Part shown: positions 1-64,000 of the stretch, piece by piece
Layout of the letters: every line of letters begins with the position of its first letter
Position numbering within the stretch: the first letter of the stretch is position 1
Source: Spongiibacter taiwanensis
GTDB taxonomy: Bacteria; Pseudomonadota; Gammaproteobacteria; Pseudomonadales; Spongiibacteraceae
Length of the DNA stretch: 64,000 bases
Reading direction: 5' to 3'
NCBI RefSeq assembly: GCF_023702635.1
Contig: NZ_CP098455.1
Coordinates: 1,488,001-1,552,000 of the forward strand
Notes under the pieces: model-generated
Databases searched by the model: none
What the model saw: the letters and a program-made list of their open reading frames with translations, nothing else
What the model was told of the DNA's origin: nothing
Program-made: the position numbers and the translations under genes

Positions 1-2
1 GG

Positions 3-1436
3 GAACGGGAGTCAGCCGTTAATCGTCAGGGTGATTTTTTTAGCGCCTCAAAAGGTGTCCAACTGAAGATTACCTACGACATTAATGATGACTTGGTGTT
101 TTCATCGATCACCGGCTATGACACTGCCGAGTTCGAATTCAGCTTTGATTTCGACGGCACGCCAACCTCCATCGGCCAATACAATGCCAACAACTCCGAC
201 TTTTTCGGCTTTAACCAGGATTTCAACCTGAACTTTAGCAGCGACAAAATCGACTTTATTGCCGGAGTGTATTTTGGCCGCCAACAGGTGGACAACTACG
301 AAGACCTGCATTTCTTCGGCTTCCTGAATGACAGCGCGGGTCCCGATCAGTTTAACCCCGGGGTAACCACCTCGGTGTCGAGCATCATTAACTACAAACA
401 GTTTCAGAGCTCGGTAGCCGCCTACGCTGAGGGCCGTTACGACATCAATGAAAAGTGGGCGGTCACGGTGGGCGCACGCCTCACTCGCGATGTTGTTGAG
501 TTCAACGATTTCTCGTCGTTGCTGCTCGATAGTAGCGGCAATCCCGCCGCTTATGCTTACACCACCGGAGACGCTATGGGCCTGCCTATTTTGGCCGGTG
601 CGCAATCGGAGGAATTCCAGGAAAAAACCACCGAGCCGACCGGCCGAGTGTTGCTGGAATACCACGCCACCGACGAAATCATGCTCTACGGCAGCTTCAG
701 CCGGGGCTACCGTTCTGGGTCCTTCAATGGCCAATCCATTATTCTGGCACCCAATTATGTCGGCCCTGAATTTGTGAACGCCTGGGAAGCGGGCTTCAAA
801 TCCCGGCTGGCCGGCGGCCGGGTTCAACTCAACGGCGCGGCCTTCTACAACGACTACAAAGGCCAACAAGTGCAAGAAGTTGCCGGTGGCGCTGCGTTTA
901 TTCGCTCCCTCGACGGCGAGCTTTACGGTGCAGAGTTAGAGGTGATCGGTCAATTGACCAACGCACTGCGGGTTGTGGCCGGGCTGGGTTATCTCCATAC
1001 CGAATATGACGATGGTCAATTCTTGGCGCCCGGCGACCCGAATGCGGCTGATCCCCGAGGCTTCGATATAGGTGGCAACAGCTTCCCCTTTGCGCCGGAG
1101 GTCACCGCCTCGATTGCCCCCGAATATATCTTCCCTAATGTCGGCGGCGGCGAGCTCGTGCTGTCTGCAGAAGTGCAGTATCAATCCCACCAGGAGTATG
1201 ACTTCTTCAATGACATGCAGGCCCAAGGCCCAATGAAAGATGGCCAGGATGCCTACACTCTGCTCAATGCTCGGGCGACCTACAACATCGGCGATATCTC
1301 CGTAGCGCTGTGGGGTAAGAACCTCACCGACAAGTATTACAACGCCTATGCCATTAACATCGAAGGCTTTGGTGCCAACTACTTTGTGCCGGGCGCGCCC
1401 CGCACCTACGGTATCGATATCACCTATCGCTTCTAA
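3..1436 (+). CDS. TonB-dependent receptor, C-terminal part (truncated by window edge)
   Basis: The frame is open from the first bases, so the true start lies outside the window and the TTG at 93 is not a start. About 478 codons of the beta-barrel are visible, with alternating hydrophobic/aromatic strands, typical SRGYRSGSFNG and LWGKNLTDKYYNAY segments near the end, and a terminal YRF that fits the BAM recognition signal of outer-membrane barrels. The plug domain is not visible, so the substrate cannot be named. The neighbours (DUF1330, PQQ dehydrogenase, flavin reductase) suggest uptake of an organic compound rather than iron, but that is inference. A strong terminator follows directly. Confidence 0.9.
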   Translation, partial: ERESAVNRQGDFFSASKGVQLKITYDINDDLVFSSITGYDTAEFEFSFDFDGTPTSIGQYNANNSDFFGFNQDFNLNFSSDKIDFIAGVYFGRQQVDNYEDLHFFGFLNDSAGPDQFNPGVTTSVSSIINYKQFQSSVAAYAEGRYDINEKWAVTVGARLTRDVVEFNDFSSLLLDSSGNPAAYAYTTGDAMGLPILAGAQSEEFQEKTTEPTGRVLLEYHATDEIMLYGSFSRGYRSGSFNGQSIILAPNYVGPEFVNAWEAGFKSRLAGGRVQLNGAAFYNDYKGQQVQEVAGGAAFIRSLDGELYGAELEVIGQLTNALRVVAGLGYLHTEYDDGQFLAPGDPNAADPRGFDIGGNSFPFAPEVTASIAPEYIFPNVGGGELVLSAEVQYQSHQEYDFFNDMQAQGPMKDGQDAYTLLNARATYNIGDISVALWGKNLTDKYYNAYAINIEGFGANYFVPGAPRTYGIDITYRF

Positions 1437-1451
1437 TTCACCCTGGTACTT

Positions 1452-1475
1452 GCGGCTCTCTGAGCCGCTTTTTTT
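1452..1475 (+). terminator. Rho-independent terminator after the TonB receptor
   Basis: A 7-bp GC-rich stem, GCGGCTC / GAGCCGC with loop TCT, is followed by seven T residues. It ends the receptor transcript 17 bp before the next gene, which has its own GAGG ribosome site. Confidence 0.85.
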
Positions 1476-1492
1476 GTCTTACGAGGACGGTA

Positions 1493-1981
1493 ATGGCTCA
1501 CCTCACGATCAACACCAAAACACTGGCTGCCTTGGACCAGGACAGCCCTGTCACGATGATCAACTTTCTTCGCTACCGGGACATCGCTCACTTTCAAAAC
1601 CGAGAGGAACTCCCGTGTACCGGTCTGGAGGCCTACCAGCGCTATGCCGCCAAAGCCCTCACGCTGGTGGAATCAATGGGGGCCTCGGTGCGATTGGTGT
1701 CAGCCGCCGCTGCAGTATGTGCCCCAGAAGGCGAAAGCTGGGACGACATTATCATTGTCGACTACCCCAGTGTCCGCAGTTTTATTGGCATGGCCGACAG
1801 CACGGAATATCAATCCTTCTGCTATTTGCGCGAGGCCGCGCTGGCCGATACGCGGCTTATAGCCTGTCAGGGTAACGCCAGCTTTGCGCTCAGTGGAGCA
1901 ATAGGACGTAAACACTACACAGACGACCATTATCAGTTCGCCGCCCCCAAAGACAATAATAATGCTAGCCCGCGTTGGTAA
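1493..1981 (+). CDS. DUF1330-like small protein
   Basis: A 162-residue soluble protein without a signal peptide. The central part has the DUF1330 pattern (ferredoxin-like dimeric alpha/beta barrel): an INFLRYRD strand near the N-terminus, YQRYAAKALTLVESMGA, then WDDIIIVDYPSVRSFIGM and the closing EYQSF(x)3REAALADTRL. DUF1330 members are small, mostly uncharacterised proteins. The ATG at 1493 has GAGG 8 bp upstream. The last 30 residues are hydrophilic and beyond the domain. The gene lies between a TonB receptor and a PQQ dehydrogenase, 30 bp from the latter, so a shared role in oxidising an imported substrate is possible but not shown. Confidence 0.7.
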   Translation: MAHLTINTKTLAALDQDSPVTMINFLRYRDIAHFQNREELPCTGLEAYQRYAAKALTLVESMGASVRLVSAAAAVCAPEGESWDDIIIVDYPSVRSFIGMADSTEYQSFCYLREAALADTRLIACQGNASFALSGAIGRKHYTDDHYQFAAPKDNNNASPRW

Positions 1982-2011
1982 CGGCGAGCAATAACATCGG
2001 AAACGGTCCTT

Positions 2012-4363
2012 ATGAAACACGCCTGGCCTGCCCGCTACCCCATCCTCCTTGGGCTTTTGTTATTGCTCACTGGCGGGGGCTTCGCACTCGGTGGTGTCAA
2101 ATTGATGTCCCTCGGCGGTAGCCCATATTACCTTCTTGCAGGCATTAGCCTTTTCACCACGGTGGCGTTGCTGCGGCGGCACGTTCAAAGCGCCTTGCTG
2201 ATCTACACTGCACTTTTGCTTGCTACGATCATCTGGTCACTGCTCGAAGCCGGGCTAGATGTCTGGGCGCTATTGCCTCGCCTTTGGCTGCTTGGCATTT
2301 TGGGCTTTTGGCTGGCCGGGTATGGCCTGAGATGTGGTCTAGAGCGCGCGAAAGGGCCAGGGTTAGCCTGCGCGGCCAGCGCGCTGGCCGCGGTTACCCT
2401 GTTGGCTCTGGCTGGGGTTGGCGACAACAATCCGGCCTCGCCCTACCCCGGCCAGCACACCTATGCCAGCGAATTTCTCACTCCGACAGATGGCACCTGG
2501 CCCGAATATGGCGGCACCCTTGGGGGCACTCGTTTTTCTGCCCTGGAGCAGATTAATTTGCACAATGTGTCGGACTTGGCGCCAGCGTGGACCTATCGCA
2601 CGGGTGTCGTTCAAGAGGGCGAACCCAGCCATCTGCAGGCCACTCCGCTAATGGTGAACGAGACGCTCTACCTGTGTACCCAGACCAATGTGATCATTGC
2701 CCTGGACCCCGAAACTGGTGAGCAGCGCTGGCGCCATGATCCGCAGGTCGATCCCACGGGAGGCTCGATGGTGCGCACTTGCCGGGGGGTCGCCTACACC
2801 AGCTTTACCGAGGCCAGCGACTGTCCCCGGCGCATTATCGCCGCGACATTTACCAGTGAACTCATCGCTCTGAACGCCGATACCGGCGCGCCCTGTCAGT
2901 CCTTTGGCAAGGCGGGCACAGTGGACTTGAGTCGCGGCATGGGTGAGCTGACCCCAGGCTTTTCCTACGTCAGCTCTGCACCCATTATTGTTCGGGGCAA
3001 TATCATTATCGGCGGCTGGATTGCCGATAATGTTAGTGTCGGTGAACCTTCTGGGGTAATCCGCGCATTTGATGCCAAAACCGGCCAGTTCGCCTGGGCA
3101 TGGGATATGGGCAGACCAGGCGACCATGGCATGCCCCAGGGGGATGATAGTTTTACCCGGGGAACCCCAAACAGCTGGGGCCCGGCCAGCGGCGACGATG
3201 CACTGGGCATGGTGTACCTGCCATTGGGTAACGCCACACCCGACCATTGGGGAGGCCACCGCACGCCGGAGATGGAAACCTACAGCTCATCGGTTGTCGC
3301 CCTGAATGCGCTTACCGGCGCCCCTGTGTGGCACTACCAAACCGTACATCACGACCTGTGGGACTATGATGTTGCCGGCCAACCTTCGCTCGTCGACCTG
3401 AGTATCGACGGAGAGCAGGTACCCGCTCTGATTCAACCCACCAAAACCGGCCAGCTCTTTCTGCTGGATCGACGCGACGGCACCCTGCTCGCTGAAGTGG
3501 AGGAGCAGACTGTGCCGGTGACCCCCACCGAAGGCGACTGGATGTCGCCCACGCAACCGGAATCGACCGAGATGCCAACCTTCTCGAGAGAAACCCTCAC
3601 AGAAAAGGACATGTGGGGAATATCCCCCCTCGACCAGCTATGGTGCCGCATCCGCTTTCGCGAGGTGCGCTATGAGGGTCCTTATACTCCCATTGGCAGC
3701 GATAAATTTTCCCTGGTTTACCCCGGTGTTGGTGGCGGAATCAATTGGGGCGGTGTGTCAGTGGACGCGGCACATCGGGTTGCCTTCGTCAACAACATGC
3801 GGGTGGGCTCACTGATTCGATTAATCCCGCGAGGGGCTGAATCAGCACAGCCGGGCATCCAACATTTGAGTGGCGGGCCGCAGCTGGGAACCCCCTACAG
3901 TTTTGTCTGGGATACCTTTGTGTCGCCCTTGCAAATTCCCTGCAATGAACCGCCCTTTGGCCAGATGAGTGCGGTAGATTTACACAATAAGTCGCTGCTG
4001 TGGTCAGTACCACTGGGAACCGCTCGCGACAGCGGCCCCCTCTTTACCCAACACAACTTGCCATTGCCTATTGGCGTACCCAATTTTGGCGGATCGCTGA
4101 TCACCAAATCGGGTTTGGTGTTTATTGGCGCCACCCATGAAAAGGCCATTCGCGCCTTCAATGCTCAAACGGGCGAAGTTGTCTGGAAACATCGCCTGCA
4201 CGCTGGCGGTATGGCAAATCCCATGACTTATCATTCGCCAAAAAGTGGCCGTCAGTTTGTGGTGATTATCGCTGGAGGACACCGGATTTCCCGATCTCCC
4301 CTTGCTGACTATGTGCAGGCTTTTGCGTTGCCGATAGAGTACGAGTCAAAGCCATTCGAATGA
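2012..4363 (+). CDS. Membrane-bound PQQ-dependent dehydrogenase (glucose/quinate/shikimate type)
   Basis: The protein has 783 residues, close to the roughly 796 of E. coli Gcd, with the same plan. About five transmembrane helices fill residues 8-137 and a periplasmic eight-bladed PQQ propeller follows from about residue 160. Family signatures are WPEYGGTLGGTRFSALEQIN (about 163-182), HHDLWDYDV (about 446-454, the substrate/PQQ pocket region), and GGGINWGGVSVD and KSGLVFIGATHEKAIRAF in the last third. Such enzymes oxidise sugars or cyclic polyols in the periplasm and pass electrons to ubiquinone. The substrate cannot be told from sequence. No pqq synthesis genes are in the window, so PQQ must be made elsewhere or taken up. 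It follows the DUF1330 gene by 30 bp and probably shares its transcript. Confidence 0.88.
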   Translation: MKHAWPARYPILLGLLLLLTGGGFALGGVKLMSLGGSPYYLLAGISLFTTVALLRRHVQSALLIYTALLLATIIWSLLEAGLDVWALLPRLWLLGILGFWLAGYGLRCGLERAKGPGLACAASALAAVTLLALAGVGDNNPASPYPGQHTYASEFLTPTDGTWPEYGGTLGGTRFSALEQINLHNVSDLAPAWTYRTGVVQEGEPSHLQATPLMVNETLYLCTQTNVIIALDPETGEQRWRHDPQVDPTGGSMVRTCRGVAYTSFTEASDCPRRIIAATFTSELIALNADTGAPCQSFGKAGTVDLSRGMGELTPGFSYVSSAPIIVRGNIIIGGWIADNVSVGEPSGVIRAFDAKTGQFAWAWDMGRPGDHGMPQGDDSFTRGTPNSWGPASGDDALGMVYLPLGNATPDHWGGHRTPEMETYSSSVVALNALTGAPVWHYQTVHHDLWDYDVAGQPSLVDLSIDGEQVPALIQPTKTGQLFLLDRRDGTLLAEVEEQTVPVTPTEGDWMSPTQPESTEMPTFSRETLTEKDMWGISPLDQLWCRIRFREVRYEGPYTPIGSDKFSLVYPGVGGGINWGGVSVDAAHRVAFVNNMRVGSLIRLIPRGAESAQPGIQHLSGGPQLGTPYSFVWDTFVSPLQIPCNEPPFGQMSAVDLHNKSLLWSVPLGTARDSGPLFTQHNLPLPIGVPNFGGSLITKSGLVFIGATHEKAIRAFNAQTGEVVWKHRLHAGGMANPMTYHSPKSGRQFVVIIAGGHRISRSPLADYVQAFALPIEYESKPFE

Positions 4364-4431
4364 TGAAAGTCATCCAAAATAACGTTGATGCCGCGGCATT
4401 TATTGCCCTAAATGCTGCAAAAAAATTGGGG

Positions 4432-5448
4432 TCAGCGGGGTGAACCACTGTTCTTTTTGAGGGTAGATTGTTCGCGCCACGCACTCGGTGACATTCCGGT
4501 CCAGGATTTAAACTCGCGGCTAAACACCGCAAGCTCAGCGTAACCCAGGCTGAGGGCAAGCTCGGTAATGGGGACCACACCAGTGCGCAGGTGACGCTCG
4601 GCAATGGTTTGGCGCACTTCTCTTACCAGCTCGCCGTAACTGGCATCTTGTTTTTTCAGCATTCGCTGGAGCCGCCTGGGATGCAGCCCCAGATTGGCAG
4701 CGACTTGATTCAGGTTACAGTCACCCGAGGGCAACAATTTGCTGATTGCGGCCCTCACTTGAGCTTCGAAGCTCTCGGGATACTGCTCCTCCAGATGCTG
4801 CAGTTGTACTGAAAACTGCCGCTGCAATAAACGCTGGTCAGGCGTCGGTTTGCGCTCCATGTCTTGCAACGGAACGCGCATGCCGTCGAAACTGCTGGCG
4901 AAGGCCACTTTGTTTAAGTGGGGCGGAAAGACATCCGCGTCAGGTGCCGCCTGACGCAGATTGATGGGGAAAACATATGGGTCAGAATTGGTCAGCGTTT
5001 CCATCAGGCTGAACAAGCGACCCACACTGAATTGAACAAGCTGATTGATCCCAAGCGGTGATTCGACGTCCAGGGAAATTTCGATCAACACCTCTTTACC
5101 CTTGCGGTGCTGCTTCAATTGAATTCCGCTGGCGTGCAGATACAAATGGCGATTCATCATCGCGATAGCATCACTAACCGAGGGTTCCTGACACATGCGC
5201 ACCACAATTTCGTCAAAGACGCCGATGCCGTGTCCTAGGGCAAGACGAAATCCAAAGAAAGGTTCCGCACAGGCCCTTGCCGCAAGCTCCAGAAGCTCCG
5301 CCATTTTTGCGTAGGCGACGTAGGAATTCGGGTCACGGAAGACCGCAGCGCTCAGGCCAGCCTGCCTGATCAGGGTGACCGGATTTTGACCCAGGCTTCG
5401 GGTGAGGCGTTCAAAGCCGGAAAAGGCGCCAATTCGGATGAGATGCAT
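4432..5448 (-). CDS. AraC-family transcriptional regulator
   Basis: A 338-residue protein with an arabinose-binding-like N-terminal domain of the OruR/ArgR type (residues about 20-200) and a C-terminal AraC HTH region (about 235-330). Both helix-turn-helix motifs are visible: CNLNQVAANLGLHPRRLQRM and the more conserved ITELALSLGYAELAVFSREF followed by WTGMSPSAWR. These proteins usually activate a neighbouring catabolic operon when a small molecule binds. It converges with the PQQ dehydrogenase gene and lies about 110 bp downstream of the flavin reductase on the same strand. Its targets are probably the flavin reductase/NTF2-like pair or the PQQ segment (inference). Confidence 0.9.
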   Translation of the reverse strand: MHLIRIGAFSGFERLTRSLGQNPVTLIRQAGLSAAVFRDPNSYVAYAKMAELLELAARACAEPFFGFRLALGHGIGVFDEIVVRMCQEPSVSDAIAMMNRHLYLHASGIQLKQHRKGKEVLIEISLDVESPLGINQLVQFSVGRLFSLMETLTNSDPYVFPINLRQAAPDADVFPPHLNKVAFASSFDGMRVPLQDMERKPTPDQRLLQRQFSVQLQHLEEQYPESFEAQVRAAISKLLPSGDCNLNQVAANLGLHPRRLQRMLKKQDASYGELVREVRQTIAERHLRTGVVPITELALSLGYAELAVFSREFKSWTGMSPSAWREQSTLKKNSGSPR

Positions 5449-5556
5449 CGTGGCCTCGATATACCGCTACCCGGCACTAAGGCCGCCGGACTGAGCGTGC
5501 CGCGTAATGCCGCCCAGTGTGGCGATGAATGATCATCACTGCAACGATATTTCGCA

Positions 5557-6858
5557 TCAAACCGGACGCTGCCAGCGCTCCAGGGCCCCGGTCTCTGCAG
5601 CCTTGTACTCCATCAACGCATCAAACACCGACTGGGTTAAATCCGGCTCCTGGCCCCGCCCCATTCGCGCAATCTGCAAGCAATACCAGCCCAGCAAACC
5701 AAAGGACTCAGCGGTCTTGAAGGTTGCGTCGTCCACGTCTGGGCCGAGCGCATCCCGCGCCATGGCCAGAGAGGTCTCCATCGCCAGCAGCGATTCACAA
5801 TCGCTCTCTCTGCGTAGCAAATCAGCGCCCTGCTCAGGTGCCGTGCAAAAGGGGCGGCCCACACCAATCACATCACAATCCCCCTCAGACAGGGCCAGGT
5901 TCATCGCCGCCCGGCTGCGCAGGCCGCCGGTAATCATCAAGGGCATTTTTGCCAGCGGCCGAATTTTGCGGGCGAATGCCAGAAAATAGGCCTCTCTGGC
6001 GAGGGTGCTGGCTGCGCGCATCGGGCCACCCTCACCACTGTCCAGCCCCACCATCGACATCTGCTCATAGTTGCCACCGGAAATTTCCAGCAGGTCAATG
6101 CCCGCCGCGGACAGCCAGCTCACCACTTGCATGGATTCGTCCTCGGTGAAACCGCCGCGCTGAAAATCCGCTGAATTGAGTTTGACCGAGATCGGGTAAT
6201 CACTCCCCAAGGCCTTACGAATATCGGCGACCACCTGCAGCAGCAGACGAGCACGATTTTCCAGCGAGCCACCGTATTCGTCCTGACGCTGATTGGCCAA
6301 CGGACTTAAAAAATTGGATAGCAAATAGCCGTGGGCGGCATGAATTTGCACGCCGGTAAATCCCGTTTCCCGGGCGACAGAGGCTACATAGACAAAGCGC
6401 CGCCGCACATCCTTGATTTCCGCTCGGGTCATTTCCATTGCCTGACCACAGCCAGCCATTTCCAGTGGCACTGATATGGCAGAGGGGGACAAAGGCCGGG
6501 GATGAATTCCGGCCGGCGTTTGCCGACCAGGGTGATTGATCTGCATCCAGAAGTGAGCACCGCCCTGGGTGCCCTGACGCGCCATTTCCTTGAGCTGCTC
6601 AAAACCGCCATTGCCGTCGATGGCGATATTGCCGGGGCGCTCCAGCTGTCGGCGATCAACCTGCACATTGCCAGTCAGCATCAGGCCGGCGCCGTTGGCC
6701 GCCCAGCGGCGATAAAGGGCTACCAATGCCGGGGTTGCCCGATTCATCTCGTCGGCCAGGCCTTCGGTCATCGCAGCCTTGGCCAGGCGATTGTTAAGGC
6801 GAGCGCCGCAAGGCAGCACGAGGGGAGTATTGAGGGCCAGATCGGCTGAAATCGTCAT
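5557..6858 (-). CDS. NADH:flavin oxidoreductase of the Old Yellow Enzyme family
   Basis: A 433-residue FMN-binding TIM barrel. Clear family marks are MQINHPGRQ (about residue 105), the active-site HAAHGYLLSNFLSPLANQR (about 168-186) with the EYGGSLENR that follows it, SVKLNSADFQRGGF, and the phosphate-binding end MITGGLRSR...CDVIGVGRPF. Members reduce activated C=C bonds of enones with NAD(P)H; the length fits the subgroup without the extra Fe-S and pyridine-nucleotide domains of 2,4-dienoyl-CoA reductase. The ATG at 6858 is 3 bp after the stop of the NTF2-like gene, with an AAGGGG ribosome site inside that gene's end, so the two are coupled. The substrate is unknown. Confidence 0.9.
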   Translation of the reverse strand: MTISADLALNTPLVLPCGARLNNRLAKAAMTEGLADEMNRATPALVALYRRWAANGAGLMLTGNVQVDRRQLERPGNIAIDGNGGFEQLKEMARQGTQGGAHFWMQINHPGRQTPAGIHPRPLSPSAISVPLEMAGCGQAMEMTRAEIKDVRRRFVYVASVARETGFTGVQIHAAHGYLLSNFLSPLANQRQDEYGGSLENRARLLLQVVADIRKALGSDYPISVKLNSADFQRGGFTEDESMQVVSWLSAAGIDLLEISGGNYEQMSMVGLDSGEGGPMRAASTLAREAYFLAFARKIRPLAKMPLMITGGLRSRAAMNLALSEGDCDVIGVGRPFCTAPEQGADLLRRESDCESLLAMETSLAMARDALGPDVDDATFKTAESFGLLGWYCLQIARMGRGQEPDLTQSVFDALMEYKAAETGALERWQRPV

Positions 6859-6861
6859 CGC

Positions 6862-7263
6862 CTACCCCTTCAACACATCAGCGGTGTGCATGGTGTCGAG
6901 GTATTCCTTGACCTGGATGATTTCGCCGTCTCGAAAGGTCACCAGGAAGTGGTACTGATTGTTGTATACCCGGCCGTTGGCCAGCACACCATAGGACTCA
7001 GCTTCACAGGCCACGCTGTCGCCTTCGGCAATCATGCTCAGGGGTCGAATCTCCAGTCCATCCTCGGTACCCGGTACCATCTCCATCAAAATGGCGGTCA
7101 TTTCTTCCTTGGATTTCAAGCCCGCCAGAGGGAATAGTTCGGTCTTTCCGCCAATCCACCAGGTGCCATCGGCGCTCATCATGGCCATAGCCCCAGCCAC
7201 ATCTTTACGTTTAAAGTGGGCAAAAAAGGCGCTAACTTTTTTCTTATTCTCTTCAGTCGACAT
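6862..7263 (-). CDS. SnoaL/NTF2-like protein, ketosteroid-isomerase-related
   Basis: A 133-residue single-domain protein with the NTF2-like cone fold pattern: an N-terminal helix VSAFFAHFKRKDVAGAMAMM, the strand GTWWIGG, then SVACEAESYGVLANGRVYNNQYHFLVTF and the terminal strand IIQVKEYLDTMHTADVL. This is the SnoaL-like/limonene-epoxide-hydrolase-like group of small isomerases, hydrolases and binding proteins. It is the first gene of a two-gene operon with the OYE reductase, so it may act on the same enone or lactone substrate (inference). GGAG precedes the ATG at a normal distance. Confidence 0.8.
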   Translation of the reverse strand: MSTEENKKKVSAFFAHFKRKDVAGAMAMMSADGTWWIGGKTELFPLAGLKSKEEMTAILMEMVPGTEDGLEIRPLSMIAEGDSVACEAESYGVLANGRVYNNQYHFLVTFRDGEIIQVKEYLDTMHTADVLKG

Positions 7264-7384
7264 GGGGACGCTCCAAAGTAACTATCAATCTAGTTCAGAG
7301 CGATTTTTAACAGCCGCGATTTCTCCCTTCCATCGAATTCATTCGCCGGTGCCGATCAAATTCGTCCGACACCGCTGCGCCGCC

Positions 7385-8032
7385 TTACTTTCGCCAGAGT
7401 ACGCCCAGGGAAATATGGCCTTGATTATAGGTGTTGGCAGAGACCTCAATTTGACAGCCGCCGCTGCAAAACAGACTGCCGCCGCCGTTAAAGAACGTAC
7501 CTATCCAACGCAGGTCGCCGCGCAAATAAAGGTGTTCAGACAAGCGATAGTTGAACCCGGCACCCAGTTGGGCCGACACTCGGGTTTCGGCATCTAGCTG
7601 TGGATCATCGGGAGCGAAATGGGCGACACCGAGACCCGCCAGCACAAAGGGCTCCCAGTTACCCTGGGGATACGCACTGGTGCCGACAAAATGGAGGTGA
7701 TTGATTTGCACATCACGCTCAGTCAAATCTGGCGAGGAAGCAAAGCGACCGCGCTGCTGGGAGAGGAAAACGCCAATGCGGCGATCTGCCTGCCCCATAA
7801 GAGCAACATCGGCAGCCACGCTCAGGGCGCCCCCATCGCGCACCGATAGCGCTCCCCGGGAGCCAGACTGCCCGGGGAGCTGCCCGGCATTTTGGTAGGT
7901 CACCTCAAAATCGTCGCTGAACTGATGGGAAGCCAACACACTGATATCAAGGGCCTGTGCGAATGGCGTCATCAGCATGGCACAAAGCAGCACACGAGAT
8001 GGCGATAAAGTGTGTCGAATTGCTGCAGACAT
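7385..8032 (-). CDS. Outer-membrane beta-barrel protein, OmpA/OmpW-like size
   Basis: From the ATG at 8032 this is a 215-residue protein. The start was chosen because the longer reading frame begins inside the upstream kinase gene and the shorter one begins directly with a signal peptide (SRVLLCAMLMTPFAQA, cleavage before LDISVL). The rest alternates polar and hydrophobic residues with many Gly and aromatics, as in an eight-stranded barrel: NWEPFVLAGLGVAHF, AQLGAGFNYRLSEHLYLRGDLRW, and a last strand GHISLGVLW. It has two Cys (FCSGGC) in a predicted loop. It starts 8 bp after the sensor kinase stop and is almost certainly cotranscribed with it. The function is not recognised. Confidence 0.75.
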   Translation of the reverse strand: MSAAIRHTLSPSRVLLCAMLMTPFAQALDISVLASHQFSDDFEVTYQNAGQLPGQSGSRGALSVRDGGALSVAADVALMGQADRRIGVFLSQQRGRFASSPDLTERDVQINHLHFVGTSAYPQGNWEPFVLAGLGVAHFAPDDPQLDAETRVSAQLGAGFNYRLSEHLYLRGDLRWIGTFFNGGGSLFCSGGCQIEVSANTYNQGHISLGVLWRK

Positions 8033-8040
8033 TGCAGCCC

Positions 8041-9060
8041 TCAGACCGGTAGCGCAACAGGCGCGACACACGGCCAGCGCAGGGTAAACTCCGCCCCCTC
8101 TCCCGGCCGACCGAGGGCCGAGATACTTCCGCCATGACGGCTGATCACCGCCTGACAGATACTTAAACCCACCCCGGAACCCTCGGAATCCGCTGACCGC
8201 CGCGTAAACATGGTAAAAATATCCTCGTTGTATTTCGGGTCGAAGCCCTGACCGTTATCCCGGAGAATGATCACTACCTCCCCCCCTTCACGCCAACCGC
8301 ATAACTCTATCACCGGCGGCACGTTTCGGCGGTAGATCAGACTGTTATTGAGCAGCTGCTCCAGCGCCAAGGTCAACATCTCCGGGTCCCCCTCGGCGGG
8401 CGGCAGTGCCGACCAGCTCAGCGTCCCGCGATGCGGCTCCAGGCGCCGGGCGAACTTTTCACGCAGGCCCTGCAGAATCTGATCGAAGTCCAGCGGCTGC
8501 CAATGCAAAGGCGCCGTCTGAGCCCTGACCAAGGACACCACCGCATCCACCTTGTGAGTCATCATCCATGCCGACTTTTCCATCAGGGTTAGACTATTTT
8601 CCATACCGTCAATCTGGCGCCCTGCACTTTGGTGCTTGAGCAAACCAATTAACGTAATGATATTGGCCAGCGGCGAGCGCAGGTCGTGACTGGCCAGCCG
8701 CACAAACAGGTCGAGACTGTCTGTCCTGGCTGCCAACACCTCGCCGCTCGCGACCAGGGCACGGTCGCTGCGCTGCACCTGCGCCTCCAGGGCGGAAGTG
8801 GACTGATGAAGGTTTACAATCTCCCGGCGAAGGCGCCACACCAGTGTGGCCAAAACAACAATCGCCAAACCACTGACAAGCCAACCGGCCACTGCGCTGC
8901 CGTGGTTCTGCCACAGCGCATTACTCTGCGCCAGGGTCTGTTGATGCCAGCCGATCGACACAACCGCCAGCCCGAGGCAATGCCGCGGACAATGTTGCCA
9001 CTTTCGCCACCCCGGCAGGGATGCGCGCACTGGATTTGCTGCCGTTGGATACCTGACCAT
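8041..9060 (-). CDS. Membrane-associated sensor histidine kinase
   Basis: The ATG at 9060 (GAGG 6 bp upstream) is preferred to the GTG at 9072 and gives 339 residues. One clear transmembrane helix (about residues 60-82, SAVAGWLVSGLAIVVLATLVW) is followed by a short coiled linker. The HisKA helix reads RLASHDLRSPLANI, with the phosphorylated His about residue 125. The HATPase_c domain has the N box LEQLLNNSLIYRR, G1 DNGQGFD and G2 GSGVGLSI. No sensor domain is recognisable and no response regulator is adjacent, so this is an orphan kinase. Its partner gene is the beta-barrel protein 8 bp downstream, an unusual pairing. Confidence 0.88.
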   Translation of the reverse strand: MVRYPTAANPVRASLPGWRKWQHCPRHCLGLAVVSIGWHQQTLAQSNALWQNHGSAVAGWLVSGLAIVVLATLVWRLRREIVNLHQSTSALEAQVQRSDRALVASGEVLAARTDSLDLFVRLASHDLRSPLANIITLIGLLKHQSAGRQIDGMENSLTLMEKSAWMMTHKVDAVVSLVRAQTAPLHWQPLDFDQILQGLREKFARRLEPHRGTLSWSALPPAEGDPEMLTLALEQLLNNSLIYRRNVPPVIELCGWREGGEVVIILRDNGQGFDPKYNEDIFTMFTRRSADSEGSGVGLSICQAVISRHGGSISALGRPGEGAEFTLRWPCVAPVALPV

Positions 9061-9307
9061 ATTTGTCCTCACAAATGCATTGGCCCAGGCGGGTCCTGTC
9101 CCGCCTGAAATGGGCTTCCACTCAGTAAAAAGAGAGCAGAAAAGCCGAAAATTCAGTGTATCCCAGTCGGCTTAGACCCCAAGATTGCAGCCGAAGCAAC
9201 TTTGATATTTGTCAGGTCGACAGAGAAAACCCGGCCAACGACATCGCCAGTGTGAGCTGAGTACCCGATTTGACGCGACTTAACTTGCAAATTGCCACAG
9301 CGCGCCC

Positions 9308-10357
9308 TTGAGTCCAGCGGCAGGTCGAGATAGCGTTGACCACCTCAGCCACCACCATTTTCGGACCTCAACGTTGGACGTTAATCTGGAAGATCTGGCA
9401 CAGTACGTAGCCAATGCCCGCGACCTTGAATCACTTACCCGCCCCATGCTGGAACTGCTGGAAAGAGTCAGCGGATTGGAGTCGACCTACCTAACCGCGA
9501 TCGACGAGGCTGAGGGGGTTCAAAGCATTGTTTACAGCCATTGCTCAGAACGCCTGGTGATCCCTGAAGGCCTCAGCGTGCCCTGGGGAGATACCCTATG
9601 TCGGCGCGCGCTCACTGAAGGCACCACCTTTACCAATAATGTCAGCGAGCGCTGGGGCGACTCGGAAGCCGCTCGCCTGCTCGGCATCACAACCTATCTG
9701 AGTCAACCAGTTAAAAGCCAGGACGGCACCCTGGTCGGTACGCTCTGCGCGGCCAGTAGCCTGCGCCGAGAAGTTTCTCAGGCAACAATAAATGTTGTCA
9801 GTCTTTTTGCGGGCATTATCGGCCAGCAAATCGACCGGGAGGCCATGTTTGCCAAGCTGATCGAGAGCAACACCAGTTTGTTAAACAGCGCTTCCATCGA
9901 CCCGCTAACGGGTGTTGCCAATCGCCGCGCCTTGCACGATGGCCTGCGCAAAATGTTGCGGGCAGCCCAGCCCAGCGGCAAAAAGGTCTGTGTCGCCTTC
10001 ATTGATCTGGATGGCTTCAAACAGATCAATGACACCTATGGCCACGATACTGGCGACCGCTTTCTCATTGATATGACGCTACGCCTGCTTCAGGCCGTGC
10101 GCCGCAATGATCTGGTGGCGCGCTACGGCGGCGACGAGTTTGTGGTCGCCGCGGCGACAGACGACGCCGAGGAACTCAAGCAGCGCCTGACAGCGGCGAC
10201 CCAGGGGGCAATTCACCTCGGTGAGATCCATTTTGACTACGCCGGGCCCAGTATTGGCGTTGTGGTTGCCGACGATGATGAGAGCGATACCAACACGCTG
10301 CTGGAGCGGGCAGACCGGGCGATGTACGAAGTAAAACAGCATCGCCGACGACGATAA
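9308..10357 (+). CDS. Diguanylate cyclase with GAF sensor domain
   Basis: An N-terminal GAF domain (about residues 30-175: YLTAIDEAEGVQSIVYSH...LCRRALTEG...GTLVGTLCAASS) precedes a GGDEF domain (about 190-348). The active site is intact as RYGGDEFVV, and the allosteric I-site RRND lies five residues before it, so the protein should make c-di-GMP and be product-inhibited. It should be cytoplasmic, as there is no membrane segment. The start is uncertain: the frame opens at TTG 9308 with no good ribosome site, and TTG 9374 is an alternative just before the GAF domain. It is transcribed away from the kinase across a gap of about 240 bp. Confidence 0.88.
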   Translation: MSPAAGRDSVDHLSHHHFRTSTLDVNLEDLAQYVANARDLESLTRPMLELLERVSGLESTYLTAIDEAEGVQSIVYSHCSERLVIPEGLSVPWGDTLCRRALTEGTTFTNNVSERWGDSEAARLLGITTYLSQPVKSQDGTLVGTLCAASSLRREVSQATINVVSLFAGIIGQQIDREAMFAKLIESNTSLLNSASIDPLTGVANRRALHDGLRKMLRAAQPSGKKVCVAFIDLDGFKQINDTYGHDTGDRFLIDMTLRLLQAVRRNDLVARYGGDEFVVAAATDDAEELKQRLTAATQGAIHLGEIHFDYAGPSIGVVVADDDESDTNTLLERADRAMYEVKQHRRRR

Positions 10358-10469
10358 ACCGCAAATCAGTGAGCCGCTGCGTGATTCCTTTAAATTACCG
10401 GCACCATCTGTTCTACAGAGGGGCAGGTGGCGCTATAGTACGAATAACTTTCAGATAAGAGAGCGCCCC

Positions 10470-11573
10470 ATGCGGTTAAAGCGCTTCGCAGCACCGTTTC
10501 TTACATCGATAATTGTCGCCGGGTGTACCACACCACAACCGGTGTCAGCACCGAAAAAGACCGAATTGGCAGCATTGCTTCATGCAGAAAGCCTTTACCA
10601 GATTCCGTCTATTGACCCCCTTTTTCCCGAAGAAAACCTACTGGCGATGGACGCCCAGATGCGCTTCTTTGTTCAGGAGAATGTCCCCCAGGTGTTAGCG
10701 CCCCGGGCGCGACTGGAGTACTTGCTGGACGCCCTCGTCAAGCCCGGCATTCTGGGTTTGAACTATGAACCCGGAATCACCCTGAACGCGCGGAATACCT
10801 TTTACCAGCGCACAGGCAATTGTCTATCGCTCAGCTCGCTGTTTATTGCTATGGCCAGGGAAGCGGGCCTCGACGCCTACTACAACGAAGTCACCATTCC
10901 ACCCAGCTGGGATATGATCGACGACAACAGCATGGCCTTCTACCAGCATATCAATGCCGCGGTGGATTTTGGCGACGGCGACATCCAGGTGGTGGACCTA
11001 AGCGTGGATGTGTATGACTACCGCTATCCTCAAGAACGCATTACCGATCAGCGCGCTGCTGCCCAGCACTACAATAATCGCGCGGTTGAACAGCTGAACA
11101 AAGACAATACCGCCGAGGCCTATCGCTACTTACGCAGAGCGCTGTACCTCGACCCGAAGGCCAGTCATATCTGGGGGAATCTCGGCACCGTTTTCCGGCG
11201 CGACGGGCACCAGCAAAAAGCCGGTCTGGCCTACCGTCAGGCATTAACACTCGACCCGAAGGATCAGGTCGCTGTGAACAACTTAGGCCGACTCTACCGA
11301 GAGACAGGGCAAGCGGAAAAAGCCGAAGCTCTCGAGCAGCAATCGCTGGCATTTAAGCGGCAAAATCCCTTCTGGCACTATGGCCGGGCGCGACAGGAGT
11401 ATGAGCAGGGCAACTTCAACGCCGCCCTGCGGGCAATCGACCGGGCGATCGCCTTGAACGATCAGCAATATCAGTTCTTTCTGTTTCAGGCGGTTATCCA
11501 TAAACGTCTTGGCGACATGGAGGCCGCACAGCGCAGTGCGCGGCTCGCGGCTAAATTGAAACTGGGCAGCTAA
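10470..11573 (+). CDS. Lipoprotein with transglutaminase-like and TPR domains
   Basis: A 367-residue protein with a lipoprotein signal peptide ending IIVAGC, so Cys about 19 is lipidated. A transglutaminase-like core follows (about residues 80-190), with Cys in RTGNCLSLSSLFIAMAREAGL and a downstream QHINAAVDFGDGDIQVVDLS that can supply His and Asp. From about residue 205 there are four TPR units (NNRAVEQLNKDNTAEAYRYL, then HIWGNLGTVFRRDG, AVNNLGRLYRETG and YGRARQEYEQG). Proteins of this plan are outer-membrane-anchored and largely uncharacterised; a protein-interaction or cell-wall role is plausible. GAGAG precedes the ATG. It converges with the TonB receptor gene. Confidence 0.82.
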   Translation: MRLKRFAAPFLTSIIVAGCTTPQPVSAPKKTELAALLHAESLYQIPSIDPLFPEENLLAMDAQMRFFVQENVPQVLAPRARLEYLLDALVKPGILGLNYEPGITLNARNTFYQRTGNCLSLSSLFIAMAREAGLDAYYNEVTIPPSWDMIDDNSMAFYQHINAAVDFGDGDIQVVDLSVDVYDYRYPQERITDQRAAAQHYNNRAVEQLNKDNTAEAYRYLRRALYLDPKASHIWGNLGTVFRRDGHQQKAGLAYRQALTLDPKDQVAVNNLGRLYRETGQAEKAEALEQQSLAFKRQNPFWHYGRARQEYEQGNFNAALRAIDRAIALNDQQYQFFLFQAVIHKRLGDMEAAQRSARLAAKLKLGS

Positions 11574-11601
11574 AAGATCGATTTGAGGCAACGCAAGACA
11601 A

Positions 11602-11627
11602 ATAAAAAAGGCGCCTTATGGCGCCTT
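11602..11627 (-). terminator. Terminator of the lipoprotein/TonB operon
   Basis: AAGGCGCC / GGCGCCTT (11608-11615 and 11620-11627) with a 4-nt loop is followed on the minus strand by six T residues, just after the TonB receptor stop. On the plus strand only A residues follow, so it works for the minus-strand operon. Confidence 0.8.
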
Positions 11628-11649
11628 GAAAAAAAGAGTTGCTGCCTTA

Positions 11650-14358
11650 TTAGAACTGGTACTGAACGCTCGCACTCAAGGTCATACCCACTTCTTCCTC
11701 GTAGGTGACTTTGCCGTCACGCTCGATCTCCACGCCCTGATCCAGAATGTTCTTCAGCTTTATTTTGAAGATCACCGAATCGGTGGGGAAGAATGAGTAG
11801 GTGAAGTCCAGCGAGTGGAAAGGCTGCTCGTAGGCATCGGGCTCACCGTTACGACCCGCAAAGTACAAACGCTCACCAAACACGTTATAAGACAAGGTGG
11901 CGGCGTGCATTTCGTTCGGAGAGTCATAACCGATAATAAAGTTCGCTGCATAATCTGAAGCACCTACCAGCTCCCGCTCGGGGTTAGTTGGCGCATCTGC
12001 ATTCTCACCAGCAACCAGCTCAGAATCGAGCAGCGTAAAGTTACCTTGCACAAAGAACGGTGTCAGCGAAGGCGCGAAATCACCGAGGGTCTTCATAAAT
12101 TCAACTTCAATACCGGTAATTTCTGCGCTTTCGGCGTTGATGATTTCCACCGCCGTGTTGGTATCACCTGCCGCTGCCTGGAACTGCTCAATCGGATCGG
12201 TAATGTCCTTGTAGAACAGCGAAACCGTCAGGTTGTCGCCATTGCTGAAGAACCATTCGGCACGTATGTCATAGTTCTTAAACTGAGCAGGTACTACGTC
12301 AGGATTACCAAAAACCAGGGCGCCGGTGATTGGGTCGACATAGCTGGCATTGGCAATTTCCCGAAGGTCCGGGCGCACGGTGGTCTCACTGAAACCAAAG
12401 CGCAACTGAAAGTCTTCCGCGAAGAAGCCCGGACGCATGTAGGTTACTGCCAACGAAGTGTACATGTCGTCGTCGGTAAACACCGCGTCCGCCAGTTCCT
12501 GGGCAATCGCCTCCTGGCCACCGCTCTCGCTAGTGACCACAGGAATGCCGTCGAAATCCAGCGGGTCCCAGGTGAGACCAACTTGCTGATAGTCTTCCCA
12601 GCGCAAACCGGCAACCACCCGCCAGGTATCCAACCAGGTCACATCAAACTTACCGTAGTAAGCGTCTACTTTATTCACCGCGATGTAACTCTCAGAGTTA
12701 CTGCCCGCAACGCCAACTTGGTAGCCGTAATCCGGATTGAGAATATTGTCGTCGCTGTAGACATCGTCGAGCTTTCCAGCCAAGGGCGCATCGGGATCGA
12801 CGGTGCCAAGGCTAAACTGGGTCTGACGGTAGGTCCGCGCCTTTTGCCAATAGTCCCAACCACCGCTCAACTTGATCGACCAGTCCATAAAGTCGAAGGG
12901 CATTGACGCTTCCCAGCCATAGCTTTCTACCTGATCTTCCAGATCGGTAAAGCGATAGTCAGCGGAAGAGCTGTTGCGGTTAACAGTGGTTGTATTGGTA
13001 TTAAAGTTAGTCGACGCACCAACAGCAACTTCGTTGGGGATTTCTGTGGTTGACTCGCTGTCGGAGTAGTACCAGTCAAAGCCAAGGCCCTCAGCAAATG
13101 ACAGCCAATCGAGGTTCAGCTGCTCTAACGTCGCTTCACCGAGCTTGTGAGTCCCTTTGATCTGATGTACTTCCAGCTCGCGCTGTTCATAGCGAATCCG
13201 GTACAAACGGTTGGCGACACCACCACTTACGGGGCGCTCGTTATCGTAGGCATCCGTGATCGAGACTTTATCATCGGTGTTGCGCAAGAAAATACTGGTT
13301 GTTTCAACCGAGTGATCTTCATTGAGCCGCACGCCAAAGCCGAGGTTGAAGGCCATGGAGACATTCTGAGTGGTTTCTTTCTTCGACTCGAAAATATCGT
13401 CGTCGTTTACCGCCCGGGCAGTAGAGGATTTATTGCGCCACTGGCGGTCGTAGGAGAAGCCCGTCAGGAAGCCGATTTCGGTTTCCTCTGCATCACCAAT
13501 GTAATAGCGATTACCGAGTGCAACCTCACCGGAAAAGTCTGGATCGCCATCCACTTCATAGGTATCGATATTGCGGTATAGCTCAGTTGCCAGTTGGCGA
13601 TTCACCGCCTCGGCGTCAGCCAGCGTTGCATTGGGGTTGGACTGACGCATTACCGCCAGGATATCGCTGCGATTGAGACTGCCACCGTAAGTTCGCAGTG
13701 CCTGACGAAGCGTAGAGGACAGTGCACGGGTACCATCGTCCTCACCTTCAATATCGGAGCCGCCCCCCTTGTAGCTCAGGAAGTCACCGTCAGACTCGGT
13801 GTTCATGCCGGTGCCAAGCTCAAGGTTAAAAACAAAATCAGAGGGGATGCCTTTAGTACGGATATCGACACTACCGCCACCGAAGGCCGCAGGCATATCC
13901 GAGGAATGCACTTTTTGAACTTGCAGCGATTCCACGATAGAGGTCGGGAAAATATCCAGCGGAATAACACTGCGCGACAAGTCTGGCGACGGTACATAGG
14001 CGCCATTGAGCAGCGTGCTTGAATAACGCTCACCCAGACCGCGAACGAAGACGTACTTGTCGTCAACCAAAGTGACACCGGGTACCCGGCGAAGGGCTGC
14101 GGCGACCGTTGAATCACCTACCCGCCCTATAAAATCCGAGCCAATAATGTCGACCGCTACTTCCTGTTCAAGGCGCTCCATCACCACATCTTCGGCACCA
14201 CTCTTCAACCGGCCAACGACTACTACTTCCTCGACAGGTTTGATAGCGACCGGCTCCATGCTCGGACCGTCTTCCTGCGCTGTCGCCTGAATCGCTGCAC
14301 TCAACGCAGTCAGCGTAAAGGCCGGCAACAACGCTTTTTTCATCACATGATTTTTCAT
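11650..14358 (-). CDS. TonB-dependent receptor (partner of beta-helix lipoprotein)
   Basis: A 902-residue outer-membrane receptor. A signal peptide (MKKALLPAFTLTALSAAIQATA) precedes a TonB-box-like EEVVVVGRL at about residue 43. The plug (about 55-190) has DSTVAAALRRVPGVTLVDD, VRGLGERYSSTLLNGAYVPS and FGGGSVDIRTKG. A long 22-strand-type barrel ends in SVQYQF. This RGLGERY subclass is common in marine gammaproteobacteria and in Xanthomonas and Caulobacter, and its ligands are mostly unknown. It lies 100 bp downstream of the lipoprotein gene in the same orientation and should share the Pho-box promoter at 16.2 kb. The pair suggests capture of a phosphate-containing or phosphate-linked macromolecule (inference). 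Confidence 0.9.
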   Translation of the reverse strand: MKNHVMKKALLPAFTLTALSAAIQATAQEDGPSMEPVAIKPVEEVVVVGRLKSGAEDVVMERLEQEVAVDIIGSDFIGRVGDSTVAAALRRVPGVTLVDDKYVFVRGLGERYSSTLLNGAYVPSPDLSRSVIPLDIFPTSIVESLQVQKVHSSDMPAAFGGGSVDIRTKGIPSDFVFNLELGTGMNTESDGDFLSYKGGGSDIEGEDDGTRALSSTLRQALRTYGGSLNRSDILAVMRQSNPNATLADAEAVNRQLATELYRNIDTYEVDGDPDFSGEVALGNRYYIGDAEETEIGFLTGFSYDRQWRNKSSTARAVNDDDIFESKKETTQNVSMAFNLGFGVRLNEDHSVETTSIFLRNTDDKVSITDAYDNERPVSGGVANRLYRIRYEQRELEVHQIKGTHKLGEATLEQLNLDWLSFAEGLGFDWYYSDSESTTEIPNEVAVGASTNFNTNTTTVNRNSSSADYRFTDLEDQVESYGWEASMPFDFMDWSIKLSGGWDYWQKARTYRQTQFSLGTVDPDAPLAGKLDDVYSDDNILNPDYGYQVGVAGSNSESYIAVNKVDAYYGKFDVTWLDTWRVVAGLRWEDYQQVGLTWDPLDFDGIPVVTSESGGQEAIAQELADAVFTDDDMYTSLAVTYMRPGFFAEDFQLRFGFSETTVRPDLREIANASYVDPITGALVFGNPDVVPAQFKNYDIRAEWFFSNGDNLTVSLFYKDITDPIEQFQAAAGDTNTAVEIINAESAEITGIEVEFMKTLGDFAPSLTPFFVQGNFTLLDSELVAGENADAPTNPERELVGASDYAANFIIGYDSPNEMHAATLSYNVFGERLYFAGRNGEPDAYEQPFHSLDFTYSFFPTDSVIFKIKLKNILDQGVEIERDGKVTYEEEVGMTLSASVQYQF

Positions 14359-14398
14359 CGGCGTAGACCCATATTAGTCTTTGATCTGTTTACAACAG

Positions 14399-14422
14399 AG
14401 AGGGCGCCGTAGGGCGCCCTCT
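14399..14422 (-). other. Intercistronic hairpin between lipoprotein and TonB receptor
   Basis: A perfect 10-bp stem AGAGGGCGCC / GGCGCCCTCT with a 4-nt loop lies in the 99-bp gap. It has no T run on the minus strand, so it looks more like an RNA-processing or differential-expression element that protects the lipoprotein message than a full terminator. Confidence 0.55.
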
Positions 14423-14457
14423 TGATTACGGCATTGGCATAAAACTGTTGTGATAGA

Positions 14458-16146
14458 TCACTCAAACCACAGGGCTTGACCGCGATTGGCGGGATCCAGG
14501 CCATAAGCCCAACCGGCAGTCCAGTCGTCATCGGCAGTCACAGCACCGACAAAGGCACGACCTTCGGTGGGGGTAACGGTAGCAGCAGCACCGCCAACAA
14601 CCATGTCACCAACCAGCAGCGAGTAGAAACCATCCAGAATTTCCAGGTTGGCATTGCTGGCAGACGTGGGGTCTTCGCCGGTGTCCTGAGACATGTAGGC
14701 TTGGTTGCCAGAGTTCACCAGGAATTGCTCAGTGGTAGTACCGCTTTCAGCCAGATCCGCACCATTGGTCAGGTCGGCACAGGCAAAGATCGACTCTTCA
14801 ATCACCAGATCACCGTCGAGAGCAGCTTGCTGACCTTCGTTGTCGATGCGGACACACCAGTTAGCATTGCCGGGAGCTTCATCGCCTTTGTACGCAGTGG
14901 TAACCAGTGCGTTGGAGATATGGGGGAAGTGAGCCTCACGGATACGCAGACCCTGACCTTCTTCATGAGTACCCGTACCATCGGCATCGTTAATATCTGG
15001 CTTACCGCTTACCTGATTTGGCGAGATGATGCAGGTCAGGTTCTTGATAGTGGCGCGAGAGTTCAGACCGCGAGCGATCAGGTCAGCAACATCGGTACGC
15101 CCGTCGTAGCTGCCTACACCGTCAGATTCCACACAGCGGTTGCCATCGGTGGCAGACTGAATAACCAGCGCGTAGTCGATAGTGCCTTGGTAACCTTCGT
15201 CGATATCGATCGAGTCATCGTTAACATACAGCGCGATGTAGTGGCTGATGTTGACCGCGCCACCGAACATTTCGATACCATCATCGTAGGTCGCATAGGC
15301 TTGCAGGTAATCAACTTTGGTGCCTGAACCTACCGCGTTGAAAGAAATACCGTTCAGTTCGTTGTCTTCTTCAACCTGGGCACCAGTGTGCTTAACGATG
15401 AAGTATTCGAGCTCACCAGAGCTGTCAGCGTTGTTATCACCGCCGTAATGGGTCTGGCCAGCGCCAGCTTTACCCTCTGCGGCAACGTGACAGTCAGTTG
15501 TCGCCAGGTCGTTACCGGCAACAGAACCAGTGTACGCACACTTGTTGGTTACACCGAAACCATTGATGATCAGACCGCCCCACTGCTGCACGTCTTCTGG
15601 ACCAACGGCGTTCTCGATGGCATCGCTTACCGATGTGATGGTAATGGGGTCGTTCATCTCGCCATTTGCGAAGATTTGAGAACCACGGTTGATTACCATG
15701 TAGTCGTCAGAGGACTGGAACGCCAGCGTCGCACCAGCTTCAATCTGGATTACAGCGCCGTCGCCGCCTTCGCTGATACCCGCACCAGACAAGCCGGCAT
15801 CGGAGTTGTAGTTGCGACCAACTACCAGGCTGTCACGGAAGATGTGTACACCGCTGTTGGCCAATTTGGTGAATACCACAGGCGAGTTGGCAGGGGTTTC
15901 GATGGGGTTTGTCAGGCTGACAAAGTCGGTGCCGTATACGCAGTTCACACCGTCAACTGAACCCTGGCGGGTAATGCCATTTTCGCTGTAGCTGGCACAG
16001 TTGTTAGTGGTACCGGAACCGCCACCGTTGCCGCCGCCATTGTTTGAAGAGTTGTTCTGCGCATTGATGTTGACGTCACCGCCACCGCCACAGGCAGCCA
16101 GCAATAATGCTGAGCTCATCGCTGATAATGCAAAAACCTTTTTCAT
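14458..16146 (-). CDS. Secreted lipoprotein, parallel-beta-helix-like, paired with TonB receptor
   Basis: The ATG at 16146 (GGGAG upstream) gives 562 residues beginning with a clear lipoprotein signal, SSALLLAACGGGG; the reading frame is longer but the extra 26 residues are not needed. A Gly/Asn/Ser linker (about residues 30-50) leads to a repetitive body: IQIEAGATLAFQSSDDYMVI, GSQIFANGEMNDPITITS, WGGLIINGFG, GELEYFIVKHTG and GIEMFGGAVNISHYIALYVN, a pattern that suggests a right-handed beta-helix. Five or more Cys may form disulfides. I do not recognise a catalytic motif. Relatives are often mislabelled as transporters. It is first in an operon with the TonB receptor and is probably a surface-exposed substrate-binding partner (inference). 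Confidence 0.75.
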   Translation of the reverse strand: MKKVFALSAMSSALLLAACGGGGDVNINAQNNSSNNGGGNGGGSGTTNNCASYSENGITRQGSVDGVNCVYGTDFVSLTNPIETPANSPVVFTKLANSGVHIFRDSLVVGRNYNSDAGLSGAGISEGGDGAVIQIEAGATLAFQSSDDYMVINRGSQIFANGEMNDPITITSVSDAIENAVGPEDVQQWGGLIINGFGVTNKCAYTGSVAGNDLATTDCHVAAEGKAGAGQTHYGGDNNADSSGELEYFIVKHTGAQVEEDNELNGISFNAVGSGTKVDYLQAYATYDDGIEMFGGAVNISHYIALYVNDDSIDIDEGYQGTIDYALVIQSATDGNRCVESDGVGSYDGRTDVADLIARGLNSRATIKNLTCIISPNQVSGKPDINDADGTGTHEEGQGLRIREAHFPHISNALVTTAYKGDEAPGNANWCVRIDNEGQQAALDGDLVIEESIFACADLTNGADLAESGTTTEQFLVNSGNQAYMSQDTGEDPTSASNANLEILDGFYSLLVGDMVVGGAAATVTPTEGRAFVGAVTADDDWTAGWAYGLDPANRGQALWFE

Positions 16147-16201
16147 TGAAGTATCTCCCAACCCTGTAAGTTGTCTTGCTAGGTTTGTGTATATGCCGCG
16201 T

Positions 16202-16256
16202 ATACTAGGCAGGGTTAGTGACACAACTGTGAAACAAATCTTTCACTTTTGTTACA
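16202..16256 (-). promoter_or_regulatory. Pho-box array and -10 element of the lipoprotein/TonB operon
   Basis: Read on the minus strand, four units spaced exactly 11 bp follow one another: TGTAACAAAAG, TGAAAGATTTG, TTTCACAGTTG and TGTCACTAACC (16256 down to 16213). The last two resemble the E. coli Pho box CTGTCAT-N4-CTGTCAC. Exactly 10 nt after the final TCAC comes TAGTAT (16207-16202), the same spacing as the -10 of E. coli phoA. The lipoprotein start is 55 bp further on. This supports PhoB control under phosphate starvation. Confidence 0.65.
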
Positions 16257-16350
16257 GCCGCTTTCCTCGCTGTTTGCGTTAAGCCGCGCTGCTCAGCAAT
16301 CGCATTGCTGACCTTATCGATTCAAATTCTTCGGGTAATTGAGCGTTCTT

Positions 16351-17805
16351 ATGCATCTGCAGAATCCAGCACTTTTACAGACTCGCTGCTACATCAATGG
16401 CGGTTGGCACGAGACCCCTCAGCAATTTCCAGTTAACAACCCTGCCGACAACACACTGTTAGCCGATGTCAGCGATGGTGGCGCAAATGAAACCCGCCGC
16501 GCCATCGCCGCCGCAAAGCAAGCGCTGACCGGCTGGAAAGCGTTAACCGTGAACCAGCGCAGCGCAGTGCTGATGCGCTGGTACCAGCTGATGATGGAAA
16601 ACCAGGATGATCTGGCGACCATCCTCAGCAGCGAGCAGGGCAAGCCGCTGGTCGAGGCCAAAGGCGAAATCGCCTACGGCGCCAGTTATGTTCAATGGTT
16701 TGCCGAGGAGGCCCGCCGCATTGAAGGGGATATCATTGCGCCACCCAGTAACGACAAGCGCTTGATGGTCATCAAGCAGCCCGTTGGCGTGGTGGCATCG
16801 ATCACACCCTGGAATTTCCCTAACGCAATGCTGGCCCGAAAAGCCGCCCCCGCTCTCGCCGCGGGCTGCACCTTTGTTGCCAAGCCTGCGGCAGAAACCC
16901 CGCTGTCAGCCCTCGCGCTAGCGGTGCTCGCCGAGCAGGCTGGGATCCCGGCAGGGGTTTTTAATGTGGTTTGCGGCAGTGATGCGGCGGCAATTGGCGG
17001 CGCCATGACTACGAGCAAAGATGTGGCCAAGCTCAGCTTCACAGGCTCCACCAAGGTCGGCAAATTGCTGCTCAGTCAATGCGCTGACACGGTCAAACGC
17101 ACATCCATGGAATTGGGGGGCAATGCGCCCTTCATTGTATTTGCCGATGCCGACCTGGACTCGGCTGTCGCGGGTCTGATGGCCTCCAAGTTTCGCAATG
17201 CCGGGCAAACCTGTGTTTGTACCAACCGGGTGCTGGTTGAGCACACAGTGCTGGAGCCATTTACCCAAAAGCTGATCGCCGCAATGCAAAAGCTGAAAGT
17301 GGGGTCAGCCTTTGAGGAGGGTGTCACCATCGGCCCCCTAATCCACGCCTCCGCAAAAGAAAAAGTGGCCCGCCTTGTAGACCAGGCCGTCGATGCCGGC
17401 GCAAGCCTGCTATATCAGGCAAAACTCGACGGCAGCATCGGTGATAATTTTTTCCCGCCCACCCTGCTGACAAAGGCGCAGCCCGACATGGCGATCTGCC
17501 GGGAAGAGATTTTCGGGCCAGTGATCGCGTTGCAGTCATTTAATGAAGAAGCGGAAGCGATTGCCCAGGCCAACAATACCGATGCCGGATTGGCAGCCTA
17601 CTTTTATAGCCAAAGCATTTCGCGCTGCTGGCGGGTGGGTGAGACGCTGGACTACGGCATTGTCGGCATAAATGAAGGCTTGATCTCCAACGCCATGGCG
17701 CCCTTTGGTGGCGTCAAGCAGTCCGGCTTTGGACGCGAGGGCTCGCGCTACGGCCTGGACGATTATCTGGAGATCAAATATCTCTGCCTGGGTGGGCTCG
17801 GATAA
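16351..17805 (+). CDS. gabD: NAD(P)-dependent succinate-semialdehyde dehydrogenase
   Basis: A 484-residue aldehyde dehydrogenase from the ATG at 16351; the upstream TTG in frame adds only four residues. Visible family marks are TPWNFPNAMLARKAAPALAAGC (about residues 152-173), the cofactor loop FTGSTKVGKLL, the catalytic-base stretch MELGGNAPFIVF (Glu about 256), the nucleophile in NAGQTCVCTNR (Cys about 290) and the C-terminal KQSGFGREGSRYG. The closest match in memory is GabD, which oxidises succinate semialdehyde to succinate in the GABA shunt. A related semialdehyde is possible. No gabT is adjacent, and the neighbours are unrelated. A strong bidirectional terminator separates it from purA. 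Confidence 0.88.
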   Translation: MHLQNPALLQTRCYINGGWHETPQQFPVNNPADNTLLADVSDGGANETRRAIAAAKQALTGWKALTVNQRSAVLMRWYQLMMENQDDLATILSSEQGKPLVEAKGEIAYGASYVQWFAEEARRIEGDIIAPPSNDKRLMVIKQPVGVVASITPWNFPNAMLARKAAPALAAGCTFVAKPAAETPLSALALAVLAEQAGIPAGVFNVVCGSDAAAIGGAMTTSKDVAKLSFTGSTKVGKLLLSQCADTVKRTSMELGGNAPFIVFADADLDSAVAGLMASKFRNAGQTCVCTNRVLVEHTVLEPFTQKLIAAMQKLKVGSAFEEGVTIGPLIHASAKEKVARLVDQAVDAGASLLYQAKLDGSIGDNFFPPTLLTKAQPDMAICREEIFGPVIALQSFNEEAEAIAQANNTDAGLAAYFYSQSISRCWRVGETLDYGIVGINEGLISNAMAPFGGVKQSGFGREGSRYGLDDYLEIKYLCLGGLG

Positions 17806-17824
17806 TATCAGCTAGCGCACAAAC

Positions 17825-17854
17825 AAAAACGCCAGCGAAAACGCTGGCGTTTTT
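17825..17854. terminator. Bidirectional terminator between gabD and purA
   Basis: A perfect 13-bp stem, AAAAACGCCAGCG / CGCTGGCGTTTTT, with loop AAAA. It gives a T run on both strands and so serves both convergent genes. Confidence 0.95.
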
Positions 17855-17870
17855 GTTTTCGTTCTAGCGC

Positions 17871-20370
<2,500 letters not shown>

Positions 20371-20418
20371 AGCGATCTGGGCCTGTTAATTCAAATCAGC
20401 AATCAAGCAGGAATGGCG

Positions 20419-20604
20419 CTAGCGCAGCCAGCTCAGCAGGGCAAGTCCGGACAACATGCTCAATAGTCCCACCCAGCGCACTTGGCGACTCTCGAGGTCG
20501 GCCAGCCGATATACCCAAACCCGCCAGCGCTCAGGGCTGATAAAGGGCATGATTCCCTCAATAATCAGCACCAGGCTGAAGGCCACGGCCAGTTCCTGCC
20601 ACAT
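20419..20604 (-). CDS. DUF2065 inner-membrane protein (YjeT-like)
   Basis: The start at 20604 gives 61 residues opening MWQELAVAFSLVLIIEGIMP, which matches the usual start of YjeT-like proteins (about 65 residues). The longer frame to 20691 adds an unlikely basic leader. Two short membrane segments are separated by SPERWRVWVYRLADLESRQVR. The function is unknown. Its place between hflC and hisZ is conserved in E. coli-like clusters. Confidence 0.8.
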   Translation of the reverse strand: MWQELAVAFSLVLIIEGIMPFISPERWRVWVYRLADLESRQVRWVGLLSMLSGLALLSWLR

Positions 20605-20730
20605 GCGTCTTGCCTGCCTATACATAAAAAAACCGCGCCGGCCGATGACGTTTCCGTCTCGGCCGGCCCGGGGATGCGAATGATACCACACTCCCCGCGA
20701 TGCGAGGAATGCAAAGGCGGCCCGGCGTGA

Positions 20731-21606
20731 TTAACGCTTGCCGGCGCCCTCTTTCAAGTAGCGGAAGAAGTCGCTGTCGGAGTCCAGCACCAGCATGTCG
20801 CCGTCGCCTCCAAAGGAATCCTTGTAGGCCCGCAGGCTGCGCACAAAGGCGTAGAACTCCGGGTTGGCGTTGTAGGCCGCCGCGTAGGTGCGGGCTGACA
20901 TGGCGTCACCCTCACCGCGAATGATTTGGGCATCGCGATATGCGTTGGCCGCAATAATGGTGCGTTGACGATCTGCAGTTGCACGGATTTTTTCCGCCAG
21001 CTCGCGGCCGGTGGAGCGATGCTCCCGCGCTTCCCGCTCCCGCTCGGATTTCATCCGGTCAAACACCGATTGGCTTACCTGAGAGGGTAAGTCAATCCGC
21101 TTGACCCGCACATCCACCAGCTCGATACCAAACTCATTGACAGTGATGGTATTGAGATCACGGGTCAGGTCGGTCATCAGCAGATCCCGCTCGCCGGACA
21201 CCACCTCGTGGAAGGTGCGCTCACCGAATTTGTTCCGCAACCCGGTATTGATCCGCTGGGCCAGCAACGCGTCAGCGCGAATCTCTTCACCGTTGGTGGC
21301 GGTGTAGAACTTCTGCGTGTCAGACACTTTCCACTTGGCATAAAAATCCACGTCCAGTGGTTTTTTCTCGACGGTCAGAAAGCGCTGGGTGGGCGCATCC
21401 AGGGTCAAAATACGGCGCTCAAATTTGCGCACGGTATTCATGAACGGCACCTTCACGTGCAGCCCCGGCGGCACATCCGGATTAACGACCTCACCAAACT
21501 TGAGCATGACCGCCCGCTCGGTCTGCTTGACGATAAACAGCGAATTAAAGCTGATGACCACCACTGCGAGCAGGGCAAGAATGACAGTAAAATTACGGCT
21601 ATCCAT
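20731..21606 (-). CDS. hflC: HflC, SPFH-family modulator of FtsH protease
   Basis: A 291-residue protein from the ATG at 21606, two bases after the hflK stop. It has one N-terminal transmembrane helix (FTVILALLAVVVISFNSLFIV) and a periplasmic SPFH/prohibitin domain with LKFGEVVNPDVPPGLHVKVP, LTRDLNTITVNEFGIELVDV and VKRIDLPSQVSQSVFDRM. The coiled coil RMKSEREREAREHRSTGREL follows, then RGEGDAMSARTYAAAYN. HflC and HflK form a large cage around FtsH in the inner membrane and restrain its proteolysis of membrane proteins. Confidence 0.97.
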   Translation of the reverse strand: MDSRNFTVILALLAVVVISFNSLFIVKQTERAVMLKFGEVVNPDVPPGLHVKVPFMNTVRKFERRILTLDAPTQRFLTVEKKPLDVDFYAKWKVSDTQKFYTATNGEEIRADALLAQRINTGLRNKFGERTFHEVVSGERDLLMTDLTRDLNTITVNEFGIELVDVRVKRIDLPSQVSQSVFDRMKSEREREAREHRSTGRELAEKIRATADRQRTIIAANAYRDAQIIRGEGDAMSARTYAAAYNANPEFYAFVRSLRAYKDSFGGDGDMLVLDSDSDFFRYLKEGAGKR

Positions 21607-21608
21607 GA

Positions 21609-22754
21609 TCAACGGCCCTCCCGACGACTGCCCTGACTATCTCGGCGCAATTGTTCAATTACCTTGTCAGTCAGCTCGCGAATATCCACTTCCTGGCTGC
21701 GCTCTGCCCGTGCAGCACTGCTTTTTTCCATCAATTTATCCAGCGGCAAGTACATCATGTTGCTGCCACCGTCGACATCAACCATGACTTTGGAAGACTT
21801 ACCGTAGAAGTCCTGCATGGCGTCAATGTACAGACGCTCCCGGGTCACATTGGGGGCGCGCTGATACTCGGCCAGCAATTGGGTGAACCGCTGGGCCTCA
21901 CCTTCGGCCTCAGCGATCACCTGCTCTTTATATGCCTGTGCTTCTTCCAGCTGGCGTTGAGCGGCACCGCGGGCCTCGGGGATAATGCCGTTGGCGTAGG
22001 CTTCGGCCTCGTTCTTCAAACGCTCCCGATCTTCCTTCGCCCGGGTTACATCGTCAAAGGCATCCTGCACCTGAGAGGGCGGCTGAGCATCTTCAATGTT
22101 CACTTTTGCCACCTGAATACCGCTTTGATATGCATCCAGATAGGTTTGCAGACGCTGCTGGGTCGCCACCGCGATCTCTTCACGGCCCTCAGTGATCACC
22201 TGATCCATCTTTGAGCTACCGACAACATGGCGCAGCGCACTTTCCAGAGCGTGCTCCAGACTCAGCTCGGGGCTCTTCACTTTCAGCAGAAAGTTGGCGG
22301 GATCATTAACGGTGTACTGCACTGAAAGTGCGATATCGACGATGTTTTCGTCTTCAGTCAGCATTTGGCCACGGCTGCTGGCAGCGCGAACCTTGGTCAC
22401 GTTAATTTTGGTCACTTCATCGATCAGTGGCGGATTCCAGCGCAAACCCGGCAGCACGGTGCTGTGGTAAACCCCAAGGCGCAGCACGACGGCCCGCTCT
22501 TGTTGATCGACCTGGTAGAAGCCAAACAGGCCCCAGACAAATACCGCGATCACGGCGATGACAACAAGCGCGCTGCCACCCAATTGGAAATCGCTGCCGC
22601 CCTTGCCACTGCCGCCGCCCTTTTTGCCAGTGCCGAACAGTTTATTCAGGCGCTCCTGCAACTTCTTCAGAGCCTCATCCAGATCCGGAGGCCCCTGGTC
22701 TTTACCCCCCCAGGGATCCTTATCGTTACCACCACCCGGCTCATTCCAGGCCAT
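21609..22754 (-). CDS. hflK: HflK, SPFH-family modulator of FtsH protease
   Basis: A 381-residue partner of HflC. It has a Gly-rich cytoplasmic N-terminus (MAWNEPGGGNDKDPWGG), a transmembrane helix at about 60-80, the SPFH region (VVLRLGVYHSTVLPGLRWNP, TEDENIVDIALSVQYTV), the coiled coil RAKEDRERLKNEAEAYANGI, and the C-terminal MYLPLDKLM that is usual for HflK. The start has the ribosome site AGGAGAAT. It is coupled to hflC with a 2-nt gap. Confidence 0.97.
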   Translation of the reverse strand: MAWNEPGGGNDKDPWGGKDQGPPDLDEALKKLQERLNKLFGTGKKGGGSGKGGSDFQLGGSALVVIAVIAVFVWGLFGFYQVDQQERAVVLRLGVYHSTVLPGLRWNPPLIDEVTKINVTKVRAASSRGQMLTEDENIVDIALSVQYTVNDPANFLLKVKSPELSLEHALESALRHVVGSSKMDQVITEGREEIAVATQQRLQTYLDAYQSGIQVAKVNIEDAQPPSQVQDAFDDVTRAKEDRERLKNEAEAYANGIIPEARGAAQRQLEEAQAYKEQVIAEAEGEAQRFTQLLAEYQRAPNVTRERLYIDAMQDFYGKSSKVMVDVDGGSNMMYLPLDKLMEKSSAARAERSQEVDIRELTDKVIEQLRRDSQGSRREGR

Positions 22755-22878
22755 ATTATTCTCCTGTTAAGAAAAATTTGCTTCGCACTTCGGCGACCAT
22801 CATCCGCGATTGCGGCGGGAAAAGTCGTTAATCAACGGCATCATTGGCCGGGGAGTCTAGCAGATTTAACCAGTGGTG

Positions 22879-24174
22879 CTAAGCGCGACCGCCACCGACA
22901 ATATCCTGCTCGCGCACATGCTCAGCCGCGAGAAAACGGCGCCAGTCAACCGCAGGCAGACGCACATGAAGTTTCACCCGACCGTCCATTTCAGCCAACT
23001 CAGATTGCACGGCATTCAGACTGTAGAGTTTCGCCCGCAACCGGCCCTGCTCGGGACTGAGACTGACATCTGTCTCGACGACTTCCTGCCCCAGCAGTTC
23101 TGTCAGCGCTTGCACCAGCAGCGCCAAGCCCTCGCTCCGCCTGGCCGACAACCACACCCGCACAGGGCGGCCGCTGTCATCTCGCTCGATACGAGGCTCG
23201 ACACCTAACAGGTCAGTTTTGTTATACACCTCAAGGAGGGGAATCTGATCAGCGCCAATTTCACCCAGTACCGAAAGTACCTGGCGGATGTTTTCCTGGC
23301 GCTCGGGATCCGCCGCGTCAACCACATGAACCAGCAGGTCCGATTGGGCCGCTTCTTCCAGGGTCGCGCGAAAGGCCTCCACCAGCTTGTGGGGCAGGTG
23401 GCGAATAAACCCCACCGTATCTGCCAACACCACCGGCCCCACATCGGGCACCGGAATGCGCCGTACGGTGGGGTCGAGGGTAGCGAACAGCTGATCTGCC
23501 GCGTAAACCTCCGCCGCCGTCAGCACATTGAAGAGGGTGGATTTGCCCGCATTGGTGTAGCCCACCAGGGACACCGCCGGCACATCTGCCCGACGGCGGG
23601 CTCGCCGCGCCTGATTTCGCTGCTTGCGCACCTTACCCAAACGCGCCTGAATGCTCTTGATGCGCGCACGCAGCAATCGACGGTCTGTTTCCAGCTGGGT
23701 CTCACCAGGACCGCGCAAGCCGATCCCACCCTTTTGCCGCTCAAGGTGGGTCCAGCCGCGAATCAAGCGGGTCGACATATGCTCAAGCTGAGCCAGTTCC
23801 ACCTGCAGCTTGCCTTCGTGGGTGCGGGCGCGCTGGGCAAAAATATCGAGGATCAGACCGGTGCGGTCAAGCACGCGACACTTGAGCTCGCGCTCAATGT
23901 TGCGTTCCTGACTGGGAGAAAGGGCGTGGTTAAACAGCACCAACTGGCCATCGTTGGCGTCCAGGGCAGCGCGAATTTCTTCTAACTTACCGGAGCCGAC
24001 AAACAGGCGGGCATCGGGGTGCTGGCGCTTGCCAGAAATGAATGCCACTGGATCACCCCCGGCGGAGGTGACCAGTTGCACAAACTCATTGGCATCTTCG
24101 CGCTCGTCTTCACTGTTGAGATCCAGGTGGACGAGCACGGCGCGCTCACCAGAATCGGGTCTTTCAAATAGCAA
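22879..24174 (-). CDS. hflX: Ribosome-associated GTPase HflX, TTG start
   Basis: A 431-residue protein that splits or rescues ribosomes after stress. It has the N-terminal HflX domain (residues 1-190, with SGKLEEIRAALDANDGQLVLFNHALSP-type sequence), a coiled helix ARIKSIQARLGKVRKQRNQARRARR, and a GTPase domain: G1 GYTNAGKST (about 204-212), G3 DTVGF, and G4 as NKTD. The start is TTG at 24174 with GAGG 7 bp upstream and no ATG near, a clear non-ATG start. It lies 34 bp downstream of hfq in the standard order. Confidence 0.95.
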   Translation of the reverse strand: MLFERPDSGERAVLVHLDLNSEDEREDANEFVQLVTSAGGDPVAFISGKRQHPDARLFVGSGKLEEIRAALDANDGQLVLFNHALSPSQERNIERELKCRVLDRTGLILDIFAQRARTHEGKLQVELAQLEHMSTRLIRGWTHLERQKGGIGLRGPGETQLETDRRLLRARIKSIQARLGKVRKQRNQARRARRRADVPAVSLVGYTNAGKSTLFNVLTAAEVYAADQLFATLDPTVRRIPVPDVGPVVLADTVGFIRHLPHKLVEAFRATLEEAAQSDLLVHVVDAADPERQENIRQVLSVLGEIGADQIPLLEVYNKTDLLGVEPRIERDDSGRPVRVWLSARRSEGLALLVQALTELLGQEVVETDVSLSPEQGRLRAKLYSLNAVQSELAEMDGRVKLHVRLPAVDWRRFLAAEHVREQDIVGGGRA

Positions 24175-24208
24175 GGACGAACCTCAAAAAGAACAACTAC
24201 CGTTGATA

Positions 24209-24463
24209 TTATTCGTCGTCTTGCTCATCGTCTTCCGGCGGATGGGCCATGGGCAGACGAACAACGCGAGAGGGAACGACAGTAGAAATGGCGTGCTTGT
24301 ACACCATCTGGCTCACAGTATTTTTGAGCAGAACAACGAACTGATCGAAGGACTCAATCTGTCCCTGCAGCTTGATGCCGTTAACCAGATAAATAGAAAC
24401 CGGAATACGCTCCTTGCGAAGAATATTCAGATAAGGGTCTTGTAAGCTGTGCCCTTTTGACAT
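24209..24463 (-). CDS. hfq: RNA chaperone Hfq
   Basis: An 84-residue Sm-like protein starting at the ATG 24463, with a perfect GGAGGC site in front. Residues 5-65 are the conserved core: [40 protein letters not shown], and the Sm2 motif YKHAIS at about 55-60. The short acidic tail ends EDDEQDDE. It forms hexamers that pair small RNAs with messages. It sits between miaA and hflX; the 170-bp gap from miaA leaves room for its own promoter. Confidence 0.98.
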
Positions 24464-24637
24464 GGTGGAGCCTCCTTGTGCCCAAATCGGGCTTTGAAAA
24501 AAGTACAATCAACGTAGAACAGCGCTTCTAGAATGTGCAATCAAATCGGCGCTTATTCCGGTTTGACACCACTGCCCTCGGGCAGCACCGCAAACCTCGT
24601 AAACCTGGGATTCAAAAGTATACAGTAAGTTCTGAAA

Positions 24638-25582
24638 TTACGGCAGCGACATTTGTTTAATCACATTTGTCAACTGAGTGTTTCTGGGCAACTCGCTGTC
24701 GATCCAGTGCAAACCCTCCCAGCCCCGCAGCCAGGTCAGCTGTCGTTTGGCCAACTGACGGCTGGCAATCAAGGCCCGCTCATAGGCCGTCTCCAGGTCA
24801 AACTCACCGTGCAAATGCTGCCAGACCTGGCGATAGCCCACGGCTCTAATCGCGGGCAGATCGGCATGAAGGTCGCCCCGGGCCATCAACCCCCGCACCT
24901 CATCGACAAAGCCATTGTCGAACATCTGCCGCAGTCGCAGCGCGATGCGACTGTGCAGCACACTGCGCTGGGCCGGTGCTATGGCAAACTGATGCACGGT
25001 GTAGGGGAGCTCCGCTTGCCCCTGCTCGGCTCGCAGCTGGCTCATGGTTTTGCCGCTGACCTTAAAAACCTCCAGCGCCCGGCTCAGGCGCTGGGAGTGG
25101 TTAGGGTGAATTTGCCCGGCGCTCTCCGGGTCAACCAGGGCCAGCTCGGCATGTACCGCGGGCCACCCCTCCCTTGCCGCCAAAGCCTCAATCGCTTCCC
25201 GCACCTGCGGGTCAGCAGAGGGCATATCCGCCAAGCCGTCCATCAGCGCCTTGAAGTAGAGCATGGTGCCGCCAACCAACAGCGGAATGTTCCCCGCCGC
25301 GGCAATGCGCTCCATCTCGATCAAGGCATCGCGCCGAAAACTGGCCGCCGAATAGGCTTCGCCGGGATCGCAAATGTCCACCAATGCATGGGGGTGGGCG
25401 GCAAGGGTCTTAGTGTCGGGCTTGGCACTGCCAATATCGAGCCCACGATACACCAGTGCCGAATCAACGCTGATAAGCTCACAGGGAAGCACCTCAGTGA
25501 GCGCAATGGCCAGGTCGGTCTTACCCGAGGCAGTCGGGCCCATCAAAAAAATAGCGGGGGGCAGCGCCGGACTATCGGCCAC
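24638..25582 (-). CDS. miaA: tRNA dimethylallyltransferase
   Basis: A 314-residue enzyme that adds a dimethylallyl group to A37 of UNN-decoding tRNAs. The GTG at 25582 is chosen because the protein then places the P-loop GPTASGKT at residues 15-22, and its size matches the 316 of E. coli; it overlaps the last codons of mutL by 11 nt. Other marks are [60 protein letters not shown] and [11 protein letters not shown]. Translation is likely coupled to mutL. Confidence 0.95.
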
Positions 25583-27434
25583 GCAGAAACCACTTATCCA
25601 GCTCAGCCATACCCACCTGCACCCAGGTTGGTCGACCGTGATTGCACTGGCCGCTGCGCTCGGTGGCTTCCATGTCCCGCAGCAGGGCATTCATCTCCGG
25701 AATGGAAAGGCGCCGGTTTGCCCGCACCGAACCATGGCAGGCCATGGTCGACAAAATCTCATTGGCATGGGCGCGAATGCGATCGGTGGTGCCAAACTCC
25801 AACAAATCCGACAACACATCCCGCACCAGCTGCTCCACCTCGCTACCCGCGAGAATAACCGGCACCTCGCGAACGATCAGGGCCTCTTCCGATGCCCGCT
25901 GCAACAGCAGGCCAAACTCCGCAAACAGCTCACCGTGCTGCTCCGCGCAATCCGCCTCTCGGCGACTCACCGCAATACTCATTGGCACCAGCAGCGGCTG
26001 GCTGCGAATTCCCTCCCCCTCCTTGGCGCGCTTCATTCGCTCATAGGTAATGCGCTCGTGGGCAGCGTGCATATCAACCAGCACCAGACCCTGGGCATTC
26101 TCCGCCAGAATATAAACCCCCTTTAGCTGTGCCAGCGCGTAGCCCAGAGGTGGCACCCCCTCAGCAGAAGCCGACGGCGATTCAGCCTCCCCTGCGGTCA
26201 CCGACTGCAGGCGGCTGTAGGCGGCGATTTGCTCGTTTACCTGCCCCGCCGGCAAACCACTGGTCACCGGCCGATCAAACGGCGCGCCGTTCCCGCCAAA
26301 CCGCTCCACCGAGGGCACTGTCGGATTACCGGCGCTCGAATCCACCAGGCTCATTGCGGTTTGATCGGCTGGCCATTGCACCGGCGCTTCCGCCTGCAGA
26401 CCCAGGTTGGCGGCCTGGGCGGCTTCTTCCGGCCGCACATCGGCCAACACCTGATGCAGAGTGCGAAAGATAAAGTCGTGCACACTGCGGCCGTCCCGAA
26501 AGCGCACTTCATGCTTGGTGGGATGGACATTGACATCCACCGACGCCGGCGCCAGCTCCAGATACAGCACAAAGGCGGGGTGACGACCATGAAACAACAC
26601 GTCGCGATAGGCCTGGCGCACCGCGTGACCCACCAGCCGGTCGCGAATGTAGCGGCCATTCACGTAGAAATGTTGCAGGTCTGCCTGACTGCGAGAAAAA
26701 CTGGGCAGGGCCACCCAGCCCCACAACCGCAGCCCAATTGCGCTGCGGTCTATGAACAGCGCGTTTTCCATAAACGCCGGACCGCACACTGCGGCCAGGC
26801 GCCGCTCCTGTTCCAGTTGGCTGTGGGCGGGCTTCAGGTTGTGCACCGCCCGGCCGTTATGGCGCAAACTAAACCCCACATCAAAGCGGCCCAGGGCCTG
26901 GCGCTTGACCACCTCTTCCAGGTGGCCAAATTCGGTTTTCTCGGTGCGCAGAAACTTGCGCCGGGCGGGGGTATTAAAGAACAGATCCCGCACTTCCACC
27001 GTGGTGCCTCGCGGGTGAGCGACCGGCTCTAACACCGCCGCCATATCGCGGCCTTCACTGCGCGCACACCAGCCGGAGGTATCCCCCTCCTGGGCGGTGC
27101 TCAGGCTCAAGCGCGACACAGAACTGATACTGGCCAACGCCTCGCCGCGAAAGCCCAGACTGGCGACCGCCTCCAGGTCTTCCAGAGCGGCAATCTTGCT
27201 GGTCGCGTGGCGACTCAGGGCCAAGGGCAAATCAGCCTGGGCAATGCCCTCACCATCGTCCCGGGTGCGGATGAGTTTGACACCACCGTCTTCCACCTCG
27301 ATATCGACGCGCTTGGCGCCGGCATCCAGTGCGTTTTCCAGCAATTCTTTAACAACAGACGCGGGCCGCTCAACAACTTCGCCAGCGGCAATTTGGTTGG
27401 CCAGCCTCGGGTCAAGCAGGCGGATTTTTGGCAT
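25572..27434 (-). CDS. mutL: DNA mismatch repair protein MutL, endonuclease-type
   Basis: A 620-residue MutL. The GHKL ATPase domain (residues 1-330) has [20 protein letters not shown] with the catalytic Glu, then [22 protein letters not shown] and [20 protein letters not shown]. After a Pro/Ser linker the C-terminal domain carries [12 protein letters not shown] (about residue 447), close to the DQHA(x)2E(x)4E metal site of nicking MutL proteins and absent from E. coli MutL. That suggests a MutH-independent repair system as in Pseudomonas (inference). It lies 15 bp downstream of amiB. Confidence 0.97.
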
Positions 27435-27449
27435 GAGAGAAAGCGGGCC

Positions 27450-28802
27450 TTAAGAAGCAGGTATCTGGATTTTTTGTCCCACCCGAATGCGGGTGTCGGA
27501 CATTTGATTGTGCCGTTGCAGCTCGGACACCGACACATTGTAGCGCTGGGCGATGCCTGACAGGGTATCACCACTGGCGATGATGTACTCTTCCGGGCCA
27601 GCTGACCCCGCCGGTGGCGCAGCAACTTCACCCCGTTTCACCGCCGCAAAATAAGTGTCGGGCGGCGGGCTGTCGCGAAAATAATTGTCGATGCCAACAA
27701 AGATGGCCTGGGCCATCTGGTACTGATAGCTCGATGTTCTCAGTTTACTGGCCTCACCCGGGTTAGAAATAAAACCTGTCTCAACCAGTAGCGAGGGGAT
27801 ATCCGGCGATTTCAGCACCGCGAAACCCGCCTGCTCCACCCGGCGACTGTGCAGACGGGAAATCCGCTCCATCTGACTTAGCATCTGGGCGCCCACGCTC
27901 AAACTCGCATCCAGGGTTGCGGTCATGGATAGATCAGTCAGCACCCCGGCAAGGATATGGTCCTTGTCAGACAGGCTCACCCCGCCCACCAGATCCGACT
28001 CGTTTTCCCGCTTGGCCAGAATGCGGGCCGTGGCGCTGGTGGCACCGCTCTTGGACAAGGCATAAACCGAACTTCCGTTTGCCTTGGGGCTGGTAAAGGC
28101 ATCGGCGTGAATTGAAACGAAGAAATCAGCTTGCGCCTTGCGCGCCAAATCGCGCCGTTTGGCCAGACCCACGTAGTAATCGCCCTTGCGGATCATTTCT
28201 ACTTTGTAGCCTTTTTTGGCTTCAAATTTAGCCTTGAGTTTGTTGGCAATCTGCAGCACCACATCTTTTTCCCGCAGACGGCCCGGCCCAATCGCACCCG
28301 GGTCCTCGCCGCCGTGGCCCGCATCAATGGCAATTACCACATCTCGCTGACCTGCCGATTCAACGCTTTTGACTACCCGCTCAACCGGTGCCTGCTCGGC
28401 AGCACTTGGCTCGCGGTCGAGAAAATCAATCACCAGTCGATCATCCAGCCCCGCGTTGGCTGGCAGGAAAAAACTGCGCGCCTGCACATCGGCGCTCAGA
28501 TCAAAGACCACGCGGAGGCGACCGTCATCTTTGGCCGCATGGCGCAAACGCTGGATGGGACTGCCTTCGAAGTTGAGAGCTGCCAGGTCCACCGAGCCCA
28601 TGGCGCCCTGATCAATATCGACCACCAGGCGGTAAGGACCATCGAGGGAAATCACTTCATGTTGCACGGGGCCACTTAAGTCGAACACCACCCGGCTGTG
28701 GTCGGGGGCTCGCCAGAAGCGAATGTCGCGGACTTCTGCAGCCTGCGCCACGACAGTGAAAAAAAGGAGACAGCAAGAAAGAACAATCTTACTCGGGTGC
28801 AT
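27450..28802 (-). CDS. amiB: N-acetylmuramoyl-L-alanine amidase with AMIN and LysM domains
   Basis: A 450-residue periplasmic enzyme that cleaves the amide bond between MurNAc and the stem peptide during daughter-cell separation. In order it has a signal peptide ([13 protein letters not shown]), an AMIN domain for septal targeting (about 25-120, [20 protein letters not shown]), an Amidase_3 zinc domain (about 152-375) with [23 protein letters not shown] and [14 protein letters not shown], and a C-terminal LysM (about 404-448, [20 protein letters not shown]). The order with mutL matches E. coli amiB-mutL. It overlaps the tsaE stop by 14 nt. Confidence 0.95.
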
Positions 28803-29259
28803 ATTGGCTCAGCTGCGCAAGAATTTGTCGTCCACGATCACTTTGCCCCTGCAAAGTCAGCAGACGACCTCTACCTTGCTGGACAATGCTAACGGTTAAA
28901 TCGGCCTGAGGCAAAACCCCTTTGCCGCGCTCGGGCCACTCGACCAGACAAATGCTGTCGCCATCGAAATAATCCCGAATACCCATGTACTCCAGCTCCT
29001 CGGGATCACCCAAGCGGTAGAGATCAAAGTGGTATGCCTCAACACCCTGCAGGGAATAGGGCTCTACCAGGGTATAGGTGGGACTCTTAACCGCGCCTTG
29101 ATGACCCAGCGCGTGTAAAAAGCCCCGGCAAAAGGTGGTTTTTCCTGCACCCAGCTGTCCGTCAAGAAAGATAACGCACCCCTTGCGGCACTGACGGGCC
29201 AGCTCCCCGCCTGCCCGGACGGTCGCCGCCTCATCAGCCAGCGTCCAGCGAATATCCAT
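28789..29259 (-). CDS. tsaE: tRNA t6A biosynthesis ATPase TsaE
   Basis: A 156-residue P-loop protein needed with TsaB, TsaC and TsaD for the threonylcarbamoyl modification of A37 in ANN-decoding tRNAs. Walker A is in [19 protein letters not shown] (about residues 35-53); [11 protein letters not shown] and [18 protein letters not shown] are diagnostic, and CLVEWPERG closes the core. It overlaps the end of nnr by 26 nt and the start of amiB by 14 nt, a tightly packed operon. Confidence 0.96.
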
Positions 29260-30754
29260 TGATCACCCTCGGAATTGCCTCAACCACATCCAACGCCAGC
29301 ATGCCCCGCTCACCCATCCGGGCGGCCACCAGGTCGGCGGCCTGACCATGTAAGCTTGCTCCCAGGCGAGCCGCATCGGTGGCACTCAAACCTTGCGCCA
29401 GCAGCGCGCCAATCATACCCGAAAGCACATCGCCCATGCCGCCACTGGCCATGCCCGGGTTGCCGCTGCAGTTCACAAAGCACTGCTGCCCATCGGCTAT
29501 TAACGTGCCCGCGCCTTTCAACAACGCGCCGCAATGAAAGCGCTGGGCCAAAGCTTGCGCCGCAGCAAAGCGGTCCTGCTGAACATCGGCTGTGGTACCA
29601 CCCAGCAGGCGCGCCGCCTCAGCAGGATGGGGCGTTATCACACAAGGCAGACCCGATTCGGCAAGCGCCAGTTCCCCTTCAGCCAGAATATTGAGGGCGT
29701 CGGCATCCAGCACCATCGGTTTGCCGGCACCGAGTACCTCTGCCAGCAGGGCTCGCCCCCAGGCGCCACTGCCCAGGCCGGGGCCCGCCACCACCACCGA
29801 GCAGCAGGCAAGCAACGGCTTTAACTGGTCGGCGTCATCTACCGCCTTTGCCATAATTTCCGGGCGCGCTGCGGTAAACGCAGCAAGGTGGGCCCCGCGG
29901 GTGGCGCAACTGACAAGACCGGCGCCACTGCGGGCAGCGGCACTGGCAGCCAGCAAGGCCGCGCCGGCCATGCCCTCATCACCGCCCACCACCAACACAT
30001 GGCCGAAGCTGCCTTTATGGCTCACTCGGCGCCGACGTGGCAGCAGACCACCGCTGTCCGCAGGCCGGCTCAGAAACGTGTCGACCGGCACCTGAGTGTA
30101 AATATCCCGGGCAACGGCAAGGGAATTGAACACAAGCTCCCCCACGTAATCCGCTGCCTCGCCCGTGAACAAGCCCTGCTTTAAACCGATAAAACTGATG
30201 GTGGCATCTGCCGCAACGGCCGCCCCTAGTACCCGACCGCTGTCGCTGCACAGGCCAGAGGGAATATCGACCGCTAACACCACAGCGCCACTTTCATTGA
30301 TTGCCTCTATCACCTGGCGATAGGCCGGGCGAACGTCACCAGCCAGGCCAGTGCCCAGCAAGGCGTCCACCACCAGGGCATCGCCAGCAATCGTCTCGCC
30401 CTGCCAGGGCTGTGCCACCAGCCCAGCCTGCTCAGCCATCTGCCTGGCCAACAGCGCATCCCCCTGCAGATTCGCCGACATCGCCCACAGCCGCACCGGC
30501 ACCCCGCTTTGTGCCGCCAGCGCGGCAATCACATAACCGTCGCCACCGTTATTGCCGCCACCACAAAACACCTCCAGCGGCGACCGCTCCGGCCAGCGTT
30601 TTTGCAGATACTGGAAAGCCGCCAGTCCCGCCCGGCTCATCAGCTCAAAGCCGGGCGTACCCGCATCGATGGCCAGGCGATCCAGCTGCCGCACCTGCTC
30701 GGCGCGGTAGAGCTCCCGGGGCAAATCGGCCAAGGCAAGAATGTTCTGCGACAT
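29234..30754 (-). CDS. nnr: Bifunctional NAD(P)H-hydrate epimerase/dehydratase
   Basis: A 506-residue fusion that repairs hydrated NADH and NADPH. The ATG at 30754 with an AGGTG site is preferred; the reading frame continues upstream but reaches into the divergent queG gene. The N-terminal YjeF epimerase domain (1-215) has [19 protein letters not shown] and [16 protein letters not shown]. The C-terminal ribokinase-like dehydratase (225-500) has [30 protein letters not shown] and the ADP site [17 protein letters not shown]. It starts divergently from queG with about 60 bp between them. Confidence 0.96.
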
Positions 30755-30814
30755 AGCGCACCTGCATGTAAAATATCGGGCCATGATAACCCGCCATCGC
30801 CCAGACGTAAGCCA

Positions 30815-31909
30815 ATGAGCCAACAAACGGGACAAGACTCCGACCTGACCGCGCTGGCCGCCGAGGTAAAAGCCTGGGCAAGGGAGCTGGGGTTTGCCGA
30901 CCTGGGCATATCGCCTGCTGACCCCAACCACCACGCCCAGCACCTGCGCAACTGGTTAAACCGGGACTTTCACGGCGAGATGCACTACATGGCAGACCGG
31001 GAGGCGCTCCGGGCCGACCCCGACAGTTTGTTGTCCGGCACCCTGCGGGTGCTCAGCGCACGAATGGAATATCTGCCCGACACGGCCACCCTGGACATTC
31101 TGCGAGACCCGAACAAGGCCTATATTTCCCGCTATGCGCTGGGCCGCGACTACCACAAACTGATTCGCAAACGCCTGGCCCAGCTGGCCGAGCGGCTACA
31201 GAAACACGCTGGCGGCCAGCATCGCGCCTTTGTCGACAGCGCCCCGGTGCTCGAGCGTGGCTTTGCCGAACAGGCCGGCCTCGGCTGGATCGGCAAAAAC
31301 AGCATGCTGATCAACAGCAAGGCCGGGTCCTGGTTTTTTCTCGGCGAAATCTACACCAACATTCCCCTGCCGATCGACCCGCCACAGGAGACCGGCCATT
31401 GCGGCAGTTGCCGAGCCTGCCTGGACGACTGCCCTACGGGCGCCATTGTGGCGCCCTACCAGGTAGACGCCCGCCGCTGCATTTCCTACCTGACCATTGA
31501 GCTAAAAGGCGCCATCCCCACCGAGTTACGCAAGCCCATGGGCAACCGGGTATTTGGCTGCGACGACTGCCAACTGGTCTGCCCCTGGAATAAATTTGCC
31601 CGGCTCACCGCCGAGGGGGATTTTGCCCCCCGCCACCAACTGGACAACAGCGGCCTCCTCGACCTGTTTCAGTGGGACGAACAAACCTTTTTAGCGCGCA
31701 CCGAGGGCTCGGCAATTCGGCGTATTGGCTACTCGCGCTGGTTGCGAAATCTGGCGGTTGGCCTGGGCAATGCCCCCTTCGACCGGCACATTTTGGCCGC
31801 ACTGGAACACCGCCGCAGCGATGCGGAGCCTCTGGTAGCAGAGCACATAGAATGGGCTATCGCCGAGCAGCGAGAGAAAGGGGCGGCACTCGGCGAACTG
31901 ACAAACTGA
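30815..31909 (+). CDS. queG: Epoxyqueuosine reductase
   Basis: A 364-residue cobalamin- and iron-sulfur-dependent enzyme that makes the last step of queuosine in tRNA. The ATG at 30815 gives the usual length; the longer frame runs antisense through nnr. Diagnostic segments are LGFADLGISPA, YALGRDYHKLIRKRL, RAFVDSAPVLERGFAEQAGL and GWIGKNSMLI. The two 4Fe-4S sites read CGSCRACLDDCPTGA and CDDCQLVCPWN, with an extra Cys in RRCISYLTIE. A C-terminal HEAT-like tail is present. It is divergent from nnr, as in E. coli. Confidence 0.96.
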   Translation: MSQQTGQDSDLTALAAEVKAWARELGFADLGISPADPNHHAQHLRNWLNRDFHGEMHYMADREALRADPDSLLSGTLRVLSARMEYLPDTATLDILRDPNKAYISRYALGRDYHKLIRKRLAQLAERLQKHAGGQHRAFVDSAPVLERGFAEQAGLGWIGKNSMLINSKAGSWFFLGEIYTNIPLPIDPPQETGHCGSCRACLDDCPTGAIVAPYQVDARRCISYLTIELKGAIPTELRKPMGNRVFGCDDCQLVCPWNKFARLTAEGDFAPRHQLDNSGLLDLFQWDEQTFLARTEGSAIRRIGYSRWLRNLAVGLGNAPFDRHILAALEHRRSDAEPLVAEHIEWAIAEQREKGAALGELTN

Positions 31910-32003
31910 CCGAAGACCATCGCCTTCAAAGCAGGCAGAGGCGACTCAAGGTCTGCACCTCGGCATCGCAAAAATGGGGGAAAAGGGAAAAGAAAGAAGT
32001 TAC

Positions 32004-32417
32004 CTAGCCCTTGGGGCGAACGTACAACACCAGGCTGTGGTCCACCAGCTCAAAGCCGTGTTCTTTGACCAGCTCCTTCTGACGGCGCTCAATCACCTCG
32101 TCGTAAAACTCAACGACTTCGCCGGTTTCCATGCACACAATGTGGTCGTGATGCTCGCCTTTGGCCAATTCAAACACCGAATGCCCGGCTTCAAAATTAT
32201 GGCGCACCACCAATCCCGCCGCTTCAAACTGGGTGAGCACCCGGTAGACCGTTGCCAAACCGACGTCTTCACCAGACTCCATCAGCGCGCGGTACACATC
32301 CTCGGCACTAAAATGCTGGTTGTCTGTCTCAGCCTGCTCCAAAAGCTGCAAAATCTTGACTCGAGGCAGGGTAACCTTCAAGCCCGCCTTCCGCAGTTCC
32401 TGATTTTCCAGTGACAT
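32004..32417 (-). CDS. fur: Ferric uptake regulator Fur
   Basis: A 137-residue iron-responsive repressor. The N-terminal winged helix reads LRKAGLKVTLPRVKILQLLE and TVYRVLTQFEAAGLV; metal residues lie in EHHDHIVCMETGEVVEF. The second Cys of the E. coli CxxC is absent (CMETG), as in Pseudomonas Fur, so the structural zinc site differs. It probably represses feoAB and the siderophore operon in this window, both of which have Fur-like sites. It is divergent from bamE. Confidence 0.97.
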   Translation of the reverse strand: MSLENQELRKAGLKVTLPRVKILQLLEQAETDNQHFSAEDVYRALMESGEDVGLATVYRVLTQFEAAGLVVRHNFEAGHSVFELAKGEHHDHIVCMETGEVVEFYDEVIERRQKELVKEHGFELVDHSLVLYVRPKG

Positions 32418-32490
32418 TTTGCTAGCCTTCGCGTTGAGATTGGGATTGCGCTATTATCCACGCCTCAGCACGTGATTGGAACCCTGAAGA

Positions 32491-32901
32491 ATGCTACGAC
32501 GACTCACCCTAACAGGCCTTTTTTTAACGCTGGCTGCTTGCAGTTCCTTTGAGTTTCCCGGCGCTTACAAGCTAGCCATCGACCAGGGCAACATCATCAC
32601 CGGCGAGATGGTCTCTCAGCTCGACGTGGGCATGAGCCGCAGCCAGGTCGAATTCATTCTGGGGTCACCGTTGATTCGCGACACCTTCACGCCAGACCGT
32701 TGGGATTACCTATACACCATGGACCAGCGTAAAGGGGATGTTGAGCGCCACCAGCTGACCGTCTTCTTTGAAAATGATCGAGTGTCGCGTTACGAAACTG
32801 ACGTGAAGCCGGAGCTAGAGCAAGCGCCGGGCACCGCGCCAGAAGAGTTGATCAAAGAAGCCGAGAAAGCGGCAAAAGAAAGCAAAGAGCTGGAAAAGTA
32901 A
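32491..32901 (+). CDS. bamE: Outer-membrane assembly lipoprotein BamE
   Basis: A 136-residue lipoprotein of the BAM complex (SmpA/OmlA). The lipobox is LTLAACSS. The core has LAIDQGNIITGEMVSQLDVG, MSRSQVEFILGSPLIRDTF and WDYLYTMDQRKG, all typical, and a charged coiled tail ends KEAEKAAKESKELEK. It is adjacent and divergent to fur, a conserved arrangement. Confidence 0.96.
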   Translation: MLRRLTLTGLFLTLAACSSFEFPGAYKLAIDQGNIITGEMVSQLDVGMSRSQVEFILGSPLIRDTFTPDRWDYLYTMDQRKGDVERHQLTVFFENDRVSRYETDVKPELEQAPGTAPEELIKEAEKAAKESKELEK

Positions 32902-32928
32902 GCGAAGCGTAAGCCTAACGCTTCGCTT
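32900..32928. terminator. Hairpin between convergent bamE and rnfH
   Basis: AAGCGAAGCGT / ACGCTTCGCTT, an 11-bp stem with a 7-nt loop, starts at the bamE stop and overlaps the last codons of rnfH. The following T run is short, so it is a weak or stabilising terminator. Confidence 0.55.
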
Positions 32929-33226
32929 TCTCCGCCTTCACCTTGGCGGCCCGCTGTTTGCGCACCTCTTTAGGATCTGCAATCAGCGGGCGATAAATCT
33001 CCACTCGGTCACCATCCGCCACCAACTGCTCATCGGGCTTGCTGACCACCTTGCCAAATATCCCCAGATCAACCGACTCCATATCCAGCTCAGGAAACTG
33101 CTGCTGCAAACCAGAGCGGCGGGCAGCCTCGCGTACGCTGCAAGGCTCAGAGAGCTCCAGCGCCACAATACGCTGCTGTCGTGGCAGCGCGTAGGCAATC
33201 TCGACATGCATCGTTTTACTTTCCAT
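32915..33226 (-). CDS. rnfH: RnfH/RatB family ubiquitin-like protein
   Basis: A 103-residue beta-grasp protein: HVEIAYALPRQQRIVALELS, SVREAARRSGL, LGIFGKVV and VADGDRVEIYRPLIADPKEV. The family (UPF0125) always sits beside ratA; its role is not settled, and the name antitoxin RatB is not well supported. It overlaps the end of ratA by 11 nt, so both are one operon. The basic tail is encoded by the terminator-like hairpin. Confidence 0.92.
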   Translation of the reverse strand: MESKTMHVEIAYALPRQQRIVALELSEPCSVREAARRSGLQQQFPELDMESVDLGIFGKVVSKPDEQLVADGDRVEIYRPLIADPKEVRKQRAAKVKAEKAKR

Positions 33227-33650
33227 AAACCTCTCCGGCGCGCTTAACTACCGCATCCACCAAGTTGTTGGCCACTGAGTTAAACAGTTGCCGGGTCGCC
33301 GCGCCAACCAGCTTGCCCGCCAACGAGAAGCGCAAATGCAGCGACACCTTGCAGGCGCTCTCAGCCAGAGGCAGCAGCAACCACTCACCCTCCAGACTTT
33401 CAAAGGGGCCGTCGACCAGCTGCATGCCAACCCGGCGAAAGGGCTCAAGGGTATTGCGGGTGGTAAAGCTCAACTTCATTCCGGCTTTGGCCAGGTCCAG
33501 ACGCGCCTCCATCTGCGAGTCATCATGGCCCAGGACTTCAGCAGCGACGCAGCCATCCATATATTGGGGATAGGACTGAACATCGTTAATCAGCGCGTAA
33601 ATTTTCTCTGCGGAATACGGCAGCAGCGCGCTGCGGCGAATTTCCGTCAT
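33216..33650 (-). CDS. ratA: RatA/PasT family START-like protein
   Basis: A 144-residue coenzyme-Q-binding/START-fold protein; the ATG at 33650 is chosen because the protein then opens TEIRRSALLPYSAEKIYALI as in the family. Other marks are VQSYPQYMDGCVAAEVL, FTTRNTLEPFRRVGMQLVDG and LFNSVANNLVDAVVKRA. In E. coli it was described as a toxin that blocks 70S formation and also as a ubiquinone-related factor; which holds here is open. It is followed by rnfH with overlap. Confidence 0.92.
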   Translation of the reverse strand: MTEIRRSALLPYSAEKIYALINDVQSYPQYMDGCVAAEVLGHDDSQMEARLDLAKAGMKLSFTTRNTLEPFRRVGMQLVDGPFESLEGEWLLLPLAESACKVSLHLRFSLAGKLVGAATRQLFNSVANNLVDAVVKRAGEVYGK

Positions 33651-33660
33651 CACTCTTTCC

Positions 33661-35028
33661 TCACAGCAAGCGCTGGTACAAACCCATGACCAACACGGCC
33701 AACAGCGCTGGCGGGGCAATATACCTTAACAGCGCGCGCCATAGCCAAAAAAAGCTGTTGTCGATCCACCGGTCGCGCACGCCATACACCTGTCGCGGCA
33801 CCCGCCAGGCGGCAAACATCACAAAACAAAAGGCGACCAACGGCAGCAGTACGTGGGCAGATAAAATGTCGATGTACTCCATCAAACTCCGCCCTGCCCA
33901 GCGCAGCTGACTGTCGGGCGCCAGTGACGAGATCGACAAATCGCCCAGCACCAGCACCACACTACCGGCACAGAGGGCGGCAGCCCAGCGGGTCAAGCGC
34001 CACCGCTCCACCAGGTAGGCGATCACCGGCTCCAGCAGCGCCACCACCGTCGTCAATGCCAGCATTGCCAGCAACATATACATCATGACCCCAAACACAT
34101 CACCAAAAGCCAGATTGGCAAAGGTGTAAGGCAGCGCGACAAACAACACCGACGGACCCGGCCCCACCACCATGTGCTGATCCAAGACCAGAGCCAACAG
34201 CGCCAAGCCACCGAGCAACATCAAGCCGGTATCCAGCACCGCCAATGAAAACAGCTGGCGGGAGATAGAACGCCCCGAGGGGAAGTACGCGCCGTAGGCC
34301 ATCAGCGCACCGGTGGCAATACTCAGGGTATAGAAGGCCTGGCGGAGGGCGGAAAACACGCCCTGCCACCCCAGCTCCGCCCAGCGGAAGTAAAACAGCG
34401 ACCGCAGACCACCGCCAAAATCACCCAGCTCATAGCTGTAATACACCACGAACAACAGCGCGATGACCATGATCGGCAACAGCACCCGCAGCGCCACCGC
34501 CATGCCTTTGATCACACTGATTGCAGAGAAGCCCACCGCCACCGCCAGGAACAGGCGCTGCCAAAAGCGCATTTCTTCTGGCGAAGCCAGCAGTAAGTCA
34601 AAGGCGTCGGCCACTGTCTCTAGGCTGGCCGCGTCCATATGTTCTGCGGGCAGCTTGGGAATATAGGCAAGCAGCCAACCGGCGACCACGCAGTAATTGG
34701 CCGCCAGCAGCAGCGCGACCGCCGCCGCCATTTGCGGCACTATCACCCAGTGGCGGCTGACTTTGGCAAAGTGGGTCAGCTGATCCACCGAGTGAACGGG
34801 GTTAGCCCGCCCGCGCACGGCAATGCGCACCTCCGCCACCGCCACCGGCAGCATCACCAACAGCAAAAAGCTGCAGTACACCAGCAGATACGCGCCGCCG
34901 CCGCGATTACTGGCCTCAAAGGGGGTGCGCCAAAAATCGCCCAGGCCCAGCACCAAAGCGGTTGCCGCCGCGAGAAATGTCCAGCGGCTGGCCCATATGC
35001 CTTGCACCTTGCGCTTTTTCAACGCCAT
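33661..35028 (-). CDS. Sodium-dependent transporter, NSS (SLC6-like) family
   Basis: A 455-residue inner-membrane protein with about 11-12 transmembrane helices. TM1 has ALVLGLGDFWRTPFEASNRGGGAYLLVY, the NSS signature region that binds Na+ and substrate. Later AFYTLSIATGALMAYGAYFP matches the TM6 unwound region. Bacterial members of this branch import amino acids or similar zwitterions with sodium; the ligand is unknown. It starts 10 bp upstream of ratA on the same strand and is divergent from smpB. Confidence 0.88.
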   Translation of the reverse strand: MALKKRKVQGIWASRWTFLAAATALVLGLGDFWRTPFEASNRGGGAYLLVYCSFLLLVMLPVAVAEVRIAVRGRANPVHSVDQLTHFAKVSRHWVIVPQMAAAVALLLAANYCVVAGWLLAYIPKLPAEHMDAASLETVADAFDLLLASPEEMRFWQRLFLAVAVGFSAISVIKGMAVALRVLLPIMVIALLFVVYYSYELGDFGGGLRSLFYFRWAELGWQGVFSALRQAFYTLSIATGALMAYGAYFPSGRSISRQLFSLAVLDTGLMLLGGLALLALVLDQHMVVGPGPSVLFVALPYTFANLAFGDVFGVMMYMLLAMLALTTVVALLEPVIAYLVERWRLTRWAAALCAGSVVLVLGDLSISSLAPDSQLRWAGRSLMEYIDILSAHVLLPLVAFCFVMFAAWRVPRQVYGVRDRWIDNSFFWLWRALLRYIAPPALLAVLVMGLYQRLL

Positions 35029-35184
35029 CGGCTAGAAACCCTTACCTCTAAGCAGCCGTCTTTTTACCTGAGCTGAGGGGTATTTGCCAGTCACCGCACC
35101 TCAACCCGCCCACAAGCCAGTTTTTTTGCACCCACCCCTTTATGAAAATAGTGTTAATCCCTCGGCCCCCGTATAATCGCCGCC

Positions 35185-35664
35185 ATGACAAAAAAGAAAC
35201 CCAAAGCGCCCAGCAGCACCATTGCCCTGAACAAGCGGGCGCGGCACGACTACATTATCAGCGATCGCTTTGAAGCCGGCCTGTCCCTCAACGGCTGGGA
35301 AGTGAAAAGCCTGCGCGAGGGCAAAGTGCAGATCACCGATACCTACGTGATCCTCAAGGACGGCGAGGCCTTCCTGATTGGCGCCACCATCACACCGCTG
35401 CCCACCGCGTCGACTCACTTTGTGACCGACCCCACCCGCACACGTAAACTCTTGCTCCATCGCAAGGAGCTGGACAACCTCACAGAAGCCACCCAGCAAA
35501 AAGGCTACACCTGCGTGTGCACGGCGCTGTACTGGAAAAAGCACCTGATCAAGGCCGAGATTTCGCTGGCCAAGGGCAAGAAAGATCACGACAAGCGGGA
35601 CACCGAAAAATCCCGGGACTGGGACCGACAGAAGCAGCGCATCTTGCGCCAACACAACCAATAA
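35185..35664 (+). CDS. smpB: tmRNA-binding protein SmpB
   Basis: A 159-residue partner of tmRNA in trans-translation, with [53 protein letters not shown] and the basic tail [18 protein letters not shown] that mimics mRNA in the A site. The tmRNA gene itself is 5.3 kb downstream. Confidence 0.98.
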
Positions 35665-35678
35665 CAATATCGACCGCC

Positions 35679-36176
35679 ATGAAAACCCTGTACCTGCTTC
35701 GCCACGCCAAATCCGACTGGAAAGATGAAACGCTCAGCGACAAGGAGCGCCCCCTTGCGAAGCGTGGCAAGCGCGATGCCCAATTGATCGCCGCTGAGCT
35801 GCAGCGACAGCAACGGCAATTTGCGACGGTCTATTGCAGTCCGGCGGTGCGAGCGAGAGAAACCCTGTCGCGCTTCCAGGCCGAATCAAACGTATTCGAT
35901 CAGGCGAGTGTCGCCTTCGCCGACGACCTGTACACCTTTGACGCTGGCGACCTGCTGCGTTGGCTGCGTGACCTCCCCCAGGACAAACCAAACGCATTAA
36001 TCATTGGTCACAACCCCGCCCTGGCTGAGGCCGCCGACCAGCTCTGCGATGGCAAAGTTGGCCACGTTGGCACCTGCACCTTTCTGGAACTGCAGGTCAA
36101 TGTAGAATACTGGGATCAACTGCGCGGCGACTGCGCCAAACTCGTGGAAGTGCTTCGCCCCAAACACTTCCGATAA
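35679..36176 (+). CDS. sixA: Phosphohistidine phosphatase SixA
   Basis: A 165-residue histidine phosphatase. The catalytic RHG-type motif is LYLLRHAKSDW (His about 8), followed by PLAKRGKRDAQLIAAEL, VYCSPAVRARETLSRF and the second His in IIGHNPALAEAADQL. SixA removes phosphate from His in signalling or PTS proteins. The ATG at 35679 lies 14 bp after smpB, so the two may be cotranscribed. Confidence 0.94.
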   Translation: MKTLYLLRHAKSDWKDETLSDKERPLAKRGKRDAQLIAAELQRQQRQFATVYCSPAVRARETLSRFQAESNVFDQASVAFADDLYTFDAGDLLRWLRDLPQDKPNALIIGHNPALAEAADQLCDGKVGHVGTCTFLELQVNVEYWDQLRGDCAKLVEVLRPKHFR

Positions 36177-36209
36177 CCCCCGACCCGAGCAAGGAACCCC
36201 GTCTCCGCC

Positions 36210-36833
36210 ATGGACGCACATCCGGCACTAAAAGATATTCGCATCGTCCACGACCTGCTGGTCCTCAAGAAAAACCACAAACTCATCCGCCGGATGAAGC
36301 GCCTGCTCCCGGAGCCAGAAATTCACGGCTACCAGGTGTGGGAATCGTCCTTTCTGATTATGGATTACCTGCTCAAAAACCCGCCCAAGAAAGGCAGTAA
36401 GATCACCGAGATCGGCTGTGGCTGGGGCATTTTGAGTATTTTCTGTGCCCAGAAGTTTGGCGCCAGGGTCACCGCCGTCGATGCCGACAAGCATGTCTTC
36501 CCCTACCTGGACGCCCACGCCACCCTGAACGAGGTCAGCATTAACACCAAGGTCGCGCTTTACCAAGAGCTCACCAAGAAGGATCTCAAAGGGCAAAAGT
36601 TGATGCTGGGCGGGGATATCTGCTTCTGGGACAAGCTGGTAAAACCGCTGTACAGCGTCATCGAAAGCGCAGTAGACCAGAAAGTCGGCACCATTATTAT
36701 TGCCGACCCGGGCCGCTCGCCCTTTCATAAACTGGCCAAACGCTGCCAGAAAAACTTCAACGCCGAGTTGCTGGACTGGTCAACCGATCACCCCAAATCC
36801 GGCAGCGGCGAGTTGCTGATCATCCACAGTTAG
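36210..36833 (+). CDS. Class I SAM-dependent methyltransferase
   Basis: A 207-residue Rossmann-fold methyltransferase. Motif I is ITEIGCGWGILSIFCAQKFG (about residues 65-84), then VTAVDADKHVFPYLDAHATLN. LMLGGDICFWDKLV is in the place of motif IV, and IIIADPGRSPFHKLAKRC resembles the METTL21/lysine-methyltransferase-like group that modifies proteins. The target is unknown. It lies 33 bp after sixA. Its TAG stop is the first three bases of the inverted repeat of the adjacent element, so the last codon may have been set by that insertion. Confidence 0.85.
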   Translation: MDAHPALKDIRIVHDLLVLKKNHKLIRRMKRLLPEPEIHGYQVWESSFLIMDYLLKNPPKKGSKITEIGCGWGILSIFCAQKFGARVTAVDADKHVFPYLDAHATLNEVSINTKVALYQELTKKDLKGQKLMLGGDICFWDKLVKPLYSVIESAVDQKVGTIIIADPGRSPFHKLAKRCQKNFNAELLDWSTDHPKSGSGELLIIHS

Positions 36834-37097
36834 TGGTCCATGCGGCAAATAAGGTCACACTCAGAGCGTCTGTGCGGGTGCGAACCAAGGCGGGTTTCGC
36901 CGCTAATGGCCCGGTCCTTAGCAAGGAACACAACACGGGGTCGCGGCCGCACAGACACTCCCGAAGGGCCGCAGCACAAGGGATTTCGGACTGCGTTGCA
37001 GCCCTTGCAAAGGGCCGGGCCATTCCCTGCGGACTGCGCCTTGCCAAAATCCCTTGTGCTGTGGCTGAGCGTAACCTTATTTGCCGCATGGACCACT
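36831..37097. mobile_element. MITE-like element with 33-bp terminal inverted repeats
   Basis: The left end 36831-36863 and right end 37065-37097 are inverted copies of 33 bp with two mismatches; the outer 25 bp (starting TAGTGGTCCATGCGGCAAAT) are perfect. Inside are nested hairpins: GTCTGTGCGG (36868) with CCGCACAGAC (36947), CAGCACAAGGGATTT (36972) with its complement at 37047, and GCCCTT/AAGGGC around 37007. Both strands hold open frames with the same ends, as a palindromic element must, and neither looks like a protein. No transposase is encoded. It fills the gap between the convergent methyltransferase and ppk1 genes. Confidence 0.7.
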
Positions 37098-37123
37098 AGC
37101 CCGCCCGGCGCACTTGCCTCGGG

Positions 37124-39259
37124 TTAAGCGCCCTTGGCTTTTTTGCGGCGCTTCACCGGCGCCTCATTGCGAGAGCGGTAATCCAGCTTGGGCAGACGCG
37201 GCAATTTGCCTGTCGACAGGTACGTGTGAATCTGCTCCTGGGACCGAATCATCGCCACCCCCTTGGCCCGCGGACGGAAGTGATTGCTCATGGTGGCATC
37301 CACAATCCGCGCCTTGACGTTATCAGCCCACTGAATATCCAGAATATTCTGAATCATCTTCTGCAGCGGCTTACTGTTGACCGGGCAACTGACCTCCACC
37401 CGGAAGTCGATATTGCGCGTCATCAAATCCGCCGACGAAATAAAGTACCGCGGCTCGCCACCATTACGGAAAACATATACCCGCGGGTGTTCAAGGTAGC
37501 GATCAACAATACTGATCGCCTCAATATTGTCGCTCAGCCCGGGCACACCGGGAGCCAGCGAACACATGCCACGCACAATAATCCGGATGGGCACACCGGC
37601 AGCGCTAGCGGCATAAAGGCGATCAATTAACTCTTTGTCCACCAGGTTATTGCACTTCAGGGTAATACCGCACTGCTTGCCTTCGTTGGCATTGGCGATC
37701 TCGCCATCCACCAGGGCTAACAGATTCTCCCGGGTGTTCAGCGGCGACACCCACAGGTTTTTAAATTGGTGGCGCTTATAGGTGTACTCAATAAAGTCAA
37801 AGACCTTGGCAACCTCATCACCAATCTCCTGATCGTAGGTCAGCAAGCTGAAATCGGTGTAGAGCGACGCCGTCTTTTCATTGAAGTTGCCGGTTCCCAC
37901 GTGGGAGTAGTACCGCTGAACCGTGCCTTCCTGGCGGGTGATACAAATCAACTTGCCGTGCACCTTAAGGCCGGGCACACCAAGAATCACGTTAACGCCA
38001 CCATCGGTCAAACGCTGGGAAAGCGCGATGTTGGCCTCTTCGTCAAAGCGGGCCTGCAGCTCCACCACCACCGTCACTTCTTTGTGATTGGCAACCGCAT
38101 TGAGCAATGCATCCACCACATGGGAGTTAGAGGCAACCCGGTACAAGCTCACCTTGATGTCCTTCACCGCCGGGTCGATTGCCGCTGTTTTCACAAAATC
38201 CGTCAGGTAATCAAAGCTGTGATAGGGGTAGTAGAGCAGCACATCCTGCTCCCGAATACAGCTGAGAATATTCGCCGCCTTGGCAATATCGGGGTGCGGA
38301 ATATTGGGCAGCGGCTTGAGCTCCAGGTACGCCGGCCCCAGGTTAGGAAAGCGCATAAAGTCTTTGGAGTTGTGGTAGCGACCGCCGGGAATCATCGAGT
38401 CGAGACGACCAAGGCCCAGCCGCTTGATCAGGTATTCCAGCAAATCGTTGGGCATGGCGCTGTCGTAAACAAAGCGCACCGGATCGCCCTTTTTTCGGCG
38501 CTTCAGACTCTGGGCCATCTTTTCCACAAAGGTCTGGGTCAGCTCTTCGCTCAATTCCAGCTCGGCGTCCCGGGTCAGCTTTATGGTGTAGGCTTCGGCG
38601 CTGTCCAGCGGAAAGATGCCGCGAAACACTTCCTGCAAACACACCCGAATGATGTTCTCCAGAGTGATCAGCACCTTACCTCTTTTACCCTTGCGGCTGG
38701 GAATACGGATAAAACGATCTAGCCTAGCGGTGGGCACTTCGAGCAGGGCAAAGCGGGTTTGCCCTTCAAATCCAAGGCGAATGGCCAGATAGATGGACGC
38801 ATCACTCATTTCAGGAATGGGGTGCACATCGTCCAGCAGGATCGGCTCCAGCTCCTGCTGAATAGAACTGAAAAAATAGCGCTTTACGTAATCGCGCTGG
38901 GCATCATCGAGCTGCTTCTCGTTAACGAGATAAATTTTGCGGCGCTGCAATTCCTTCATCAGCGCACTGTAGGTGCCGTCAAAACGGCGCTGCAGCTTGA
39001 GCACGTTCTGGCGAATTTCCTCCAGCAACAGCTTGTACTCTTCCTGCTTGGAGGGGGTAGAGAAGGCGGCCAGGCGGCGCACATCGGCCACCCGCACGCG
39101 GAAAAACTCGTCCAGGTTATTGGAGAAGATACCCAGGTAACGAATTCGCTGAATCACCGGCACCTTAGGATCGGCCGCCTCCTGCAATACCCGCTCGTTA
39201 AAAGATAGCCAACTCAGCTCCTTGGCAATCCAGGTTTGCTCGGTCGAGACGTCCGTCAT
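37124..39259 (-). CDS. ppk1: Polyphosphate kinase 1
   Basis: A 711-residue enzyme that builds polyphosphate from ATP. N-terminal helical domain with ELSWLSFNERVLQEAADPKV and RYLGIFSNNLDEFFRVRVAD; catalytic C-terminal phospholipase-D-like halves with YYPYHSFDYLTDFVKTAAID, VELQARFDEEANIALSQRL, GLKVHGKLICITRQ and the autophosphorylated His in YSHVGTGNFNEKTASLYTDF (about residue 452). IIVRGMCSLAPGVPGLSDNI is also diagnostic. It is divergent from ppx with a Pho-box-like site between them. Confidence 0.98.
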   Translation of the reverse strand: MTDVSTEQTWIAKELSWLSFNERVLQEAADPKVPVIQRIRYLGIFSNNLDEFFRVRVADVRRLAAFSTPSKQEEYKLLLEEIRQNVLKLQRRFDGTYSALMKELQRRKIYLVNEKQLDDAQRDYVKRYFFSSIQQELEPILLDDVHPIPEMSDASIYLAIRLGFEGQTRFALLEVPTARLDRFIRIPSRKGKRGKVLITLENIIRVCLQEVFRGIFPLDSAEAYTIKLTRDAELELSEELTQTFVEKMAQSLKRRKKGDPVRFVYDSAMPNDLLEYLIKRLGLGRLDSMIPGGRYHNSKDFMRFPNLGPAYLELKPLPNIPHPDIAKAANILSCIREQDVLLYYPYHSFDYLTDFVKTAAIDPAVKDIKVSLYRVASNSHVVDALLNAVANHKEVTVVVELQARFDEEANIALSQRLTDGGVNVILGVPGLKVHGKLICITRQEGTVQRYYSHVGTGNFNEKTASLYTDFSLLTYDQEIGDEVAKVFDFIEYTYKRHQFKNLWVSPLNTRENLLALVDGEIANANEGKQCGITLKCNNLVDKELIDRLYAASAAGVPIRIIVRGMCSLAPGVPGLSDNIEAISIVDRYLEHPRVYVFRNGGEPRYFISSADLMTRNIDFRVEVSCPVNSKPLQKMIQNILDIQWADNVKARIVDATMSNHFRPRAKGVAMIRSQEQIHTYLSTGKLPRLPKLDYRSRNEAPVKRRKKAKGA

Positions 39260-39308
39260 TAGTAGCCCCTAGCTCTGTAAAAACAACGGCATAGCCTAGC
39301 CGCAGTCC

Positions 39309-39326
39309 ATGTCATTTTAATGACAT
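39309..39326. promoter_or_regulatory. Pho-box-like palindrome between ppk1 and ppx
   Basis: ATGTCATTTTAATGACAT is a perfect palindrome, and its TGTCAT and TGACAT also recur with the 11-bp period of PhoB boxes. It lies 49 bp from ppk1 and 80 bp from ppx. Phosphate control of polyphosphate genes is known in other gammaproteobacteria. Confidence 0.45.
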
Positions 39327-39406
39327 ATTACAGCAGTCGCATTTGCGCAGCACTGCCATTACACTGAACCGCTCCACAGAAAACCACACGGGAATTGCCG
39401 CGACAA

Positions 39407-40939
39407 ATGGCCCAAAACAGCGAGTTGTACGCAGCCCTGGACCTGGGCTCCAATAGCTTTCACCTGCTGATCGCCAGCGTTGAAGATGACAATCTCAAAG
39501 TGATTGATCGTCACAAGGACATGGTGAGACTGGCCGGGGGCCTCGACGATAACGGCAACCTCAGCGAAGAATCCCAGCGCCGGGCGCTGGATAGCCTGGC
39601 CAAAATGGCCAACCGCCTCAGCGGCGTTCCCAAACAGCGCATCCGGGTAGTGGGCACCAACACCCTGCGCGCCGCCAACAATGCCGCCGACTTTATGGCT
39701 CAGGCCGAGGCCATACTGGGTGTGCCAATCAATATCATCTCGGGCACTGAAGAGGCTCGCCTGGTTTACCTCGGCGTTGCCAAGGATTTTGCCCCCGGCG
39801 AGCGCAGTCGCCTGGTTGCCGACATCGGCGGCGGCTCAACCGAAATTGTGGTCGGCAACCACGTTCCCCGCTTGCTGGAAAGCTTGCCCATGGGCTGCGT
39901 CAGCTTCAGCATGCGCTACTTCCCCGGCGGGGAAATCAGCGAAAAGGGCTTTCGCCGGGCGGTCAATGCGGGTCGCCGCCTGATATCACCCTATGTCGAG
40001 CAATTCAAAGATCAATGGCAGGAAGCCGTCGGCTCGTCGGGCACCATTCGCGCCATCGCCAAAATCATGGATGAGCAAAAGCTCAGTGACGCCGGCTACA
40101 TTACCAAGGCAGGGCTGGATGCACTCAAAGAACAGATGCTCAAGGTCGACCACGTCAACAAGCTCGACATCGTAGGCTTGAGCGATGACCGGGATGAGGT
40201 CTTTCCCGGCGGTTTCTCGGTGCTGTATGCCCTGTTCCAGGAACTCGACATTCAAGCCATGCACGTGTCCACCTTCGCCGTACGCGAAGGCATTGTGTAT
40301 GACCTGGCCGGGCGCCTGCACCACCGCAACGACACCCGGGACCACACCATCCAGAAACTCATCGCCCAGTTTCATATCGATGGCAAACAAGGGGATCGGG
40401 TCGCGGCCCTGTGCGAGCGCTGGTTCCCCACCATCCAGCCTCACTGCCAAACCCCCGAAGAAGAAGCACTCGACCTGCTCCGCTGGAGCGCCCAGCTCCA
40501 CGAACTCGGCTTGGCCATTGCCCACGGCGGCTACCACAAACACGGCGGCTACATCCTCAGCTACGCCGACCTGCCCGGCTTTTCACGACAGGAACAGGCG
40601 CGCTTAAGCTTTCTGGTATTGAACCACCGCCGCAAGCCGAAGCCCCCCTCCACCCTGGTCTATGGCGTCAATCCCGACTGGCTGTTGGCCTGTGTGTTGC
40701 GCCTCGCCTGCATTTTTTACCGCCGGCGCCAAACCGCCCCCCTGCGTGAAGACATCACCCTCACTTGCGAGAGCGGCACCGAGCTCTCCCTTACGCTCCC
40801 TGCGGGCTGGATGGAGGACAACCCCCTGGTTGCCGCCGATCTCGACGAAGAGGTCGAGCTGCTGAAAAAAGGCACCGACATCAAGTTGACCATTCGTGTC
40901 AGCGACGACCACGCCGTCACCACCCGCGCGAGCGGCTAG
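39407..40939 (+). CDS. ppx: Exopolyphosphatase
   Basis: A 510-residue enzyme of the Ppx/GppA family from the ATG at 39407 (GGAA upstream; the TTG 12 bp earlier is less likely). ASKHA marks are AALDLGSNSFHLLIASVEDD, VVGTNTLRAANNAADF, SGTEEARLVYLGVAKDF, VADIGGGSTEIVVG and GSSGTIRAIAKI. The C-terminal half has the HD-like helical domain HELGLAIAHGGYHKHGGYIL. It removes terminal phosphates from polyphosphate; pppGpp hydrolysis is possible. It is followed by ssrA. Confidence 0.95.
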   Translation: MAQNSELYAALDLGSNSFHLLIASVEDDNLKVIDRHKDMVRLAGGLDDNGNLSEESQRRALDSLAKMANRLSGVPKQRIRVVGTNTLRAANNAADFMAQAEAILGVPINIISGTEEARLVYLGVAKDFAPGERSRLVADIGGGSTEIVVGNHVPRLLESLPMGCVSFSMRYFPGGEISEKGFRRAVNAGRRLISPYVEQFKDQWQEAVGSSGTIRAIAKIMDEQKLSDAGYITKAGLDALKEQMLKVDHVNKLDIVGLSDDRDEVFPGGFSVLYALFQELDIQAMHVSTFAVREGIVYDLAGRLHHRNDTRDHTIQKLIAQFHIDGKQGDRVAALCERWFPTIQPHCQTPEEEALDLLRWSAQLHELGLAIAHGGYHKHGGYILSYADLPGFSRQEQARLSFLVLNHRRKPKPPSTLVYGVNPDWLLACVLRLACIFYRRRQTAPLREDITLTCESGTELSLTLPAGWMEDNPLVAADLDEEVELLKKGTDIKLTIRVSDDHAVTTRASG

Positions 40940-40991
40940 TCAGCACCACCGCCATCGCGCTACAATAGCCCCAGCGAAACAGTGCTGTTTT

Positions 40992-41351
40992 GGGGCCGAT
41001 TTGGATTCGACGCCGGTAACAAAGCTCTGTGGTGCATGCCGTGATGGCAGCCAATCACGTTAATCCAAAGCTGTAAACGATATAGTTGCCAACGACGACA
41101 ACTACGCTCTAGCGGCCTAAACCCCCGTTAGCGGTCATTAGCGGATGCTTGTAAACGCGAAGTGACCGTCAGATAGAACAAGCTAGCGGTGAAGTTTGTC
41201 TGAGACAGATCCGCGAAACTCCTAATCAGAATCGCCAATATCGTCCTGACCGTTGGGCTGATTGCGGCTAAATCAATAAACGGAAACTAAGCATGTAGAG
41301 CCCCGAGTGGCGGACTGGCGGACGCGGGTTCAAATCCCGCCGGCTCCACCA
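40992..41351 (+). ncRNA. ssrA: Transfer-messenger RNA (tmRNA)
   Basis: The gene opens GGGGCCGATTTGGATTCGAC and ends GGTTCAAATCCCGCCGGCTCCACCA without needing added CCA; the first and last seven bases pair into the acceptor stem. The tag frame at 41088-41120 reads ANDDNYALAA then TAA, the form found in Pseudomonas-type bacteria. TACAAT at 40961 may be the -10 of its promoter. A Rho-independent terminator follows at 41361. Confidence 0.98.
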
Positions 41352-41352
41352 A
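41333..41352 (+). repeat. Direct repeat, first copy (ssrA 3' end, candidate att site)
   Basis: AATCCCGCCGGCTCCACCAA at the end of tmRNA is repeated exactly at 41501. The 3' ends of ssrA are classic integrase targets. Confidence 0.65.
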
Positions 41353-41360
41353 ATAAAGAA

Positions 41361-41390
41361 AGGTCACCCCTGTGGTGGCCTTTTTTTATT
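41361..41390 (+). terminator. Terminator of ssrA
   Basis: AGGTCACC / GGTGGCCT with a 5-nt loop, one G-T pair, followed by seven T residues and ATTTTT. Confidence 0.85.
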
Positions 41391-41500
41391 TTTGGCGTTG
41401 ATTGGGTGCAGAGCCCGCGCCCGGGTTCAGCCGAAGTGAGCGCAGCGAACAGAGACAGCGCCCGCAGGGCGACCCAGAGGGTGAGGGCGCAGCCCGAGTC

Positions 41501-41520
41501 AATCCCGCCGGCTCCACCAA
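41501..41520 (+). repeat. Direct repeat, second copy (displaced ssrA 3' end)
   Basis: The same 20 bases as 41333-41352, 168 bp away, again followed directly by a terminator. The flanking sequence cannot fold into a tRNA or tmRNA, so it is a remnant. Confidence 0.65.
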
Positions 41521-41523
41521 TAC

Positions 41524-41555
41524 AAAACCTCAACCCGACAGGGTTGGGGTTTTTT
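41524..41555 (+). terminator. Second terminator behind the duplicated ssrA end
   Basis: AAAACCTCAACCC / GGGTTGGGGTTTT with loop GACA and a following T run. It may be the original ssrA terminator displaced by an insertion. Confidence 0.75.
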
Positions 41556-41705
41556 ATTGGTCGATTGACAGGTTTTGAGGCAAACACGCCGGATTCACAA
41601 AACGGCAGGACAGCCGTTTTGCACGCCCTCCAGGGCGCCCGAAGGGCGAGGCACATGGAGGTGCCGAGTGAAATCCCCCAGGGCGAGCAATCCCCACATA
41701 CCGGT

Positions 41706-41954
41706 TTAGTAGCCTCGGCTATGACCCGAGGTACTCCCGAGCCTCTCCGCAAGCCATTGCTTGATAAGATTCTCTCGCGTCACACCTAGCCGCTCGGCCT
41801 CGATATCGAGGCGCTCAACCATGGCAGCGGGTAGCGCGAGAACCACCTCAGTTGAACGTCGGTTGGGATGAACAGCAGTAGACAGATCCAGCTCGTCGAG
41901 AACATCGGCCTCATTGTCGTTAAATTTTCTGTCGAAGAAATCGCTGTTCATCAT
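41706..41954 (-). CDS. CopG-type (ribbon-helix-helix) antitoxin-like protein, no partner
   Basis: An 82-residue protein. The C-terminal half, STEVVLALPAAMVERLDIEAERLGVTRENLIKQWLAERL, has the CopG_antitoxin pattern of a beta strand followed by two helices that binds DNA as a dimer; the N-terminal NDNEADVLDELDLS part resembles the toxin-binding arm. No BrnT- or RelE-like toxin gene lies next to it, as upstream (>41954) is only the hsdR promoter. It may be an orphan that regulates the divergent hsdR gene. The start could be 41951 or GTG 41963. Confidence 0.75.
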   Translation of the reverse strand: MMNSDFFDRKFNDNEADVLDELDLSTAVHPNRRSTEVVLALPAAMVERLDIEAERLGVTRENLIKQWLAERLGSTSGHSRGY

Positions 41955-42008
41955 CAATCTCACTTGCTGGCGCCAGTGCCAACACTACTGCATCATTGAA
42001 GCACTCGA

Positions 42009-42037
42009 TTGTACCCGATATCCCTTTCCCCTATAGT
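42009..42037 (+). promoter_or_regulatory. Sigma70-type promoter of hsdR
   Basis: TTGTAC (42009-42014) and TATAGT (42032-42037) are 17 bp apart, and the hsdR start with GAGGGAC in front lies 51 bp downstream. The match is good but not proven. Confidence 0.5.
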
Positions 42038-42087
42038 CCCAAGAGCAAAGGAACCGCTAGCGAAATAACGCTAAATCCGAGGGACAG

Positions 42088-45000
42088 ATGCCACTCGACG
42101 CCCAAGATAACAACAAGTCCAACTTCTGGTTTCTAGAAGAACACCAAAGCATTCTGCTGCAACTCACCACCTCGGCCGAGAACGCGTTCTACTCTGACCC
42201 CAACACCACCCTGATTAAACTGCGCCAATTTGGCGAGGCACTGGCTCAGGATTTGGCCATGCGGGCCGGAATCGAGTTTGACAACACCACCAGCCAGGCC
42301 GACTTGCTGGGCCGCCTCAGCCGCGAGATTGGCCTGGACGCCGAAATCCGCAACCTGCTCCACACCCTGCGCATTGAGGGCAACAAAGCCACCCACGAAT
42401 TCCAAACCCAACACCGGGAGGCCATGCTCGGCCTCAAAGCGGCCCGCGCGCTGGCGGTCTGGTTTCATCGCTCATTTGGTAAACAGGGCAGTGCGTTCAA
42501 GCCTGGTCCCTTTGCTCCGCCGACCGATCCAAGCCAGAAGCTGCGGGACCTGCAAACTCAGATTGACCAGCTCAACGCCGAGCTTCAAAGCCACAGCGAG
42601 CAGGAAGGGCTCGCCCAACAACGCGATAGTCTGCTTGCCCAGGAGCGAGAGGAATACCAGCAACTGGCCGAACTGATGGATCAGGAAGCCCGGAAGTTTG
42701 AGCAGCAGGCAAAGGATGCCGAGCGTGCGCTGGCCCAACAGAAGCAACAATTCGAGGCCCAGATTGCCGCCCTGAAAGCCCAGATCACGGCGGGCAACTC
42801 ACCACCAGACCTGCAGCGCAGCGCCGTCGCCACTCAGACCCAGCAGGCCAGCGCTACACTCGTGCTGGACGAAGAACTGACCCGCGTATTTATTGATCAG
42901 ATGCTGCAGGATGCAGGCTGGGAGGCCGACACTCAGGCCCTCACCTACAAATCCGGCACTCGCCCCGAAAAAGGCAAAAACAAGGCAATTGCCGAATGGC
43001 CCACCGCTACCGGCCCCGCCGATTACGTATTATTTGCCGGGCTCGTTCCGATCGCCGTGGTAGAAGCCAAGCGGGAAAACAAGAACGTAGCGGGAATGAT
43101 CCCTCAAGCTGAGCGCTACGCCAAAGGCTTCAAGCCCGCCGCCGAATACACGCCCGCTTGGCAGTATCAGGGACTAACCATTGCCTGGCCCGACGATGCC
43201 GACGGCCACTACCAAATCCCCTTCGTCTATGCCTGCAATGGCCGGGACTACATCAAACAACTTGAGGAACAATCCGGCACCTGGTTTCGGGATGTGCGGG
43301 CGTCGAGCAACGTCAGCGGCGCCCTGCAAGGCTTCCACAGCCCCGACGGCCTGCTCGACAAACTGACCCGCGACCGACAGCAGGCGGAGCAAAAACTCAG
43401 CACCGAGGGCTTCGACTACCTCGGCCTGCGGGACTACCAGGAAAAAGCCATCAAGGCCGTGGAAGCGGCCATCGCCAACAACCAGCGGGAATGCCTGTTG
43501 GCCATGGCCACCGGCACCGGCAAAACCCGCACTATCATCGGCCTGATGTACCGCTTCCTTAAAGCCGAGCGTTTCAAACGCATTCTGTTTCTGGTGGACC
43601 GCAGCGCCCTGGGCACCCAGGCGCAAGATGCCTTTAATGAGGCCCAACTGGAGCAGAACCAGCCCCTCTCCAAAATCTACAACGTCAACGAGCTGGGCGA
43701 CATGGCCCCCGAGGCCGAAACCCGGGTGCAGGTCGCCACCGTCCAGTCTATGGTCAAGCGGATATTCCACGCCGATACCCCGCCACCCGTAGACCAATTC
43801 GACTGCATTATTGTGGACGAGGCCCACCGGGGTTACACCCTCGACCAAGACATGACCGACGGCGAGCTGGCGGTGCGGGATGCCAGCCAGTACCTGTCCA
43901 GCTATCGCCGGGTGCTGGACTACTTCGACGCGGTCAAGGTCGGCCTCACCGCCACCCCCGCCAAGCACACCAGCGATATTTTCGGCAAACCGGTATACAC
44001 CTACTCCTACCGGGAAGCCGTGGCGGATGACTGGCTGATCGACCACGAACCACCCATTCGCTACGAAACCCTGCTCACCCAAAATGGCATCACCTTTGTA
44101 AAAGGCGAGCTGGTGCAGGCCATCAACACCGCCACCGGCGAGGTGGAATCATCAGAACTGGAAGACGACCTGGGCTTTGAAGTGGAAGCCTTCAACAAGC
44201 GGGTGATCAACGAGAATTTCAATCGGGTCATCTGCCAACAGCTGGCCCAGGAGCTGGACCCCTTTGGCGACGAGAAGAGCATGATCTTCTGCGCCACCGA
44301 CCTCCACGCCGATATGGTCAAGCGCTTGCTGGATGAAGCCTTTGTCGATGTGTACAACGGTGAATACAAACAATCGGCGGTGGCCAAGATCACCGGCCAG
44401 AGCGACAAGGTCAGCCAGCTGATTGCCCGCTACAAGAATGAACGCTACCCCAATATCGCCATTACCGTGGACCTGCTTACCACCGGCATCGACGTACCCA
44501 AAATCGCTCACTTGGTGTTCTTGCGCCGGGTACGCTCACGGATTCTTTATGAGCAGATGATTGGCCGTGCCACCCGCCGCTGCGATGAAATCGGCAAGAC
44601 CGTTTTCCGCATTTACGACCCAGTGGATATCTACGCCGCGCTAGAAGCCGTTTCCACCATGAAGCCCCTGGTGAAAAACCCCAACATCAGCCTGGAGCAG
44701 CTCTGCGAGGAACTCACCGACCCCACCAAACTAGAAGCCGGATTGAACGCCCCCGGCGATACCCCGGAGCAAAGCCAGGCCGATGTGGCGCTGAGCCAAT
44801 TGGGGCAAAGGGTGATGCAGGTGCTTCGCAAGGCCAGTAGCAAAGCCGACAGCAACCCCAAGGTCAAAGCCAAACTTGAAGAGCTGCAATATAGCTGGGG
44901 CGTCGAGCCCGCAAAACTGCACCAGCACCTTCACACCCTTGGCCCGCGCCAGGCCGCCAATTTTCTCAACCAACACAGTGGCTTTCTGAATCAGCTCGCC

Positions 45001-45597
45001 CAGGTCAAACAACTGCTGGGCAGCGAGCGCATGCCGGTAATCTCCGAGCATGAAGACGAGTTTATGGTGCGGGAGCAAAACTACGGCAAGCACAAACGCC
45101 CAGAAGACTATCTGGACAGCTTCAATGACTTTATCCGTCGGGAGTTAAACCAGTCCGCCGCCCTCAGCGCCGTGGTCACCCGGCCAAGAGACCTGACACG
45201 GGAACAGCTCAAAGAAATCCGCCTATTACTGGATAACAACGGCTACACCGAGGCCAGCCTGCGCAGCGCCTGGCGCCAGCAAACCAACCAGGATATTGCC
45301 GCCAGCATTCTCGGCCATATCCGCCGGGCCGCCCTGGGCGAGGCGATGATTCCGTTTGAGCAGCGGGTACACACCGCCCTACAGAACATTCTCAGCAGCC
45401 ACAACTGGAGCCCCGTCCAGCGCAAATGGCTTGAGCGCCTTGGCAAGCAACTTACCCATGAAGTGGTTATCGACCAGGACACCATCAACCAACTACCCGC
45501 CTTTACCGGTGGCGCCAGGCAGCTGGATAAAATCCTGGGGGATCAGCTGGACAATGTGCTTGAGGCGATCAACGACAGCCTGTGGGAGGCGTCTTGA
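42088..45597 (+). CDS. hsdR: Type I restriction enzyme R (motor/nuclease) subunit
   Basis: An 1169-residue subunit of the EcoEI-like branch. It opens with a DUF4145-like domain (residues 1-130) and a Gln/Glu-rich coiled coil (about 150-235). The nuclease follows (about 265-350, ADYVLFAGLVPIAVVEAKRE). The SF2 motor has Walker A MATGTGKT (473-480), DEAH (577-580) and motif VI QMIGRATRR. A C-terminal EcoEI R_C-type helical domain binds the methylase. It cuts unmodified DNA after translocation. Unusually it is separated from hsdM by fic and has its own promoter. All motifs are intact. Confidence 0.95.
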   Translation: MPLDAQDNNKSNFWFLEEHQSILLQLTTSAENAFYSDPNTTLIKLRQFGEALAQDLAMRAGIEFDNTTSQADLLGRLSREIGLDAEIRNLLHTLRIEGNKATHEFQTQHREAMLGLKAARALAVWFHRSFGKQGSAFKPGPFAPPTDPSQKLRDLQTQIDQLNAELQSHSEQEGLAQQRDSLLAQEREEYQQLAELMDQEARKFEQQAKDAERALAQQKQQFEAQIAALKAQITAGNSPPDLQRSAVATQTQQASATLVLDEELTRVFIDQMLQDAGWEADTQALTYKSGTRPEKGKNKAIAEWPTATGPADYVLFAGLVPIAVVEAKRENKNVAGMIPQAERYAKGFKPAAEYTPAWQYQGLTIAWPDDADGHYQIPFVYACNGRDYIKQLEEQSGTWFRDVRASSNVSGALQGFHSPDGLLDKLTRDRQQAEQKLSTEGFDYLGLRDYQEKAIKAVEAAIANNQRECLLAMATGTGKTRTIIGLMYRFLKAERFKRILFLVDRSALGTQAQDAFNEAQLEQNQPLSKIYNVNELGDMAPEAETRVQVATVQSMVKRIFHADTPPPVDQFDCIIVDEAHRGYTLDQDMTDGELAVRDASQYLSSYRRVLDYFDAVKVGLTATPAKHTSDIFGKPVYTYSYREAVADDWLIDHEPPIRYETLLTQNGITFVKGELVQAINTATGEVESSELEDDLGFEVEAFNKRVINENFNRVICQQLAQELDPFGDEKSMIFCATDLHADMVKRLLDEAFVDVYNGEYKQSAVAKITGQSDKVSQLIARYKNERYPNIAITVDLLTTGIDVPKIAHLVFLRRVRSRILYEQMIGRATRRCDEIGKTVFRIYDPVDIYAALEAVSTMKPLVKNPNISLEQLCEELTDPTKLEAGLNAPGDTPEQSQADVALSQLGQRVMQVLRKASSKADSNPKVKAKLEELQYSWGVEPAKLHQHLHTLGPRQAANFLNQHSGFLNQLAQVKQLLGSERMPVISEHEDEFMVREQNYGKHKRPEDYLDSFNDFIRRELNQSAALSAVVTRPRDLTREQLKEIRLLLDNNGYTEASLRSAWRQQTNQDIAASILGHIRRAALGEAMIPFEQRVHTALQNILSSHNWSPVQRKWLERLGKQLTHEVVIDQDTINQLPAFTGGARQLDKILGDQLDNVLEAINDSLWEAS

Positions 45598-45686
45598 ATG
45601 CCCACATGCATAGAAATCGCAATTTTTTATACACGACCTCATCCTCATGTATAAATTTTTGGCTTTTTTAAGCATGTTCACTTGTC

Positions 45687-45705
45687 ATGTCGATGGCATC
45701 GACAT
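45687..45705. promoter_or_regulatory. 19-bp palindrome in the fic promoter region
   Basis: ATGTCGATGGCATCGACAT is a perfect inverted repeat around one central base. It begins inside a TTGTCA (45682-45687) that could be a -35 element and ends 39 bp before the fic start. An almost identical site lies at 54632. It is a likely operator, perhaps for the winged-helix domain of Fic. Confidence 0.6.
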
Positions 45706-45743
45706 AAGCTGACAATGTGTTGAAAAAATCAGGAAATATAAAC

Positions 45744-46856
45744 ATGACATGGCGCGCCGATCACCCATACAATGCCCTGCCACCCCTCCCCCCCTCGGTG
45801 GAACACACAGAAAGCGTTGCCGTACTCAAGGCCTGTATACCCGCTCGCGCCGCGCTGGCAGAGCTAAAACAGGCTGGGGAGCTATTACCCAATCAAGGCC
45901 TGTTAATCAATCTGCTGCCACTGCTAGAAGCAAAAGACTCCTCCGAGATAGAGAACATCGTCACCACCACCGACAAGCTATTCCAGTACGCCAACGAAGA
46001 TGACAGCGCCGACCCTGCTACTCGCGAAGCCCTGCGCTATCGCCGGGCACTGTCTACCGGCTTTAGAAAGTTAAGTGAGCGACCGCTAACCACCAATACT
46101 GCCATCGAAATTTGCAGCACAATCAAGTCGGTGAACATGCAGGTACGCCGTGTACCGGGCACCAAATTGATGAACCCGGCAAGCGGCGAAATCATTTACA
46201 CGCCCCCCGAGGGAGAAGCTCAACTGCAGACCCTGCTGAGCAACTGGGAGCAATTCCTCCATGCCGACGATGGCCTCGACCCGCTGATAAAGATGGCCAT
46301 AGCCCATTACCAATTTGAAGCAATCCACCCCTTCACCGATGGAAACGGTCGCACCGGGCGAGTGCTCAATATTCTTTATCTCATTCAGCAGGGCCTCCTC
46401 AGCTTACCCATCCTGTATTTGAGCCGCTACATTGTGCAGAACAAGGCGGACTACTACCGGCTACTCCTGGGCGTCACCCGGGAACAAGACTGGCAGAACT
46501 GGATTCTTTACATGCTCGCCGCCGTGCGAGAGACCGCAAAATGGACCAGCGCCAAAATCGCGGCAACCCGGCAGCTTATTGAGCTAACCAGCTACCATGT
46601 ACAAACCCAGCTACCAAAGATTTACAGCTTCGAATTAGTCCAGCTGATTTTTCAACAACCCTATTGCCGCATAAACAACCTGGTCGATGCCAATATAGCC
46701 AAGCGCCAAACCGCCTCCAGTTACCTCAAGCAGCTCTGCGATATCGGCGTATTGGAAGAGCGCCAAGTCGGCAAGGAAAAGCTCTTTATCCACTCAAAAT
46801 TAGTGACGCTCTACAGCCACGATAGCAACGCCATACAGGACTACCCCAAACCATGA
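45744..46856 (+). CDS. Fic family AMP-transferase with winged-helix domain
   Basis: A 370-residue protein from the ATG at 45744 (AGGAAA upstream). The N-terminal part has SSEIEN at residues 66-71, the S-x3-E-N inhibitory helix of class II Fic. The catalytic motif HPFTDGNGRTGR (195-206) is complete, so it should AMPylate a protein. The C-terminal region (about 295-355, CRINNLVDANIAKRQTASSYL) resembles a winged helix for DNA binding. Its stop overlaps the hsdM start (ATGA). Fic genes are known companions of type I restriction loci, but the target here is unknown. Confidence 0.9.
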   Translation: MTWRADHPYNALPPLPPSVEHTESVAVLKACIPARAALAELKQAGELLPNQGLLINLLPLLEAKDSSEIENIVTTTDKLFQYANEDDSADPATREALRYRRALSTGFRKLSERPLTTNTAIEICSTIKSVNMQVRRVPGTKLMNPASGEIIYTPPEGEAQLQTLLSNWEQFLHADDGLDPLIKMAIAHYQFEAIHPFTDGNGRTGRVLNILYLIQQGLLSLPILYLSRYIVQNKADYYRLLLGVTREQDWQNWILYMLAAVRETAKWTSAKIAATRQLIELTSYHVQTQLPKIYSFELVQLIFQQPYCRINNLVDANIAKRQTASSYLKQLCDIGVLEERQVGKEKLFIHSKLVTLYSHDSNAIQDYPKP

Positions 46857-48511
46857 CCCACAACGACATCGTCCAAAAACTCTGGAACCTCTGCGACGTA
46901 CTCCGGGACGACGGCATTAACTACAGCGACTACGTCACCGAGCTGGTGATGCTGCTGTTTATGAAAATGGTCCATGAGAACACCGAGTCTGGCATTCTCA
47001 AAAAGCACCCCCTGCCCGAGGGCTGCCGCTGGACCGACCTCAACAGCAAATCCGGCCTTACCCTGCTAGACGACTACAAGCGCATTCTGCTGGCGCTGTC
47101 CTCTGGTAAAGATGCCAACGGCCAGCCCCTGCACAACGACAAACTGATTTCCGCCGTGTACGCCGACGCCCAAACCCGGCTGCGGGAACCCCGTCACCTG
47201 GAACAACTGGTGCGAGCCCTGGACCAGATCGACTGGTACAGCGCCCAAAAAGACGGCCTGGGGGATTTGTACGAGGGCCTGCTGGAGAAAAACGCCAGTG
47301 AGACCAAATCCGGCGCCGGGCAATACTTCACCCCCCGGGCGCTGATCAACTCCATGGTCCGCTGCATTGCCCCCCAGCCCGGTGAAGTGATTCAGGACCC
47401 GGCAGCGGGTACGGCCGGCTTTTTGATCGCCGCTGACGACTATATCAAGCGGCACACCGACGAGCTGTTTGATCTGGATGCCAAGGCCCAAAGCTTTCAG
47501 CGCAACAAGGCCTTTATCGGCGTAGAGCTGGTCCCCGGCACCCGCCGCCTGGCGCTAATGAACTGCCTGCTCCACGGCATGGAAGGCGGCGACGAAGGGG
47601 TGGTCCACTTGGGTAACGCCCTGGGCATGGTAGGCCAGGGTTTAAGCAAAGCCGATGTGATTCTGGCCAACCCGCCCTTTGGCACCAGCAAAGGCGGTGA
47701 AGCCAGCATCACCCGGGACGACCTCACCTATAAAACCAGCAACAAACAATTAGCCTTTTTGCAGCATATCTACCGCAACCTCAAATCCGGTGGCCGCGCC
47801 GCCGTGGTGCTGCCCGATAACGTGCTGTTTGAAGCCGGTGTGGGCACCGAGGTACGCCGGGACTTAATGCACAAGTGCAATCTCCACACCATCCTGCGCC
47901 TGCCCACCGGCATCTTCTACGCTCAAGGTGTGAAGACCAATGTGCTGTTTTTCACCAAGGGCCACCCCAAGGACAAGCTTCAGGAAGAAAACTGCACCGA
48001 ACAGGTCTGGGTCTACGACCTGCGCACCAATATGCCCAGCTTCGGTAAACGCACGCCTTTTGGTGAGCAACACCTCGCCCCCTTCGAAGACTGCTACACC
48101 GGACAGAACAAGAGGGCGACCGCCAGGGATGGCGGAAGTGCCGAAAATGCAGGAGCAATTTTCGGCCGAGTGGAGGGCGACTGGAACTTCAACGCCAAGG
48201 ACACCACCACTGAAGCAGCCGCAAGCTCAAACCAAGAACTGGAAAACAGCCGCTGGCGGGTCTTCACCCGCGACTGGATACGCGACACCAAAGGCGACTC
48301 CCTCGACATCAGCTGGCTAAAAGACGCCGACAGCGTCGATGCCGCCAACCTGCCGGAACCGGAAATTCTCGCCGCCGAGGCCATGTCAGAACTCACCGAA
48401 GCCCTGCGGGAAATTGATGGCTTGATGCGGGCCTTGGGGGCAAATGATGAAGCCGATAGTCAGAAGAAATTACTGGAAGCGGTATTGGGTGTGGGGAGTG
48501 AGTCGGTTTAA
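46853..48511 (+). CDS. hsdM: Type I restriction enzyme M (methyltransferase) subunit
   Basis: A 552-residue N6-adenine methyltransferase. An N-terminal helical domain (NDIVQKLWNLCDVLRDDGINYSDYV) precedes the SAM site GQYFTPRALINSMV and DPAAGTAGFLIAA (motif I), and the catalytic NPPFG is in ADVILANPPFGTSKGG (motif IV). A C-terminal helix binds HsdS. It overlaps fic by 4 nt and hsdS by 1 nt, so it is translationally coupled to both. Confidence 0.96.
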   Translation: MTHNDIVQKLWNLCDVLRDDGINYSDYVTELVMLLFMKMVHENTESGILKKHPLPEGCRWTDLNSKSGLTLLDDYKRILLALSSGKDANGQPLHNDKLISAVYADAQTRLREPRHLEQLVRALDQIDWYSAQKDGLGDLYEGLLEKNASETKSGAGQYFTPRALINSMVRCIAPQPGEVIQDPAAGTAGFLIAADDYIKRHTDELFDLDAKAQSFQRNKAFIGVELVPGTRRLALMNCLLHGMEGGDEGVVHLGNALGMVGQGLSKADVILANPPFGTSKGGEASITRDDLTYKTSNKQLAFLQHIYRNLKSGGRAAVVLPDNVLFEAGVGTEVRRDLMHKCNLHTILRLPTGIFYAQGVKTNVLFFTKGHPKDKLQEENCTEQVWVYDLRTNMPSFGKRTPFGEQHLAPFEDCYTGQNKRATARDGGSAENAGAIFGRVEGDWNFNAKDTTTEAAASSNQELENSRWRVFTRDWIRDTKGDSLDISWLKDADSVDAANLPEPEILAAEAMSELTEALREIDGLMRALGANDEADSQKKLLEAVLGVGSESV

Positions 48512-49962
48512 TGAGTAACGCCAATTCCCAAGATAACGTTGCTGAGGTAAATGCAAGCTATGCCGCAACTGCAGCTATTCCCAATCGTCATTCCCGCGAA
48601 AGCGGGAATCCAGAACTGCCAGTTAATTGGACAATTTCAGCCTTCACAGAAATTTATGACATCCAGGGCGGGACACAACCACCAAAATCTGAGTTCATTT
48701 ATGAGCCTGAAGACGGGTACATCCAACTTTTACAAATCAGGGATTTTGGTCGAAAGCCAGTTCCGACCTACGTGCCCCTATCAAAAAAGCTCAAAACATG
48801 CGAAAAGACTGATTTGCTTATAGGTCGATACGGTGCTTCCTTGGGCCGAATTTGCACTGGAATGACAGGCGCATACAACGTAGCACTCGCCAAAGTTATA
48901 GCTCCAGAAAAAATGTATCGGAGTTACACAAGACGTTATCTCGAATCACATATATTTCAGAACGAGCTAGCGCTACTCTCGAGATCAGCGCAAAACGGTT
49001 TCAACAAAGAGGATCTAAAAGGATTTAATGTCCCCCTCCCCCCTCTAGCCGAACAGAAAATCATCGCCGACAAACTCGACGAACTGCTGGCTCAGGTCGA
49101 CACACTGAAAGCCCGCCTCGACGCCATCCCCGCCATTCTAAAACGCTTCCGCCAATCCGTCCTTGCTGCGGCGGTGAGCGGGAAGTTGACGGAGGAGTGG
49201 CGAGTACAAAGCAATAACCCACCCGAATTTGATGTCGAGAAATTGGGCAACCTGATCACGGAAATGAGAAACGGGTTATCTCCTAAGCCCAATGAAAAGC
49301 GATCTGGATACCCAATTCTTAGGATTAGTTCAGTAAGGTCATTTATCGTTGATCAGGACGACATACGACATTTGGAGGTGAATGAAGACAACAGAAAACG
49401 TTATTCACTTATTACTGATGATTTGTTGTTTACGAGGTATAACGGGAGTGCTGATTTTGTTGGCGTCTGCGGACGAATCAATACATTACTGCATGAGACA
49501 CTGCTCTACCCAGACAAGCTGATAAGGGTTCGCACCGATCCCAAAAAAATACTACCTGGATATCTTGAAATATTTTCCGCTAGCCACCTTGCAAGAACAT
49601 ACATTCTATCTTTAATAAAATCGACTTCAGGACAAAAGGGAATATCAGGGAAAGACCTCAAAGAAATGGAAATCACTCTTCCCTCGACAGAAGAACAAAC
49701 CGAAATAGTCCACCGCGTAAACCACCTCTTCACCCACGCCGACCAAATCGAACAACAAGTCAAAAACGCCCAGGCCCGGGTCAACCAACTCACCCAGGCC
49801 ATCCTCGCCAAAGCCTTTAAGGGCGAACTCACCGAGCAATGGCGCAAGGACAATCCCGAGCTGATCAGCGGCGACAACTCCGCCGGGGCCCTGCTGGCCC
49901 GCATCAAAGCCGAGCGCGCCGCCGCCAAACCGGCCAAGAAAACCCGAGAAAAAGCGCGATGA
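48511..49962 (+). CDS. hsdS: Type I restriction enzyme S (specificity) subunit
   Basis: A 483-residue protein with two target-recognition domains separated by coiled coils. TRD1 (about 38-170) ends NGFNKEDLKGFNVPLPPLAEQKIIADKL, and TRD2 (about 230-395) ends ISGKDLKEMEITLPSTEEQTEIVHRV. The conserved helices read LDELLAQVDTLKARLDAIPAILKRFRQSVL and a matching KNAQARVNQLTQAILAKAFKGELTEQWR. The TRDs are AT-rich, as usual for swapped modules. Residues 26-35 are translated from an extragenic repeat inserted in the gene (48587-48613). The ATG overlaps the hsdM stop. Confidence 0.94.
   Translation: MSNANSQDNVAEVNASYAATAAIPNRHSRESGNPELPVNWTISAFTEIYDIQGGTQPPKSEFIYEPEDGYIQLLQIRDFGRKPVPTYVPLSKKLKTCEKTDLLIGRYGASLGRICTGMTGAYNVALAKVIAPEKMYRSYTRRYLESHIFQNELALLSRSAQNGFNKEDLKGFNVPLPPLAEQKIIADKLDELLAQVDTLKARLDAIPAILKRFRQSVLAAAVSGKLTEEWRVQSNNPPEFDVEKLGNLITEMRNGLSPKPNEKRSGYPILRISSVRSFIVDQDDIRHLEVNEDNRKRYSLITDDLLFTRYNGSADFVGVCGRINTLLHETLLYPDKLIRVRTDPKKILPGYLEIFSASHLARTYILSLIKSTSGQKGISGKDLKEMEITLPSTEEQTEIVHRVNHLFTHADQIEQQVKNAQARVNQLTQAILAKAFKGELTEQWRKDNPELISGDNSAGALLARIKAERAAAKPAKKTREKAR
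48587..48613. repeat. Inverted repeat of the dRS3 type inside hsdS
   Basis: ATTCCCGCGAAAGCGGGAAT (48590-48609) is a hairpin with the ATTCCC-N8-GGGAAT form of the dispersed repeats found between genes in many proteobacteria. Here it lies in frame in the hsdS start and gives the peptide RHSRESGNPE. Confidence 0.8.
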
Positions 49963-50852
49963 CTGACGAAGACGAGCAACAGCTCCCTCTCTTTGATTTG
50001 GAGCCAAGCGGAATCATTGAGCATGCAAGCCCAGTAATCGACGGGAAGACCGAAGAGGCGGAGCAGCAAACAGCGTCACGCTACAGTAAATACATCGTCT
50101 ATGTTGATGAGAGCGGCGATCACGGCATGCAAACCATCGATGCCAACTATCCACTATTCGTCTTGGCTCTGTGCGTTTTCCATAAGCGACATTACAGCGA
50201 ACAGGTCGTTTCAGCTTTGGAGAAATTCAAGTTCAATCATTTTGGCCATGATCAGGTCGTACTTCACGAAAATGAGATTCGCAAAGAGAAGGGGGAATTC
50301 AACATATTCCGCAGCCGGGAAGAAAAGTTTGCGTTCATGGACGAGCTGACCCAAATCATTGAACTCAGCAATTTCATACTAATCAGCTGCGTTATCGACA
50401 AGCGTCAACTAAAGGGCCACGCCGATGCCACCTCCAACCCCTACCATATTGCGCTGGGCTTTTGCCTGGAGACCCTTTTTGAGTTTCTCCAGGAAAAGGA
50501 ACAGCATGAAAAACTGACGCATGTGGTGGTTGAGTGTCGCGGCAAGAAAGAAGATGACGAGCTAGAGTTGGAGTTTCGCCGCATATGCGATGGCGCGAAC
50601 CGGCTTTCCCACCAACTCCCTTTCGATATCCGCTTTTCAGATAAAAAAGCCATGTCATCTGGGCTACAGCTGGCTGACCTGGTTGCAAGACCAATCGGAC
50701 TGAGCGTTTTAAAACCGGAGCAGGACAACCGAGCCTTCGAGGTGCTGAAGCGGAAATTCTACTGTGCTGGGGGACGCGCTTGTGTCGGGACAGAATTTGA
50801 GGGCTATGGGCTGAAGATTTTCCCCAGCCCAGAAAGCGAAAAGCCCCGATGA
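49959..50852 (+). CDS. DUF3800 protein, RNase-H-like candidate nuclease
   Basis: A 297-residue protein from the ATG at 49959, which overlaps the hsdS stop (ATGA). DUF3800 marks are YIVYVDESGDHGMQTIDANYP at about residue 45 with two acidic residues, VVLHENEIRKEKG, and the C-terminal SGLQLADLVARPIG with Asp. The spread of three or four acidic residues suggests an RNase-H-like fold, but catalysis is not shown. DUF3800 genes are frequent in phage and defence neighbourhoods. Coupling to hsdS makes it the fourth gene of this operon. Confidence 0.82.
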   Translation: MTDEDEQQLPLFDLEPSGIIEHASPVIDGKTEEAEQQTASRYSKYIVYVDESGDHGMQTIDANYPLFVLALCVFHKRHYSEQVVSALEKFKFNHFGHDQVVLHENEIRKEKGEFNIFRSREEKFAFMDELTQIIELSNFILISCVIDKRQLKGHADATSNPYHIALGFCLETLFEFLQEKEQHEKLTHVVVECRGKKEDDELELEFRRICDGANRLSHQLPFDIRFSDKKAMSSGLQLADLVARPIGLSVLKPEQDNRAFEVLKRKFYCAGGRACVGTEFEGYGLKIFPSPESEKPR

Positions 50853-50985
50853 TACTCACCGAGGCTGCGACGCCGACCGGGAACCCCCAATCCATTTGCA
50901 GCGAATGATAGGTAAACAGACTTTCAAGGTCAACCCCAAAAAACCGAAACAAATGACAAGCCCAGCCAGTCGTTAAAGGAAAAAT

Positions 50986-51921
50986 ATGAGTGATATCAAA
51001 CTGTTCCGCCTAAACGACAATGTCGCCAGTGAGATAAGCGGCCAAAGCGCCCAACTGGAAAAGCACCTGCAAAATCACGTCGAAGCCAATATGGCCACCC
51101 TGCTGGGGGTGCGGTACCTGGCCTCGGAGTATGCCACCGGCAAAACCCACAAGGGCCGTATCGACTCCCTGGGTCTGGACGAAAACGGCTGCCCGGTCAT
51201 TGTCGAGTACAAACGCCACAGCAATGAAAACGTGATCAATCAGGGCCTGTTCTACCTGGATTGGCTGCTGGACCACCAGGCCGAGTTTCGCTGGCTGGTG
51301 ATGGAGAAGATCGGCAAGGAGGATGCCGACAATATTGAATGGAGCGGTACCCGGCTGATTTGCATCGCCGCCGACTTTAACCGCTATGACGAACACGCCG
51401 TGCAGCAGATTAACCGCAATATCGAGCTGATGCGCTACCGCTACTTCGGCGATGAGCTATTGCTGCTGGAACTGGTGAATGTCCAGACAGCCAACGCAAT
51501 CCCAGCGAAACCCACAAGTCAATCCAGCAGCCAACCCACCAAGGCGGCGAAAACAGCCGGCAAAGATAAAAGCCAGCAGGACAGATTGGCAGACGCTTCG
51601 CCTGAGCTGGTCGAACTCTATGAAACGGTATGTGCCTATGCCGACCAATTGGGTGACGAGGTGCAACGCAAGGAACTCAAGCTCTACACCGCCTTCAAGC
51701 GTATCCGCAACTTCGCGTCAATTGTGGTGCAACCCGGCAAGGATGCCCGTCTGCAGCTTTACCTGAAACTGCCAGGAGAGTTAGGGGAAGAAAACGATTT
51801 CAGCCGCGATGTCACCCATATTGGCCATTGGGGCACCGGCAACCTGGAGGTGAATATCCGCGATTTTTCTGATTGGGAAAAGGCGAAATCACTGCTGGAC
51901 AAAGCCTACCTGGACAATTAA
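50986..51921 (+). CDS. PD-(D/E)XK nuclease-like protein with DUF5655 domain
   Basis: A 311-residue protein with AAGGA in front of the ATG. The first half resembles a DUF91/NucS-like nuclease: the core GRIDSLGLDENGCPVIVEYKR (about residues 57-77) supplies D, E and K of the PD-(D/E)XK site, and NQGLFYLDWLLDHQAEFRWL follows. A Ser/Lys-rich linker (about 167-200) joins a DUF5655 domain (about 205-310) with LKLYTAFKRIRNFASIVVQP. It follows DUF3800 by 133 bp. An accessory DNA-cleaving role is inferred from context, not shown. Confidence 0.78.
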   Translation: MSDIKLFRLNDNVASEISGQSAQLEKHLQNHVEANMATLLGVRYLASEYATGKTHKGRIDSLGLDENGCPVIVEYKRHSNENVINQGLFYLDWLLDHQAEFRWLVMEKIGKEDADNIEWSGTRLICIAADFNRYDEHAVQQINRNIELMRYRYFGDELLLLELVNVQTANAIPAKPTSQSSSQPTKAAKTAGKDKSQQDRLADASPELVELYETVCAYADQLGDEVQRKELKLYTAFKRIRNFASIVVQPGKDARLQLYLKLPGELGEENDFSRDVTHIGHWGTGNLEVNIRDFSDWEKAKSLLDKAYLDN

Positions 51922-51964
51922 CCAGCCCACAATGGAAAGAGGCAAATTTTCACACCCAACAAAG

Positions 51965-52006
51965 TTCCCAATTTGGGAATTATAAGTATAATTCCCAAAT
52001 TGGGAA
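51965..52006. promoter_or_regulatory. Perfect 42-bp palindromic operator and promoter of higBA
   Basis: TTCCCAATTTGGGAATTATA (51965-51984), AG, and its exact reverse complement (51987-52006). Each arm is itself a near-palindrome, TTCCCAA-T/A-TTGGGAA, so there are two operator half-sites in mirror image. TATAAT at 51987-51992 is a perfect -10 inside it. Strong autorepression by HigA/HigBA is expected. Confidence 0.8.
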
Positions 52007-52018
52007 CCAAGGACAGTC

Positions 52019-52303
52019 ATGAGAGTCTTAGGACGAGACAAGCTGGTTAAATTCTATAACAAACATGCCAATGCAAAAGGTGCCCTGGAGTCTTGGTTTC
52101 AAGAGGCCGAAAAGGCTGATTGGAAGACCACCCACGATATTAAAAGTCGGTACAGAAGTGCTGATTTTCTATCGGTCAACAGAGTGATCTTCAATATAAA
52201 AGGCAACCACTATCGGCTTGTGGTTAAAGTGCGCTACCAAAACGGCATCGTAGTGATTGAAGACGTAATGACCCATGCAGAGTACGACAAACGACAATTC
52301 TAG
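52019..52303 (+). CDS. higB: HigB-type mRNA-cleaving toxin
   Basis: A 94-residue RelE-superfamily toxin of the HigB group: LVKFYNKHANAKGALESWFQE, WKTTHDIKSRYRSADFLSVN, RVIFNIKGNHYRLVVKVRYQ and VMTHAEYDKRQF. Such toxins cut mRNA on the ribosome. It is upstream of its antitoxin, as is usual for higBA, with AAGGACA before the ATG. The gene and its flanks are AT-rich compared with the housekeeping genes, a sign of recent gain. Confidence 0.9.
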   Translation: MRVLGRDKLVKFYNKHANAKGALESWFQEAEKADWKTTHDIKSRYRSADFLSVNRVIFNIKGNHYRLVVKVRYQNGIVVIEDVMTHAEYDKRQF

Positions 52304-52315
52304 GGAGGGACTGTC

Positions 52316-53524
52316 ATGAACCATATTAAATTGATCCGCGATGATGCTACCCACCAGCAAGCTTTGGCGCGCCTTGACTATCTTATGGAAGCGGACCCTC
52401 AGGAGAATAGTGCTGAAGCCGAGGAGCTAGAAGTGCTGTCCGTGCTTATCGAGCACTATGAAGAACAGCATTTCCCTATTGACCTGCCCGACCCCATTGC
52501 GGCCATTGAATTCCGCATGGACCAGCTGGGATTAAAGGCAAAGGACCTGATCCCCTACATCGGCTCAGCGTCAAAAGTCAGTGAAGTCCTCAATGGAACG
52601 CGAAAACTCAGTCTCAATATGATCCGTCGATTAAATGAAGGATTAAAAATTCCCGCCGAGGTGTTGATTCGAGAGCCTGCGCAAAAAGCGGCTGTTAGCG
52701 CGGAGATTGATTGGCGGTCTTTTCCATTGAACGAAATGCGCAAGCGCGGTTATTTCCCGAACTTCAGCGGCACTCCCAAAGAGCTGAGGGAATATGCGGA
52801 AGAATGGCTGTCTAGCTTCCTGGACTCCATCCCCGGTGGAAGGTCTCTTCGTCCAACATTGTTGCGCAGCAGTGCGCGCCTTCGCGCCAGCAAAAAAGTA
52901 ACCGATGCCTACGCATTATGGGCCTGGCAAGTTCGTGTAATGCAGAAGGCTTCAGCCATCACACTCCCGACTGAGTATAGAAAGGGCGTCGTCACCGAAA
53001 AACTGATGGTAGACATAGCCCAGCTTTCAAGCGCTGAAAATGGCCCCGCATTAGCCCGGGAGCGACTGGCCCAACACGGTATCTACCTGATCGTAGAGCC
53101 ACACCTGCCGAAAACCTACATGGATGGCGCCGTATGCACCTGCCCCGAAGGAAACCCCATTATCGCACTGACCCTTCGCTATGACCGACTGGATAACTTC
53201 TGGTTTACCCTACTCCACGAGCTGGCTCATATCTCTTTGCATTTGGATGGCGAAAATGGCTGGTTTATCGACGATCTGGACGCGACCAGCGACGATCAGC
53301 AAGAAGTAGAAGCAGACAAATTGGCAGAAAGCACACTGATTCCCATCAGCAAAACTGCACTTCACGGATTCTCATCTGCCGACGAGGTAAAAGGCCTTGC
53401 AGATACACTCAAAATTTCACCCTGCATTATTGCAGGGCGACTGCGCCACGACTTCAAAAGCCATCAGCTATTCGGCACCCAATTCCGAGAGCAAGTCCGA
53501 TATCTGTTTGCGGAATACGGCTAA
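52316..53524 (+). CDS. higA: HigA antitoxin fused to an ImmA/IrrE metallopeptidase domain
   Basis: A 402-residue protein, far longer than a plain HigA (about 100-140). The N-terminal 120 residues are the HigA helix-turn-helix (AIEFRMDQLGLKAKDLIPYI, VSEVLNGTRKLSLNMIRRLN). The C-terminal half is an IrrE-type peptidase: FWFTLLHELAHISLHLDGE with HELAH at 301-305 and a later EVEADKLAE that supplies the third zinc ligand. It lies 12 bp after higB. The peptidase could cleave the antitoxin or another protein on a DNA-damage or phage signal (inference). Confidence 0.88.
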   Translation: MNHIKLIRDDATHQQALARLDYLMEADPQENSAEAEELEVLSVLIEHYEEQHFPIDLPDPIAAIEFRMDQLGLKAKDLIPYIGSASKVSEVLNGTRKLSLNMIRRLNEGLKIPAEVLIREPAQKAAVSAEIDWRSFPLNEMRKRGYFPNFSGTPKELREYAEEWLSSFLDSIPGGRSLRPTLLRSSARLRASKKVTDAYALWAWQVRVMQKASAITLPTEYRKGVVTEKLMVDIAQLSSAENGPALARERLAQHGIYLIVEPHLPKTYMDGAVCTCPEGNPIIALTLRYDRLDNFWFTLLHELAHISLHLDGENGWFIDDLDATSDDQQEVEADKLAESTLIPISKTALHGFSSADEVKGLADTLKISPCIIAGRLRHDFKSHQLFGTQFREQVRYLFAEYG

Positions 53525-53607
53525 CCGTTTCAGCTCCAATGACGTCGATACGCAATAAATGCTCGCCATGCCATTAATTATTACCCCCCCTTGAGGAGCA
53601 CCTAATT

Positions 53608-54549
53608 TTGGCCAGGATCGCCATTTTTTTATTTATCGTGCTCACCAGCAGTCAACTGGCTGCCAAACAGCTCTACAAATACCAAGACGAGAACGGCCAG
53701 TGGCATTTCACTGACCAAAAACCCGTTAATCGAGAAAACGTACAGCAACAGCAACTCACTGTTAGTGAACCAAAGAAGCTGATCCGTGCGGTCAACCGAG
53801 GCAGCAAACTGCACCCAAGGTTCTACGTGGTAAATGAATACTATGGTCCCGTCGAGATCGAGTTCTCGGTGACCAAGCAGGAGAATGTCAGTATCTATCC
53901 TCGACGCGTTGTGCGAATGACGGTACCCCCCAGAGGAGAATCCTTCGTTTTGGGTATCAAGGCACTGCGAGAACATGGCTGGAACTACCAGACGCTGCTC
54001 AGAAAAGTCATTGGCGACCCCACCTCCGAGCCAGATGTGCTATTCGCCTACGGGCAGCCATTCCCCGAGGGCAGAAAATTCAGAGTATCCCAAGGCTTCA
54101 ACGGACAGCGGAGCCATAAGGGCGAAGAAAATCGCTATGCGGTTGATATATCGCTGCCCGTGGGCACACCCATTCTCGCGGTCAGAGACGGGATGGTCAT
54201 GTCGGTGAACCAGGACTTCGATATCGGGGGCTATCAGGATAAATTTCGCAACAAGGCCAATCAGATCATGATTTTGCACCGCGACGGCACAATCGCGATC
54301 TACGCTCATCTGCAGCTGGAAAGCATCCCCGTTGGCGCTGGTCAGGCTGTGAAGCGAGGGCAAGTTATAGGGCGATCAGGTAACACGGGCTTTAGCAGCG
54401 GACCGCACCTCCACTTTGAGATTCACCAAAACCTGGGAATGAAGGGGCAGTCTGTTCCATTTTATTTTGTTGATAGCGGGGGCGGTCGCGTCACCCCCAA
54501 CACCGGGGTTTGGTTGACAGGCTCACCGGCAATCGGAAGCCCCGATTGA
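53608..54549 (+). CDS. M23 family metallopeptidase with DUF4124-like start, TTG start
   Basis: A 313-residue periplasmic protein from a TTG with GAGGAG 9 bp upstream. The signal peptide (IAIFLFIVLTSSQLAA) is followed by a DUF4124-like segment, YKYQDENGQWHFTDQKP. The M23 domain (about 155-300) has HKGEENRYAVDISLPVGTPI with the first zinc His/Asp and GPHLHFEI with the second His site. Such enzymes cut peptidoglycan cross-links. It sits outside the restriction operon; whether it belongs to the accessory region or to the core is not clear. Confidence 0.88.
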   Translation: MARIAIFLFIVLTSSQLAAKQLYKYQDENGQWHFTDQKPVNRENVQQQQLTVSEPKKLIRAVNRGSKLHPRFYVVNEYYGPVEIEFSVTKQENVSIYPRRVVRMTVPPRGESFVLGIKALREHGWNYQTLLRKVIGDPTSEPDVLFAYGQPFPEGRKFRVSQGFNGQRSHKGEENRYAVDISLPVGTPILAVRDGMVMSVNQDFDIGGYQDKFRNKANQIMILHRDGTIAIYAHLQLESIPVGAGQAVKRGQVIGRSGNTGFSSGPHLHFEIHQNLGMKGQSVPFYFVDSGGGRVTPNTGVWLTGSPAIGSPD

Positions 54550-54631
54550 GCACCTCTACCAGATCCCCCCATCAATGCTTCACCCCACCGCATGTACGAA
54601 ATTCCCCGTTTTCTAAACACGTGCAGCCAAC

Positions 54632-54650
54632 ATGTCGATGATATCGACAT
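54632..54650. promoter_or_regulatory. 19-bp palindrome, second copy
   Basis: ATGTCGATGATATCGACAT matches the fic palindrome at 45687 in 17 of 19 positions; ATGTCGAT / ATCGACAT arms are perfect. It lies 134 bp before feoA and 83 bp after the M23 stop, so its target gene is unclear. Confidence 0.6.
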
Positions 54651-54747
54651 TAAAACAACGGTCTCTCTTAATTTACTTTTCGCCCGAAGCTGAAATAGCG
54701 GCAACCTGTACTGAACCTCTCCCATAGCATTCCGGTCTGACAAGACG

Positions 54748-54766
54748 GATAATGCGAATCAATCTC
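54748..54766 (+). promoter_or_regulatory. Fur box of the feo operon
   Basis: GATAATGCGAATCAATCTC agrees with the 19-bp Fur consensus GATAATGATAATCATTATC in 15 positions and lies 18 bp before feoA. Confidence 0.7.
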
Positions 54767-54783
54767 TTTAATACCCGTAACTC

Positions 54784-55023
54784 ATGACCCTCTCCGATCT
54801 AAAAAAAGGGACCAACGCCACGGTGTTGTCGGTGGTTGACGCCCATGCTCAAGACCCCATCGCCCACCGTATGCGGGAGCTGGGCTTTATTGCCGGCGCC
54901 CAAGTGCGGGTGGTGACCCGCAGTTTCTGGGGCGGCCACACTCTGGTGGTGCACCTGGGCAATACCCGCTTTGCCCTGCGCAAACACGAGGCTGCTCGGG
55001 TCACACTGCAGGCGGCATACTGA
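54784..55023 (+). CDS. feoA: Ferrous iron transport protein A
   Basis: A 79-residue SH3-like protein: TLSDLKKGTNATVLSVVD, HRMRELGFIAGAQVRVVTRS and LRKHEAARVTL. FeoA is a small cytoplasmic partner of FeoB. Its stop overlaps the feoB start by one base (TGATG). Confidence 0.95.
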   Translation: MTLSDLKKGTNATVLSVVDAHAQDPIAHRMRELGFIAGAQVRVVTRSFWGGHTLVVHLGNTRFALRKHEAARVTLQAAY

Positions 55024-56894
55024 TGGAATACCGAGTGCGAAACGGCAGCCAGGCCACCCCACCGAGACTGGCTTTAGTGGGAAATCCCAACTGCGGCAAG
55101 ACGGCGCTATTCAATTTGCTCACCGGCAGCAAACAAAAAGTCGCCAACTACGCCGGGGTAACGGTGGAGCGCAAGGAGGGGGTGTGCCTTTCTCCCTCGG
55201 GCCAGCGCTATCGCATTCTCGACTTGCCCGGCGCCTACAGCCTGGATGCCACCAGCCCCGATGAGGCGGTCACCCGGGACGTGCTGCAGGGCAAGCACCC
55301 CGGCGAGGCCGCGCCCGAGGTTCTGGTATGTGTGGTGGATGCCAGCAACCTGCGTTTGCACCTGCGCTTTGTGCTGGAACTGATGTCGCTGAATAGACCC
55401 ATGGTCGTCGCGCTGAACATGGCGGATGCCGCCCGGCGGCAAGGTATCGAAGTCGACTATGCGGCGCTGGCTGATCAACTGGGTGTGCCCGTGGTCGAAA
55501 CCGTTGCAATCAAGCGCGACGGCGCCAATGCGCTGCTTGATGCATTTGAACAGCAAACATGGCGCACGCCCGAGAACAAAGGCGAGGGCAATATCGAGGC
55601 GCGCTACCGGCAGATTGACCACATCCTTGCGCACGCGGTCACCCTGCGCGGCCAGAGCACCCGCTTTGATGACAAACTCGACGCGCTGGTACTGCACCCG
55701 GTGCTGGGCATGGCCACTCTGGCGGCGGTGCTGTTCTTCATGTTTCAGGCGGTTTTCGCCTGGGCAGCGCCCTTGATGGATGGCATCGTCGCTGGCGTAG
55801 AAGCCCTGGGACAGCTCGTCATTGCGCCGCTGCCCGAGGGCTCGGCGCTACACAGCTTGTTGAAAGACGGCGTGTTTGCCGGGCTTGGCAACGTGCTGGT
55901 GTTCCTGCCCCAAATTCTGATCTTGTTCTTTTTTATTCTGTTACTCGAGCAGTCCGGCTACCTGCCCCGGGCCGCCTACCTACTTGACCGGCTGATGTTC
56001 CGGGCCGGGCTCAGCGGTCGTGCGTTTATCCCCCTGCTGTCCAGCTTCGCCTGCGCGGTGCCGGGCATTATGGCGGCGCGCAGTATTCAAGACCCGCGGG
56101 ATCGACTCACCACGATTCTCGTTGCGCCATTAATGACCTGTTCCGCACGACTCCCGGTCTACACCCTGCTCATTGCTGCCTTTGTTCCAGCGACCACGGT
56201 GCTGGGCGGTTTCAACCTGCAGGGCCTAGTGCTGTTTGCCCTGTATTTCAGCGGTATTCTGAGCGCGATGCTGGTGGCCTACGTTATGAAGTGGTTGCAG
56301 CGCGACAAGCAAGACCATGCGCTATTAATGGAACTGCCCGCCTACCGCTTGCCCCACCCCCGAGACCTGGCGATGGGTTTGCTCCAGCGGGCAAAGATAT
56401 TTCTGCGCCGGGTGGGCGGCATTATTTTCTCGCTCACCGTTTTGCTGTGGCTGTTTTGCACCTTCCCAGGCGCGCCTGAAGGCTACACCGGGGCAGCCAT
56501 CGACTACAGCATTGCCGGGCGACTTGGCCATTTGCTGTCGTCCGTGTTTGAGCCCATCGGCTTTAATTGGCAGATCTGTATTGCGCTTATCCCCGGCATG
56601 GCCGCTCGGGAGGTGGCCGTGTCGGCCCTCGGCACGGTCTACGCCATGTCGGGCAGCGAAGATGCGATCAGCCATCAGCTCGGCCAACTGATCGCCCAAC
56701 AATGGTCACTGCCTACCGCGCTATCGCTGCTCACCTGGTTCGTTTTTGCGCCCCAGTGCATTTCTACCCTGGCGGTCATTCGCAGAGAAACCAACTCCTG
56801 GCGGATGATGGGGATCGCAACGGGCTACCTGTTTGGCCTAGCCTATTTCAGCGCCCTGGCGGTATTTCAACTCAGCCAATTGATTTGGCCCTAG
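55023..56894 (+). CDS. feoB: Ferrous iron transporter B
   Basis: A 623-residue inner-membrane Fe(II) transporter, shorter than the 773 of E. coli but complete in its parts. The G domain has G1 GNPNCGKTALFN (about residues 21-32), then NYAGVTVERKEG, G3 as DLPG and NMAD (G4). A membrane part with two Gate repeats follows: FLPQILILFFFILLLEQSGY, and SSFACAVPGIMAAR with the conserved Cys in a membrane helix, then LIPGMAAREVAVSALG. The C-terminal extension of E. coli is absent. Translation is coupled to feoA. Confidence 0.95.
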   Translation: MEYRVRNGSQATPPRLALVGNPNCGKTALFNLLTGSKQKVANYAGVTVERKEGVCLSPSGQRYRILDLPGAYSLDATSPDEAVTRDVLQGKHPGEAAPEVLVCVVDASNLRLHLRFVLELMSLNRPMVVALNMADAARRQGIEVDYAALADQLGVPVVETVAIKRDGANALLDAFEQQTWRTPENKGEGNIEARYRQIDHILAHAVTLRGQSTRFDDKLDALVLHPVLGMATLAAVLFFMFQAVFAWAAPLMDGIVAGVEALGQLVIAPLPEGSALHSLLKDGVFAGLGNVLVFLPQILILFFFILLLEQSGYLPRAAYLLDRLMFRAGLSGRAFIPLLSSFACAVPGIMAARSIQDPRDRLTTILVAPLMTCSARLPVYTLLIAAFVPATTVLGGFNLQGLVLFALYFSGILSAMLVAYVMKWLQRDKQDHALLMELPAYRLPHPRDLAMGLLQRAKIFLRRVGGIIFSLTVLLWLFCTFPGAPEGYTGAAIDYSIAGRLGHLLSSVFEPIGFNWQICIALIPGMAAREVAVSALGTVYAMSGSEDAISHQLGQLIAQQWSLPTALSLLTWFVFAPQCISTLAVIRRETNSWRMMGIATGYLFGLAYFSALAVFQLSQLIWP

Positions 56895-56905
56895 GAAGAA
56901 ATCCG

Positions 56906-57187
56906 ATGACTTCACTCGGCCACAACCTGATTCTGGCAGCCGTCATTCTCACCAGCGTCGCCATTTTTATCCGGCATTTTTTCGGCGACTGGAGCGGCGC
57001 GCAGGTTCAGCGAGTGGCCGACATCTTAATTCGCCGTGGGGGCTGGATGGCTGCAGTGGGGATTCGCCTGAACAGGCAAAGCGGTGGCCAGGCTGACTGC
57101 TCAAGTGGCTGCAATAGCTGCAGCGGTTGCGCCAGTGAGCGCACCACAAAACCTAGCCAGCTCATTGCCGTGGAGAGACAACAGTAG
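56906..57187 (+). CDS. Small Cys-rich membrane protein at the end of the feo operon
   Basis: A 93-residue protein from the ATG at 56906, 11 bp after feoB (AGGAAGAAAT in front). One N-terminal helix (NLILAAVILTSVAIFIRHFF) is followed by a Cys cluster, CSSGCNSCSGC at about residues 68-78. Position and form resemble the FeoB-associated Cys-rich proteins that may replace FeoC; the cluster could bind iron (inference). The reading frame is open further upstream, antisense-like within feoB, but that part is not protein-like. Confidence 0.8.
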   Translation: MTSLGHNLILAAVILTSVAIFIRHFFGDWSGAQVQRVADILIRRGGWMAAVGIRLNRQSGGQADCSSGCNSCSGCASERTTKPSQLIAVERQQ

Positions 57188-57234
57188 AAGCAATAGTCCA
57201 TCAGCCTCGTTAGCAGCATGGAACAAAACAGCCT

Positions 57235-58815
57235 CTAATAAACATCTCGTAAGTAGCGGCCGTGCATACCGAGCAGATCCACCACCCCGTTGCCGAGCAG
57301 TGCTCGCAGGGTTTCATCCACCGCGGCCCCCATGCCCTGGCGACTACCGCACACCAGAATGCTGGCACCCTCGGCCACCCAGCTTTTTAGGGTTTCGGCT
57401 TCGGCAGATAGCACCGCTTGCACGTAGGCAGGCCGGGAAGGACACTGCGAAAACACCCGATCCAGTTTCGGCAAAAATCCGGCTCGCTGCAGCTCCATAA
57501 TGTCGTCGCGGTAAACCGCGTCGTGCTCCGGGTGGCGCTCGCCGAATATCAGCCAATTCTCTCGCTGGCCCTGGCGGCGGCGGTCCAGCAGATGACTCCA
57601 GAGGCCTGCCAGGCCAGAGCCACTACCGATTAAAATCAGCGGCGACTTTCCGTGTGCGAGATGAAACTGGCGGTTGTTGCGCACACGCAGCTCAACCGAC
57701 TCCCCCAGCACGAGCGCGTTGCACAACCAGCCCGATGCCAACCCCAGCCGACCATCTTTGTCTTGCCGCTGACGCAGCACAATATCGAGATGGCCCGTCT
57801 CCGGAATTGAAGCAATGGAGTACTCACGCTTGCCAAGGCGCGGTAGTGACAAAACCCAGTCCGAAACCGGCTTACCCTCAATGCAGGGCGCTTGAGGCGA
57901 ATAACAGTCACTGTTCTGGCAAATGGACTCAGCAACATCAATGTTGAGGCTCGCGACTGCCGGTAGCTGTCGGCTCTGTAATTCCGGGATCAATTGGGCA
58001 CCCTCATCGTCAAGCACACCGCGCTCTGCCAGAGCGTCCAGAAACTGCCGACATTGCGCCGCACTGTTGCGGGGCCACAGCTCGGCAATATCGCCCGCCC
58101 GCCACGCAAGCGCAGAAGACTCATCAGGCGCAAACCTCAGTCGAAAGAGGCCCGGGGATTCGCTCTGCGAATTCAGATGTTCCCGCGCAATCAAGGTCCA
58201 GCGGGTTTCTGGGGCGGAGGAGCCAACGGCCCTCAGGACCGGCATCGCGACACCTGCGCCGGCAAGCGTTTGCAGCCATTTATGAACGACCGCCGAATCG
58301 ACCGCTTGCTGCCCGCCCGTAAGCGCGGCATCCAGTTCCAGGCGAGGTTGCCACAGGCCGGCGCCCAGCGCCTGCAAGCCCAACTCCAGCCGACGACCAA
58401 AGGCGCAATAATCGGGGTAACTGCTATCCCCCAGCGCCAGTACCGCAATCTGCAGATGATCAAGCCGCGGGGGCTGTCCTTTGAGCCAGCGCCGTTCAAA
58501 ACGCTGACCATTGTCTGGCGCCTCGCCATCACCGTAAGTGCTGACCACAAATACCGCACGCTTGGCCGCGGCCAGACTGCCGTCAGCAAGCTGACTCAAC
58601 GGCTGGGCGCGGGCGCCCGGCGCCAATGCGCCGCACACCTGCTCAGCCAGTGCCTGGGCGGTGCCGCTCTGGCTGGCATAGGCGACCAGCAGCTCGCCAG
58701 CACCCACACTAACCGCTGGGTTATGCCTACGGTACTGTCGCCAACTATGCCAGCACAGCCCGCCATAAGCGGACAATGCCAACAGCGTGACCAGCAGTTT
58801 GTGCCAGAGAATCAC
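57235..58815 (-). CDS. Membrane-anchored flavodoxin/NADPH reductase (CysJ-like ferric reductase)
   Basis: A 526-residue protein. One N-terminal helix (LVTLLALSAYGGLCW) anchors a flavodoxin domain (about 40-180: LLVAYASQSGTAQALAEQV, VVSTYGDGEAPDNG, LALGDSSYPDYCAFGRRLE). An FAD domain (about 205-370) has REYSIASIP, and an NADPH domain (about 385-525) has ILIGSGSGLAGLWSHLLDR and FGERHPEHDAVYRDDI. This is the diflavin reductase plan. In this locus it probably reduces ferric siderophore with the PepSY protein. In some relatives it is fused to PepSY; here the two are separate genes. It converges with the feo operon. Confidence 0.88.
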   Translation of the reverse strand: MILWHKLLVTLLALSAYGGLCWHSWRQYRRHNPAVSVGAGELLVAYASQSGTAQALAEQVCGALAPGARAQPLSQLADGSLAAAKRAVFVVSTYGDGEAPDNGQRFERRWLKGQPPRLDHLQIAVLALGDSSYPDYCAFGRRLELGLQALGAGLWQPRLELDAALTGGQQAVDSAVVHKWLQTLAGAGVAMPVLRAVGSSAPETRWTLIAREHLNSQSESPGLFRLRFAPDESSALAWRAGDIAELWPRNSAAQCRQFLDALAERGVLDDEGAQLIPELQSRQLPAVASLNIDVAESICQNSDCYSPQAPCIEGKPVSDWVLSLPRLGKREYSIASIPETGHLDIVLRQRQDKDGRLGLASGWLCNALVLGESVELRVRNNRQFHLAHGKSPLILIGSGSGLAGLWSHLLDRRRQGQRENWLIFGERHPEHDAVYRDDIMELQRAGFLPKLDRVFSQCPSRPAYVQAVLSAEAETLKSWVAEGASILVCGSRQGMGAAVDETLRALLGNGVVDLLGMHGRYLRDVY

Positions 58816-58834
58816 CGGTCTCGCTCAACAAGCC

Positions 58835-59665
58835 TTACAGGGGCAGCACTTCGAGCGTGGCCACGTAGCCGCCCTGACGGGTAGTGGCGGGCGCTTTTGC
58901 TTTGTTGTCCTGATACTCGGCCTCAAGCCAATAACGCCCCGCCTCCGGCCAGGTCACGCTGACCACGCCTTTGTCATCGGCGGTCAGCTCAATGGCGTTT
59001 TGGCTATTGCGGTAACGCATGCCGTCAACAATCAACGTCACCTTGGTGCCCGCCGCCGGTTTGCCGTCGATCAAGAAGGTGAACTTGGCTGGCTCACCGG
59101 CAAACAGGTCATTGGGATGGGTGATGGGCTGCATTTCCAAGCCCTGGCCGGTTGGGGTAAACACCTTGGTCGAGGGCTGCCCCGCCGTGATAAAGGTTTC
59201 GATCCGGCGAGACGAATAGCTTACCTCAAGATTTTTGGCATCTTTAGGCACCGCTTTTTCAAAGGGCGCGTTGGTGGCATTGGGGCCACGACCCGGCCAG
59301 CCACCGCGCTTACCATCGGCAGTTTCCCAGCGCGCCCGCAGGCCGCTACTGGCAATGGCAATTTTGTAAGTGCCTTCCTGCGTTAACTGCAGATCAAAAC
59401 TGCTGCGGTGCTTACCGGTGTGGGGGTTTTGTGCCTCAACCGCACTGCCATCCGGCGCCAGCACCTGCAGTTCGTTGAGGCGCAGCGGCGCATGGTCAGT
59501 GTAGAAAATATCATTGGACACGGCGCCGTCCACTGTCACCCAGGGCGCCTCACCCGACAGCACGGTCGCCGCGGGTAGAAACCAGGCCCGGTGGGCGTTG
59601 GCCGTCAACGGCAACCCCAACTGCAAACACAATACTGCCAAGAAATAGAACTGTACGCGCTTCAT
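58835..59665 (-). CDS. DUF4198 periplasmic protein
   Basis: A 276-residue exported protein. The signal peptide ends LPLTANA, and the mature start HRAWFLPAATVLSGEAPWVT is diagnostic of DUF4198, with a His that could bind metal. The C-terminal half is an Ig/transthyretin-like fold: LFAGEPAKFTFLIDGKPAAG, VTLIVDGMRYRNSQNAIELT and VTWPEAGRYWLEAEY. DUF4198 genes often lie beside TonB siderophore or nickel/cobalt systems; the role is not settled. It is third in the four-gene minus operon. Confidence 0.85.
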   Translation of the reverse strand: MKRVQFYFLAVLCLQLGLPLTANAHRAWFLPAATVLSGEAPWVTVDGAVSNDIFYTDHAPLRLNELQVLAPDGSAVEAQNPHTGKHRSSFDLQLTQEGTYKIAIASSGLRARWETADGKRGGWPGRGPNATNAPFEKAVPKDAKNLEVSYSSRRIETFITAGQPSTKVFTPTGQGLEMQPITHPNDLFAGEPAKFTFLIDGKPAAGTKVTLIVDGMRYRNSQNAIELTADDKGVVSVTWPEAGRYWLEAEYQDNKAKAPATTRQGGYVATLEVLPL

Positions 59666-59702
59666 TGCTTCTCCTTAACCATCGTTTGTTGCTGGCGACC
59701 GC

Positions 59703-60251
59703 TCAGGGCACCAAATGCAAAGCCACTTCACCCAGCTCGGATTCTCCCTTTGCGGTCAGTACCGCCACCTTGCTCACCGGCAAAACAAAGGGAATTTTGA
59801 GCATCTCTCTGCCGCCCACTTCCCGGGCGGCTTCCACATTGAGCACGTACTGGCCGGGCGCCAGGGTCGACAACGTCGATTGCAGCGCCAACTGATAATC
59901 ACCGGGCTGACGGGTTGCACCACTGATGCCATCCACCGGCATATCCAGACGACGGCCGCTGTAACGCCACCACTGGCGCATGTCCTTCAGCCACTGTTCG
60001 CCCTTATCGTCCCCACCCTTACCGGCAGGGCCGCCCCGGCCTAACTGGTACCACACCGAAATATTGTGGATTTCGCCGCTGTCCTGATTGCGCAGCCACA
60101 CCGCGACATAGGGTCGGTGATACTCGGCCACATCAATGTTCGGCACCGTTAGCGCCAGGTAACTCTGCCCGTCGGTTGGCGCGGGGTCGGCCTGCACCGG
60201 CGACCAGGCTGGCACCATCGCCAGCGCAATCCACATCAAGGTCTTTTTCAT
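59703..60251 (-). CDS. DUF2271 periplasmic protein
   Basis: A 182-residue exported protein with a signal peptide ending SPVQA. DUF2271 marks are RPYVAVWLRNQDSGEIHNIS, WLKDMRQWWRYSGRR and DGISGATRQPGDYQLAL. The family is nearly always next to PepSY and flavodoxin-type ferric reductases of TonB siderophore loci, as here; no biochemical role is known. It starts 9 bp after the PepSY gene. Confidence 0.87.
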   Translation of the reverse strand: MKKTLMWIALAMVPAWSPVQADPAPTDGQSYLALTVPNIDVAEYHRPYVAVWLRNQDSGEIHNISVWYQLGRGGPAGKGGDDKGEQWLKDMRQWWRYSGRRLDMPVDGISGATRQPGDYQLALQSTLSTLAPGQYVLNVEAAREVGGREMLKIPFVLPVSKVAVLTAKGESELGEVALHLVP

Positions 60252-60260
60252 CTCAATCCT

Positions 60261-60872
60261 CTAATGAACAAACAACACAAGAATCAATGCAGGAATCAGC
60301 AGCCCCAGGGCGACGGCTGGCCAGGTGCTCGGCCGTTGACGGGTCTGCCGCTGCAACAACAGCAAGCCGCTGATCGAAAACACCACGCAGGCTACGGCAA
60401 AGACATCAATGAACACGATCCAGGCAAGACCAGTATCCCGGCCCTTATGCAGATCGTTAAAGTAAGCCACCCAGCCTCGATCCGTGCGCTCGTAAAGCAA
60501 GTTTCCACTGGCTAAATCGACACTCAACCAGGCGTCAGCGCCGGGCTGAGGCATGGCCAGGTACAGCTCTTCTTTGCTCCACTCAAGCGAGCGCACCGGG
60601 GGCAAATACACCTGCTTTTCACTTATCAGCCAGCGTCTGAGCTCGGCCGGCACCCGCTGGGAGTCTCGATCCACCGCCTGCAGGCTGGCCAACACCGACT
60701 CGGGCACGGCGGCCTCTACCGTCACCACCGTCGGCGTCGCCGGAATCCAACTGGCGTGATTAAGGGTGACCCCGGTAATCGCAAAACCGAGCATGGCCAC
60801 CAGGCACACCGCCGAGCTAATCCAGTGCCATTGCCGCAGGCTGCCCAGTGCCCAACGCCGGAGGCTATTCAC
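60261..60872 (-). CDS. PepSY-associated membrane protein (ferric reductase component)
   Basis: A 203-residue protein from GTG 60872, which has AAGGGG 6 bp upstream; TTG 60890 is open but has no such site. An N-terminal helix (WISSAVCLVAMLGFAITGVTL) is followed by NHASWIP, a periplasmic PepSY-like part with LYLAMPQPGADAWLSVDLAS and GWVAYFNDLHKGRDTGLAWI, then two helices (IDVFAVACVVFSISGLLLL, WPAVALGLLIPALILVLF). Conserved His residues may bind heme. It heads the operon that ends in the diflavin reductase and should carry electrons across the inner membrane (inference). Confidence 0.85.
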   Translation of the reverse strand: MNSLRRWALGSLRQWHWISSAVCLVAMLGFAITGVTLNHASWIPATPTVVTVEAAVPESVLASLQAVDRDSQRVPAELRRWLISEKQVYLPPVRSLEWSKEELYLAMPQPGADAWLSVDLASGNLLYERTDRGWVAYFNDLHKGRDTGLAWIVFIDVFAVACVVFSISGLLLLQRQTRQRPSTWPAVALGLLIPALILVLFVH

Positions 60873-61000
60873 CTGCCACCCCTTCGCCAAGCCCGCGACC
60901 TACTGATATCGATGTCACCACAAACTTGCTTCCTGACTATCCCTGCCGCTGGCATAACACCCCTGGCAATTTGGGAATGATAACAAATTATATTTGCATT

Positions 61001-61015
61001 TGAGAATTATTATTA
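61001..61015. promoter_or_regulatory. Fur-like site between siderophore operon and receptor
   Basis: TGAGAATTATTATTA matches the 7-1-7 Fur core TGATAATNATTATCA at 12 of 14 positions. It lies in an AT-rich stretch (60978-61027) between the two divergent transcripts and can serve both. Confidence 0.6.
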
Positions 61016-61177
61016 TTTATATTTGTCGCCCGTCGAGCCGAAGTCGTCTCGTCACGAATCGCCATAGACAACAAACCACCGCCGTAACCAGGCACTTGCC
61101 CGGCACGAGTCCCATTTCGACCCGTCCCCAGGACCGCCGGCCCAAGGGTAACCACTATCGAGGAGCTTCCAAGCAAT

Positions 61178-63355
61178 ATGGACAAAATGACTACCACCAC
61201 CGGGCACCATAGCAATACCCCCGCCAGCTTTGGCAAAAAAACCGTCCTGGCCCAGGCGATTGCCCTGGGCTTGATGGGCAGCGGCATGAACGCCTGGGCA
61301 CAACAGCCCGACCCCGACGCCCCCGCAACCCTGCCCAAAGTGCAAGTGGAAGCCGACGCCATTACGCCCTACAAGGCAAATAAGGCCTCATCACCGATTT
61401 ACACTCAGCCTTTGGCTGAAACCCCGAAGACCATCACCGTGGTTACCCAGGAAGTGCTGCAAGATCAGGCGGTGACTACCCTGCGCGACGCCCTGCGCAA
61501 CGTCTCTGGCATTACCATGCAGGCGGGTGAAGGCGGCGTGGCCGCCGGCGACAACCTGAGCATTCGCGGTTTTGATGCCACTAACGATCTCTACGTTGAT
61601 GGCGTCCGCGACATCGGCTCCTACAGCCGTGACACCTTTAACCTCGAGGCAGTAGAAGTCACCAAAGGCCCCTCCTCAACCACCAGCGGTCGCGGCTCGG
61701 CCGGCGGCTCGATCAACGTTGTCAGCAAAACCGCGAAGTTTGAAGAGTTCAAACGGGGTAACGTGATGGTCGGCAACGACAGCCAGTTGCGCGCCGCCAT
61801 TGACGTTAACAGCCAGCTCAGCAACACCGTGGCCGGTCGCCTCAACCTGATGACCGAAGATAGCGGCGTACCCGGCCGGGACGTTACCGAGCGGGAATCC
61901 ACCGGCGTTGCCGGCGCCCTAACCTTCAAACTCAGCCCCAAAACCACCCTGACCGGCGGTGTGACCTACCTCGACCAGGAAAACCTGCCCGACGGCGGCG
62001 TTCCCCTGCTGACCGATGCCAATGGCAAGCGCTACCTCGATGAAGACACCGCTGAAAACTACTACGGTGTTGAGAACCGGGACTACGACAACAACGAAGT
62101 GCTGAGCTTCAAGTTTGCGGTGGACCACCAGTTCAACGACAACCTGAGCCTGCGCAACCAGACCTTTATAGGCCAAACCGAAACCAGTGCGGCGTTTACC
62201 CGGCCCAGCTTCAACTCAGACACAGGCATGGTTCGTCGTGGTGGTGTCAAAGCCCGGGACGAAGATCGGGATATCTTTTCCAACCAGACCACCCTGCGCT
62301 CAATGTTCACCAGCGGCTCTGTGAAACACGACCTGGTAACCGGCATCGACCTTACCCAGGAAGAATACGTTCGCTATGAAATGGTTACCGAAAATGACGA
62401 CCCCGCCGAAGTTGATCTTTACAACCCGCAAACCGACGATGCTTACACTGGCAGCATTCGCCGTGGTGGTGGCGAGAATGAAGGCAGCTACGACTCCATC
62501 GCGCTGTTTGTCAGCGACACCATTACCTTCACCCCCCAGTGGAGCACGACCCTGGGTTTGCGCGCCGAGCAGTACGATCAGGAATATTCGCAAAACTACA
62601 CGTCATCCGGTCGCGGCGGCGACACCCCACCCTTCAAGTATGAAACTGACGACACGCTGGTCAGCTGGAATGCCTCGGTCAGCTACAAACCGGTGGAAAA
62701 CGGCACGGTCTACCTCGGTCTGGCCAACGCCCAAACCCCACTCGGCAGCAACCTGACCCTGAGCGAAGATGAGCAAGACATCGACGCGGAAGAAGACGAA
62801 CTGATTGAACTGGGCACCAAGTGGGAGCTGTTTGGCGACAAACTGCTGGCCACCGCGGCGATCTTCCAGTCCACCAAAACCAACGCCCAAACCACCGACG
62901 AGAACGACTTGTTGGTCCTCGATGGCGAGCAGCAGGTACGCGGTCTGGAGCTGGGCTTGAACGGCACCATCAATGATCGACTGTCAGTGATTGCCAATTA
63001 CAGCTATACCGATACCGAGATTACCGAATCTGGCGACCCGGACGAGGAAGGCACCGACCTGTTTAATATTCCCGAGCATTCAGCCAATCTGTGGGCGACC
63101 TACCTGCTGAATCAGGACTGGGAAGTGGGCGGCGGCTTTCAGTACATCGGTGAATACGACAACGGCAGCAGCACCTCACTGGACTCGGTGACCCTGGTCA
63201 ATGTCCTGGCGGCATGGCAGGCCACCGACAACATCAAGCTGCAGCTCAACTGCAACAACCTGACCGACGAGAAGTACCTGCTCAAACCCCGGGGCAGCCG
63301 CGGTGTGCCCGGCACCGGTCGCAGCATTACCCTGACGGCAAGCGTGGAGTTCTAA
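61178..63355 (+). CDS. TonB-dependent siderophore receptor, catecholate type
   Basis: A 725-residue outer-membrane receptor. A long signal region (FGKKTVLAQAIALGLMGSGMNAWA) leads to the plug (about 60-185): LAETPKTITVVTQEVLQDQA, LRDALRNVSGITMQAGEGG, LSIRGFDATNDLYVDGVRD, VTKGPSSTTSGRGSAGGSIN. The barrel ends TASVEF. This is the Fiu/CirA-like siderophore receptor type; the substrate is probably a monomeric or linear catecholate (inference). GAGGAG is 12 bp before the ATG at 61178; ATG 61187 is possible. It is divergent from its reductase operon with a Fur-like site between. Confidence 0.92.
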   Translation: MDKMTTTTGHHSNTPASFGKKTVLAQAIALGLMGSGMNAWAQQPDPDAPATLPKVQVEADAITPYKANKASSPIYTQPLAETPKTITVVTQEVLQDQAVTTLRDALRNVSGITMQAGEGGVAAGDNLSIRGFDATNDLYVDGVRDIGSYSRDTFNLEAVEVTKGPSSTTSGRGSAGGSINVVSKTAKFEEFKRGNVMVGNDSQLRAAIDVNSQLSNTVAGRLNLMTEDSGVPGRDVTERESTGVAGALTFKLSPKTTLTGGVTYLDQENLPDGGVPLLTDANGKRYLDEDTAENYYGVENRDYDNNEVLSFKFAVDHQFNDNLSLRNQTFIGQTETSAAFTRPSFNSDTGMVRRGGVKARDEDRDIFSNQTTLRSMFTSGSVKHDLVTGIDLTQEEYVRYEMVTENDDPAEVDLYNPQTDDAYTGSIRRGGGENEGSYDSIALFVSDTITFTPQWSTTLGLRAEQYDQEYSQNYTSSGRGGDTPPFKYETDDTLVSWNASVSYKPVENGTVYLGLANAQTPLGSNLTLSEDEQDIDAEEDELIELGTKWELFGDKLLATAAIFQSTKTNAQTTDENDLLVLDGEQQVRGLELGLNGTINDRLSVIANYSYTDTEITESGDPDEEGTDLFNIPEHSANLWATYLLNQDWEVGGGFQYIGEYDNGSSTSLDSVTLVNVLAAWQATDNIKLQLNCNNLTDEKYLLKPRGSRGVPGTGRSITLTASVEF

Positions 63356-63404
63356 CACAGCTCAGGCGGTTAGCGCGGTCCACCCGTTGTCCGCGCAAAG
63401 GAAG

Positions 63405-64000
63405 AATCCATCTGGATGGCGGCGCTCGGGATGACCGCGTCTCCGTTCGTGGACTCTTCGCTGCGCTCAGAGAACGACGGGGAGGAAGCGGCGGGATGGG
63501 TTCAGTAATTCCAACCCCCGCCGTCGCTCCCTGACCCGGAGTGGAACGTAGGGGAAGGGTCCATATTTGAGACAGTAGTCTGGATGATCGTGCCAGTGTT
63601 CGTGGACTCTTCGCTGCGCTCAGAGAACGATGGGAAGGAACTGAAGTGGGATGAGTACACAGTAATTCCAGCCCCCGCCATCGCTCCCTGACCCGGAGTG
63701 AAACGTAGGGGAAGGGTCCATATTCAAGGCAGTAGTCTGGATGACCGTACCGCTGTTTGTGGGCTCTTCGCTGCGCTCAGAGAACGACGGGAGCGGTGGG
63801 GGAAAGCGCAAAGATTTGCGGCTGCCTACTCCGTCGCTCCCTGACCCGGAGTGAAACGTAGGGGAAGGGTCCATATTCGAGGCAGTAGCCTGAATGACCG
63901 CGCCGCTGTTCGTGGACTCTTCGCTGCGCTCAGAGAACGATGGGAAGGAATGGAAGTGGGATGAGCACACAGTAATTCCAGCCCCCGCCGTCGCTCCCTG
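63405..64000. repeat. Tandem array of about 155-bp repeats, no gene
   Basis: At least four copies are seen; CTCTTCGCTGCGCTCAGAGA recurs at about 63454, 63607, 63764 and 63917 (spacings 153, 157, 153). CTCCCTGACCCGGAGTG and ACGTAGGGGAAGGGTCCATA recur with the same period. The copies differ by scattered substitutions and by 4-bp steps. Open frames on the minus strand contain repeated SFSERSEE-type peptides and are not real. The array continues past the window edge. Confidence 0.85.

Follow-up and report, generated by a model that had tools for sequence, protein, structure and literature searches.

A conserved Pho-box array ahead of a lipoprotein and TonB-dependent receptor gene pair in Spongiibacter taiwanensis: a probable phosphate-starvation operon

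Results

The gene pair and its promoter region

We analysed a window of 64 kb (G000:C1:1488001-1552000) from the 3.71-Mb genome, which consists of one contig. The minus strand carries a lipoprotein gene and, 99 bp downstream, a gene for a TonB-dependent receptor on the same strand. As shown in Table 1, the lipoprotein gene is preceded by four 7-bp units at exact 11-bp steps (16257-16218, minus strand), with the spacers aaaa, attt and agtt. The array starts at 16257, one base outside the interval delimited at first, which ended at 16256. The ten bases taaccctgcc separate the final TCAC from TAGTAT, and the ATG at 16146 lies downstream of both the array and TAGTAT. In E. coli phoA, the distance from the Pho box to the -10 element is also 10 bp. 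The preliminary description of this DNA was exact on the four units at 11-bp spacing and on the 10-bp distance, and it correctly placed an RGLGERY-type TonB receptor gene after the lipoprotein gene, the lipobox and the plug motif both being present. It had taken the last two units as the nearest to a Pho box, and this had to be corrected; the strong units are the first and the last, and units 2 and 3 are weak.

Table 1. Features of the lipoprotein-receptor locus (window coordinates; unit scores from the phoB/pstS unit matrix).
Feature	Position	Strand	Description
TonB-dependent receptor gene	11650..14358	minus	902 aa, RGLGERY in plug
Intercistronic G+C hairpin (predicted)	14400..14421	minus	in the 99-bp gap between the two genes; the window interval has z -3.87
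ElpS-like lipoprotein gene	14458..16146	minus	562 aa, lipobox LAAC (Cys19), predicted all-beta, beta-helix-like
Probable ribosome-binding site GGAG	16155..16158	minus	read from sequence
-10 element TAGTAT	16202..16207	minus	10 bp past the last TCAC
Pho-box unit 4 GTGTCAC	16218..16224	minus	strong, 7.9 bits
Pho-box unit 3 GTTTCAC	16229..16235	minus	weak, 0.6 bits
Pho-box unit 2 GTGAAAG	16240..16246	minus	weak, -7.4 bits
Pho-box unit 1 CTGTAAC	16251..16257	minus	strong, 9.0 bits

The pairing is widespread among relatives. In 150 of 159 loci, the lipoprotein and receptor genes were at most 2.5 kb apart on one strand; the lipoprotein gene came first in 131 loci, the receptor gene in 19, and 9 showed neither order. 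These counts are not independent, since some genomes were entered twice and many orthologues are close kin. The lipoprotein gene was found in 17/18 genus genomes, and homologues, with other beta-helix paralogues counted, were found in 67/194 genomes of the order, 31/369 of the class and 52/398 of the phylum. The nearest lipoproteins among named records were those of Neomelitea salexigens, Spongiibacter marinus and a Zhongshania MAG. A G+C hairpin was predicted in the same intercistronic interval in the 12 sequences folded, that of the window included (z -1.05 to -4.16), in most of them with no long U run. It perhaps serves 3'-end protection or partial attenuation, and may allow more lipoprotein than receptor to be made.

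The genome also encodes a paralogue of the lipoprotein, P0003 (548 aa; L155:6518-8164, minus strand), in which a membrane-anchor-like stretch takes the place of a lipobox. Genes for a histidine kinase and a LytTR regulator lie downstream of it, and upstream there is a Pho-like site of moderate score (10.8 bits). No receptor was found among its neighbouring ORFs scanned.

The array stands out in the window

A Pho matrix was built from the best 18-mer of each of 30 phoB/pstS upstream regions, drawn from a search of 18 genus genomes, and 20 distinct sites were kept. Lipoprotein promoters were excluded from the training to avoid fitting the matrix to the site, and L153 and L154 were dropped. The matrix detected the promoter of the genome's own phosphate-selective porin O/P gene (L334, G000:C1:3385285-3386388, minus strand), which is outside the training set and whose Pho boxes score 19.7 and 17.4 bits. 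The preliminary description had proposed a scan of the region with a PhoB weight matrix. When all window positions were scored on both strands, the 18-mer of units 1 and 2 ranked 2 and the last unit pair ranked 16. With four in-register units summed, the array scored 15.4 and was the top of the window on both strands, the next place reaching 7.2; none of 60 base-shuffled windows reached the score of the array, the best giving 14.4. The highest-scoring single 18-mer (21598, minus strand, 15.1 bits) coincides with the beginning of a coding sequence that presumably resembles hflC, and was put down to chance.

A degenerate pattern of the 40-bp array, derived from the window site and its relatives, matched one place in the whole genome with up to 3 mismatches allowed. 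A genome search with a two-unit consensus was uninformative (773 matches vs 1039 for the reversed control). A sigma-70 scan found no site; this is weak evidence, and such a site is expected to be missing because the promoter would be activator-dependent. The genome encodes PhoB (344 bits; cut-off 296.2), as do all 18 genus genomes above the same cut-off.

The 11-bp register is conserved upstream of orthologues

We aligned the promoters of 15 genus members, the window's included, from the 17 genomes with the gene (L004 and L164 were left out). The register of the array was kept without gaps in all 15, with a mean information of 1.32 bits within the array vs 0.17 in the 34 bp just upstream, and TCAY-N10-TANNRT was common to all of them. 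Spongiibacter marinus DSM 17750 (L033) carries the same array. Unit 4 was nearly invariant within the genus, and unit 3 was NNTTCAY in most relatives. Unit 2 was CTGAAAY-like in most and canonical in L003, L158 and L165, where units 1 and 2 have swapped strength while the 11-bp register is unchanged. This swap at constant register favours direct repeats over a palindrome. Some loci outside the genus (L006, L035) have the canonical CTGTCAC as unit 2. In 66 other upstream regions, of which only L004 and L164 belong to the genus, strong units recurred at 11 bp 11 times, at 22 bp 17 times, at 33 bp 8 times and at 44 bp 3 times, whereas other distances averaged 0.15. Loss of the 11-bp repeats upstream of orthologues, which had been named at the outset as grounds for giving up the idea, was thus not what we found.

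The matrix gave a similar picture. Among 80 orthologue upstream regions, 52 had a forward-strand site at p<=0.05 and 35 had one at p<=0.01, vs 16 and 5 for the reverse strand; 28/80 lacked any at p<=0.05. When each gene was given a single start, 42/90 lipoprotein promoters scored at least 13.8 vs 0/161 control promoters, and at p<=0.01 the counts were 37/90 vs 0/161. The controls come from loci L032-L092, and L032-L034, L048, L064 and L067 (duplicates) as well as L042 and L083 (too short) were left out of the 80- and 90-member sets. At least two units in register were found in 75/144 pair promoters vs 18/519 controls (four duplicate loci excluded), a comparison slightly biased to the pairs, for which up to six candidate starts were tried and the best kept, vs one start for controls; the one-start set is the fairer of the two. 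The controls also favour 11 bp, with 18/519 vs 3 to 9 at the other periods tested.

The array is not uniformly distributed. Arrays were found in only 4/19 receptor-first loci and in only 11/20 loci having Pst/Pho neighbours. Microbulbifer stands out as the exception, as none of its 13 named loci had two in-register units; a hexamer starting TA, 10 bp past two related units, is nevertheless retained in 9 of the 15 upstream regions searched. The 13 PstS-like promoters of Microbulbifer had Pho-matrix scores of 11.1 to 18.7, and no PstS above the family cut-off was found in this genus. In Bacteroidota-type relatives (L087-L091), the order is reversed, with a receptor gene (RGLGDRY or RGLSERY) followed by the lipoprotein gene; three of these five loci have at least two Pho-like units upstream, which may be chance.

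Pst and Pho genes lie beside the pair in several lineages

Pst/Pho genes were found in the fetched flanks of 16/98 flank loci, representing 13/62 genera and often on the same strand, and beside the pair in 6/61 named loci; the score limits for these neighbours were chosen after data inspection, and L064 and L237 are the same contig. The chance rate of such a neighbourhood is about 1 percent per genome, as estimated from cluster size alone. No Pho gene was found in the flanks of 49/62 genera, none of 20 alphaproteobacteria-like loci had Pst/Pho neighbours, and the window locus (L266) has no Pst/Pho gene above the set limits beside the pair.

Several of the arrangements are compact. L232 has pstS-pstC-pstA-pstB-phoU-lipoprotein-receptor on one strand, L223 and L224 have receptor-PstS-lipoprotein-pstC-pstA-pstB, L071 has phoU-pstS-pstC-pstA-pstB-lipoprotein, and L084, L085, L210, L330 and L331 have phoB-phoR-pstS-lipoprotein-receptor. 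NCBIfam profiles confirmed PhoU, PstC, PstA and PstB of L071, PstB and PhoU of L035, and PhoB, PhoR and PstS of L084; the family match of PstS was below the cut-off in L071 and L085, and the neighbours at the other loci were assigned by tblastn. In L082 (Pseudidiomarina), L084 (Alteromonas), L085 (Glaciecola) and several other loci, the receptor gene is followed by genes for DUF3450 and two ExbB-type proteins. In the close relatives L032, L033 and L255, a phosphate-selective porin gene with its own Pho boxes is oriented divergently from the pair (Pfam was run on L032 only). The gene neighbourhood backs a role under phosphate limitation independently of the motif.

Some loci showed further peculiarities. 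In L084, L085, L209 and L330, the lipoprotein (about 920-950 aa) contains the domain twice, and its gene is followed by those for the receptor, DUF3450 and two ExbB-type proteins. In L050, L058, L074 and similar loci, a gene for a PhoB-like regulator lies directly upstream of the pair, and further upstream there are ABC-type permease-like genes (FtsX/MacB domains, one tested) and a gene for a 403-425-aa protein that had no Pfam match in the one tested. The PhoB-like regulators upstream of the pair in Woeseiaceae-type loci were rejected as PhoB, with 217 and 224 bits vs the cut-off of 296 in the two tested.

Predicted structures and relationships of the two proteins

The lipoprotein had no Pfam match, and its profile matched no solved chain. 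Cys19 was invariant among 52 aligned sequences. An AlphaFold2 model made with these 52 sequences had a mean pLDDT of 89.3, with low confidence at residues 1-43 and mainly short strands in the rest. Its best matches among solved structures were mostly proteins with what we take to be beta-helix folds (tailspikes, pectate lyase, GH110, AlgG), none of them with E<=0.001. As to the parallel beta-helix suggested earlier, the model is nearly all beta and its top matches are mostly of this fold, but none of these matches is significant. The invariant positions include many glycines and acidic residues, and the most conserved motifs, DDGIE and DDSIDID, are acidic, which would fit the binding of a metal or a sugar better than that of bare phosphate.

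The receptor has a plug and a barrel (PF07715, 38.9 bits, cut-off 23.9; PF00593, 95.4 bits, cut-off 27). It scored 209.2 bits with TIGR01782 (TonB-Xanth-Caul), under the cut-off of 310, and its sequence matched none of the solved chains at E<=0.01. The model of the receptor had a pLDDT of 80.0, and receptors for haem, siderophores, copper and transferrin are among the nearest solved folds listed. Searches of solved structures with both proteins, by sequence and by fold, named no ligand.

In a midpoint-rooted tree of 135 receptor sequences, from which 11 near-duplicate loci were omitted by choice, Pho signs (array or neighbours) appeared in a lipoprotein-first branch linked to type II secretion (T2SS) genes and also in the main lipoprotein-first clade of 89, except its Microbulbifer branch. 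Receptor-first forms, Bacteroidota included, fell outside this main clade. Matches to both GspD and GspE were found near the pair in 20/159 loci, some with the layout lipoprotein-receptor-gsp; at L301, GspD and GspE were above the profile cut-off and GspC below. The lipoproteins of the T2SS-linked loci matched with profile E values of 1e-54 to 1e-76 (eight alphaproteobacteria-like) and BLASTP E values of 6e-30 to 8e-102 (12 compared). No GspD or GspE match was found in a 20-kb stretch at the window locus.

Discussion

Taken as a whole, the likely explanation of this locus is a PhoB operator in front of a phosphate-starvation operon whose lipoprotein and receptor capture and import a phosphorus compound. 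This reading starts from the array, its conservation, the pairing of the genes and the pst/pho neighbourhood in relatives. Its parts are not equally firm. PhoB very probably controls the pair, and the preliminary description is supported on this point as far as sequence goes, by the matrix counts of 42/90 vs 0/161 and by the conserved register. A role in phosphorus acquisition is very likely as well, and that this role consists of the capture and import of a phosphorus compound is, on balance, probable. When phosphate is low, phosphorylated PhoB would bind the tandem units of the 40-bp array and, with the same spacing as in E. coli phoA, would bring RNA polymerase to a promoter that lacks a good -35 element. 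The operon would then yield a lipoprotein presumably anchored at the surface and a TonB-dependent receptor, which most likely act together at the cell surface in catching a phosphorus compound. The receptor would import this compound to the periplasm, where phosphatases and PstSCAB could take over. The preliminary description had suggested a phosphate-bearing macromolecule as the substrate; free phosphate, a small ester of it or a metal would be equally possible.

A more specific form of this explanation, which we put forward tentatively, is that the two proteins form the outer-membrane step of high-affinity phosphate uptake, with TonB supplying the power. The beta-helix lipoprotein would concentrate phosphate or a small phosphate ester, and the receptor would pump it to PstS. 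Some lineages look as if they have a single pst operon of the order receptor-PstS-lipoprotein-pstCAB, and in others ExbB-type motor genes stand alongside. If this were true, oligotrophic marine bacteria would not be reliant on porin diffusion alone for phosphorus, which limits growth across much of the ocean. To our knowledge, little is known of how phosphorus compounds pass the outer membrane of heterotrophic bacteria.

Another explanation keeps PhoB control and gives the lipoprotein the work proposed for ElpS (CC0170) of C. crescentus, an outer-membrane surface lipoprotein of about 50 kDa that is induced by phosphate starvation. It would raise the activity of secreted or surface phosphatases, or hold them, and be shed, with the job of the receptor separate or secondary. 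In the available text of Le Blastier et al. 2010 (PMC2996285), overproduction of ElpS raised extracellular alkaline phosphatase, although ElpS had no such activity itself, expression of the receptor CC0171 was constitutive, and a change in intracellular phosphate was not detected after a shift to poor medium. The GspD and GspE matches in 20/159 loci point the same way. However, the window locus has no such match in its 20-kb stretch, and the two genes form one apparent unit behind one Pho array, with the receptor close to the lipoprotein in nearly all loci. We consider this explanation unlikely.

It is also improbable that the pair imports a metal, such as calcium, zinc or iron, for starvation phosphatases, in which case Pho control would be real and the cargo would contain no phosphorus. 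The conserved acidic motifs of the lipoprotein speak for this, as does the receptor model, whose nearest solved receptors among those listed were mostly iron-siderophore, haem, copper and transferrin receptors, the last with a partner lipoprotein; such receptors dominate the solved set. Against it, the recurrent neighbours identified were Pst/Pho genes, which is a weak point, as neighbours were scored for functions other than metal uptake. A regulator other than PhoB, for instance one reading the inverted repeat GTGAAA-N6-TTTCAC that units 2 and 3 form (16246-16229, without mismatch in the window, with TGAA...TTCA kept in many genus members), has very little to recommend it and was rejected, because it is the register that is conserved rather than the palindrome: weak and strong units exchange places in three relatives at a constant 11-bp register, unit 2 can be canonical outside the genus, and direct-repeat distances of 11, 22 and 33 dominate.

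With phosphorus capture and import as the favoured reading, a Pfam-less family that promoter and gene order tie to PhoB/Pst in several lineages offers a direct genetic handle. ElpS of Caulobacter would gain a general setting, and the partner receptor itself is predicted to be part of the phosphate response here.

Comparison with known systems

The pair resembles SusC/SusD in having a surface lipoprotein gene beside a TonB-dependent receptor gene. SusD is alpha-helical and its gene follows susC, whereas the lipoprotein of the window is nearly all beta in the model and its gene precedes the receptor gene; a SusD-type alpha-helical lipoprotein was ruled out by this model together with the missing Pfam match. 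TbpB/TbpA is likewise a lipoprotein co-receptor with a TonB-dependent receptor, and TbpA is among the folds nearest to the receptor model. In that system, unlike the window pair, iron is both cargo and control. The phosphate-selective porin O/P (PF07396) shares with the pair the idea of an outer-membrane phosphate route under PhoB. It is a passive porin, whereas in the window receptor only the TonB-receptor domains PF00593 and PF07715 were above cut-off, with no PF07396.

An organophosphate hydrolase-TonB complex of Sphingobium fuliginis has been proposed to support TonB-dependent transport with an organophosphorus compound as phosphate source; the partner there is an inner-membrane phosphotriesterase, and the available part of that paper mentions no such lipoprotein (PMC7142613). 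PhoB-dependent TonB receptors are reported from Caulobacter in the accessible text of PMC11208175.

The closest likeness is to ElpS and CC0171. According to the available text of PMC2996285, elpS adjoins the TonB receptor gene cc0171 and a T2SS cluster, ElpS homologues occur in Shewanella and Bacteroides, and a role in phosphate mobilisation was proposed by the authors. The window pair shares the lipoprotein signal and the adjacent TonB-dependent receptor, and the family of its lipoprotein includes loci with the layout lipoprotein, receptor, T2SS genes. We file the pair as ElpS-like with the reservation that the likeness runs via the T2SS-linked relatives, the ElpS sequence itself being outside the comparison. 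The pair differs in that one Pho array lies ahead of both genes, whereas CC0171 is reported as constitutive in the same text. In the literature covered, which mostly leaves out subscription papers and preprints, no Pho array ahead of such a pair and no union with pst operons was described. What appears new is that both genes lie behind one conserved Pho array, and that such pairs are recurrently united with pst genes and, in some relatives, with ExbB-type motor genes.
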